Source of the DNA: Candidatus Omnitrophota bacterium
GTDB taxonomy: Bacteria; Omnitrophota; Gorgyraeia; 2-02-FULL-51-18
Assembly (NCBI GenBank): GCA_016197155.1
Contig: JACPWF010000014.1
Location: 1 to 38,849, forward strand
Length of the DNA: 38,849 nucleotides
Direction: 5' to 3'
Shown one piece after another: positions 1 through 38,849 of this stretch (position 1 is its first letter; each line of letters opens with the position of its first letter). A program made the translations under genes and the position numbers. Below the pieces are notes generated by a model. The model did no database searches and was not told the origin of the DNA. It worked only from the letters and a program-made list of their open reading frames with translations.

Positions 1-129
1 GAAGGTCAGGGCAGGGCCAGCCGTTTGGGGGAAGAGTATTTGCAGGAGAAGGAGGCGCTTCAGATTCGCGAGGAGATTTTTTCTCTATTAAGACAGATCA
101 ACAGCCTGATCAACTATCTAAGGCCCTAG
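1..129 (+). CDS. C-terminal fragment of a small helical protein (5' end outside window)
   Basis: Frame 1 is open from the first base and ends with TAG at 127-129, giving 42 residues of a C-terminus. The segment is charged and amphipathic (REEIFSLLRQINSLINYL near the end) and looks like the last helix of a four-helix-bundle protein of the 23S rRNA intervening-sequence type. That assignment is only a guess from style, because the rest lies outside the window. The same DNA is also open in frame 3, which continues into the giant ORF, so two same-strand frames overlap here. One of them is probably an inserted gene inside the other. Confidence 0.4.
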   Translation, partial: EGQGRASRLGEEYLQEKEALQIREEIFSLLRQINSLINYLRP

Positions 130-3100
130 ATTTACCACTTTTCCACCATCCACGACCCACCATCCACGATCCCCACACCGCAGTCCTCATCGCGGGAGGC
201 TACCACACGCCTAATCTAAAATATTTACTCAAACAAAAAAACATCTCCTACATCGTCCTCACCCCGCAGATCCTGAACGAAACAAACCAAAGACGGTACG
301 AGACCCTTCTTTTGAATCAAAAGTTATCCGGCCAACCGCTTCCCTCGGCGCCGTTTGAACCAATGTCTCACACCATCGCTCTCGAGCAAGTCCTTGCCAG
401 CCGTCTCTCTAACCCCAACCCCGAGGCAAGGCTGGAGATGTTGGGTGAGTTGGGGGCGAGGATGGCAGTAGATGACACTCAAATTCAAAACTGGCCGCCG
501 GCTAAAATTCGGGGACTTTTAGCGAAGGAAATCGAGGCCCTTCCGTGGGATCAGATTTGTGTGCTTGATGAGAATCAAATGCTTGCGCTTCAGAACCGAG
601 CGAAGAAATTAAACGTTCATCTCCGAAGCTCCGCCCCGCAGACGGATCGGTTGCCAGCCGACCTTGACACAATCGACGCGCGGATGGCGGGGGAAAAGAC
701 AGGAGTCGGAAGTTGGAACGAATCGTTATTTATGCGAATGATGTTTATGGGTCTCACGCCAATCGCTAATTTTCACCCAGGCCACCAGCAAGATGGCGCC
801 AATGGCGCTTATGATGTACAGAAGAGTCAGGTTGTCCAAAAGAAGCCTCCTTATTTTTCAATCATAATGGCGCTGGCAAAAAAAATCAGACACGCGGCGA
901 TTCCGACCGAAAACCTTCTGATATCAAACGGCACACCCGACGCAAAATTGGGTACCACGAGCGTCGCAAAGAGGATCGATCCGACGTTCGTCAACACCTT
1001 GCTTCCGCTGGCGCGCCTCTTATCGGATATCATAGGCGCGATTCTAACATACCCCTCCATGGCTGTCAATTCGCTCTCCGCCGCGCCTGCCCGCCAACGC
1101 CCTAGTGGCGGGCGGCTGGCGGGGGAAGGGACAGAAGCCAGTAGACAGGAGACAGTAGTCAGCGAAGGGCAAGGAAATCCCAGCGCCTCGCGGTTGGCGA
1201 TTTTAGAACCGAATTACTTGGTTTTTGTTGCTTCGAGTTTGAGGAGTCTTTTTTCGAGGGAGGGGACGGCCACGCGGACGGCGTCTTCAAGCGCGGTCAG
1301 GCGGTTTTTGACTTCGATCATTTCCTCTTTAACCGTCATCATGTCTTCGTGGACTGTGGTGACCACTTCGGCGACGGTTCTAAACTCGCCCTTCAAATCT
1401 TCGACTAATGCCGCAACCTGGCCGGCGGTAAACTCTTTCTTAAAATCCATTTCCTTTCCTCCTGCTCGGGGAAGTCTAACAGGAGATAGCTTTGCTGTCA
1501 AGCCGTTCGCGCAAGCAACCGCCGCGCCTACCTCCGCCACTACAACTCTGGCGGACAGGCGCCAACTCCCTAGTGGCGGGCTTGCCTCCGCCACTATAGC
1601 TCCGGTCACCGTTTCACACGGAGATTCTTCGGCGCCAGAGTGCGCGGCGCCTCGGAATGACGGGCGGGGAGCGTGGATGGCGTATTTCACGCCCGAGCAG
1701 AGATTGGAAGACGCCTTGAAAAGAATCGATGCAGCCCACGCCGGAAAGCTTCTTACCTCATTTCATGTTGGTCAGATAGCAGATGGTCTTGCCATGAGTC
1801 AACAAAGAAATGGTTTGTTATCACCGGCGCCGGATATTTCAGAAATGCTCGAACAGCACATGGCTAAGTCGTTGGATGGTCCCAATAAAAACATGGAGGA
1901 GTTTTTATCGTTATATCACCAAAATAAGGAAGGGGGAAATGACCTTCGAAAGCAGTTGGAAAGCGATGGGTCTACTTTTCTCTTGAATTTTCCCAGACCC
2001 CAAGGGGGCTGGGCGGCTTATCCGTGTGTATTTAACAAAGCGGGTTTCGCAAGCTTTGTCGCCGATCTAACAGAAAAGAATTCGGTGTTAGCCAGGATAT
2101 TTTTAATCGCTGTTTCCGAGAATCTACAGAAGACAGTAGTCAGCGAAGGGCGAGGAAATCCCAGCGCCTCGAGGCTCGCGGTGAGCGTAGGGACTGTTGA
2201 AGACACAGGGCCTTTGAACTTATTTGCTACTCAACAAAAAGCCGCCGCGCTTGTGAGAGAGATTAACGAACGATTGGCTAGGAGTAGCATAGACTCCGAG
2301 ACTGTGCGGGCAGAGACGGACGGTTTTCTGAATGAAAAGGTGCGGGTATCTGGTTCCGTAGATAGAAGCGCCTGGGTTAGTTTTTTTTCTGGTATTGGAG
2401 ATCTTTCCGATGGCTCCCAAGCGCGGGTATTTTTGGAGGCCCTTTTATCAGCGCTTATTTCCACAGAAGAGACAACTGGCCAGGATGATGTGCCAGTAAC
2501 GGCCGATAGAATAAATCAGTGGCTGATCACAAATGGGATTCAAGCCGAATCGACAAAGGCGGAGGTGGATAGTGATTATGGCAGAATTCGAATCGTTCAT
2601 TTTTTTCCCAGAGGCGGGCCGTTCACAATCCTTATTCAAGGTTTAGCGGACAGCCCGCGCGCCAGAGCTTTTCTCCGGACAGCGCTTTTGGCTCTTGTTA
2701 ATATGGATCGTTCCGTTGCGCCTGCCCGCCAACGCATTAGTGGCGGGTCTGCCTCCGCCACTACAGCTCCGGTCACCGTTTCAAACGGAGATCCTTCGGC
2801 GCCAGAGATCGCGGCGCCTCGGACTGACGGGCGGGGTGCGCGGATGGCGGACGCACCGGAAGATTACGGCGAAGTTCACTCTTGGAAAGAGGCTTTTGAT
2901 AAAGCGCGTGAGCTTTTAAATAGCAAAGCGTTGGGAGCGGTGGCCACCGTGTCTTTATCAGAATATCGATCAGGGCGATATTTTGCAGCTATTTTGGATG
3001 TACCTGATTATAAGAATAGGGGCATCGATGAACTTGGCTATTTGAATCAACTTGCTGATATTTCACCCTCTCTATACGCGGGAAATGAGAGATTTCGTTT

Positions 3101-4442
3101 GATTTATAGAAGTATTTCGGTTGAGGGATACGGGGAAATAAAAACTTTGGTCATTGTCTATTTAAAATCTGGAGAAATATTCCCGCAGCCCGCCGCGCGG
3201 CTCGTCGCCACAGCCACTCCCGCGCGGCTGGCCGAAAGAGTCAGAGGCGCGAGGCTTGGTTTTTCGGACGGGAGAAGGGGCAGGGGAAGGGACAGAAGAC
3301 AGACGACAGAAGACAGAAATCAGGAAAGCCTTAAAAGATCGGCGGGTCCGGCAATATTTGAAAACCGTCTGCGGACGACGGGAAGCGTGAGCGAACGGGC
3401 GAGACTGCTCGCGGAAGAGCGGGTGGGAAGCCGTAGGGGCGCGATTCATCGCGCCCCCCGGACCGGCGATGGCAGACACCGCCTGGGCGCCATAAATGGC
3501 GCCCCTACGCTGGCCAATGGATTCAAATCCCTCGAAGCGCTCTTGGGAGAAACCCCGGCCCTGGCGGCAGAGGTGGGTGTGCTGGCCGCCAATCTTGCCA
3601 GACAAACCAACACCCTCGACCACTTGATCGCCCTTTCCATTCTTCGGGATCAGGCCTCCATTCTCCGATTTGAAGAAAATGGCGACACCGTCAAGATTTA
3701 TGCCCACGCCGAATCGGGCGAAGCGCTTTTATCAACGGTTTCCATTCAAAAAACCATTCTTCGGGGTCAATCTGAACAAGAAAAGGCGATCAAGCTCTCC
3801 GACCTCGTCGGGGCCGTCCAGCAGGCTTCGGCTTTGAACGGCGCCGAACCTTACCGGCAAATGCTTGCGGCGCCAAAGAACGTATCGGTTTATCTGAACG
3901 GCTTGGAAGGCCTCCCGCCGGGCTTGAAAGAGGCGGTCCTTGAAAATATGCTCACGAACCTTGCCGCGCGTCATGAAAAGGGCACGCAGTTTCTTTTGTC
4001 GGGGGATAGGGATTTGGTCGGCCTGGCTGTTCACATTCTTCGAGAGAATGAAAGACTAAGCCGCCACCGCGATATTTTCCTTGAAGAAGGACAGGCCTTC
4101 AGCGATCCGAATGCCAACAGGGCCTACCTGGTCTTTAATAATTATTATCTTCAAAACCGGGCTTTGTTCAAAGGACAGGAAGACCGCGTTGTCGCTTTGG
4201 AAGACATTCAGGAAAGCCCCACCCAGGGAGTGGCCGGCCTCGATCCTTTCGGCCCCGCCGCGACGCTGGCCCAACTGGCCGCCCTCGACCGCGAGAAGGC
4301 GCGCCTCTTTTACACCTCCTTAACCGGCAGAACCTGGGTCCCTGGCCAATTTTTCTTCGTTCCCCGCCTCACCCAAATCAACGTGACCCAGGCCATCCGC
4401 GCCTACGAGACCACCGCCCGCATGGCCGGGCAGTCGGTTTAA
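3..4442 (+). CDS. Giant mosaic protein with in-frame repeat insertions (5' partial)
   Basis: This frame has no stop from base 3 to 4442. The first good-looking internal start is TTG at 312, but the codons before it encode protein-like sequence (VLIAGGYHTPNLKYLLKQKN at 183-242), so the gene most likely begins upstream of the window. I do not recognise a catalytic domain. Visible features are: an ARMA-like linker at about 456, 675, 1672, 2838 and 4420; three degenerate modules ending in AR-x-FL near 2090, 2420 and 2665; repeat-derived linkers at 1083-1199, 1557-1682, 2132-2180, 2720-2850 and 3180-3509; and a long well-formed C-terminal region (about 3510-4442) rich in Leu, Ala and Glu. Three small genes lie on the opposite strand inside it (726-839, 851-1033, 1214-1450). 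Giant modular proteins are known from Omnitrophota. Function unknown. The stretches opposite the nested genes may be translated filler, or the ORF may be partly non-coding. Confidence 0.6.
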   Translation, partial: RSGQGQPFGGRVFAGEGGASDSRGDFFSIKTDQQPDQLSKALDLPLFHHPRPTIHDPHTAVLIAGGYHTPNLKYLLKQKNISYIVLTPQILNETNQRRYETLLLNQKLSGQPLPSAPFEPMSHTIALEQVLASRLSNPNPEARLEMLGELGARMAVDDTQIQNWPPAKIRGLLAKEIEALPWDQICVLDENQMLALQNRAKKLNVHLRSSAPQTDRLPADLDTIDARMAGEKTGVGSWNESLFMRMMFMGLTPIANFHPGHQQDGANGAYDVQKSQVVQKKPPYFSIIMALAKKIRHAAIPTENLLISNGTPDAKLGTTSVAKRIDPTFVNTLLPLARLLSDIIGAILTYPSMAVNSLSAAPARQRPSGGRLAGEGTEASRQETVVSEGQGNPSASRLAILEPNYLVFVASSLRSLFSREGTATRTASSSAVRRFLTSIISSLTVIMSSWTVVTTSATVLNSPFKSSTNAATWPAVNSFLKSISFPPARGSLTGDSFAVKPFAQATAAPTSATTTLADRRQLPSGGLASATIAPVTVSHGDSSAPECAAPRNDGRGAWMAYFTPEQRLEDALKRIDAAHAGKLLTSFHVGQIADGLAMSQQRNGLLSPAPDISEMLEQHMAKSLDGPNKNMEEFLSLYHQNKEGGNDLRKQLESDGSTFLLNFPRPQGGWAAYPCVFNKAGFASFVADLTEKNSVLARIFLIAVSENLQKTVVSEGRGNPSASRLAVSVGTVEDTGPLNLFATQQKAAALVREINERLARSSIDSETVRAETDGFLNEKVRVSGSVDRSAWVSFFSGIGDLSDGSQARVFLEALLSALISTEETTGQDDVPVTADRINQWLITNGIQAESTKAEVDSDYGRIRIVHFFPRGGPFTILIQGLADSPRARAFLRTALLALVNMDRSVAPARQRISGGSASATTAPVTVSNGDPSAPEIAAPRTDGRGARMADAPEDYGEVHSWKEAFDKARELLNSKALGAVATVSLSEYRSGRYFAAILDVPDYKNRGIDELGYLNQLADISPSLYAGNERFRLIYRSISVEGYGEIKTLVIVYLKSGEIFPQPAARLVATATPARLAERVRGARLGFSDGRRGRGRDRRQTTEDRNQESLKRSAGPAIFENRLRTTGSVSERARLLAEERVGSRRGAIHRAPRTGDGRHRLGAINGAPTLANGFKSLEALLGETPALAAEVGVLAANLARQTNTLDHLIALSILRDQASILRFEENGDTVKIYAHAESGEALLSTVSIQKTILRGQSEQEKAIKLSDLVGAVQQASALNGAEPYRQMLAAPKNVSVYLNGLEGLPPGLKEAVLENMLTNLAARHEKGTQFLLSGDRDLVGLAVHILRENERLSRHRDIFLEEGQAFSDPNANRAYLVFNNYYLQNRALFKGQEDRVVALEDIQESPTQGVAGLDPFGPAATLAQLAALDREKARLFYTSLTGRTWVPGQFFFVPRLTQINVTQAIRAYETTARMAGQSV
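726..839 (-). CDS. Nested 37-aa single-pass membrane protein
   Basis: On the minus strand a TTG start at 839-837 is preceded by GGAGG (850-846) and opens a 37-codon frame ending TAA at 726. The product starts MDNLTLLYIISAIGAILL, has one hydrophobic segment of about 20 residues, and ends in a His/Lys-rich tail (KHHSHK). It starts 11 bases after the stop of the 60-aa gene at 851-1033, so the two look like a small operon. It lies wholly inside the plus-strand giant ORF. No function is known to me. The clean SD, membrane topology and tandem arrangement are the evidence that it is real. Confidence 0.5.
   Translation of the reverse strand: MDNLTLLYIISAIGAILLVAWVKISDWRETHKHHSHK
851..1033 (-). CDS. 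Nested 60-aa two-TM membrane protein
   Basis: A minus-strand frame of 60 codons from ATG at 1033, ending TAA at 851. An in-frame ATG at 1069 would add 12 residues, but those resemble flanking sequence rather than protein. The product has a charged N-terminus (MISDKRRASGSKVL) and two hydrophobic stretches, roughly residues 16-30 and 42-57. It resembles a common class of short bacterial proteins with the pattern 'helix, ILFATLVV, short loop, second helix, MIEK' whose role is unknown. It is followed at 839 by a 37-aa membrane protein behind a strong SD. Both lie antisense inside the giant plus-strand ORF. Confidence 0.5.
   Translation of the reverse strand: MISDKRRASGSKVLTNVGSILFATLVVPNFASGVPFDIRRFSVGIAACLIFFASAIMIEK
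1083..1199. repeat. Composite dispersed repeat block (elements A1, E1, B1)
   Basis: Three repeat pieces lie side by side. A1 contains an 8-bp perfect hairpin, GCCCGCCA (1089-1096) with TGGCGGGC (1106-1113). E1 is a purine-rich run beginning GGGGAAGGGACAGAAG at 1122, seen again at 3283. B1 (1151-1199) recurs with few changes at 2132-2180. The whole block is translated without a stop in the giant ORF and adjoins the 3' end of the nested gene at 1214-1450. Confidence 0.7.
1214..1450 (-). CDS. Nested 78-aa coiled-coil protein
   Basis: The minus strand carries a perfect AGGAGG (1463-1458) seven bases before ATG at 1450, then 78 codons to TAA at 1214. A longer antisense frame runs upstream to 1690, but the SD fixes the start at 1450. 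The protein is highly charged and predicted helical, with heptad-like spacing (VKEEMIEVKNRLTALEDAV near the centre), and it ends LLKLEATKTK. Small solo coiled-coil proteins of this kind are common in uncultured bacterial genomes and have no assigned job. The gene sits between repeat blocks at 1083-1199 and 1557-1682, like a cassette, inside the opposite-strand giant ORF. Confidence 0.6.
   Translation of the reverse strand: MDFKKEFTAGQVAALVEDLKGEFRTVAEVVTTVHEDMMTVKEEMIEVKNRLTALEDAVRVAVPSLEKRLLKLEATKTK
1557..1682. repeat. Long dispersed repeat, copy A2
   Basis: About 125 bp that match 2720-2850 closely by eye. Both copies carry TAGTGGCGGG, then GCCTCCGCCACTA, then CTCCGGTCACCGTTTCA, and end with a GACGGGCGGGG run followed by GGATGGCG. 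An inverted pair, TAGTGGCGG and CCGCCACTA, forms a hairpin. The copy is read in the same frame as the second copy of the giant ORF and ends at an ARMA-like junction (GAWMA). Confidence 0.8.
2132..2180. repeat. Dispersed repeat, copy B2
   Basis: 49 bp starting GACAGTAGTCAGCGAAGGGC, differing from 1151-1199 at only a few positions. Both copies are in the same frame of the giant ORF, giving TVVSEGRGNPSASRLA here and TVVSEGQGNPSASRLA at the first copy. Confidence 0.75.
2720..2850. repeat. Long dispersed repeat, copy A3
   Basis: Second full copy of the 1557-1682 repeat, with the same internal hairpin (TAGTGGCGGG with CCGCCACTA) and the same end next to an ARMA junction (GARMA at about 2836-2850). 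It begins with GCGCCTGCCCGCCAACGC, which is also the start of the shorter A1 copy at 1083. Confidence 0.8.
3283..3320. repeat. Purine-rich short repeat (ACAGAAGAC units), copy E2
   Basis: GGGGAAGGGACAGAAGAC at 3283-3300 repeats the piece at 1122 with one mismatch in the last few bases. It is followed by further ACAGAAGACAG units. It is translated as an Arg/Gln/Asp-rich linker inside the giant ORF. Confidence 0.55.
3432..3509. repeat. GTAGGGGC palindromic element inside coding sequence
   Basis: CGTAGGGGC (3432-3440) is mirrored by GCCCCTACG (3501-3509), with two inner palindromes: GCGCGATTCATCGCGC and GGCGCCATAAATGGCGCC. Elements of the form 'GTAGGGGC ... GCCCCTAC' are dispersed in many bacterial genomes, usually between genes. 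Here the copy lies inside the giant ORF and is translated in frame. Confidence 0.75.
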
Positions 4443-4465
4443 TTTTCATTTTTAATCAAGTCTTG

Positions 4466-4494
4466 TTGCGCCAAATCGGCGGGCATGCTATTCT
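4466..4494 (+). promoter_or_regulatory. Candidate promoter of the 77-aa membrane protein gene
   Basis: TTGCGC (4466-4471), 17-bp spacer, TATTCT (4489-4494). The start ATG at 4504 is only 9 bases after the -10 box and no SD precedes it, which fits a leaderless or near-leaderless mRNA. Confidence 0.4.
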
Positions 4495-4503
4495 GAATCG
4501 CCC

Positions 4504-4737
4504 ATGACGACACCTGAAAAATGGTACTTCAAAACCTCCGCGGTCGTGGTCGCTTTTTTGGCCGTGGGGCCGCTGGCGCTACCCCTTGTGTGGTTCAACC
4601 CGCGCTACGACAAGCGGACCAAGGCCATCGTGACGGTCGCGGCGGCCATCGCCACCTGGCTCATGGGGGCGGCGATGCTCAAGTCCTTTCAGGCGATCCT
4701 GAATTATTATCACGAGTTAAAATCGAGCATGAATTGA
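4504..4737 (+). CDS. Small two-TM membrane protein (77 aa)
   Basis: A 77-residue protein starting MTTPEKWYFKT with two hydrophobic helices, about residues 11-30 and 42-62, joined by a charged loop (NPRYDKRTK). The pattern 'WYF..., GPLALPLVWFNPRY, charged loop, second helix' is one I recognise as a recurring small bacterial membrane protein, sometimes behind a zinc ribbon, but I know no function. There is no zinc ribbon here. The C-terminus (YYHELKSSMN) is polar. It stands alone between the giant ORF and the next promoter, and no SD is visible before the ATG. Confidence 0.75.
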   Translation: MTTPEKWYFKTSAVVVAFLAVGPLALPLVWFNPRYDKRTKAIVTVAAAIATWLMGAAMLKSFQAILNYYHELKSSMN

Positions 4738-4754
4738 CGGGGCTTGACAAGCCA

Positions 4755-4782
4755 TTGACTTTCGCGGAAAGACTGGTATAAT
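4755..4782 (+). promoter_or_regulatory. Promoter upstream of the secreted Ala/Pro-rich protein
   Basis: TTGACT (4755-4760), 16-bp spacer, TATAAT (4777-4782). A second TTGACA lies at 4744 but is too far from the -10 box. The AGGGGG SD follows at 4802. Confidence 0.65.
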
Positions 4783-4813
4783 TTTCTGAAAATTCACTTA
4801 AAGGGGGCTGAAC

Positions 4814-5326
4814 ATGAAAAGATTCTCGTTTTTGGTGGCAATCTCTCTTTTAATCCCGGCGGCTTTGTGGGCCGAGGAAACAGCGGCTCCCGCGGCTTCG
4901 TCCTCGGACACGGCCTCGAGCGCCCCGGCGGCGGCCCCGGCCTTGACTGAAACGGCTCCGGCGCCCGTGTCACCCGCTCCGGCGGCAGAGGCCACAACGG
5001 CCCCCGCGGCGGATCCGGCAACGGAAGTCAAGCCGGCGAGCGAGACGGCCCCAGCCGAGCCCGCCAAACCGGCGGCTGAAAATCTCGAGTTTGTCTCCGG
5101 CGAGATCAGCGCCGTCGACGAGGCCAACAAATCCATCACCGTCAAACTCTACGGCGAAACCGAAAACGCCTCCAAAGAAAAAACCCTGTCGGTCAAGCTT
5201 GACACCACGACCGATATCACCGACGGCGAGAAAGACCGCGATCTCAAATCCCTGACCGCGGGTACCGAGGTGGATGTCGAGTACGACCCCGCCACCAACA
5301 AGGCCACGTATATTTTCGTTTATTAA
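4814..5326 (+). CDS. Secreted Ala/Pro/Glu-rich protein with small beta-type C-terminal domain
   Basis: 170 residues. Residues 1-20 form a signal peptide (MKRFSFLVAISLLIPAALWA). Residues 21-92 are a low-complexity Ala/Pro/Glu/Thr linker, probably disordered. Residues 93-170 form a compact domain (starting FVSGEISAVDEANKSITVKL) resembling DUF5666-like small beta barrels. The AGGGGG SD eight bases before ATG 4814 and a good promoter at 4755 support expression as its own unit. Likely periplasmic or envelope-attached by its linker. The biochemical role is unknown, and the DUF5666 similarity is by pattern only. Confidence 0.75.
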   Translation: MKRFSFLVAISLLIPAALWAEETAAPAASSSDTASSAPAAAPALTETAPAPVSPAPAAEATTAPAADPATEVKPASETAPAEPAKPAAENLEFVSGEISAVDEANKSITVKLYGETENASKEKTLSVKLDTTTDITDGEKDRDLKSLTAGTEVDVEYDPATNKATYIFVY

Positions 5327-5334
5327 GTGAGCAC

Positions 5335-5415
5335 CGGACTTGCGCGACCGTTAGGGAGCGCCAAGTCCGCCGTGCGAACTTATCCTGAGGAAGCGCCCAA
5401 GCGCTGACGAAGGAT
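5335..5415. repeat. Intergenic hairpin-rich repeat reaching into the tilS leader
   Basis: Two hairpins: CGGACTTG (5335-5342) with CAAGTCCG (5362-5369), and ATCCT (5382-5386) with AGGAT (5411-5415) enclosing AGCGC/GCGCT. The TTATCCTGAGGA...GAAGGAT style resembles dispersed repeats in many bacterial genomes. Its right arm supplies the AAGGA that acts as SD for tilS at 5419. Confidence 0.5.
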
Positions 5416-5418
5416 CCG

Positions 5419-6171
5419 ATGGTTCACGCCAAGCCGCTTCTCAACAGCGTTTCCAAAACGAACCGCCGTCACTCACTGATCCAAAAGGGTGACGGCGTTG
5501 TTGTTGGCTTATCGGGCGGGCCGGATTCGACGGCCCTGGCCCTAATCCTTTCTCTTTTTGCCCGTAAATACCGCCTGCGGCTTTACGCGGCTCATCTGAA
5601 CCACGGTCTTCAGGAAGAGGCCGCGAGCCACGAGATTCTGTCCAAAAAGCTCGCGCAAAGTCTGGGGTTTCCGTTCCATTCCAAAAAACTCAATATCCGC
5701 CGCCTGGCCAAAGAGCGGCGCCGTTCGATCGAGGAAACGGGCCGGGATGAGCGTTACCGCTTCTTCGCCGAGGTCGCGCGCAGGACGCGCGCCAAAAAAA
5801 TCGCGACGGCCCATACGCTCGACGACCAGGCCGAAACGGTGCTTTTGCGCATCCTGAGGGGAACCGGCCTGCGGGGCCTGGCCGGCATTCCGGTCAAGAG
5901 AAGGCACGGCCGCCGCCTCATGGTCATCCGCCCATTTCTGGAAACCCCCAAAAAAACCATTTTGGACTTTCTTCAAAAAAATAAAATCCCCTTCGCGAAG
6001 GACCCCACCAACCGGAACCTGGGCTTCGCGCGCAACCGCGTGCGGCATTGGCTCATCCCGCAAATCGAGCGCCGCTTCGGCCGGAACATCCGCCGGACGC
6101 TGGTGAGGCTGGCCGAGTCGGCCGCTTCCGGATCCCCTGCGCCGGGGACGGGTCGTCCGTCGGCGGCTTGA
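5419..6171 (+). CDS. tilS: tRNA(Ile)-lysidine synthase
   Basis: TilS attaches lysine to C34 of tRNA-Ile(CAU) using ATP, which switches codon reading from AUG to AUA. The PP-loop motif SGGPDS is at residues 32-37. Further family signatures are HLNHGL (about 60-65), the ATAHTLDDQAET segment (about 130-140) and LRGTGLRGLAGI (about 146-157), followed by DPTNRN and RNRVRHWLIPQI. The 250-aa length covers the N-terminal catalytic domain only, so the C-terminal tRNA-binding domains of the long E. coli form are absent, as in many short TilS proteins. ATG 5419 has AAGGA five bases upstream. The last ~15 residues (Gly/Ser/Pro-rich) look like a loose tail. Confidence 0.93.
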   Translation: MVHAKPLLNSVSKTNRRHSLIQKGDGVVVGLSGGPDSTALALILSLFARKYRLRLYAAHLNHGLQEEAASHEILSKKLAQSLGFPFHSKKLNIRRLAKERRRSIEETGRDERYRFFAEVARRTRAKKIATAHTLDDQAETVLLRILRGTGLRGLAGIPVKRRHGRRLMVIRPFLETPKKTILDFLQKNKIPFAKDPTNRNLGFARNRVRHWLIPQIERRFGRNIRRTLVRLAESAASGSPAPGTGRPSAA

Positions 6172-6196
6172 CAGAATAGGAGGAATATAGTAAACT
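6168..6196 (+). promoter_or_regulatory. Promoter and possible autoregulatory operator of the toxin-antitoxin pair
   Basis: TTGACA (6168-6173, overlapping the tilS stop), 17-bp spacer, TAAACT (6191-6196). An imperfect dyad (AATAGGAGG and CTCCTATATT) covers the spacer and -10 region, a likely site for the AbrB-type antitoxin to repress itself. The AGGAGG SD follows at 6207. Confidence 0.55.
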
Positions 6197-6215
6197 CCTA
6201 TATTAGGAGGCTACC

Positions 6216-6488
6216 ATGGCCATTAGCAAAGTGACGCGCAACTACCAGATCACCATTCCGGCAATGGTCCGCGAACTGCTTCACGTTCAGGTGGGGAGTC
6301 TTGTGGACTTCATTGTCAAAAAAGGGCAGGTCATTTTAAAGCCCAAGGCGCTTGTGGATGAAGACCAGTCCTGGTTTTGGTCCAAGGAGTGGCAGGAAGG
6401 CGAGCGGGAGGTGGAGGAGTCCAAGCGAAAAGGGAGGGGCATGGCATTCAAAAACGTCCAGGAAATGAGAAGGCATTTTGCGAAATAA
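6216..6488 (+). CDS. AbrB/MazE-type antitoxin
   Basis: 90 residues. The N-terminal 45 residues form a SpoVT/AbrB swapped-hairpin DNA-binding domain (KVTRNYQITIPAMVRELL, then VGSLVDFIVKKGQVILKP). The rest is acidic and helical, with WFWSKEWQEGEREVEE, and is the part expected to wrap the toxin. AGGAGG lies just before ATG 6216. The gene overlaps the downstream RelE-like gene by 11 bases, which is typical of co-translated toxin-antitoxin pairs. As in other such pairs, it probably binds the dyad in its own promoter. Confidence 0.88.
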   Translation: MAISKVTRNYQITIPAMVRELLHVQVGSLVDFIVKKGQVILKPKALVDEDQSWFWSKEWQEGEREVEESKRKGRGMAFKNVQEMRRHFAK

Positions 6489-6744
6489 AAAGCTCATTCT
6501 TTCCGAACCGTTCGAAAAACTTCTCCGGAAACTTCCGGGAGAAATTCAGAAAACGACTTTTGAAAAACTGGAGCTTTTTCAGCGGGACCCCTCCCACCCG
6601 TCTTTGAGAGTTAAAAAAATGAAGGGCACCCGCGCAATCTGGGAAATGAGCGTGACGATGCATTATCGGATTACTTTTGAAGTTTTGAAGGATGCCGTTT
6701 ATTTGAGGCGAATCGGCGTTCACGACATTCTGGATAGACCATGA
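6478..6744 (+). CDS. RelE/ParE-superfamily toxin
   Basis: 88 residues from a TTG start at 6478 inside the end of the antitoxin gene. The pattern is that of a RelE/ParE fold: an N-terminal strand (KKLILSEPFEKLL), two helices, then the core LRVKKMKGTRAIWEMSVTMH, YRITFEV, and a last strand (VYLRRIGVHDIL). Basic residues plus Arg/Tyr/His near the C-terminus fit a ribosome-dependent mRNA endonuclease, but I cannot confirm the catalytic set. A ParE-like gyrase poison is the alternative. An upstream GAGAAGG serves as SD. Confidence 0.85.
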   Translation: MRNKKLILSEPFEKLLRKLPGEIQKTTFEKLELFQRDPSHPSLRVKKMKGTRAIWEMSVTMHYRITFEVLKDAVYLRRIGVHDILDRP

Positions 6745-6753
6745 CCGGGTTTA

Positions 6754-6782
6754 TTGACAGGCCTTCCCGTTAAGGCTATAAT
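6754..6782 (+). promoter_or_regulatory. Full-consensus promoter of rpsU
   Basis: TTGACA (6754-6759), 17-bp spacer, TATAAT (6777-6782): a perfect sigma-70 match. ATG of rpsU is at 6790, seven bases after the -10 box, so transcription should start at or next to the start codon. Confidence 0.85.
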
Positions 6783-6789
6783 CCCCCTT

Positions 6790-6966
6790 ATGTCAAAAGT
6801 CGAAGTCGGGCCCAACGAACCGCTGGAAAAGGCGCTGAGGCGCTTCAAAAAAAAGATCGAGCGCGAAGGCATCCTGAAAGTGCTGAAGGCCAGAAAACAT
6901 TACGAGAAGCCCAGCGAGATCAAGCGCCGCAAGGCCCGCAGCAGTAAAAATCGCAAACGCTTTTAG
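6790..6966 (+). CDS. rpsU: Small ribosomal subunit protein bS21
   Basis: 58 residues, very basic, with the bS21 pattern VGPNEPLEKALRRFKKK near the start, then HYEKPSEIKRRK and a Lys/Arg-rich C-terminus (RSSKNRKRF). bS21 sits on the 30S platform near the anti-Shine-Dalgarno end of 16S rRNA and helps initiation. An in-frame TTG at 6754 exists, but it lies in the -35 box, so ATG 6790 is the true start. There is no SD. The mRNA is probably leaderless, which is notable for a protein that influences SD use. Confidence 0.93.
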   Translation: MSKVEVGPNEPLEKALRRFKKKIEREGILKVLKARKHYEKPSEIKRRKARSSKNRKRF

Positions 6967-6990
6967 TTTTTCCGCGCTTTCCCACACACG

Positions 6991-8115
6991 ATGATCCCGA
7001 TCCTGGCCGCGCTGTCTTTTTTCCTCTGCCTTCTCTTCTTCGCCGTCTTTCTCATTCTTTTTCAAAAATTAAGCGAATCCCTCATGGGCCGCATGGACGC
7101 GTTTGGCCAGAAAATGGAGGCCCTGCGCGGCGTGGTGGACCAGAGGCTCCGCAGTGTCGAGGAAAACAACGAAAAACGTTTTGAGATGATCCGCCGGACC
7201 GTCGACGAAAAACTGCACGAGACGCTCGAGAAGCGGCTCGGGGAATCCTTCATGCAGGTCACCCGTAAACTGGAGATGGTCCACAAGGGGCTCGGGGAGA
7301 TGCAGGGCCTGGCGACCGGCGTCGGCGACCTGAAAAAGATCCTGTCGAATGTGAAGACGCGCGGGATCATGGGCGAGATCCAGCTCGAGAATCTCCTCGA
7401 ACAGATCCTCACCCCCGATCAATACGAAAAAAATATCGTGACCAAAAAAGGCGGCTCGGAGCGCGTGGAGTTCGCCATCCGGATGCCCGGCGCCGATTCA
7501 AAAAAGGGCGATTTTGTGTTTTTGCCGATTGACGCCAAATTTCCGCAGGAAGATTACCAAAGGCTTTTGGACGCCTCGGAGCGCGGCTCGGCGGCCGAGG
7601 TGGAGGAGGCGGCCAAGGCGCTGGAAGCCCGGATCAAAACCGAGGCGAGAAAAATTTCAGACAAATACATCGACCCGCCTCACACGACGGACTTCGCCGC
7701 GCTCTTTTTGCCGTTTGAAGGGCTGTACGCCGAGGTTCTTCGCAGGCCCGGGCTCTGGGAATACGCCAGCCGCGAGTGCCGCGTGGTGATCGCGGGCCCG
7801 ACGACGATCGCGGCCCTTTTAAACAGCCTGCAGATGGGCTTCCGGACCCTCGCGATCGAAAAACGCTCGGGCGAGGTCTGGAAAATACTGGGCGCGGTCA
7901 AGATGGAGTTCAGCCGTTTCGGCGCGATCCTCGAAAAAACGCAAAAAAAACTGATCGAGGCGTCGAACACGATAGACGACGCGGCCCAAAAGTCCCGCAC
8001 GATCGAGCGGCGCCTGCGCACCGTGCAGGAAACACCCGTTTCCGGTTCGGAGGAAACCTTAAGAGAAATCGAAGAGGCCGAAATCCCCGGCGAAAATCCG
8101 AAAATTGTTTTGTAG
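6991..8115 (+). CDS. rmuC: DNA recombination protein RmuC family
   Basis: 374 residues. An N-terminal membrane helix (about 1-25) is followed by a long coiled coil (about 26-110) and the RmuC domain (about 120-330). The domain contains the conserved core GIMGEIQLENLLEQIL, PIDAKFPQEDYQRL and LFLPFEGLYAEVL and has a PD-(D/E)XK-like fold. RmuC limits inversions at short repeats and takes part in DNA quality control, and its exact reaction is not settled. No SD precedes ATG 6991. The C-terminal 40 residues are acidic and variable. The stop overlaps the -35 box of the next promoter. Confidence 0.9.
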   Translation: MIPILAALSFFLCLLFFAVFLILFQKLSESLMGRMDAFGQKMEALRGVVDQRLRSVEENNEKRFEMIRRTVDEKLHETLEKRLGESFMQVTRKLEMVHKGLGEMQGLATGVGDLKKILSNVKTRGIMGEIQLENLLEQILTPDQYEKNIVTKKGGSERVEFAIRMPGADSKKGDFVFLPIDAKFPQEDYQRLLDASERGSAAEVEEAAKALEARIKTEARKISDKYIDPPHTTDFAALFLPFEGLYAEVLRRPGLWEYASRECRVVIAGPTTIAALLNSLQMGFRTLAIEKRSGEVWKILGAVKMEFSRFGAILEKTQKKLIEASNTIDDAAQKSRTIERRLRTVQETPVSGSEETLREIEEAEIPGENPKIVL

Positions 8116-8138
8116 TTCCCGCCTTTCTTTGTTACAAT
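8110..8138 (+). promoter_or_regulatory. Promoter of the PC4-like / ParA operon
   Basis: TTGTAG (8110-8115, covering the rmuC stop), 17-bp spacer, TACAAT (8133-8138). ATG 8148 follows 9 bases after the -10 box with no SD. Confidence 0.55.
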
Positions 8139-8147
8139 TTCTCCACG

Positions 8148-8390
8148 ATGAATAGATCCGTCGCGAGTTTTCCGCAGAATAAAGACGAAGAGGTCCGCGT
8201 CTCGATCCAGGAGCTGAAAGGCCAGAACTGGCTCGACATCCGCGTGTACGCGGCCCTGCCGGACACGCCGCAGGAAAAGGTTCCGACGGGGAAAGGCCTC
8301 CTGCTCAGGGTTTCGGATTTTTTGCCGTTAAAAAAAGCGCTCGCGGAAGCGGAGAACGCCCTCAAAGAAAACCGGCTGATCCATGAGTAA
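8148..8390 (+). CDS. PC4/YdbC-like ssDNA-binding protein
   Basis: 80 residues with the pattern of the transcriptional coactivator p15/PC4 domain: an N-terminal strand pair (VRVSIQELKGQNWLDIRVY), then VPTGKGLLLRVSDFLPLKKAL, and a final helix. Bacterial relatives such as YdbC bind single-stranded nucleic acid as dimers. An in-frame extension upstream to 7776 is a shadow of rmuC. The start at 8148 follows from the promoter and domain boundary. It overlaps the next gene by 8 bases, so it heads the operon that includes the ParA fusion. Confidence 0.75.
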   Translation: MNRSVASFPQNKDEEVRVSIQELKGQNWLDIRVYAALPDTPQEKVPTGKGLLLRVSDFLPLKKALAEAENALKENRLIHE

Positions 8391-9171
8391 GATCATCGAG
8401 GCGCTGAAGGCGCACAGCCGCGAGATTTCCGAAGAAAAACCGGCCGGCACGCCGACGCAGGAAGAGCTGGCGGGTATTTATTTCGCGGGATCGAAGAACC
8501 TCCCCGCCGAAAAACGGCCGGACACGCCGCTGGTCATCAAGGTCATCGAAAAGCCGCGCGCGTCCTCTCTCATTCCCTGGGTCATCGCGTCGGTCGCGTT
8601 TCTGATCACGGCCCTCAGTCTTTTTTCGACCAAAAGAGTCTTCATTGACATCAAGGTGATCGACGAAAAGGGATTTTTCGCCGCGCCCGCGGAACGCGCG
8701 CCCTCCGAAAAATCGTCCGAGGCCCCGGCAGAGGCGCAGATTGTCGCCGCCAGGGATTTTTCCTTTGAGGGCGCGGCGAAACTCTCCAGCACCAAGGACG
8801 GCGGCATGCTGATGCTCGTGAACAGTTCCGTGGCGCCGTTCGCCCGAGCGAATACCGAGCTCGATCCGCCGCTGGATCTGTCGAACAGCAAAATCATTTT
8901 CTCCGCGCGCGGCTACAAGGGCGGGGAGAACGTCGCGATTTCGCTTAAGGATTCCCACAATCTTTCCGCTTTTTCGAAGGGAAAATTTTATCCTTTCCCG
9001 TCCCTCTCGACGCGCTGGCAGAAGGCGGAGATCACGTTCAACGACTCGGTCGGCGTTTTCGACAAGAAAAAAGTTTCGAGCCTCCGTTTTGATTTCGGTT
9101 CCAAAGACACGGAGAATAAGCCCGGCGACACCGTTTTTATCAAAGACATTCAAATCGTTCCCTTAGGCTAA
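8383..9171 (+). CDS. Single-pass membrane protein with C-terminal beta-sandwich-like domain
   Basis: 262 residues. The cytoplasmic N-terminus begins MSKIIEALKAHSREISEE, an amphipathic start like that of bacterial tyrosine kinases and some secretion ATPase partners. One transmembrane helix lies at about residues 65-82 (LIPWVIASVAFLITALSLF). A Pro/Ala-rich linker follows at about 98-122, then a domain of about 140 residues that reads like a galactose-binding-like carbohydrate-binding fold: DFSFEG near its start, PPLDLSNSKIIFSARG, then a last strand FIKDIQIVPL. The predicted topology is N-in, domain outside. It is translationally coupled to the PC4-like gene and sits 9 bases before the ParA-fusion gene. 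Function unknown. Confidence 0.65.
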   Translation: MSKIIEALKAHSREISEEKPAGTPTQEELAGIYFAGSKNLPAEKRPDTPLVIKVIEKPRASSLIPWVIASVAFLITALSLFSTKRVFIDIKVIDEKGFFAAPAERAPSEKSSEAPAEAQIVAARDFSFEGAAKLSSTKDGGMLMLVNSSVAPFARANTELDPPLDLSNSKIIFSARGYKGGENVAISLKDSHNLSAFSKGKFYPFPSLSTRWQKAEITFNDSVGVFDKKKVSSLRFDFGSKDTENKPGDTVFIKDIQIVPLG

Positions 9172-9180
9172 AGGAAACGG

Positions 9181-10257
9181 ATGCACATCTTCGCGGTGTC
9201 CAATCAAAAAGGGGGCTGTGGCAAAACGACCACGGCCATCAACGCCGCGGCGTCCTTGGCCTCTTTGGGCAAAAAGACGCTGGTGATCGATCTCGACCCG
9301 CAGGCGCACGCGACGTTCGGACTGGGCGTCCAAAGCGACCGCCTCGAGGCCTCCATTTACAACGTCCTCACGCAAAACCCCGAGCGGCGGAAAAATTTTC
9401 TCGAAAACGTCATCGTGCCGGTCGACGCGAACCTGGACCTGGCCCCTTCTCATATTCTTCTGGCCACCATCGAGCAGGAATTTACGAGCCGCGACGAGGC
9501 GGTTTCCAAACTCCGCGAGGCGCTGGTCAATCTTTCCTTCCCCTATGATTTTGTCTTTATCGACTGCCCGCCGAGCCTGGGGTTTTTGACTTTCAATGCT
9601 TTGAGAGCGGCGCACACGGTGATTGTCCCGGTCGAGCTCGGTTCGTTTTCCCTGATGGGGGTGGGCAAGCTCCTCAGCATGATCGAGCTTCTGCGGCTCA
9701 AGATGCGGCACGCGCTGAAAGTGTACGCGCTGGCCACCATGGTGGACGCGCGGACGCGGTTTGCCAGACACATGAACGACGAGATCCGCCGCACGTTCGG
9801 CGACCATATTTTCAGCGCGGTGATCCGCCAGGCCGTCGCCGTGAAAGAATCCCAGGCCAAGGGCGTGCCGGTTCTTTCGCACGACCCGAAGTCAAGAGGG
9901 GCGCTGGATTATCTTCTTCTGGGCCGGGAAATTTTGGACAAAACATCGGCTACGCTTCTGCCGGTCGAAGCCAACGGAAAATCGTCCCTGCCTTCGAACC
10001 TTTTGAGAGATTTCATCGTGAAGGCCGCCGGCGCCAAGGAGGTGCACCTGGTCGGGGATTTTAACAATTGGCTCGTTTCCTCGGACTCGGTGCTCTGGCA
10101 GAAAGAGGAGGGGCTGTGGCAAAAAAGACTTTTTCTCGAGCCGGGCCGCTACCGGTACAAATTTGTCGTCGACGGGGAATGGACCACGGATCCGGCGAAT
10201 GACCAGATCGAGCCCAATCCCTACGGCGGCGCCGACTCCGTTTTAGAAATCCGGTAA
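9181..10257 (+). CDS. ParA-type ATPase fused to a glycogen-binding (CBM48/AMPK-beta-like) domain
   Basis: 358 residues. Residues 1-255 are a ParA/MinD ATPase, with deviant Walker A KGGCGKTTT (10-18), VIDLDPQAHATFGLG (switch I region) and FVFIDCPPSLGFLTFNAL (Walker B region). Residues 278-358 form an early-set/CBM48 domain: VHLVGDFNNW (288-297), YRYKFVVDGEW (324-334) and PNPYGGADS. By alignment to AMPK-beta, the glycogen-contacting Trp, Lys and Trp correspond to W297, K327 and W334, all present. ParA ATPases position cargo on the nucleoid, and a built-in glycogen-binding domain suggests the cargo or signal is an alpha-glucan (inference). AAAGGA lies before ATG 9181. It shares TAATG with the Nudix gene. 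Confidence 0.88.
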   Translation: MHIFAVSNQKGGCGKTTTAINAAASLASLGKKTLVIDLDPQAHATFGLGVQSDRLEASIYNVLTQNPERRKNFLENVIVPVDANLDLAPSHILLATIEQEFTSRDEAVSKLREALVNLSFPYDFVFIDCPPSLGFLTFNALRAAHTVIVPVELGSFSLMGVGKLLSMIELLRLKMRHALKVYALATMVDARTRFARHMNDEIRRTFGDHIFSAVIRQAVAVKESQAKGVPVLSHDPKSRGALDYLLLGREILDKTSATLLPVEANGKSSLPSNLLRDFIVKAAGAKEVHLVGDFNNWLVSSDSVLWQKEEGLWQKRLFLEPGRYRYKFVVDGEWTTDPANDQIEPNPYGGADSVLEIR

Positions 10258-10799
10258 TGGCCCCGCGCCAAAAACTTCCTTACCGCCTCATCGGGTCCCA
10301 AACGATTTACCGGGGCCACTTTGTGAAGCTCGTCAAGGACCGTTTTATCCTGAACAAAGCCAAGGACAAAATCGTCACGCGCGAGCTCATCATTCATCCG
10401 GGCGCGGTGGTCGTCATCCCGTTCATTGACAAAGATCACATTTTGCTGTTGAGGCAGTTTCGCTACGCCGCGAAGGGGGATCTGTGGGAGATCCCCGCGG
10501 GAACGCTCGAGAAAGGTGAGAAACCGATTGTGTGCGCCAAAAGGGAGCTCGAGGAAGAGACGGGATTCCGGGCCGCGCGCTGGCGGTATCTGACAAAATT
10601 TTTGCCGGCGCCGGGGATGAGTGATGAATGGATGAGCCTCTTTCGGGCGGACGGGCTCGAACCGGGAAAGAAAAATCTCGACCACGACGAGTGGATCGAG
10701 CACGAGGCAGTCTCATTGAAAAAAGCGGTCGCGATGATCCGGAACCGTCAGATCCGCGATGCGAAGACCATTGTCGGGATTTTGTGGGCGAATCAATAA
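10257..10799 (+). CDS. Nudix hydrolase, ADP-ribose pyrophosphatase-like
   Basis: 180 residues with a perfect Nudix box at 82-104: G82, E88, R96 E97, E100 E101 and G103, in the GX5EX7REUXEEXGU spacing. The preceding strand (GAVVVIPF) and LLLRQFRYAAKGDLWEIPAG, plus the box followed by LPAPGMSDEWM, are typical of the ADP-ribose/ADP-sugar branch (NudF/YffH style), which splits ADP-ribose or ADP-glucose-like substrates. If ADP-glucose is a substrate, that would fit the glycogen-binding ParA encoded upstream (inference). The start overlaps the ParA stop as TAATG. Confidence 0.9.
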   Translation: MAPRQKLPYRLIGSQTIYRGHFVKLVKDRFILNKAKDKIVTRELIIHPGAVVVIPFIDKDHILLLRQFRYAAKGDLWEIPAGTLEKGEKPIVCAKRELEEETGFRAARWRYLTKFLPAPGMSDEWMSLFRADGLEPGKKNLDHDEWIEHEAVSLKKAVAMIRNRQIRDAKTIVGILWANQ

Positions 10800-11633
10800 A
10801 ATATAGACGAACGAAGGACGCCCTCTTTTTAATTGACATCGTCTGGACCGTCGTCTTCTTGTGCCTTTTGCAGTTTTCCCGTCTGTCGGTTGTCCTCAAA
10901 CCGCAACAGCCTCTCCCGTGGTATCTGGCGAATTTTTTCGTGGTTTTTTACCTGGCGGGACTGCCCGTCCGCTTTCTGTCGGGATTTGCGGTGGAAAAAC
11001 AGTACGGGCTTTCCAGGCAGACGCTGGGGCATTGGTTTTTTGATGAATTAAAAAAATTTCTTTTGTCGTTATTATTTTTCATTGTCGCGACAGGAGGCCT
11101 TTTTCTTTTGATCGACCATTTCCCGAAGGCCTGGTGGGTCTTCGCGGCGTTCGGATGGCTGGTTTTGACGCTTTTTCTGTCGAGGATCCTGCCCACCCTT
11201 CTCATCCCGATTTTTTACCGCCTGCAACCGCTGAAAGAGGGCCCCCTAAAAGAACGGCTCCTGTCGCTTTGCCGCGTTTAATTTTTGCGCGGTTTTTGGC
11301 GGGTTTTATTTCCTCAATCAAATTTCAAACACGATCACCGGCGGCCTCGGCGCCCGGTCCCTGACGGATCCGGCCATTTTTCCGATGCTGGCGCTTTTGG
11401 GGTTCGCGGGAGGCCTGGTTCTCCTGCCTTTGCAAAACGCGTTTTCGCGCTTCATGGAAAACGAGGCCGACCGCTACGCCGTCGGGGTCATTCCCTCGCG
11501 TACCGTTTTTATTTCCATGATTCAAAAACTCGGCGCGCGAAACCTGGCGGATGCCCAGCCGAGCGCGTGGATGGAATTTTTGTTCTACGATCACCCCTCG
11601 ATCGGCCGGCGCATAAAAAATATTTCACGGATT
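10784..11633 (+). pseudogene. M48 (Ste24-like) metalloprotease, internally deleted
   Basis: Frame 2 from GTG 10784 gives the N-terminal membrane half of a CAAX-protease-like M48 enzyme (WTVVFLCLLQFSRL, FAVEKQYGLSRQTL, then SRILPTLLIPIFYRLQPLKE) and stops at TAA 11279-11281. The C-terminal half continues in frame 0 from about 11295 (FLNQISNTITGGLGARSL, LLPLQNAFSRFMENEADRYA, FLFYDHPSIGRRI). Family members have about 65-70 residues between these halves, including the HEXXH zinc motif, and none of that is present. The enzyme therefore lacks its active site, through a deletion of roughly 200 bases with a frame change. A sequencing or assembly loss is the alternative. The GTG overlaps the Nudix 3' end. 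Confidence 0.75.
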
Positions 11634-12110
11634 TTGACGGCCGTGCTTTTCATTTTCTCGTTCTCGGGCCGCGTGGCGGCGGCCGAGCCCGATCGCATCC
11701 CGGGAAAAGTGCACTGGGTGGTTGACGGGGACACGTTTCAGCTCGAGACGGGTGAACGCGTGAGACTGATCGGGGTGGACACGCCGGAGTATCAGCCCTG
11801 GAAAAACCGCATCGACCCCTACGGCCGCGAGGCGTCCGAATATTCGAAGAAACTTTTGTCCGGAAAAAAAGTTTGGCTCGAAAAAGACGCCGGGGAAAAG
11901 GACAGATATGGCCGCACGCTCGCCTACGTTTACCTCGAGGACGGCCGTTTCGTGAACCGGATCCTCGTCGAAGAGGGCTTCGCGCGCGCCAAATATTATC
12001 CGCCGAACGGCCGCTATTATGAAATTTTTAAGACCGCCCAGCGCGCCGCCAAAAAATTAAAGAAGGGCTTGTGGGCAGAAAAGAAAGCGTTTAAAATAGT
12101 CCCATCATGA
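11385..12110 (+). CDS. M48 C-terminal remnant joined in frame to a thermonuclease-like (SNase) domain
   Basis: One open frame covers the M48 C-terminal remnant (to about 11630) and then a hydrophobic, signal-peptide-like stretch (TAVLFIFSFSGRVAAA, from TTG 11634) followed by an SNase domain. The nuclease keeps the staphylococcal nuclease set by alignment: VDGDT (metal Asp), VRLIGVDTPE (Arg, Asp, Glu) and DRYGRTLAYVY (Arg). It should be a secreted Ca2+-dependent nuclease. Its original start is probably near 11634 (158 aa), but no SD or ATG is there. Either it uses a poor start or it is now made as a fusion. The gene overlaps the next one by 4 bases (ATGA). Confidence 0.7.
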   Translation: MLALLGFAGGLVLLPLQNAFSRFMENEADRYAVGVIPSRTVFISMIQKLGARNLADAQPSAWMEFLFYDHPSIGRRIKNISRILTAVLFIFSFSGRVAAAEPDRIPGKVHWVVDGDTFQLETGERVRLIGVDTPEYQPWKNRIDPYGREASEYSKKLLSGKKVWLEKDAGEKDRYGRTLAYVYLEDGRFVNRILVEEGFARAKYYPPNGRYYEIFKTAQRAAKKLKKGLWAEKKAFKIVPS

Positions 12111-12652
12111 TCAAGGAAGCCAAGATTTCATCCATCGTTTCTTTGTTTCCCCTGCCGCAGTACGTCGTCGTGCTCGAGGACGTCGAAAAAACGCGCCTCG
12201 TCCCGATCTGGATCGGCGTGAACGAGGGCAACGCGATCGCGCTCGAGATGCAGGGCGAGAAATTTCCCCGCCCGCTGACCCACGACCTGATGGCGGGGTT
12301 CTTGCAAATGCTCGGCGCCGAGATCGAGAAAGTCGTCGTGAACGATTTGAAAGAAAATAGCTACTACGCCCTGATTTACGTGAAGCACAACGGGAAGGTG
12401 ACCCCGATCGACGCGCGGCCCTCGGATGCTCTGGCGCTGGCCGTGCGCGTGAAGTGCCCGATCTACATTGACGAAAAGGTGTTGAAAAAATGCCCGGCGA
12501 TCGACGGCCAAATCACGGAAGGGGAAGTCGAAAAATTCAAGGAACAGCTGAAGACCCTGACGCCGGAGGAGTTTTTTAAGGGGCTTGAGGAGGGGCCGGG
12601 GGAGGGCGGTGACGAGGAAGAGAGCGACGATGATGAGGAGGGGAAAGAGTGA
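12107..12652 (+). CDS. Bifunctional nuclease family (BFN/DUF151) protein
   Basis: 181 residues. Residues 1-130 match the BFN/DUF151 pattern: YVVVLEDVEKTRLVPIWIG, NAIALEMQGEKFPRPLTHDL and IDARPSDALALAVRVKCPIY. Plant and archaeal members are reported to cut RNA and DNA, and the bacterial role is poorly known. The C-terminus (about 140-181) is very acidic (EEESDDDEEGKE). ATGA coupling to the upstream nuclease gene and TGATG coupling to the downstream gene put it in one unit with them. Confidence 0.88.
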   Translation: MIKEAKISSIVSLFPLPQYVVVLEDVEKTRLVPIWIGVNEGNAIALEMQGEKFPRPLTHDLMAGFLQMLGAEIEKVVVNDLKENSYYALIYVKHNGKVTPIDARPSDALALAVRVKCPIYIDEKVLKKCPAIDGQITEGEVEKFKEQLKTLTPEEFFKGLEEGPGEGGDEEESDDDEEGKE

Positions 12653-13020
12653 TGAAATTTAAACGGCTTGCGGCGGCGGTTTTGTTTTTACTTTTATTTC
12701 AATGGGGATCCGCGTGGGCGATTGAATTCAAATCAGAGCCGCCCGCGCCTCCGGATTCCCGCGATTTGATCGGTAGAAAGCTGGGGCGGGGATTCGCCAA
12801 TCTTTTTTTCGGTTGGCTCGAGATCCCCAAAGCCATTGAGAAAGTAACCTATGAAAGTAATTTTATCGCCGGGATGACGGCGGGCACGCTTCAGGGCGCC
12901 GGGAAAACGGTGGTCCGGACGCTGGCGGGCGCTCTGGAAATCCTGACCTTTCCCATGCCCAACAAGCCGCTCATCGAACCCGAATTTGTTCTCGATAAGC
13001 CCGGTCAGGACCAAAGCTAA
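12652..13020 (+). CDS. Exosortase-system-associated protein, TIGR04073 family
   Basis: 122 residues from ATG 12652 (TGATG with the BFN stop; GTG 12649 would add one residue). Signal peptide about 1-22 (MKFKRLAAAVLFLLLFQWGS). The body carries the family hallmark RKLGRGFANLFFGWLEIPKA, then GTLQGAGKTVVRTLAGALEI, FPMPNKPLIEPEFVL. Proteins of this family occur in genomes with exosortase sorting systems and are presumed envelope components of unknown function. GAGGGGAAAGAG acts as SD. Confidence 0.82.
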   Translation: MKFKRLAAAVLFLLLFQWGSAWAIEFKSEPPAPPDSRDLIGRKLGRGFANLFFGWLEIPKAIEKVTYESNFIAGMTAGTLQGAGKTVVRTLAGALEILTFPMPNKPLIEPEFVLDKPGQDQS

Positions 13021-13032
13021 TATTTCCATTTC

Positions 13033-15060
13033 ATGAACAAGAAATATCTTTTGAAAACCGCCCAAAATCCAGCGGGTGTTTACGCCATTGACTACAAGGC
13101 TGAGCTCAACCCCTCCCAGCACGAGGTCGTCACGCACGCGGAAGGGCCGTGCCTGGTTTTGGCCGGCGCGGGAAGCGGAAAGACGCGCACGCTCGTTTAC
13201 CGCGTGGCGTATCTTTTGGAGCGGGGGGTCCGGCCGGAAAATATCCTGCTCGTGACCTTCACGAACAAAGCGGCTCTCGAGATGCGCACCCGCGTGGAGA
13301 CGCTTCTCCGCACAAAAGCCAAGGGCCTTTGGTGCGGCACGTTTCATCATATCGGGAACCGCATCTTGCGGATGCACGGCGCGGCCATGGGCCTGCCAAA
13401 CGATTTTGGAATTTTGGACGAAGAGGACAGCCGCTCGCTCGTCAAATCCTGCATCCAATCCGTCATGTCCCATTCCCCCGAGACGCGGTTTCCGAAACCG
13501 GCCGTGGTCACGTCCGTTTTGAGTTTTATGGTGAATGCCCAAAAAACCCTGCCTGACGTGCTGGCCGGACATTATCCGCACCTGGTTTCCTTTGAGCGGG
13601 ACCTCGGAAAAATCAAAACGCTGTACGACGAGAAAAAAAGGAAGACCCATAATCTCGATTACGACGACCTCCTCCTCAAATGGATCGAGCTTCTGACAAA
13701 ATCCTCCGAGGTCCGCGAGAAACTGACGGCCCAATTTCAATACTGCCTCGTCGACGAGTACCAGGACACCAACCGCCTCCAGCACGAGCTGATCCGTATC
13801 CTATCCGGCCGCCACCGCAATATCCTCGTTGTCGGCGACGACGCGCAGTCGATCTATTCGTTTCGCGCGGCGGAGATCAAAAATATTCTCGATTTTCCGG
13901 AAAGTTATCCGAATTCTAAAATATTCAAACTGGAAACCAATTACCGGTCCACGCGCTCGATCCTGGCGCTGGCCAACGAAAGCATCAAACAGAACGTCCA
14001 TCAATTTCCCAAAACCCTCCGCAGTCTGCACGGAGAGGGGACAAGGCCCGAGGTCGTGAAGGTGCGCGACGGCCGCCAGCAGGCGGATTTCACGGCCCAG
14101 CGGATTCTGGAATTGAAAGAGGCCGGCGCGGGCCTTTCCGAGATCGCGGTTTTATTCCGGGCGCATTACCAGGCGGCGGAGCTGGAACTGGAACTGGCGC
14201 GGCGCGGGATCCCGTATCTCGTGCGCGGCGGGATCCGTTTTTTTGAGCAGGCGCACATCAAGGATGTGCTGTCTTTTTTAAAAATTCTCTCCAATCCTCT
14301 CGACGAGATCGCCTGGCGCCGGGCGCTCATGCTCCAGCCGGGCATCGGGCCGGGCTACGCGGAAAAAATTTTTGGCCTCGTGGAAAAAGAGGGCGGAAAC
14401 CTGGAAAAGACCGCCGCGATTTCTTTTGGGCAGGCCCTGCCGCCGCGGGTGCGCGAGGGGCTCCATTCGTTTAAAAAAATATTGAAGAGCCTGCTGTCCG
14501 GCGAGAAAAGGGATCGCCCCGACGCGCTCGCCGAAGAGGTGCTGGAGCAGGGCTACAACAAACACGTGCTTCTCAATTTTGAAAACGCCCGCGACCGCCT
14601 CGAGGACTTGAGACAGCTCGTCAATTTCGCGCACACCTACAAAAACCTGAAGGATTTTTTGGCGGACGTGACGCTCCGCGAGAGTTTTAAAGGCGAGACG
14701 ATTCTGGACCCCGGCGGAGAGGGGGCTGTGGAGGAGGAACTCGTTTTGTCCACGATCCACCAGGCCAAGGGGCTGGAATGGAAGGCCGTGTTTGTCATTG
14801 GCCTGGCCGAAGGCCAGTTCCCGCACGCCAAGTCGATGGAAAAGGAGGAGGAGCTCGAAGAGGAGCGGCGGCTCTTTTACGTGGCCGCCACGCGCGCGAA
14901 GGAGGAGCTGATCCTGATCCAGCCGCTCACGCGCTTTGATTACCAGGCGGGGACCGTGATCAACCGGCCGTCGCTTTTCCTTGAGGAACTGCCGGCGGAC
15001 GTCTATGATACGATCGAGGTCGAAGAAAACCAGGAAGAGGAAACGATCTATCTGGAATAA
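13033..15060 (+). CDS. UvrD/PcrA-like superfamily 1 DNA helicase
   Basis: 675 residues with all SF1A helicase motifs in order: LNPSQHEVV (Q motif), GAGSGKT (45-51), TFTNKAALEMRTR (Ia), LVDEYQDTN (II), VVGDDAQSIYSFRAA (III), TNYRST (IV), LSTIHQAKGLEWKAVFVIGL (V) and EERRLFYVAATRAKEEL (VI). It unwinds DNA 3' to 5' in repair and replication restart. The sequence is shorter at the C-terminus than E. coli UvrD (720) and lacks its tail. No SD is visible before ATG 13033. The next gene begins two bases after the stop. Confidence 0.93.
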   Translation: MNKKYLLKTAQNPAGVYAIDYKAELNPSQHEVVTHAEGPCLVLAGAGSGKTRTLVYRVAYLLERGVRPENILLVTFTNKAALEMRTRVETLLRTKAKGLWCGTFHHIGNRILRMHGAAMGLPNDFGILDEEDSRSLVKSCIQSVMSHSPETRFPKPAVVTSVLSFMVNAQKTLPDVLAGHYPHLVSFERDLGKIKTLYDEKKRKTHNLDYDDLLLKWIELLTKSSEVREKLTAQFQYCLVDEYQDTNRLQHELIRILSGRHRNILVVGDDAQSIYSFRAAEIKNILDFPESYPNSKIFKLETNYRSTRSILALANESIKQNVHQFPKTLRSLHGEGTRPEVVKVRDGRQQADFTAQRILELKEAGAGLSEIAVLFRAHYQAAELELELARRGIPYLVRGGIRFFEQAHIKDVLSFLKILSNPLDEIAWRRALMLQPGIGPGYAEKIFGLVEKEGGNLEKTAAISFGQALPPRVREGLHSFKKILKSLLSGEKRDRPDALAEEVLEQGYNKHVLLNFENARDRLEDLRQLVNFAHTYKNLKDFLADVTLRESFKGETILDPGGEGAVEEELVLSTIHQAKGLEWKAVFVIGLAEGQFPHAKSMEKEEELEEERRLFYVAATRAKEELILIQPLTRFDYQAGTVINRPSLFLEELPADVYDTIEVEENQEEETIYLE

Positions 15061-15062
15061 CA

Positions 15063-16316
15063 ATGAATAAAAAAGCCGCGCTCGGAACGGTGTTTTTGGT
15101 GGTGCTCGTGGACCTCATGGGCTTCGGGATCGTCCTGCCGCTCATTCCGTTTTACGCGTCAAAATTTAACGCCTCTCCCGTGGCGATCGGATTTCTTTAC
15201 AGCATTTATTCATTCGCCCAGCTTGTCTTTTCCCCGCTTTGGGGAGGGTTTTCCGACAAAATCGGCCGCCGTCCGATCATGCTTCTCAGCACGTTCGGGG
15301 CGGTCCTGGCCTATATTTTATTCGGGCTTGCCCAGTCGCTCGGCGTTCTTTTTCTGTCGCGCCTGGTCGCGGGCATCATGGGAGGAAATATCTCAACGGC
15401 CCAGGCCTATGTCGCGGACGTGACGACGCATGACGAGCGGGCCAAGGGGATGGGCCTGATCGGCGCGGCGTTCGGAATCGGGTTCGTCGTGGGGCCGGCC
15501 ATTTCGACGATTCTCATCCATCCGGCTTTTCATCAATTTCTTCAACGGCTAACCGGCCCGGCGCTGGCGGCGGTCCTGTCGGAGAATAAATACGAAATTC
15601 CGGGGTTTTTCGCCGCGGGGCTGTCTTTTCTGAGTTTCCTTTTGGTTTGGTTCAAACTGCCCGAGACCGTCCAGGCGTCCCCGTCCGGCGCCGCGGCGGG
15701 CGGGGATGCGGAACGCATCGAAAAAGTGAGCCTATTCAGCGGCCGGTTTTGGCGGAGGCTTTCGGAAGAGGGAAACGCGGTTCTGTCCCTGCTTTTACTG
15801 AGCATCTTTCTTTTGGCGCTGGGGCAGTCAAGCCTCTACAGCGGGTTTCCTCTTTTTTGCAAGACCCGGCTCCTTCTCTCGGCCGAAAAAGTCGGGATGC
15901 AATTTGTCTACATGGGTCTTTTGACCGCGCTTGTCCAGGGCGGCCTGATCCGGATTCTCGTAAAAAAATACAGCGAGGAGCGCCTTTTTTTGGTCGGCAG
16001 TATTTTGATGGTTTTGGGCCTCGGGCTCATCCCGTTCGCGCCCTCCGAAAAAATATTGACGCTGTATCTGTCGGTGATGGCGATCGGCGTCAGCCTCAAC
16101 GGCCCGACGCTGACGAGTCTCATTTCCAAAAAAGCCGATCCCCTAAAAGTCGGCGCGATGATGGGAAGCTCCCAGGGACTGGCGGCGCTGGGGCGCGTGA
16201 TCGGGCCGGCCTGGGGAGGATTTCTGTATGGCATTTCATTCAAATTGCCATTCATCCTGACCGCCGCGGTCGTTTCCACAAGCATTCTCATCGGGATCCG
16301 CCTGCAAGATGGGTAG
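15063..16316 (+). CDS. MFS transporter, TetA-like drug exporter family
   Basis: 417 residues with 12 predicted membrane helices. The N-terminal half shows the TetA-type pattern: VLVDLMGFGIVLPLIPFY in TM1, then LFSPLWGGFSDKIGRRPIML-style motif A (here SPLWGGFSDKIGRRPIML) between TM2 and TM3, and SRLVAGIMGGNISTAQAYVA (motif B and TM4-5). A charged central loop lies at about 210-235. The substrate cannot be told from sequence. It is placed between the helicase and the HEAT protein with an 8-base overlap into the latter, so it may be co-transcribed with the respiratory genes. Confidence 0.88.
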   Translation: MNKKAALGTVFLVVLVDLMGFGIVLPLIPFYASKFNASPVAIGFLYSIYSFAQLVFSPLWGGFSDKIGRRPIMLLSTFGAVLAYILFGLAQSLGVLFLSRLVAGIMGGNISTAQAYVADVTTHDERAKGMGLIGAAFGIGFVVGPAISTILIHPAFHQFLQRLTGPALAAVLSENKYEIPGFFAAGLSFLSFLLVWFKLPETVQASPSGAAAGGDAERIEKVSLFSGRFWRRLSEEGNAVLSLLLLSIFLLALGQSSLYSGFPLFCKTRLLLSAEKVGMQFVYMGLLTALVQGGLIRILVKKYSEERLFLVGSILMVLGLGLIPFAPSEKILTLYLSVMAIGVSLNGPTLTSLISKKADPLKVGAMMGSSQGLAALGRVIGPAWGGFLYGISFKLPFILTAAVVSTSILIGIRLQDG

Positions 16317-17157
16317 CGGCCGAAAACTTTTTTTTGGACTTTTTATTTTCCCGCTTCTCATCGCCGTCGGGATGGCGGTGCTTTTGTGCTCGGTGGTTTT
16401 ATTGACCAACGAGGCCCAGACCCCGGAGTCGCTCATCGGCGCCGTGAAAAGCGGCTCTCCCGGCAAGCGCTGGCAAAAGGCCTACGAACTTTCGAATGAA
16501 TTAAACCGCAAGGGCGTCCATTTTCAAAAAGAGCGGGTCCTGGGCGAGATCATTTACATTTTGAAAGACCCCGTTCGCTACGACGAGAAGACGCGCGGCT
16601 ACATGGCGGTGGCGCTGGCTCACTTTAAGGATCCCGAGGCCGTGGAGGCGCTGAAAATTTCCCTGAAAGACCCGAGCGACGACCTCAAACTCTACGCGCT
16701 TTGGTCGCTGGGCATGATTCAGGCCAAAGAGGCCCTGCCGGACATTCTTCCTTTTCTGAAGGCCGGTCGCGAAGACCTGCGCGAGATGGCCGTTTACGTC
16801 CTGGGGGCTATCGGGGACAAAAGCGCCGCGCCCGAGATGCGAAAATTGTTGAATGATCCTTCGGTGGGCGTGCGCTGGAACGCGGCGCTCGCCTTGGCGC
16901 GTTTGGGAGACGCGGGCGGACTTGACATTCTCCTCAAAATGCTCGAGCGGGGAAGCCTCGAATCCGATTACCGGATGCCGGGCGAGCAAATCGAGAAAGT
17001 GATGACCAACGCGATCAGAGGATTAGCCTTGATTCAGAGGCCGGAGTCGATTAAAATTCTAGAATCTGTTTCGCGAAAGGATAAAAGTTTAAAAGTCAGG
17101 CAGGCGGCGTTTGAGGCGCTGGAGATTGTCAGAAAAAGTGACGGGATCGCTCGATGA
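16309..17157 (+). CDS. Membrane-anchored HEAT-repeat protein
   Basis: 282 residues. One N-terminal helix (about 8-30) anchors it. The remainder is about six HEAT/PBS-lyase-like helical repeats with the typical pattern 'A...L......LK.SLKDP...' (for example AVALAHFKDPEAVEALKISL and AVYVLGAIGDKSAAPEMRKL). Such proteins are scaffolds. It overlaps the MFS gene by 8 bases and the Rieske gene by 4 (ATGA), so it is translated together with the bc-type complex and may help assemble it (inference). Confidence 0.85.
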   Translation: MGSGRKLFFGLFIFPLLIAVGMAVLLCSVVLLTNEAQTPESLIGAVKSGSPGKRWQKAYELSNELNRKGVHFQKERVLGEIIYILKDPVRYDEKTRGYMAVALAHFKDPEAVEALKISLKDPSDDLKLYALWSLGMIQAKEALPDILPFLKAGREDLREMAVYVLGAIGDKSAAPEMRKLLNDPSVGVRWNAALALARLGDAGGLDILLKMLERGSLESDYRMPGEQIEKVMTNAIRGLALIQRPESIKILESVSRKDKSLKVRQAAFEALEIVRKSDGIAR

Positions 17158-17654
17158 ATGACACGGAGAAAATTGACCGCCGGACGTTTTTATCCTGGTT
17201 TGGCCTGGCGTGGGTGAGTTTCGCGGCGGCCACGACGGGCGCCTTATCGATTATCCTGCGCTTCCTTTTTCCGAACGTCGTATTTGAGCCGCCCACTTCT
17301 TTTAAGGCGGGATTTCCGAACGAGTACGAGACCGGCGTCGTGGACGAGCGCTGGAAGGCCAAGTACGGCGTGTGGATCATCCGCGTGGCGGAGGGGATCT
17401 ACGCCCTGTCCACGATCTGCACGCACCTGGGGTGCACGCCCAATTGGCTGGGCGGCGAAAATAAATTCAAATGCCCCTGCCACGGCCGTGGGTTTTATAA
17501 AACAGGCATCAATTTCGAAGGCCCGGCGCCGCGGCCGCTTGAGCGCTACCGCATTTCGCTCGCCGAAGACGGGCAAATTTTAGTCGACAAGAGCAAAAAG
17601 TTTCAGCAGGAAAAAGGCGAGTGGAATAATCCGGAGTCATTTTTGACCTTATGA
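17154..17654 (+). CDS. Rieske [2Fe-2S] protein of a bc-type complex
   Basis: 166 residues. A twin-arginine signal-anchor (DRRTFLSW at 8-15, then a hydrophobic helix to about 38) suggests Tat export with a membrane anchor. The cluster ligands are in CTHLGC (89-94) and CPCHGRGF (107-114), each pair giving one Cys and one His, with the extra disulfide cysteines C94 and C109. [10 protein letters not shown] segment follows the second motif, as in true Rieske proteins. The protein takes an electron from quinol at cytochrome b and passes it on to the c-type cytochrome. It overlaps both neighbours as ATGA. Confidence 0.95.
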
Positions 17655-18430
17655 AAATGAATATAGGAAAATTTATCACCGAGTCCCAGCTGTACAAGTC
17701 GATGTTCCGGCACGGGTATTCGACCTCGGAGCGCGACCGCGCGCTTTCGGTGATGACGAACGTCTTTTTTCACCTGCACCCCGTGAAGGTCCGCAAATCC
17801 GGCGCGCGGTTCGGGTTCACCTGGTGCGCGGGGGGACTCTCATTTTTCGTGTTTCTGACGCTCGTCGTGAGCGGCATCCTCCTCATGTTCTACTACCGAC
17901 CGACGGTCGAATACGCCTACAACGACATCATGGCGCTCCGCGAACACGTGCCGTTCGGCATCATGCGCGAACTGCACCGCTGGGGCGCGCACGCGATGAT
18001 CATCACGGTCTGGCTGCACATGTTCCGCGTGTTCATGACCGGTTCCTACAAGCCCCCGCGCGAGTTTAACTGGGTGATCGGCGTGATCCTCCTGGTTCTC
18101 ACGATGCTTCTGAGTTTCACGGGATACCTTTTGCCATGGGATCAATTGGCGATGTGGGCCATCACCGTGGGCAGTAACATGGCGCGCGCGACGCCTTTCC
18201 TCGGGCACGAAGGCCCGGGCGCGGCCCTTTTGTCGCTGGGCGGCATTCAGCTGGTCCATGCCGGCAGTGACGTGCGTTTCGCGCTCCTGGGCGGGCGATT
18301 TGTGGGAGCGGCGGCCCTTTTACGCTTTTACATTCTTCACTGCGTCGCGATCCCCACTGCCGTCGTCGTTTTGATGTCCGTGCATTTCTGGCGCATCCGG
18401 AAAGACGGGGGAATCAGCGGCCCGCTATAA
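17651..18430 (+). CDS. Cytochrome b, N-terminal (b6-like) subunit
   Basis: 259 residues, four core helices. The heme-ligand histidines have the canonical spacing: [20 protein letters not shown] gives His pairs 14 apart in helix B, and [19 protein letters not shown] gives the second pair in helix D. The C-terminus [11 protein letters not shown] matches the end of cytochrome b6 almost exactly, so the protein is split as in b6f-type complexes. It carries two b hemes and the quinone sites together with the next gene. ATGA overlap with the Rieske gene. Confidence 0.93.
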
Positions 18431-18433
18431 AAA

Positions 18434-19516
18434 ATGCTCGAATCCTTTAAAAATTTCCTAAACAGCGTTTCATCGCCGGTGACGATCTTCACGTCGGCGG
18501 TTTTGGTTTTCGCCTTATTCGTCACATTCCCGCGTCAGGCGACCTCAAAACCCGCGGGCCTGGCCGTTCTGCTTCTCGTCCTGGTTTTTTTTGGGATCGG
18601 CCTCACGGACGAACATTTCCGGACCATCGTGTCCACGCCGGACAACGTGCCCATCGTCGGCCTCATTTTCTTGTTTGGCTACTTCACCTGGTACGCGATG
18701 CGAAAGGCCGTCATCAACGACCGGCGCATCGAAAAAGGGGAGCCGACCGTCGAGCAGGCCGAGACCAACGAAAAGGTCCTGGTTTTTCCCTATCTTATTT
18801 TCATCGAGTTCGTGGTGGCGCTGGCCTACGCGGTCATGCTCGTCCTGTGGTCCATTTTCCTGAAAGCCCCTCTTGAAGAGCCGGCCAATCCGACGGTTTC
18901 CCCGAATCCCAGCAAAGCGCCGTGGTATTTTTTGGGCCTTCAGGAGATGCTCGTTTATTTTGATCCATGGATCGCGGGTGTCCTTTTGCCGACCTTTATC
19001 ATTCTGGGCCTGTGCGCGATCCCGTATCTCGACCGTGACCCGGCGGGGTCCGGTTATTATTCCTTTAAAGGAAGAAAGCCCGTCATCATCGTTTACCTCT
19101 TTGGTTTTTGGATCCTGTGGATTTTACTCATCCTCACGGGCACTTTCCTGAGGGGACCCAACTGGAATTTCTTCGGGCCCTTCGAAGTCTGGGATGTTCA
19201 CAAGGTGGTGCCGCTGGTGAATGTGAATCTTTCGGAACTCATTTTCATCAAGTGGCTCGGGGTGGGGCTTCCGAAGCTCTGGTTCCTGCGCGAGGCCCCG
19301 GGAATTTTAACGGTGCTGGCGTACCTGGTGATCCCACCGGCGATTTTGGCAAAAACGGTTTTTAAGAACGTGTTCAAAAAACTGGGCGCGGTCCGCTACA
19401 GCATCCTCGTAATGCTCCTTCTCGTGATGGTGGCGCTGCCGATCAAGATGTACCTGCGCTGGGCTTTTAATCTGAAATACCTCGTCGCGATCCCCGAATT
19501 TTTCTTCAACATTTAG
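18434..19516 (+). CDS. Cytochrome b, C-terminal (subunit-IV-like) protein, enlarged
   Basis: 360 residues, far longer than subunit IV of b6f (about 160). Extra helices are present: about residues 15-60 (two helices), a third at 75-90, and two after the core. The core matches the C-terminal half of cytochrome b: KAPWYFLGLQEMLVYFDPWI, then LLPTFIILGLCAIPYLD. The Qo-site motif is usually PEWY and reads APWY here. Together with the preceding gene it forms the cytochrome b of the complex. Three bases separate the two genes. Confidence 0.88.
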   Translation: MLESFKNFLNSVSSPVTIFTSAVLVFALFVTFPRQATSKPAGLAVLLLVLVFFGIGLTDEHFRTIVSTPDNVPIVGLIFLFGYFTWYAMRKAVINDRRIEKGEPTVEQAETNEKVLVFPYLIFIEFVVALAYAVMLVLWSIFLKAPLEEPANPTVSPNPSKAPWYFLGLQEMLVYFDPWIAGVLLPTFIILGLCAIPYLDRDPAGSGYYSFKGRKPVIIVYLFGFWILWILLILTGTFLRGPNWNFFGPFEVWDVHKVVPLVNVNLSELIFIKWLGVGLPKLWFLREAPGILTVLAYLVIPPAILAKTVFKNVFKKLGAVRYSILVMLLLVMVALPIKMYLRWAFNLKYLVAIPEFFFNI

Positions 19517-19518
19517 CC

Positions 19519-22353
19519 ATGGCCAAACCCTCCCCGAGCCTTTACAGCATCTCGAAGACCTTTGTGTGGTTTGCCCTGGTGAGTCTCCTGCTTTTGGGCT
19601 CGCTCATCGCGATCGTGCTTCTCGACCACCACCGCGACTGGAAAAATTGGCAGAAGAAATTCATTGCGCTAAAACTGGAGAAGACGGAAAAAGAATTGAA
19701 GGCGGCCGATGAAAAACTCGATAAAAAAAAGATCCAGGACCTGCGGCTGGAGATAGCCAGGACCGAATCCGACTTGAAGGCGCATCAGTCGGAGAGGGCC
19801 GCGCGCCGGAAGGCGGCCGCGGCTCTCGAGCCGCGGCTCGCCCGGGCCAAGGCCCGCGCCCAGGACCTGAAGCAGTTCCAGGACTCCTACAAATACTTTT
19901 TTGAGGAATACCGGGTCCTGGGCGACCGGCGCGCGGCCGATTTTGAAAAAAAATTGGCGGAGATCGCCCCGCGGTTGACCGAGGCCAAGGCCGATCTCGA
20001 GGATTTGGAAAAAGAAAGCGAGGCAAAAAAGGCCGCGCTCGAGGCCTTCGCGCAAAAAGAAAAGGATTTGCAGAAAGCGCTCGACCAGATTTTGCAGGAA
20101 AAGACCCGCGTCGAGAAAAAAATCGCAAACGTGAAACCGTCGCTCGCGAAAGACATTTTGAACGCGCCGATGCTCGACTTCCTGCACCCCTCGCTCCAGA
20201 TCCAGCAGATCGCGCTGGATGGTCTCGAGGACGATTACCATTTCGCTAAAACCCAAAAAGTGGACCGCTGCACGACCTGTCACCTGGCGATCGATCAAAA
20301 AGGATTTGAGGACGCGCCACAGCCCTTTCGCACGCACCCGAAAATGGACCTCTATCTGGGGGCGGCCTCGCCGCATCCGGTCGAGAAATTCGGCTGTACG
20401 GTCTGCCACAGCGGCAACGGCCATTCGGTCAGCTTCATCACCGCTTCCCACACGCCCCACGACGAGGCCCAGGCGAAAGAGTGGGTGAAGAAATACCATT
20501 GGCGGGAGATTGAAAAATGGGACGCCAAGATGCTGCCCATTCAGCACGTGCAGGCGGCTTGCGCCAAATGCCATCGAAGTGTCGTCGAGGTGCCTCAGGC
20601 TGATAAGTTGAACCGCGGACGGCGCCTGGCCGCCCGCTACGGTTGTTTCAATTGCCATAAAATCAGCGGTTTTGAAGACCGCTGGAAGGCCGGTCCCGAC
20701 CTCCGGCGCGTTGGCAGTAAAGTCGACCGGGAATGGGTGATCCGCTGGCTTCAAAATCCCCGCGATTTTCGCTCCTCGACCCGGATGCCGCAGATTTTTC
20801 ATTTGTCAAACACGCAGTCGCCCGATGAAAAAAACCGTGACGACGCCGCCATTGAGGCCATCGCGGTTTATCTCATGAAAAATTCGGAAACGGTCGAGCT
20901 TTCCGTCCCTCCCGCCATTGGCAACGCCGAGAAAGGGGAGACGTTCGTGAAACAATTGGGGTGCCTGGGCTGTCACAGCCTGCCGGGCATCAAAGGCGGC
21001 GACGCCGCGGCCGAGCTTTCGGGCCTCGGGAGCAAGGTGAAGCCCGAATGGCTTTACGCGTGGCTCAAAAATCCCAGGCATTATTCGCCGAACACGCGCA
21101 TGCCGAACCTCCGCCTGAGCGATGAGGAAGCCGCCGACATCACGGCCTATCTTTTGTCCAACTGCAATGACCCGTTTGAAAAATCAGCGGCTCCGAAGGC
21201 CAGGCCCGAGGCAGTGGACCAGATGCTTTTGGATTCAATGCAGGGCACGATGCGACACGCGGATGCCCAGAAAATGCTCGCGGGGATGACGGATGAGGAG
21301 AAACTCGAGGCCCTGGGCAAAAAATCGATCGCGCATCAGGGTTGTTTCGCCTGCCATGCGATCAAAGGATTCGAAGATCAAAAACCCATCGGCGCCGAAC
21401 TTTCGAACGAAAGCCGCAAGGACATTCACCAATTTGATTTCGGATTCGTCGACATCGAGCATTCGCGGCGGGCGTTCATCGCGCAGAAGCTGAGAGATCC
21501 TCGCGGCTACGACAAGGGCAAGGTGAAGGCCTATTACGAAAAACTGCGCATGCCTCAATTTCATTTGAGCGACGAAGAGATCGAGTCCCTCACCACCTTT
21601 GTTTTGAGTTTAACGGACGAATCGATGCCGCTTGAGATGCAAAAGCGGCCGGATCTGAGAGAAGCGGGCGTCGAAAAAGGCCGTCTTTTGGTTTCGAAAT
21701 TAAATTGCAACGCCTGCCACGCGCTCGACGGCAAGACCGGGGCCTTGCGCGCGCTCACCGAGGATCCGGGAGCCGCGCCGCCGATCCTGGACGGGGAAGG
21801 GGCGAAGGTCCGGGAGAAATGGCTGCATGAATTTCTTAAAAACCCGACTCCGATTCGGCCCTGGCTCACCTACCGGATGCCCACTTTCGGACTGAGCGAC
21901 GAAGAAACCAAAACGCTCGTGGAATATTTCGCTTATTTGGCTCACGAGAATATTTCTTATAAAGGCGCCGAGGTTCCCGAGACCTCGCCCGAAAAAATCG
22001 AGGCGGGCAAAAAACTTTTCGGACAGCTCCAGTGCGCCAAATGCCACGAGGTGAACGCCGATTCCGCCGCGATGGGCGCTTCCTTTCTGGCGCCCGATCT
22101 GACGCTGGCCAAGAAAAGGCTGAAGCCCGAATGGGTGAAAAAATGGATCGAGGACCCTCAAACCCTGCAGGAAGGCACCATGATGCCCACGTTCTTCGCC
22201 GACGGACAAACGCCGATCACGGACGTTTTGGGCGGGGACGCCAAAGAGCAGATCGAGGCGATCCGGGATTACCTGTACCGTTACGAGGCCCCTGACAAGA
22301 CAAAAGGGGAGACCCGCGAGGCCAAGATTCCTATTGCCAATCAGGCCGCTTGA
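19519..22353 (+). CDS. Membrane-anchored octaheme c-type cytochrome with coiled-coil stalk
   Basis: 944 residues. An N-terminal membrane helix (about 12-32) precedes a long coiled coil (about 45-210; Lys/Glu/Ala-rich), then eight CXXCH heme sites starting at residues 251, 293, 348, 376, 482, 609, 730 and 839. The last five belong to repeated monoheme modules with the form CXXCH ... WL..P ... RMP.F.LSDEE, where the Met of RMP should be the distal heme ligand. The first three sites lack this and may be bis-His. It follows the cytochrome b genes by two bases, so it likely replaces cytochrome c1/f as the electron exit of the complex. Confidence 0.92.
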   Translation: MAKPSPSLYSISKTFVWFALVSLLLLGSLIAIVLLDHHRDWKNWQKKFIALKLEKTEKELKAADEKLDKKKIQDLRLEIARTESDLKAHQSERAARRKAAAALEPRLARAKARAQDLKQFQDSYKYFFEEYRVLGDRRAADFEKKLAEIAPRLTEAKADLEDLEKESEAKKAALEAFAQKEKDLQKALDQILQEKTRVEKKIANVKPSLAKDILNAPMLDFLHPSLQIQQIALDGLEDDYHFAKTQKVDRCTTCHLAIDQKGFEDAPQPFRTHPKMDLYLGAASPHPVEKFGCTVCHSGNGHSVSFITASHTPHDEAQAKEWVKKYHWREIEKWDAKMLPIQHVQAACAKCHRSVVEVPQADKLNRGRRLAARYGCFNCHKISGFEDRWKAGPDLRRVGSKVDREWVIRWLQNPRDFRSSTRMPQIFHLSNTQSPDEKNRDDAAIEAIAVYLMKNSETVELSVPPAIGNAEKGETFVKQLGCLGCHSLPGIKGGDAAAELSGLGSKVKPEWLYAWLKNPRHYSPNTRMPNLRLSDEEAADITAYLLSNCNDPFEKSAAPKARPEAVDQMLLDSMQGTMRHADAQKMLAGMTDEEKLEALGKKSIAHQGCFACHAIKGFEDQKPIGAELSNESRKDIHQFDFGFVDIEHSRRAFIAQKLRDPRGYDKGKVKAYYEKLRMPQFHLSDEEIESLTTFVLSLTDESMPLEMQKRPDLREAGVEKGRLLVSKLNCNACHALDGKTGALRALTEDPGAAPPILDGEGAKVREKWLHEFLKNPTPIRPWLTYRMPTFGLSDEETKTLVEYFAYLAHENISYKGAEVPETSPEKIEAGKKLFGQLQCAKCHEVNADSAAMGASFLAPDLTLAKKRLKPEWVKKWIEDPQTLQEGTMMPTFFADGQTPITDVLGGDAKEQIEAIRDYLYRYEAPDKTKGETREAKIPIANQAA

Positions 22354-22362
22354 TTGTAAGAT
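22334..22362 (+). promoter_or_regulatory. Candidate promoter of the cupredoxin-ctaA-ctaB-sco unit
   Basis: TTGCCA (22334-22339, inside the 3' end of the cytochrome gene), 17-bp spacer, TAAGAT (22357-22362). The leader would be about 50 bases, with SD TAGGAGAAG before ATG 22421. Confidence 0.45.
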
Positions 22363-22420
22363 AATTTCTGCCCCCCGTTTTTACTGATCATCAAAACTGA
22401 TAGTATTTAGGAGAAGACAA

Positions 22421-23122
22421 ATGAAGAAAAAAGTTTATTTTTCAGCGGCTTTCCTCACACTTTTAATAGCGGCCGTTCCGGCGTCCGCGGCGACGTTAGG
22501 CGGAAAGATCGCCTTTGAAGGCCGGCCGCCGGCCATTGAAAAAGTCAAAACGGACGCCGATCCCAAATGCAAAATGGCCCACCCCGACGGCCTGGCCTCG
22601 GATCAGGTGATTGTGAACCCCAACGGGACTCTGAAAAACGTTTTTGTGTACGTCAAATCCGGCCTCGAGGGCAAGGCCTTCGAAGCGCCGAAAGAGCCGG
22701 TCGTGTTCGATCAAAAGGGCTGTCAATATTCGCCGAAGGTTTTCGGCATTCAGGTGAATCAGCCGCTTGAGATCGTGAATAGCGACGATACCCTTCACAA
22801 CGTCCACTCCCTCCCGACGCAGAGCCAGGCTTTCAATCTGGGCATGCCGATCAAGGGAATGAAGCTCAAAAAAACGTTCACGAAGCCGGAGGTCATGGTC
22901 AAGATCAAATGCGAAGTTCATCCCTGGATGAGCGCCTGGGCCGGCGTCCTGGATCATCCTTTTTTTGGCGTGTCGAATGAGGAGGGTCAATTTGAGATCA
23001 AAAATCTCCCTCCGGGACAGTACGTGATCGAGGCCTGGCATGAAAAATACGGCTCGCAGACCCAAAGCGTGACCGTCACGGACAAAGACGCGGAGACGGC
23101 TTTCACGTTCAAGGCGGCTTGA
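22421..23122 (+). CDS. Periplasmic cupredoxin-like protein with carboxypeptidase-regulatory-like tail
   Basis: 233 residues. Signal peptide about 1-23. Residues about 25-185 resemble a plastocyanin-like domain, with NVHSLP supplying one His and KCEVHPWMSAW supplying Cys, His and Met, the full type-1 copper ligand set. Residues about 186-233 (FFGVSNEEGQFEIKNLPPG, YVIEAWHEKYG) are a carboxypeptidase-regulatory-like beta domain. Related proteins are often labelled 'methylamine utilisation-like' without evidence. Next to the octaheme cytochrome and oxidase-assembly genes it may act as a periplasmic electron carrier (inference). AGGAG SD. Confidence 0.82.
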   Translation: MKKKVYFSAAFLTLLIAAVPASAATLGGKIAFEGRPPAIEKVKTDADPKCKMAHPDGLASDQVIVNPNGTLKNVFVYVKSGLEGKAFEAPKEPVVFDQKGCQYSPKVFGIQVNQPLEIVNSDDTLHNVHSLPTQSQAFNLGMPIKGMKLKKTFTKPEVMVKIKCEVHPWMSAWAGVLDHPFFGVSNEEGQFEIKNLPPGQYVIEAWHEKYGSQTQSVTVTDKDAETAFTFKAA

Positions 23123-23988
23123 ATAATTCAAGGCTCCACCTCTATTCCAAATTTCTGACGGCCGCGACACTCGTTCTCATCGCCGCGGGCGGGCTCGTGA
23201 CCAGCACCCGGTCCGGCCTGTCGGTGCCGGACTGGCCGCTTTCTTATGGAAAGCTTTTTCCGCCCATGATCGGCGGGATCCGCTTCGAGCACACCCATCG
23301 CGTGATCGCGGGACTCGTGGGCGTTTTGACTCTCGTTTTAATGATTGCCCTTCTCAAAACAGAAAAGAGGCCCTGGCTAAAAGGCCTTGGCGTGGCCGCC
23401 TTTGGCGCGGTGATCGCTCAGGCCGTTTTGGGCGGACTCACCGTCAAGTATCTTTTGCCTGCGCCCATTTCGGTTTTGCACGCCTGTTTGGCCCAAAGTT
23501 TCTTCGCATTGATGGCGTCAGTCGCGCTTTTCACCTCTCGGGAGTGGCTGGGAGAAAAGCCGATTCTCTCGGAAAACGCCGCGTCCCTGCGCCGGTTGGT
23601 TTTGGCGACGAGTGGCTTTGTTTTTCTCCAACTTTTTTTGGGGGCCGTCGCGCGTCACTCGGCGAACCGCGCGTCCGTCGGCATTCACATCGCGGTGGCC
23701 TTTTTGATTGTCCTTCACGCGCTGCTCACTTATTTGAAAATATCGCGGGAGAAAACGATTTTGGGAAGGCTCGACCGCCACGCCGCGCTTTTTGGACTCC
23801 TGGCTTTGATCCAAATCTTTTTGGGATTTGGCTCGTTTGTTTTCACGCGCATGCTGGAAAAAACGGAGGCCCCGCGCCTGGGCGCGGTTTTATTCACCAC
23901 CGCGCATCAGACGCTCGGCGCCCTGATTCTGGGCCTGGTCGTTTTGTTGACAATCAGGATTTTCAGGCTTTATCAAAAACCCTTATGA
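23119..23988 (+). CDS. ctaA: Heme A synthase, CtaA/COX15 family
   Basis: 289 residues, eight predicted helices. The family signature TSTRSGLSVPDWPLSYGK lies in the first loop, with heme-binding histidines in FEHTHRVIAGLVG, LHACLAQSF, IHIAVAFLIVLHALL and TTAHQTLGALILG. CtaA oxidises the C8 methyl of heme O to a formyl group, making heme A for cytochrome oxidases. The start is TTG 23119, overlapping the TGA of the cupredoxin gene (TTGA). Its stop overlaps ctaB as ATGA. Confidence 0.93.
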   Translation: MNNSRLHLYSKFLTAATLVLIAAGGLVTSTRSGLSVPDWPLSYGKLFPPMIGGIRFEHTHRVIAGLVGVLTLVLMIALLKTEKRPWLKGLGVAAFGAVIAQAVLGGLTVKYLLPAPISVLHACLAQSFFALMASVALFTSREWLGEKPILSENAASLRRLVLATSGFVFLQLFLGAVARHSANRASVGIHIAVAFLIVLHALLTYLKISREKTILGRLDRHAALFGLLALIQIFLGFGSFVFTRMLEKTEAPRLGAVLFTTAHQTLGALILGLVVLLTIRIFRLYQKPL

Positions 23989-24830
23989 TTTTCTCTTATT
24001 TTGAGCTGACAAAAAGCCGCTTGATGCTGATGGTGCTCGCCACGGCGTTTTTGGGTTTTTGGATGAGTTCGGGACAGGATCACAACCTCCTTCAATTTTT
24101 GAAAATGATTTTCGGGACCTTTCTTGTGGGGGGAGGGGCCAATGCCCTCAACCAATTTTTTGAAAGGGAAACCGACGCGCGCATGAAGCGCACCCGGAAC
24201 CGGCCGATCCCCAGCGGTCGTTTGACGGCCCAATCGGCGCTCCTATTCGGCGGTTCGCTCACGATAGGAGGGACCGCATTCCTCTGGACCGGCGTGAACG
24301 CCCTGACGGGAATGATCGGGGCGTTGGCCGCGTTCAGCTATATTTTTGTTTACACGCCTCTCAAGCGAAAAACCACCCTCAACACTTTTGTCGGGGCCCT
24401 GCCGGGGGCCCTGCCCGTCGTGATGGGCTGGACGGCGGCCGGCGGAAAACCGGATCCCCAATCGCTCGCCCTTTTTTGGATCCTCTATTTTTGGCAATTG
24501 CCTCATTTTTTCGCGATCGCGCGAATCTACCGCGAGGACTACCGGCAGAGTGGCCTGCGCATGATGGCGATCGGGGAAGACGACGCAAAGAAAGCCGCCT
24601 GGCAGATCGTGCTTTTTTCCGCGCTACTCGTGCCGGTCACGATCACGCCGGCGCGGATAGGCATGACGGGCGTGATGTATCTGGCGACCGCGCTGGCCGC
24701 CGGCGCGGCCTTTTTAACCTTCGCGCTTTACATGGCCGTGACAAAATTGAGCGCGCCCAAAAAATTCATCCCGGCGTCGATTTTGTATCTGACGCTTCTC
24801 ATCGCGTTCATGATCGCGGACAAACAATGA
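23985..24830 (+). CDS. ctaB: Protoheme IX farnesyltransferase (heme O synthase)
   Basis: 281 residues from ATG 23985. An open extension upstream to 23544 is only a shadow of ctaA. CtaB adds a farnesyl chain to heme B, giving heme O. The UbiA-family motif NALNQFFERETDARMKRTRN (Asp-rich, binds prenyl diphosphate through Mg2+) and YTPLKRKTTLNTFVGALPGA are both clear, followed by YFWQLPHFFAIARIYREDYR. About eight or nine helices. Coupled to ctaA and sco by ATGA overlaps, so the two heme-modifying steps are made together. Confidence 0.94.
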   Translation: MIFSYFELTKSRLMLMVLATAFLGFWMSSGQDHNLLQFLKMIFGTFLVGGGANALNQFFERETDARMKRTRNRPIPSGRLTAQSALLFGGSLTIGGTAFLWTGVNALTGMIGALAAFSYIFVYTPLKRKTTLNTFVGALPGALPVVMGWTAAGGKPDPQSLALFWILYFWQLPHFFAIARIYREDYRQSGLRMMAIGEDDAKKAAWQIVLFSALLVPVTITPARIGMTGVMYLATALAAGAAFLTFALYMAVTKLSAPKKFIPASILYLTLLIAFMIADKQ

Positions 24831-25444
24831 AAACGCAGGTCCGGAAAATTTTTCAGATCATTCTTGTCTCAAACCTGGCCGCGCTTTTGGTCATCGGTCT
24901 CTTTCTCTGGAAAGAAGGCTCTTTTCCGCTCGTGGGATTTCCTCAAAAACCGACATTGCCTTATCTGGGGATTATTCAGAATTTTGAACTGGTCGAAAAA
25001 AACGGCCAGCCCTTCACATTGGATAATCTGATGAAAAGGCCGTGGGTCGCCAGTTTCATGTTTACGACCTGCGCCGGCCAGTGTCCGGCCATGAACGCCA
25101 AGCTGGAAAAGCTTCAGCGGCTTCTGCCGGAAGGTCTCTCCATCGTCTCTTTCAGCGTCGACCCCTTGACAGACACACCGGCGGTTCTGCGGAGTTACGC
25201 CAAAAATTATAATGCGGACGAGGGCAAATGGTTCTTTTTGACAGGCGACAAGCGCGTGATTGACAAGGTGCTGAACAATTTCTACATGAACACCAGCGAC
25301 AACCCGGCGCTTCACAGCCTGCGTTTTGTCCTCGTGGATTCCGCCGCCAATATCCGCGGCTTCTACGATTCCATGGACGAAGACGCGCTGAGACAGCTCG
25401 TGAAAGACTCAAAGAGACTGATGAGGGAGCCCTATGGCCGATAA
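24827..25444 (+). CDS. SCO1/SenC copper chaperone for cytochrome oxidase
   Basis: 205 residues from ATG 24827, overlapping ctaB as ATGA. An N-terminal anchor helix (about 9-27) is followed by a thioredoxin-fold domain. The copper site is present: Cys pair in TTCAGQCPAMN (CX3C) and the His in NPALHSLRFVLVD. SCO proteins deliver copper to, or reduce, the CuA site of cytochrome c oxidase. The gene order ctaA-ctaB-sco is common beside heme-copper oxidases, but the oxidase subunits are not in this window. Overlaps the next gene by 11 bases. Confidence 0.92.
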   Translation: MKTQVRKIFQIILVSNLAALLVIGLFLWKEGSFPLVGFPQKPTLPYLGIIQNFELVEKNGQPFTLDNLMKRPWVASFMFTTCAGQCPAMNAKLEKLQRLLPEGLSIVSFSVDPLTDTPAVLRSYAKNYNADEGKWFFLTGDKRVIDKVLNNFYMNTSDNPALHSLRFVLVDSAANIRGFYDSMDEDALRQLVKDSKRLMREPYGR

Positions 25445-26021
25445 AAGCGGCGCATCGACGGTGTGGTGGTGGGTGGGCTGGATTCTTTTGACGATCGTTT
25501 CCTTTTTTATTTCCTGCGCCTTTTGGACCCCCTTCATCGCCGGACACTTTGGTTCGATGGATAAAAGCGGCGCGTCCGTTCTCTGGGTCGCGGCCGTTTT
25601 TGGGAGCTGGATGGTGCTCCTGGTGCCTCTCATCGTGGTCATGTACCACAAGGTGGACAAGGCCTATGAGGACGCGCGCATCGCCAGAGAAAAAGCAGCG
25701 GTGGAAAAAGGAAAAACCGAAACCCGGGTTCAAAGCGTTCTCATTGACCCTGTCGACCGGCTCCTCGACAAAAAACTTGTTGATAAACTGAGGTGCGTTC
25801 CCGAGTCGATCAAAAAAGGCCATCTGGTCACGGCCACTTTACGCGACGGCAGAAAAATCGATCACGTTTTTGTGAAGGATAAAAAGGAAGTTCTCGGCGT
25901 GTACGGAATGAGCCGGATCGATTTTAAGATCGGGGACATCATTGACCTGGAACCGGCGGATCTGGACCGCCTGCCCGCTTTTAAAGCGGAGGAATGGCTG
26001 CGCCTCGACGGAGTGTGTTAG
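25434..26021 (+). CDS. Two-TM membrane protein with internal DKSGAS duplication
   Basis: 195 residues. Two hydrophobic helices (about 10-38 and 48-75) are each preceded by the same short sequence, DKSGAS (residues 3-8 and 43-48; also repeated at DNA level near 25438 and 25561). A helical charged segment (about 77-105) leads to a small domain of about 80 residues (VTATLRDGRKIDHVFVKDK, GVYGMSRIDFKIGDIIDLEP). I do not recognise the family. Its 11-base overlap with sco and position before a ferredoxin suggest a role in oxidase assembly or electron transfer, but that is context only. Confidence 0.7.
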   Translation: MADKSGASTVWWWVGWILLTIVSFFISCAFWTPFIAGHFGSMDKSGASVLWVAAVFGSWMVLLVPLIVVMYHKVDKAYEDARIAREKAAVEKGKTETRVQSVLIDPVDRLLDKKLVDKLRCVPESIKKGHLVTATLRDGRKIDHVFVKDKKEVLGVYGMSRIDFKIGDIIDLEPADLDRLPAFKAEEWLRLDGVC

Positions 26022-26030
26022 AATAAACTC

Positions 26031-26372
26031 ATGGGCGAAGAATCCGCGAAAAAAGCGAAAGCGATAGCCCAGGCCCGCTTACAAAAGCCGCCGCGCAAGA
26101 AAATGCCGCCCAAATTGGCGGTCATCGACCAAAATGGCTGCACGGGCTGTGAGGCCTGCATTATTTTTTGTCCCGTGGACTGCATCGAGATCGTTCCCGG
26201 CGCCGAGCACACCCAACTCCAGCAAGTGGTGGAGGTCGATTTAGCGCGGTGCATCGGGTGCGCGCTTTGCGCCAAAAACTGCCCCTGGGACACGATAGAA
26301 ATGCTGCCTTACGAAGAGGGTTTGAAGCGGGCGCCCGAAGTCACTTTAAAAAGCGTCTGCGTGACTCTATAA
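26031..26372 (+). CDS. 2x[4Fe-4S] ferredoxin
   Basis: 113 residues. Two classic binding motifs, CTGCEACIIFCPVDC and CIGCALCAKNCPWD, each give CX2CX2CX3C. The N-terminal 25 residues are basic (Lys/Arg/Ala), and the C-terminal tail has one more Cys. The protein should carry two low-potential clusters and pass electrons in the cytoplasm, with no export signal. A TAGAAT box (26012-26017) six to seven bases before ATG 26031 hints at a separate leaderless start. The last 32 bases overlap the convergent gshB-like gene. Confidence 0.9.
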   Translation: MGEESAKKAKAIAQARLQKPPRKKMPPKLAVIDQNGCTGCEACIIFCPVDCIEIVPGAEHTQLQQVVEVDLARCIGCALCAKNCPWDTIEMLPYEEGLKRAPEVTLKSVCVTL

Positions 26373-27291
26373 AATCCGCCACCGACCGCTCGGGATGTGT
26401 CCCGCTGAGCGCATTGATTTCCGGAATGCCGGCGGGGCTCGTGACGTTCACCTCGGTCAGATAATTCCCGATCACGTCTATTCCCACCAGATACAGACCG
26501 CCCGCCGATAACTTTTCGCGCATCGCGTTGATGAGTCCGTGATCCCGCTTGGAGAGCCGCGAGGCGTGCATGGAGGCCCCGACGCTCAAATTGGCGCGGA
26601 AATCATGAGCCGGCGGTTTCCGGATAAAAGCCCCCAAGGCCTCGCCGTTCAAAATTAAAATTCGCTTGTCTCCGTGCCGGTCGGCGGAAACAAACCGCTG
26701 GAGCATCACTTTCCGGCGCCCGGAATCCGTGATCGTCTCAAAAAGGGAGGGGAAATTGCGGTCGGAGAATGAGGAGGAAAAAATGCCTCTTCCGCCTTTC
26801 TGGTCGAGGGGTTTGACGACCACGCGGGATTTGAGGTTTTTCATGAAGGCCCTCGCCGCGTCCGGGTGTTCGGTCACAAGCGTCTCCGGAATAAATTTGG
26901 GGAACTCCAAAATAAATAATTTTTCGTTCGCGGCGATGATGCCGTTCGGATCGTTCAAAATAAACACGCTCTCCCGCACAAGCGCCAAAAGCTGGAGCGC
27001 ATGGAGATAACGCTCGTCGAAAGGAGGCTCTTTCCGGATGACGATGGCGTCCAGATCCAAAAGAGAGACCGGCTCGGGGTTTCGCGGTTTTGAGGGGAGA
27101 TACCCTTTTTTGGGGTCCAGTTTCATCGGCGTCAAATGGGCGAAGGGGGCATTCGGCGCCCAAAAAAGGCCCTTGTCCTCAAAAGCAAACACCGTGTGAC
27201 CTCTTTTTTGAAGCTCAAACATCATCCAAAAAGAGGTCTCTTCATTGACTTTTAGACGCTCGGTGGGATAGAGTAAAAACGCGATTTTCAA
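26341..27291 (-). CDS. gshB: Glutathione synthetase-like ATP-grasp ligase
   Basis: 316 residues on the minus strand from TTG 27291, with GGAGGTG seven bases before it. The longer in-frame extension to 27807 lies antisense to the next gene and is rejected. The protein begins MKIAFLLYPTERLKVNEETS, has the ATP-grasp loop VVKPLDQKGGRGIF and RHGDKRILILNGEALGAFIRK, and ends with the family signature GNYLTEVNVTSPAGIPEIN. GshB joins glycine to gamma-glutamylcysteine using ATP. The gshA-like gene starts 33 bases away in the other direction, so both steps of glutathione synthesis are paired here. Confidence 0.9.
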   Translation of the reverse strand: MKIAFLLYPTERLKVNEETSFWMMFELQKRGHTVFAFEDKGLFWAPNAPFAHLTPMKLDPKKGYLPSKPRNPEPVSLLDLDAIVIRKEPPFDERYLHALQLLALVRESVFILNDPNGIIAANEKLFILEFPKFIPETLVTEHPDAARAFMKNLKSRVVVKPLDQKGGRGIFSSSFSDRNFPSLFETITDSGRRKVMLQRFVSADRHGDKRILILNGEALGAFIRKPPAHDFRANLSVGASMHASRLSKRDHGLINAMREKLSAGGLYLVGIDVIGNYLTEVNVTSPAGIPEINALSGTHPERSVADFIESRRRFLK

Positions 27292-27324
27292 AGCACGCAC
27301 CTCCCCAAAGAAAGAGATTATAGC

Positions 27325-28635
27325 ATGGATTTTGACCGGTCGAGGTTGAAACAATACTTCCTGGAGGGATCCAAGAAAAAATCGGACCTGAAGATAGGCG
27401 TGGAATGGGAAAAAATAGGCGTCTACAAAGACACCGGCCGCGCAATTTCCTATTCCGGGGAGAGGGGAGTGGAGGCCATTTTCCGTTCGCTGATCCGGAG
27501 ATTCGGGTGGGAGCCCATTTGCGCCGGGCCCCACATCATCGCCCTCAAAAAACCGGCCGGTTCCATCACGCTCGAACCCGGCGGACAAATTGAGCTCTCC
27601 GGCACGCCCGCCCGGACGCTCGACAAAAACGCGGCGGAACTCTGCGCTCACCTTGAGGAAATCAAAAAAGTTTCGGAGCCTTTGGGTATTGCGTGGCTCG
27701 GGATCGGAGCCCAGCCCGTCAGCGTCGCCGGAGAGATTGAATGGGTCCCCAAAGAACGCTACGCCATCATGCGAAAAATTTTGAAAAATAAGGGATCGCT
27801 CACACACGCCATGATGAAAGAGACCGCCTCGGTCCAGATTTCAATCGATTTCACGAGCGAGGAGGACGCGATAGAGAAACTGCGCCTGGCGCTGGGCCTG
27901 GCGCCGATTCTGTCCGGGATGTTCGCCAATTCCCCTTTGCGCGGAGGCCGGCCCGGTCCCTATCTTTCGCGCCGGGCCCACATCTGGCGGCACACCGCGC
28001 CCGAGCGCACCGGCATCCTCCCGGATGTTTTCCGTCCCGATTACACGCTCGAGGACTACATCGATTTTGCACTCCAGGTGCCGCTTCTTTTCATCGTCCG
28101 TCAGGGGCGCTGGATCGCCGTTCGGAATCAAACCTTCGGGAAATTTTTACGGAAGGGCTTTGAAAATCATCGCGCCGCGCCGCGCGACTGGGAACTGCAC
28201 CTGACCACGATCTTCACGGAGGCGCGCCTTAAAAAAGTGGTCGAGATCCGCGGTATCGACTGCCAGAAAACCGGGATCGCCCTATCCGCGCCCGCTCTGT
28301 TAAAAGGTCTTTTCTACGACGAGGCCGCCCGGAAAGAGGCGTGGGGATTGGTCTCGGATTGGACGGTGGAAGAAAGGTTAAAACTGGCCCGCGCCGCCGC
28401 GCGAGACGGCGTTCGAACGAAAATAAACGGCGAAAAAAGATTGGGGGATCTGGCAAAGAAACTGGTGGGGCTTGCCGAAAAAGGATTAAAACGCGAGGAG
28501 GCGCGCTACCTCGATCCGTTAAAAGAAATTTTAAGAAAAGACAAATGCCCGGCGGACATTCTTCTCGATGAACTTAAAAACGCCTGGGGCAAACCGGACC
28601 TCGTGAAAAAAATCCTCGCCTCCGGCGCCATTTAG
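27325..28635 (+). CDS. gshA: Glutamate-cysteine ligase, GCS2/plant-proteobacterial type
   Basis: 436 residues. The active-site region GVEWEKIGVY (about 26-35), EPGGQIELSG (about 91-100), FTSEEDAIEKLRLALGLAPI and FANSPLRGGRPGPYLSRR match the GCS2 family of gamma-glutamylcysteine ligases (alpha-proteobacterial and plant type), which makes gamma-Glu-Cys from Glu, Cys and ATP. The gene is divergent from the gshB-like gene with a 33-base gap. No good SD precedes ATG 27325. The stop codon shares bases with the convergent ABC permease stop (TTAG at 28632-28635). Confidence 0.9.
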   Translation: MDFDRSRLKQYFLEGSKKKSDLKIGVEWEKIGVYKDTGRAISYSGERGVEAIFRSLIRRFGWEPICAGPHIIALKKPAGSITLEPGGQIELSGTPARTLDKNAAELCAHLEEIKKVSEPLGIAWLGIGAQPVSVAGEIEWVPKERYAIMRKILKNKGSLTHAMMKETASVQISIDFTSEEDAIEKLRLALGLAPILSGMFANSPLRGGRPGPYLSRRAHIWRHTAPERTGILPDVFRPDYTLEDYIDFALQVPLLFIVRQGRWIAVRNQTFGKFLRKGFENHRAAPRDWELHLTTIFTEARLKKVVEIRGIDCQKTGIALSAPALLKGLFYDEAARKEAWGLVSDWTVEERLKLARAAARDGVRTKINGEKRLGDLAKKLVGLAEKGLKREEARYLDPLKEILRKDKCPADILLDELKNAWGKPDLVKKILASGAI

Positions 28636-29402
28636 TTTCTTAACTTATAGCCCTTTCTGAAGAGCCTCTCGACGATTAAAAATAATCCCACGGCCATGAG
28701 CGCGGCGAGGATCATGCTGAAGGCCACGTTCACGTCCGAGACTCCCAGCATCCCGTAGCGCAGGCCGTTCACGAGATAAAAAATGGGGTTTAATTTTGTG
28801 ACGATCCGGAGCGGCGCGGGCACCATTTCCAGACTGTGGAACACGCCGCCGAAGTAAATGAGCGGCGTGAGCACAAACGTGCCCCAAACCGACAGTTTCT
28901 CAAATCCCTCGGCCCACAGCCCCACCAAAAGCCCCAGGCACGAAAAGATCACCGTCACAACCACAAAATAATAAAGGACGATGAGAGGGTTAAAAAAAAT
29001 AAACCGCGTGAAAAAAAGCGACACGCCGTAAACGCCGCCGGCCACAAGCAGTCCCCGCGCGACCCCGCCGATGAGAAGTCCCAGCACCATCTCAAAATAG
29101 GAAAGGGGGGACAGGAGCAGTTCCTGAATGATGTTGTGCCAGCGCAACATGAAAAGAGAGGAGGAGGTGTTGGTGTAGGAGCCCTCGATGAGGTGCATCA
29201 TGACCAGGCCCGGGATGAGGAATTGAAGGTAGGTGACGCCTTCGACCCTCAGGTTTAAATTCCGGCCGATCGAAAACCCGAACACAAAGATGAAAAGCGC
29301 CGAGGAGATCAGCGGCGGAACGATCGTCTGCGTGAACACCACAAAAAACCTCAAGACCTCGCGCTTGACCAGCGTTTTGAAGCCAATCCAATTTTTAATC
29401 AT
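28632..29402 (-). CDS. ABC-2 type transporter permease
   Basis: 256 residues, six predicted helices. The sequence after the first helix (SIGRNLNLRVEGVTYLQFLI) and PGLVMMHLIEGSYTNTSSSL matches ABC-2 permeases of the YadH/NodJ type, which export lipids, polysaccharides or drugs. FGGVFHSLEMVPAPLRIVTK and NPIFYLVNGLRYGMLGVSDV are further hallmarks. It overlaps the ATPase gene by 8 bases, forming a two-gene exporter. The substrate is unknown. Its end overlaps the gshA stop. Confidence 0.9.
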   Translation of the reverse strand: MIKNWIGFKTLVKREVLRFFVVFTQTIVPPLISSALFIFVFGFSIGRNLNLRVEGVTYLQFLIPGLVMMHLIEGSYTNTSSSLFMLRWHNIIQELLLSPLSYFEMVLGLLIGGVARGLLVAGGVYGVSLFFTRFIFFNPLIVLYYFVVVTVIFSCLGLLVGLWAEGFEKLSVWGTFVLTPLIYFGGVFHSLEMVPAPLRIVTKLNPIFYLVNGLRYGMLGVSDVNVAFSMILAALMAVGLFLIVERLFRKGYKLRN

Positions 29403-30120
29403 CCGCTTTTTCCCGTGTCAATTCCAAATATTTCTTTTCCAGGCTTTGGTCGCGCACGAGCGCCTCCTTGTCCCCGTGGTGAAGGATGCGGCCCTTGTGG
29501 ATGATCACGATTTTTCTGGAGAGCCGCTCGGCCTCCTCCATGTAATGGGTCGTGAGAAAAATCGTTTTGCCTTTTTTGTTGAGGTCCTCCAGAAAATTCC
29601 AGATCTGGTACTTCAGCTCCACGTCCGCGCCGGCCGTCGGCTCATCGAGAATCAAAATTTTGGGGTCATGCACCAGCGCGCGGCAGAGCAGAAGCCGTTT
29701 TTTCATGCCTCCGGATAATTTCCGGAAATCGACGTTTCGTTTTTCTGAGAGCCGGAAATAACCGAGCAGTTCATCCGCTTTTTTGGCGGCGACGGATTTG
29801 GGAATTCCGAAATAACCGGCCTGATAAACCAGAAGCCCGTGAATGGATAAAAAAGGGTCAAAATTGAACTCTTGCGGGCAGAGGCCGATGAGCGGACGCG
29901 TTTTTCGGTAGTCGCTCACGACGTCGAGGCCAAAAACCCTCATCGACCCGCCTTGAAAATTGCACAAACCGGTGATCGAATGGATCGTCGTGGTCTTGCC
30001 GGCCCCGTTGGGGCCGAGAAAGCCGACAAAATCCCCCTCGGCAACCTCGAGATCGATCCCGTCGACCGCTCTGAGCGCGCCGTAAACTTTCACGAGTTTT
30101 CGGATCGAGATGGCGGACAT
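29395..30120 (-). CDS. ABC transporter ATP-binding protein (YadG-like)
   Basis: 241 residues. Walker A GPNGAGKTTT, Q-loop CPQEFNFDPF, signature LSGGMKKRLLL, Walker B ILILDEPTAGAD and H-loop LTTHYMEE are all intact. It powers the ABC-2 permease encoded just downstream. ATG 30120 has no SD, and a TAAGAT box lies only six bases upstream, so the mRNA may start at the AUG. It is divergent from the HAD gene across a 34-base gap. Confidence 0.93.
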   Translation of the reverse strand: MSAISIRKLVKVYGALRAVDGIDLEVAEGDFVGFLGPNGAGKTTTIHSITGLCNFQGGSMRVFGLDVVSDYRKTRPLIGLCPQEFNFDPFLSIHGLLVYQAGYFGIPKSVAAKKADELLGYFRLSEKRNVDFRKLSGGMKKRLLLCRALVHDPKILILDEPTAGADVELKYQIWNFLEDLNKKGKTIFLTTHYMEEAERLSRKIVIIHKGRILHHGDKEALVRDQSLEKKYLELTREKADD

Positions 30121-30126
30121 ACGCCT

Positions 30127-30154
30127 ATCTTAACAGATATGTTATAATTTCCAA
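30127..30154. promoter_or_regulatory. Interleaved divergent promoters, both apparently leaderless
   Basis: For the leftward ABC genes: TTGGAA (30154-30149, minus strand), 16-bp spacer, TAAGAT (30132-30127), then six bases to ATG 30120. For the rightward HAD gene: TATAAT at 30143-30148, then six bases to ATG 30155; its -35 is not clear. The two promoters share the same 34 bases, so they probably compete. Confidence 0.55.
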
Positions 30155-30757
30155 ATGGTCAAAGCCGTTTTGTTCGATTTGGGCAAGGTGCTCTTTCATT
30201 TTAATTTCAAGCCCGCGTTCCGGCGTCTGGCGCGCGTGGCGGCGCTCACACCCGAGGACATCGGGGATTATTTTGTCGATTCCGGTCTTGAAGTCCTCTA
30301 CGACAGCGGCCGGATCGGCTCTTTGGATTTTTACCGGCGCGTGAAAAAGACATTGGGGCTTTCTTTGAATTATCCCCAGTTTAAAAAAATCTGGAATGAA
30401 ATTTTTACGCCTAACCTCACGGTGATCCGGCTCGTCCGGCGCTTAAAAAAGAAGAGCCGTCTCGTCTTGATTTCGAATACCAACGCGATGCATTTCGAAT
30501 ACCTGCGCTCCCGTTACGCCGTCCTCGGCGATTTTGACAAATGCATCCTGTCGTACAAGGAAAAGGTCCGGAAGCCGGATGAGCGCATTTACCGGTCGGC
30601 GATCCGCGCCTGCAAAGCCAGGCCCCACGAAATTTTTTATATCGACGACCGGAGCGACCTGACGAAAGCCGCCGGCGCCATGGGGTTTCAAACATTCACG
30701 TACCGGAACCATCCGCGGGGGCTTGTTCAAAAAATGAAAAAACTCGGACTTTTATGA
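30155..30757 (+). CDS. HAD-superfamily phosphatase (YihX-like)
   Basis: 200 residues. HAD motifs: I, LFDLGKVLFHF (nucleophile Asp, with Gly at the usual second Asp, as in YihX); II, LVLISNTNAMHF; III, YKEKVRKPDERIY (Lys); IV, IFYIDDRSDLTKA (two acidic residues). The YihX branch removes phosphate from sugar phosphates such as glucose-1-phosphate, but the substrate here is not proven. ATGA overlap with the next gene. TATAAT sits six bases before the start. Confidence 0.88.
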   Translation: MVKAVLFDLGKVLFHFNFKPAFRRLARVAALTPEDIGDYFVDSGLEVLYDSGRIGSLDFYRRVKKTLGLSLNYPQFKKIWNEIFTPNLTVIRLVRRLKKKSRLVLISNTNAMHFEYLRSRYAVLGDFDKCILSYKEKVRKPDERIYRSAIRACKARPHEIFYIDDRSDLTKAAGAMGFQTFTYRNHPRGLVQKMKKLGLL

Positions 30758-31548
30758 AACCCCTCGACGTCGCGGTCAAGGCCGCCTTGTCCGCCGGGGA
30801 ACTCATTTTATCCTCCTACGGAAAATTAAAAAATTCCGAGATCCGTGTCAAATCGAAAAATGATTTTGTTACGGAAGTGGACAAAAAATCGGAGGCCCTC
30901 ATCCTTTCCGAGATCAAGCAATATTTTCCTCGCGCGGGCATCCAGGCCGAGGAAAGCGGCCTCGCGCGCGGCGACGGCATGCTCTGGATCATCGACCCGC
31001 TGGACGGCACGGCGAACTACATCCATCAATTTCCGCTATTTTCCATCTCGATCGGAATGATGGAGGACGGTGTTTTAAAAACCGGCGTCGTCTACGACCC
31101 GCTCCATCGGGAAATGTTCACGGCCGAGAAAGGCCGCGGCGCCTTTCTCAACAAAAAACCGGCGCGCGTTTCCAAAACGGCCTTGCTCGCCGATGCCCTC
31201 ATGACGACGGGTATTCCTTTCCGCGCGCGGGAGCGTTTTGACGGATACATGGCCTCCTTCAAGACCATTTCCCTGGCCAGCGCCGGCATGCGACGCGGGG
31301 GTTCTGCCGCGCTGGATTTGGCCTATGTCGCCTGCGGCCGTTTTGACGGTTTTTGGGAGATCAATTTATCCCCCTGGGACATCGCGGCCGGAGCCCTTTT
31401 GATCGAAGAGGCGGGAGGACGCATCAGCGACTTGTGGGGGCACCCGGATTATTTGAAAAACGGAGACGTCCTGGCCTCGAACGGTCTCATTCACGCCGAA
31501 CTTGGCCAAATCACCCGCGCGCTTGAAGAAAAGCGTAGGGAAGAGTAA
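30754..31548 (+). CDS. Inositol-monophosphatase-family phosphatase
   Basis: 264 residues. Metal-binding motifs of the IMPase/SuhB/CysQ family are all present: EESG (about 67-70), WIIDPLDGTANYIHQFP (about 78-94) and SPWDIAAGALLIEEAGG (about 211-227). GGSAALDLAYVACGRFDGFW is the usual segment before the last motif. It removes phosphate from inositol-1-phosphate or similar sugar alcohol phosphates with Mg2+. The gene is coupled to the HAD phosphatase by ATGA. Confidence 0.92.
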   Translation: MKPLDVAVKAALSAGELILSSYGKLKNSEIRVKSKNDFVTEVDKKSEALILSEIKQYFPRAGIQAEESGLARGDGMLWIIDPLDGTANYIHQFPLFSISIGMMEDGVLKTGVVYDPLHREMFTAEKGRGAFLNKKPARVSKTALLADALMTTGIPFRARERFDGYMASFKTISLASAGMRRGGSAALDLAYVACGRFDGFWEINLSPWDIAAGALLIEEAGGRISDLWGHPDYLKNGDVLASNGLIHAELGQITRALEEKRREE

Positions 31549-31579
31549 ACTAGCTTTTTCAAAGAGGGGAGGGGAAAAG

Positions 31580-31759
31580 ATGCCTTACGTCAGCCTGAGG
31601 GTCGCCGGGAAACTTACCCGTGAGCAAAAATCGGCCATTGCCAAAGAGTTTGCGTCCACCCTCGAAAAAATAGCCGGGAAGCCCAAGGATTCCACGTACC
31701 TGGTTTTTGACGAAGTGGAACGGGAAAACTGGGCCCACGGCGAAAAACTTCTGGGTTAA
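31580..31759 (+). CDS. 4-oxalocrotonate tautomerase family protein
   Basis: 59 residues from ATG 31580 (GGGAGGGG SD). A longer in-frame start at 31502 lies inside the previous gene. After Met removal, Pro-1 becomes the catalytic base (MPYVSLRVAG). The rest fits the 4-OT fold: a helix (KLTREQKSAIAKEFASTL), then YLVFDEVERENWAHGEKLL. The DmpI/YwhB-like pattern is clear, but the physiological substrate is not. Confidence 0.88.
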   Translation: MPYVSLRVAGKLTREQKSAIAKEFASTLEKIAGKPKDSTYLVFDEVERENWAHGEKLLG

Positions 31760-31776
31760 TTGACCCTTCAATCCCG

Positions 31777-32172
31777 ATGCCAATAGAAAAACAACTCTCC
31801 GTTTTCATGGAAAACAAGCCGGGGCATCTCTCCCGGATCTGCAATGCCCTCGCCGAGGCCCAGATCAATATCTACGCCATGTCCGTGCACGACACCGTCG
31901 ACCACGCGATCGTTCGCCTCATCGTCGATTTTCCGAATAAGGCCCTCGTGATCCTGGAGGAAGAAGGCGTCTACACGATCACGCAGGACGTCGTTGTCCT
32001 TGAGATCGACAACAAGCCCGGCATCATTTCGACGGTCGCCAAAAAATTATTCCGCGCCGACATTAACATCGAATACGCCTACTGCACCGCCACCAAAAAT
32101 CAGGAGTTTGGGTGCCTGGTGATCAAAACCCAAGACGCCGAACAGACGCTTGAAATCCTCGAAGAATCTTAA
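31777..32172 (+). CDS. Tandem ACT-domain protein
   Basis: 131 residues made of two ACT domains. The first (about 5-65) begins QLSVFMENKPGHLSRICNAL; the second (about 70-131) begins VVVLEIDNKPGIISTVAKKL. Both have the 'NKPG...' loop that binds amino-acid ligands at dimer faces. Stand-alone double ACT proteins regulate amino-acid pathways, but the partner is not visible. No SD is seen. The 3' end overlaps the next gene by 23 bases. Confidence 0.9.
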   Translation: MPIEKQLSVFMENKPGHLSRICNALAEAQINIYAMSVHDTVDHAIVRLIVDFPNKALVILEEEGVYTITQDVVVLEIDNKPGIISTVAKKLFRADINIEYAYCTATKNQEFGCLVIKTQDAEQTLEILEES

Positions 32173-32827
32173 AAACGTCTTTTTTCTTTTTTTATTCTTC
32201 ATTTCATCCAGCCGGATCCCGAGCGCCGGCGCCGATAACGCCCGCCAGGAAGCCGTGGTCCGCGAGGTGACGGCAGGCGATCAGGTTCGTCTGGCCGGCG
32301 GGAAAACGCTTCGCTACGCGGGCGTTCAGGCCCCGCCGCTTCAGAGTCTTCTGCCGCTCATCCGCGAATACGGCAACAACGCCTTGATTTTTAATCAAAA
32401 TCTTGTCTCGGGAAAGAAAATTTTTATCGAATGGGACTCGCAAATCCGCGACAGCCAGAACAATTTTGTCGGTTACGTTTTTCTGGAGGACGGAACCTTT
32501 GTGAACGAGGCGCTCCTAAAGACCGGTCATGCCAAACGGTACATTGTGCCGCCCAACACGCACTACGCCGAGCGTTTCCGGCTGGTTGAACTCGACGCCA
32601 GACGCCACAAACGCGGCCTCTGGAAAGAGGAGCCCGAAAATCCCTACCTGAAAGAGGAATTCATCGGTGAAAAAAGCACGAAAGTTTTCTATTTTCCGAC
32701 CTCCCCCGAGCTTGACGGCATCCCGGAGGCGAATCTCGTGAAATTTCGTTCGCGCGTGGACGCCACGGCGGCCGGTTACACGCCTTGCGCCACCTGCCGG
32801 GGGCCTCAGGAGACGGATGAATATTGA
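32150..32827 (+). CDS. Secreted SNase-like protein with degenerate active site and CXXC tail
   Basis: 225 residues. Signal peptide to about residue 28 ([18 protein letters not shown]). The SNase-like fold (about 36-145) aligns with the thermonuclease encoded at 11634-12110: TAGDQVRL for [15 protein letters not shown] for [25 protein letters not shown] for DRYGRTLAYVYLEDG. The catalytic Asp40, Glu43 and Arg87 positions become Gln, Pro and Asn, so nuclease activity is unlikely. The C-terminal segment (about 185-225) ends with [10 protein letters not shown], a CXXC that may bind metal or form a disulfide. Overlap with the ACT gene suggests coupling. Confidence 0.78.
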
Positions 32828-32852
32828 CAAAGAAATCGGGGTATGGCATCAT
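32824..32852 (+). promoter_or_regulatory. Promoter of the cold-shock gene
   Basis: TTGACA (32824-32829), 17-bp spacer, CATCAT (32847-32852). The leader would be about 26 bases, with AAGGAG at 32871-32876 as SD, so no long cold-shock leader is present. Confidence 0.55.
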
Positions 32853-32885
32853 GCTTCCATAAATGAAATAAAGGAGAAGGACAGC

Positions 32886-33089
32886 ATGCCTAAAGGTATC
32901 GTCAAGTGGTTCAGCAATCAAAAAGGTTACGGCTTCATCACTCCCGATGGCGGCGGGAAAGATGTTTTTGTCCACCACAGCGCCATTCAGGGCGAAGGGT
33001 ATAAAACTTTGGACGAGGGGCAAACCGTTGAATTTGAGGTCACCCAGGGGCCAAAAGGGGAGCAGGCCGCGAACGTTCACAAGGTTTAA
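32886..33089 (+). CDS. Cold-shock protein (CspA family)
   Basis: 67 residues from ATG 32886 (AAGGAGAAGGACAGC before it). An upstream in-frame start at 32817 overlaps the previous gene and has no SD. The RNA-binding motifs RNP1 ([11 protein letters not shown]) and RNP2 (DVFVHHSAI) are intact on a five-strand OB-fold. CspA-like proteins melt RNA structure. The sequence begins [12 protein letters not shown]. It has its own promoter and a strong terminator, so it is a single-gene unit. Confidence 0.95.
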
Positions 33090-33100
33090 AGCACGCTGAC

Positions 33101-33136
33101 ATCCCGTCCGCATCGATCGTGCGGGCGGGATTTTTA
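33101..33136 (+). terminator. Rho-independent terminator after the cold-shock gene
   Basis: A 12-bp stem, ATCCCGTCCGCA (33101-33112) with TGCGGGCGGGAT (33120-33131), one G-U pair, 7-base loop, then a run of T. It ends the csp transcript just before the PilZ gene. Confidence 0.85.
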
Positions 33137-33150
33137 AGGAGATTCTTTTG

Positions 33151-33537
33151 ATGCAGGCAAGCTCCGCTCAACGCCGTGAATTTTTCAGGCTTCACTTCAA
33201 CGCCCCTTTGCAGTTTGCCGTTTCACGATCCCCCTCCTCAAAGGCCGTTTCCAAAAATATCAGTTCGTCCGGAATTTTGTTTCAAACCCAGACCGCGCCG
33301 CCCCAGCTTTCCAGCATTGTCTGGATGAACGTCGATATCCGGACGCTCAAAATCTGCCGCGAGATCGAACAGCGCGCCCTCATTTTCAATAACGGCCTTC
33401 TGGGCCGCGTGGTCCGTGTCGAAGAGGATCCCGACAAGGGCGCCTATGACGTGGGGGTGTGTTTCCTGACTCAGGACCAGAAAAACTCCCGCGAAATCCA
33501 GCAGATCCTCGCCGATCTTTCCAAAAAAACCGCTTAG
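33151..33537 (+). CDS. PilZ-domain c-di-GMP-binding protein
   Basis: 128 residues from ATG 33151, nine bases after AAGGAG (a TTG one codon earlier is less likely). The PilZ signature is visible: RREFFR (RXXXR, about 8-13) and NISSSG (NXSXXG, about 40-45), followed by the beta-barrel core. PilZ domains bind cyclic di-GMP and often control pili, motility or polysaccharide. A pilin operon transcribed toward this gene lies about 110 bases downstream. Confidence 0.85.
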   Translation: MQASSAQRREFFRLHFNAPLQFAVSRSPSSKAVSKNISSSGILFQTQTAPPQLSSIVWMNVDIRTLKICREIEQRALIFNNGLLGRVVRVEEDPDKGAYDVGVCFLTQDQKNSREIQQILADLSKKTA

Positions 33538-33646
33538 AGCTACCTTCAGGGCCCCGAGCCCGCTTTTCGCTCTATACTACTTAACATAAGATACATTATA
33601 GGACATTAAGAGGCGCGAAGGGCCGGTTGAAAGTTTTAAGCGGCTC

Positions 33647-34699
33647 TCAAGTATTGTAACTGAGGATGGTCATATTGCTCGAAGCGCTGATGGTCATTCC
33701 CGGCGGGCTTTGGGCAACATAGGTCATGTTCATCGTCGTCTGTGACACAAAATCCATATCGATGGAGTCTCTCGCCAGAACGCTTCCGGTGACGGTCACT
33801 ACGGATTGGTTTTGAGAAAAGGAAACATTGTTTCCGGAATAGATCAGTCCGGTTGCCACAAAAAGCCCGCCGCCCCCCGAACTGCCGTTGCTACTGAATG
33901 TGATATTCCCATTGATGGTCATCATCGCCGGATAGTTTCCGCTCTGGGTAATCGTGATGCGAGGCGGCGTGCTCCCGGTCTTGGCCATCGTGATATTGCC
34001 GGTGGCGACAAGGCAACCCGTAAAGGTTTGCGTGCCATAAATCGTGGCGTTTCCGTTCACGTAAACCACGCCCCCCGGAATCAGTCCTGAAAGGGCCCCG
34101 CTGTTAAAGGTGTGGCTTGAGCTGTAATATTGATTGTTGGCCACCGCGATATTTTGGTAAAAACTGGCGTCCACCGTCGGAAACGAGGCGACCGGCGGAG
34201 ACTGCGCATCACTACCGACATGGTTTATGTTCCCTTCCATTTCAGCGCCGTTTGAAGAATAGGTGTTGCCGACTAAACTGGCGGAAGAACCTCCCCCTGT
34301 GATTTCCAGTTCGATTTCATTACCGGCCGCAAACAGATAATCCAGCGCGGAAACACCGGGGGCCTGAACCTCGGAGGTGGCATTCGCCGTGACCCCCTGA
34401 ACCGTGCCCGTGGAGCTCAAAAGAGGGCGGTTGGCTACAGGAGTTGAAATAGTCGTGGAATAACTTCCGTAATTGACGAAGTTTCCCGACCAGCTGTAGT
34501 TGCTGGTAAAAGTGTTATACAAATAACCAAAAGCGGTGGATAGACCCAGGTCGGCCAGATACTTGGCCTGGGTCGTCCATTTGAGACGTTTCACCGTGTA
34601 AAATCCCTGATCCGACATCGTGTAGAGCGCATCTCCCGCCAAGATCATGAGAAGCATCGCGATCATCGTGGTCACGAAAACAGTGCCTTTGCGGTTCAT
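33647..34699 (-). CDS. PilX-like pilus-associated protein
   Basis: 350 residues. An N-terminal hydrophobic helix (KGTVFVTTMIAMLLMILAG) after a Lys-Gly site resembles PilX-type minor pilin N-termini, but the usual Glu at position +5 is missing, so prepilin processing is uncertain. The rest is Ser/Thr/Asn/Gly-rich with beta-strand repeats (GNATIYGTQTFTGCLVATGN and similar), like a surface-exposed beta-solenoid. It is the last gene of a leftward pilV-pilW-pilX-like operon, 10 bases after the pilW-like gene. Confidence 0.75.
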   Translation of the reverse strand: MNRKGTVFVTTMIAMLLMILAGDALYTMSDQGFYTVKRLKWTTQAKYLADLGLSTAFGYLYNTFTSNYSWSGNFVNYGSYSTTISTPVANRPLLSSTGTVQGVTANATSEVQAPGVSALDYLFAAGNEIELEITGGGSSASLVGNTYSSNGAEMEGNINHVGSDAQSPPVASFPTVDASFYQNIAVANNQYYSSSHTFNSGALSGLIPGGVVYVNGNATIYGTQTFTGCLVATGNITMAKTGSTPPRITITQSGNYPAMMTINGNITFSSNGSSGGGGLFVATGLIYSGNNVSFSQNQSVVTVTGSVLARDSIDMDFVSQTTMNMTYVAQSPPGMTISASSNMTILSYNT

Positions 34700-34709
34700 G
34701 GCTCTCCCC

Positions 34710-36737
34710 TCACTTCCCCGTGTTCATCGCTTTCTGCTCGGCGTTTAAAGAAAAATTATACGTCTGCCCGCGGTATATCTCGGAGGCAGTCAGTTTGATT
34801 TCAAGGCCTTTTGTCAATTGGGCGCCGTCAACCAAGACTTTAAAAATTCCGTAGCTGGGTTTCTTGGTGTAGTAGCCGCTGAATTCCACAAGCGCCGTTT
34901 GCCCGGGCCAGGTGATTTTGACGTCATCCAATTCCGGAAAAGTCGCGTAGGGCGCGCCCGCTTGCAAGGTCGCCTGAAACTGCACGTAGCGCTGGTTGCC
35001 AATGCCGCCCAGCGCCATGGGCGATACGGCCGATCCGACAATGCTTCCCCATGCCGTCGCGCCAGACATGTCCGCGGCCGACGAAGAGCGCGCTTTCATC
35101 GTGATGAGAGATCCCGCCGGAAGTGTCGCGCTCCAAGAGGCCTGGGCATAAACCGGAGCGGTCATTTTGGTGTCATAAATTTGGGAAGTGGCCGTACCTG
35201 TATTTTGCCAGGTGGCGAGCTGGGCGGACGCGTAGACACTTTGGTTCGTGGCATAGCCCGGTAAAATCGACCAGCCGGCCAAAACAGCGGCGTTATCGCC
35301 GCTGACGCGATAAGACTGCGTGCCGCCGACCGGATTCGGCGTCCAGGCCGTCGCGTTGCCGGTCACGTACATGCTGACCAAATAATCCGCCGCCGAAGGT
35401 GAATTGATCGGATAAATAAACCAATTGCTCCAGGCGTGGTACCCCGCCGGGATCGTAACGCTTGTGGCCGAGCCGGGATTTGCCGTTGAGCCGACAGGGT
35501 CAGAGCTCGCTTCAACCACAGGCGCATTATCAAAATAAAGCGGCGCAAGCGACGCCGCATCTGCCGTTCCCGCCACACGCGGTCCAAAATAGGCGCTGTT
35601 AACCGTGACAGTAGCGTCGGATGCCGCCAAGAATTTAATACGCGCCATGACCCCGGATTTGGTGATGTATCCCGCGCTCACGATACTCCGCACGCTCATC
35701 GTGGAAGCCGTGGCGTCATTCGAAGTGCCTCCGCTCAGCGTTTGCGCATCCGCGGTCCATGAAGGCGAAAGGCTCTGCGTCTCGCGGCTCGAAAGCGTCA
35801 CGTAGGGATTGGTCCCCGTCGTCAACGTGTTGGAAAAAGTCATGTTCGCAAAGTTGGATTCGAGCCACTGGTCGTAATACGTTTGAAAAGTCATGTAATG
35901 CCCGACCGCTGTTGAGGGAAAATTAACCTGATAATTTCCTCCCCAGAGCACACCGGTGTACGGCGTCATGTCCTCCGCCGCCGGAGCGGCGCCCAAACTC
36001 GCGTAAATTGGTAACAACGCCTCGGCCTCCTGCGGGCCGCCGCTCGGAGAAAGCGTCAGTGAATCGATGCCAATTCCATGACTGGATGAAGAGGCGTTTT
36101 TTCCGGTCACCTCAAAGCGGACCTGGTGATTTCCCGCCGTCAAGCGCACGCTCCCAAAACTCGTACTGCCACTACGGGTCACCGCAGGGTCGTACCCATC
36201 AAAGGTCGCCGCCTGGGGGACAATGTCGAGGGCCAAATTCCCCGCGGAAACCAAAACGGTGTCAGTCGTGCCAACTTCTTGAGGCAAGCCCAACGGTCCG
36301 TTCAGCGCCAGGGTATCCAGCTCAGTCTGCCGCGCGGACTGGTTTGAATTGAACGACGCGGTGACTCTGCGACGGAGCTCGTAACGGCCGTTATTGTTGT
36401 ACACGTAATAAATGATGGTCTGGTTCCAGGAAATGAGATTATTTGAAAAGGTCAAATACCCGTTCGCGTCGGGTGTCGCGTGCGGCAGGCTGATCGCCGT
36501 GTAACTCGATGCGTTCTGAGGGTAATATAAAATCCCATTGGCGTCGGAAAGACGCACGTCGTTTTTGATCCGCTCCATCGCTTTTTCAATGTCCATCCGC
36601 AGATCGAAACGCGTGTTCTCGGCCCTCCACCGATCCGAGGCAAAGTACCACGTGCTCACCACCGAACTCAAAAAAACGGCCCCCACCCCGAGCGCGATGA
36701 ACGCCTCGAGGAGCGAAAAACCTCTTTTATCCGCCAT
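34710..36737 (-). CDS. PilW-like minor pilin with large extra C-terminal region
   Basis: 675 residues from ATG 36737; a further 12 residues upstream belong to the overlapping pilV-like gene. The prepilin signature is clear: leader MADKRG, then FSLLEAFIALGVGAVFL with the processing Gly, a Phe at +1 and Glu at +5. Residues to about 130 fit PilW, and the remainder (about 500 residues) is far longer than usual PilW proteins (about 300-350). It is Ser/Thr/Gly/Ala-rich and looks like two or more beta-sandwich domains. It may form part of the pilus tip adhesin complex. It overlaps the pilV-like gene by 11 bases. Confidence 0.82.
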   Translation of the reverse strand: MADKRGFSLLEAFIALGVGAVFLSSVVSTWYFASDRWRAENTRFDLRMDIEKAMERIKNDVRLSDANGILYYPQNASSYTAISLPHATPDANGYLTFSNNLISWNQTIIYYVYNNNGRYELRRRVTASFNSNQSARQTELDTLALNGPLGLPQEVGTTDTVLVSAGNLALDIVPQAATFDGYDPAVTRSGSTSFGSVRLTAGNHQVRFEVTGKNASSSSHGIGIDSLTLSPSGGPQEAEALLPIYASLGAAPAAEDMTPYTGVLWGGNYQVNFPSTAVGHYMTFQTYYDQWLESNFANMTFSNTLTTGTNPYVTLSSRETQSLSPSWTADAQTLSGGTSNDATASTMSVRSIVSAGYITKSGVMARIKFLAASDATVTVNSAYFGPRVAGTADAASLAPLYFDNAPVVEASSDPVGSTANPGSATSVTIPAGYHAWSNWFIYPINSPSAADYLVSMYVTGNATAWTPNPVGGTQSYRVSGDNAAVLAGWSILPGYATNQSVYASAQLATWQNTGTATSQIYDTKMTAPVYAQASWSATLPAGSLITMKARSSSAADMSGATAWGSIVGSAVSPMALGGIGNQRYVQFQATLQAGAPYATFPELDDVKITWPGQTALVEFSGYYTKKPSYGIFKVLVDGAQLTKGLEIKLTASEIYRGQTYNFSLNAEQKAMNTGK

Positions 36738-37134
36738 TGTAGAACAGGTAGCGGACCTGCATCGCCGTGGCACTTTGCACCCCCCTCATCGTGTAACTCA
36801 CCGAGACTACCGCCATTGTTAAATTTGCGTTATTGCTGTAACTCGTCGTGATCGTCGTGGACCGCGTGAACGACCCGCTCGCGTCGGGATCGCCGTCCGC
36901 GTTGATCGCGGTCCCCGTCTCGGCCGCCGAAGCCAGAGACGCAAAATCATAGGTTTTAAGCCGTTCGAGATGGTTTTTGGCCAGGTTGTAGGCCGTGTAG
37001 GCGTACTCCGCCCGCTTCCCCATCGTCGAGCACTGGATCGTCACATCCAAGAGGCCTGCCATTCCAATGAGAAAGATGAAAACAGCGATCATGACCTCGA
37101 CCAGGGTCACGCCCCTATTCGCGGAAGTTCGCAT
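36727..37134 (-). CDS. PilV-like minor pilin
   Basis: 135 residues. Prepilin signature NRG then VTLVEVMIAVFIFLIGMAGL: cleavage Gly, Glu at +5 and a hydrophobic helix. The C-terminal part is short and mostly beta, with Thr/Ser-rich strands. Minor pilins of this type prime type IV pilus assembly together with PilW and PilX. An AAAGG SD lies seven bases upstream, and a good promoter is at 37212-37184. Confidence 0.85.
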   Translation of the reverse strand: MRTSANRGVTLVEVMIAVFIFLIGMAGLLDVTIQCSTMGKRAEYAYTAYNLAKNHLERLKTYDFASLASAAETGTAINADGDPDASGSFTRSTTITTSYSNNANLTMAVVSVSYTMRGVQSATAMQVRYLFYNGG

Positions 37135-37183
37135 ATTATCAACCTTTATTAATAGTTACTAATTCTTATATCTATTCATCATA

Positions 37184-37212
37184 AGTATACCATATTTAGC
37201 CTGAAAATCCAA
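37184..37212 (-). promoter_or_regulatory. Promoter of the minor pilin operon
   Basis: Minus strand: TTGGAT (37212-37207), 17-bp spacer, TATACT (37189-37184), about 50 bases before ATG 37134. Confidence 0.65.
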
Positions 37213-37221
37213 TTTTTAAGG

Positions 37222-37262
37222 CAAAAAGAACCCCCTCCCAGGAAAATCCGGAAGGGGGTTTT
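37222..37262 (-). terminator. Rho-independent terminator of the porin gene
   Basis: AACCCCCT (37229-37236) pairs with AGGGGGTT (37253-37260), giving a strong stem. On the minus strand a T-rich run (CTTTTTG) follows. The reverse direction also has a short T run, so it may act both ways, but the porin gene ending at 37290 is the natural client. Confidence 0.8.
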
Positions 37263-37289
37263 AGAGCTCTTTTAGAGGCTAAATAAGCC

Positions 37290-38741
37290 TTAGAAAACGA
37301 CCTTTACCTCGGAAACGTATTCGGAGGCGGTTGCATCAGTCGGCGAAACATACATATTGCCGGGGATGAACCAGTTGGCCATGAAAGTAAAGGTAACATC
37401 CTCGGTGTAAGCGTATGTGAGGGCTGTGTCAATTTCAGAACCCATGCTCTTGGAAAGTCCAGGCGATCCCGGGTTTCCGGGTGTGGTGTGCATGGTTTTG
37501 TCGGCCCAGAAGTTCCAATAGCTGGCCGTTAATTTCAGATCCTTCATGGGATTGATAGACCCGTAGAGGGATATCTGATTCTGGTTCTGACCGGCAGCCT
37601 GATCGCTGGTCTGAGCTGTCTGGTAATAAACCTCCAGGTAGTCATGGATCCAGCCATAAACCGGCAGGCGGAAAGCGCCGTTCCAAGATCCATACGACTG
37701 CAGAGATTGCGTGCTGAGGTCATCCTCACCCGAGAGGTGAACAAACTCTACTCCTACCATGGGCTTCCACTCGCTCTCGAAACGGTATTCGCCGAAGAGA
37801 TCAGCCGCCCAAGCATCCCTATCACGCTCACGGGGATTGGTCACTGCGATCATGTAATGGCCGCCTTGGTAAGCCAGCTCAGCCCCCAGAGTCATCTGGG
37901 AAATTGGATCAAACTGAGCGCGGCCGCCAAACGTGTACGTGGTGTTGTTTTCCGTGCCGCTTCCTGCCGTGGCCAAAGTGCCGCGATCGAGGTCGGCCAT
38001 GAAATAGCCTTCAGCCACCGCGTTGTACTCGGAGAACTTGTAGTTCACATTTGTGAACCACATGTCTCTGTCGTCTTCGGGGTTGTGGTTATTCTCGGCG
38101 ATTTTGGAATAGACAACGTCGATTGTCCACGGATTGAAATCCAGTGTCGCGCGGATCGCATCAAAGGACTGGATCTGCGTGAACTCTGTTGCTTCAATCG
38201 ACCCTTGTGGGTTTTGAGGATTCCAACCCAAAATGAATCCACGGCCGAAAACCAGATCCTGCCGACCGACGGTCATGGTCAGAGGGGCGTAGAAAATCTC
38301 CTTCATCTGGACATAGGCTAGATCAAGCGTGATATCGAACTCATTGCCGAGGTTGTTGACGCCCTCAGCCAACGCGGGGGCATTTGACCCAAAAGCGTTG
38401 GCATTCCAATCCCGCTGGTTGATGAGGTTGATCACCGTTGAAACATTATCGGTGAGATCGGCATTCACTCCGACCTGTGTGATTGACATCAGGTAGGTGT
38501 CGGCGTCAGACCGGTAAACAGTTGACCCGGTGTGGCTAGCCCCTTGGGGCGTCACAGTCGCCCCATTGGCCGACAAAGGAATAACGCCTGCATCGTTACC
38601 TTTCTGGAGGTCAAAGTTGCTCCGATAAAAGCCGTACATATCGATCGAGCCGTTCACTTTGACGTTCTGAGTTTTGGCATAAGCCGGTGCCGCAAAGGCA
38701 AAGGCCAGCGCCAGAACCACGAGCGTTTTTAAGTGTTTCAT
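37290..38741 (-). CDS. Outer-membrane porin, alginate-export-like family
   Basis: 483 residues. Signal peptide about 1-22 (ends PAYA). The rest is a beta-barrel with alternating aromatic strands, for example VNGSIDMYGFYRSNFDL, VYSKIAENN and TFGGRAQFDPISQMTLGAEL, and a C-terminal Phe (VKVVF) as needed for barrel assembly. The strand pattern and the LVFGRGFILGWNP segment fit the alginate-export (AlgE-like) porin family. The substrate is not proven. SD AGGAGAAAT before ATG 38741, then terminator at 37222-37262. Confidence 0.85.
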   Translation of the reverse strand: MKHLKTLVVLALAFAFAAPAYAKTQNVKVNGSIDMYGFYRSNFDLQKGNDAGVIPLSANGATVTPQGASHTGSTVYRSDADTYLMSITQVGVNADLTDNVSTVINLINQRDWNANAFGSNAPALAEGVNNLGNEFDITLDLAYVQMKEIFYAPLTMTVGRQDLVFGRGFILGWNPQNPQGSIEATEFTQIQSFDAIRATLDFNPWTIDVVYSKIAENNHNPEDDRDMWFTNVNYKFSEYNAVAEGYFMADLDRGTLATAGSGTENNTTYTFGGRAQFDPISQMTLGAELAYQGGHYMIAVTNPRERDRDAWAADLFGEYRFESEWKPMVGVEFVHLSGEDDLSTQSLQSYGSWNGAFRLPVYGWIHDYLEVYYQTAQTSDQAAGQNQNQISLYGSINPMKDLKLTASYWNFWADKTMHTTPGNPGSPGLSKSMGSEIDTALTYAYTEDVTFTFMANWFIPGNMYVSPTDATASEYVSEVKVVF

Positions 38742-38752
38742 TATTTCTCCTG

Positions 38753-38787
38753 TTTTAAGGACTTTATTTTCGTATTTTAAAGGACTT
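38753..38787. promoter_or_regulatory. Direct repeat in the porin leader
   Basis: TTTTAAGGACTTT (from 38753) and TTTTAAAGGACTT (from 38775) lie 22 bases apart, two helix turns, upstream of the porin start. This spacing fits a dimer-binding operator, but no regulator is identified. Confidence 0.35.
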
Positions 38788-38849
38788 CTTTTAGGGTAGC
38801 CGGCTTATCAAACCGGCCGATAACCTTGTGAGCCTGTAGGTGATTCCCC

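Follow-up and report, generated by a model that had tools for sequence, protein, structure and literature searches.

The window (the whole stretch of DNA analysed, 38,849 nucleotides; contig C9:1-38849 of genome G000) belongs to a 1.43-Mb Omnitrophota assembly. Its start coincides with a contig end, and a reading frame of 1,479 codons without a stop (3..4442, + strand) runs off that end. In a six-frame stop count, the five other frames over the same DNA contained 48, 52, 56, 63, and 64 stops. The claim of an earlier note that a frame of more than 4.4 kb stays open across repeats and three opposite-strand genes was thus confirmed (0 stops vs. 48-64). The frame is the 3' tail of a truncated giant, polyprotein-like Omnitrophota gene, and a Pfam search of 3..4442 returned zero matches. 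The following features were identified in it.

3..4442, +: 3' part of a giant gene, stop-free over 1,479 codons; 5' end lost at the contig end
180..318, +: conserved N-terminal module of Omnitrophota giants, its C-terminal part (AVLIAGGYHTPNLK...ETNQRRYETLLL)
279..466, +: near-identity to the end of contig C34 (1 mismatch in 188), stopping at the GARMA motif
453..467, +: GARMA segment-boundary motif
675..689, +: DARMA segment-boundary motif
726..839, -: nested gene 2, small membrane protein; TTG start after AAGGAGG
851..1033, -: nested gene 1, 60-aa small membrane protein; ATG 7 nt past the -10 box
1041..1069, -: promoter-like TTGACA-17-TAGAAT of the membrane-protein operon, near-consensus
1077..1200 (about), +: repeat-derived stretch with copies in giant C34
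1107..1121, +: GGRLA motif, within the repeat copy
1185..1199, +: ASRLA motif, within the repeat copy
1214..1450, -: nested gene 3, 78-aa coiled-coil protein; AGGAGG at 1463-1458, ATG at 1450
1473..1501, -: promoter-like TTGACA-17-TAGACT of the coiled-coil gene, near-consensus
1545..1682, +: repeat-derived stretch
1668..1682, +: GAWMA motif variant, end of the repeat copy
1683..2120, +: sense segment A, no known domain
2126..2180, +: repeat-derived stretch
2181..2710, +: sense segment B, no known domain
2712..2849, +: repeat-derived stretch
2835..2849, +: GARMA motif, end of the repeat copy
2850..3185, +: sense segment C, no known domain
3186..3530, +: repeat-derived stretch in which GTAGGGGCGC...GCGCCCCTAC form inverted arms (about 3432-3509)
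3531..4412, +: C-terminal segment, distantly related to giant frames of two genomes from the same family
4413..4427, +: TARMA motif, just N-terminal of the AGQSV C-terminus

Nested genes and repeat-derived stretches of the window

All three small opposite-strand genes described earlier (726-839, 851-1033, and 1214-1450) were recovered, and judged by their sequence they look real. The genes at 851-1033 and 726-839 form one small membrane-protein operon. Because the ATG of 851..1033 lies only 7 nt past the -10 box, this gene is possibly leaderless. The coiled-coil and membrane proteins gave weak matches only, and no function, in searches of NCBIfam and PHROGs, and no recognisable toxin-antitoxin pair was found in the window. 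A further, longer antisense ORF (3162-3707) was without support as a gene and resembles a shadow of the C-terminal domain.

At least five repeat-derived stretches were present within the frame, as the earlier note had stated. Their copies were mostly pairwise in the same frame, and the pair at 1118 and 3279, 2161 bases apart, was out of phase. Palindromic elements of Rickettsia are repeats inserted in frame in protein-coding genes, and the same kind of filler had been suggested here. The likeness held insofar as repeats do lie in frame; in contrast to the rickettsial elements, which are repeats, the main inserts are genes, complete, antisense, and furnished with their own promoters. The rickettsial elements also occur in many genes and many copies and are palindromic, whereas here the copies were few, giants C9 and C34 holding the longer of them, and inverted arms were seen in one stretch only.

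The 188 bases common to two giant genes (279-466 of the window and the end of C34) carry a single mismatch and extend up to GARMA. This identity may mark an exchange at segment boundaries or an ambiguity in the assembly.

Giant genes and the GAR(L/M)A motif

The earlier note had linked the open frame to giant proteins, and this link was borne out by six further giant frames in the same genome (1,397-6,134 aa). The longest, of 18.4 kb, is likewise cut. Together with the window frame they amount to 62.7 kb, about 4% of the assembly. Giant ORFs of over 20 kb are already known from Omnitrophota (PMC10066038), and giant genes are also discussed in PMC12057145. Of the window ORF, which is cut by the contig end, 4.4 kb are present. 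The giants described in PMC10066038 resemble those found here in belonging to the same phylum, in being very long and poorly conserved, and in having few annotated domains.

The giants are strings of unrelated segments, including starch synthase, GH15, phosphoglucose isomerase, fructose bisphosphatase, GGDEF, class II aldolase, PIG-L, and histidine-kinase ATPase domains, among others. Those with an intact 5' end start with a signal-like segment and the conserved N-terminal module. Relatives of this module were from Omnitrophota in 80 of 80 cases among the matches listed, two of them in genomes of the same family as the window genome. The module (L041:25-1680, alignment A4) contains a GG(F/Y)H motif and D, H, and E residues that are invariant; short proteins of this kind, about 500-620 aa long, exist as well. 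That it is a TraB/ChaN-like enzyme which might cut the boundary motif is no more than a lead; its structural model was good (pLDDT of 85), but a fold search with the model gave no significant match, ChaN being matched only at an E-value of 1.7.

That essential enzymes reside solely inside giants was ruled out for phosphoglucose isomerase, of which the window genome and genome G011 each have another copy in a smaller ORF. In G011, the phosphoglucose isomerase domain of a giant (L068:9695-19129, aa about 2080-2620) lacks profile positions 152-197, in frame, and the other copy lies in a frame of 583 aa. By sequence, enzymes carried in giants can be degenerate second copies. Two long open stretches at G000:C16:88807-104536 are in different frames and share about 200 bases, and the N-terminal module is in the upstream one; they may represent a single giant gene split by a frameshift, or else two genes.

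The segments of giant genes are set apart by a sharp [GA]AR[LM]A motif, whose density was 1.81 per 1,000 aa in giants and 0.26 in other ORFs of the same loci, a sevenfold difference. Since the underlying codon combinations are many (62 distinct 15-mers at 73 sites), the motif is conserved as protein, and an origin from repeat DNA was ruled out. The available parts of the papers on Omnitrophota giant ORFs (PMC10066038, PMC12057145) do not mention it. It is possibly a cleavage or processing site. Giants of many genomes end in C-terminal tails of small residues (QSV, QAA, SAA, RAA), often after AR(L/M)A. All six nested modules of the window genome lie each within one motif-delimited interval, a placement that lends slight support to the mechanism proposed below.

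Antisense nesting across Omnitrophota

Comparison with related genomes, which the earlier note had proposed, showed that antisense nesting recurs phylum-wide and includes toxin-antitoxin operons. Homologues of the coiled-coil gene in 147 relatives were antisense within long open frames in 5 of 5 cases, and a profile search found the family in 43 of 384 genomes. At 23 of 30 loci the gene lay antisense inside a frame of at least 442 aa, which usually spanned the whole locus; surrounding frames were open through entire 20-kb loci and, in longer contexts, reached 6,666 aa at a GC content of 0.39. The register of the giant frame was identical in every nested case. A promoter-like site (at least 9 of 12 positions, within 75 bases) preceded 16 of the 23 nested coil genes, compared with 1.6 in shuffles. 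Many of these sites had TTGACA exactly 17 bases from the -10 box, and some ended 7-10 bases before the ATG. At L199 (G197:C162, about 15100-15850), three coiled-coil genes stand in tandem, antisense in one giant frame.

A survey of the antisense ORFs of 89 giant frames, in which ORFs better conserved antisense than sense were retained, yielded seven clusters: coil, membrane protein, DUF433, DUF5615, DUF2283, DUF4258, and RelE/ParE-like. The coil cluster is inflated by 20 loci picked for this gene; the other six are not. When 413 ordinary genes were put through the same procedure, two shadow clusters emerged, traceable to three related loci. Pfam searches of the window genome confirmed HicB and DUF433 (both C37) and DUF2283 (C7), with DUF4258 just under the cut-off; elsewhere they confirmed DUF5615, DUF433, AF2212-like, and ParE_like, and one RelE-like ORF had no Pfam match. 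A codon-usage classifier, too weak for the purpose, did not show gene-like antisense ORFs to be in overall excess in giants.

For DUF433 and HicB, nesting was defined as an antisense position in a frame of at least 350 aa, and loci were sampled by family and not by giant gene. Among best-match loci, which are not a random draw, 19 of 30 DUF433 genes and 12 of 30 HicB genes were nested antisense. A HicA-like gene, recognised by sequence pattern, adjoined the nested HicB on the same strand in all 12 cases. DUF433 and DUF5615 formed a Pfam-supported pair in L187, and the partner was seen by pattern at 5 of the 19 nested DUF433 loci. Several different antisense toxin-antitoxin-like genes (DUF433, DUF5615, AF2212-like, and others) share a single giant frame at L187 (G404:C78, about 4250-5450 and elsewhere). 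Taken together, coil, DUF433, and HicB genes were antisense-nested at 54 of 90 best-match loci, against 0 of 30 for cold-shock genes of similar size. Nesting of that extent in same-strand alternative frames was found for 0 of 120 genes (coil, DUF433, HicB, and cold-shock). Each nested family had its own preferred register.

The arrangement is that of antisense overlapping genes: a small gene lies wholly within a longer open frame of the opposite strand, and the nested frames are conserved protein families. As with laoB of Escherichia coli (PMC5810103), a small protein gene runs antisense in a longer frame. However, laoB is a new gene arisen by overprinting in one strain, whereas old families and whole operons are nested here, phylum-wide.

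Maintenance of the open frame and proposed explanation

The earlier note had left open whether selection keeps the frame free of stops or the inserted elements themselves are stop-poor; both turned out to contribute. Two of the antisense registers contain fewer stops than the same-strand alternative frames do. The stop counts, proposed for repeat copies and run on gene copies, showed that coil genes are stop-poor in register 2 even when free (0.56 stops per 100 codons). In the registers used by nested copies, free DUF433 copies had 4.09 stops per 100 codons and nested ones 0.37, and free HicB copies 3.40 and nested ones 1.06, the residual stops stemming from copies nested in another register. 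Because free DUF433 and HicB genes have 3-4 stops per 100 codons in registers that are nearly clean in nested ones, selection is needed too. In the 23 nested coil genes, synonymous reshuffling predicted 17.9 stops and 0 were seen; His and Gln codons were preceded by C in 39 of 41 cases and by T never. Nesting is defined by openness, so that stop absence is partly circular as evidence; the frequency, extent, strand, and register of nesting are stronger. Selection thus probably keeps the giant frame open, aided by stop-poor antisense registers.

We consider it fairly probable that the locus represents a giant polyprotein-like gene with autonomous antisense units between its segments, read through in translation and stabilised by toxin-antitoxin (TA) functions. 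The units would be small transcription units of their own: in the window, the coiled-coil gene and the two-gene membrane-protein operon; in other giants of this and other genomes, HicAB, DUF433-DUF5615, and DUF2283-DUF4258 operons and RelE/ParE-like toxin genes. Ribosomes would translate the giant frame straight through them, in which case a stop would sever everything downstream, and nested genes would be retained only if their codon choice put no stop into the giant frame. Filler would be tolerated because the segments, set apart by GAR(L/M)A and perhaps cut there, are independent.

The stabilising role is suggested by analogy. In the Vibrio cholerae superintegron, scattered TA cassettes are reported to stabilise the array (PMC11551772), and here too TA units are scattered through a large array. 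Unlike the superintegron cassettes, which are separate genes captured by an integrase (PMC11551772), the units here lie antisense within one reading frame. Integron cassette arrays are further marked by an integrase and by conserved attC recombination sites between the cassettes. By analogy with the superintegron we infer that TA operons may guard giant genes against deletion, acting as addiction modules that punish loss of a repeat-rich giant gene. In its strongest form, which we hold tentatively and with less than even confidence, giants would be one-frame arrays guarded by antisense TA operons, partial loss would remove the antitoxin and kill the cell, the frame would have evolved for read-through, and the whole would be its own kind of gene architecture.

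Giants might instead have arisen by fusion of co-oriented neighbours after stop loss, antisense genes between them being merely enclosed and functionless for the giant. Their make-up of unrelated domains, some of which duplicate normal enzymes, would fit, as would the outcome of the empty-site search, which found none among the 89 giant frames. Plain enclosure, however, predicts a broad sample of small genes, and TA and coil genes are strongly over-represented relative to an ordinary small gene (54/90 vs. 0/30), which makes this account rather unlikely. A neutral load, in which stop-poor elements settle without function in dispensable linkers and only frame-keepers survive, is consistent with the near absence of stops in register 2 of un-nested coil genes and with the accompanying repeat-derived stretches. 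We regard it as unlikely, since free DUF433 and HicB copies carry stops in the registers concerned, and since intergenic space should take up such elements at least equally well, yet about half of the sampled TA loci lie in long frames. Transcriptional interference, with the antisense units regulating the giant gene or the giant transcript silencing the TA units, would agree with the antisense orientation of 54 of 54 nested genes and with the strong promoter-like sites; but a strand bias is expected anyway, same-strand alternative frames being richer in stops, and the nested families are unlike in kind, so that we give this possibility little credence. An assembly or annotation artefact is extremely improbable: the window does start at a contig end whose sequence is common to a second contig, but the same architecture is present in dozens of other genomes.

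Giant ORFs are known in Omnitrophota, and antisense TA operons nested in them appear to be new; nested antisense operons are not mentioned in the available parts of PMC10066038 and PMC12057145, within a literature set with few subscription papers and no bioRxiv preprints. If the proposed architecture, a giant frame read through antisense units that stabilise it, is correct, complete antisense operons lie inside coding frames phylum-wide, and annotation that retains only the longest ORF would miss them. They would also provide a natural double-coding set for measuring selection on both strands. The giant proteins of Omnitrophota would be built of segments, possibly processed at a short motif, and the persistence of repeat-rich genes of 10-20 kb and longer in small genomes would be explained.
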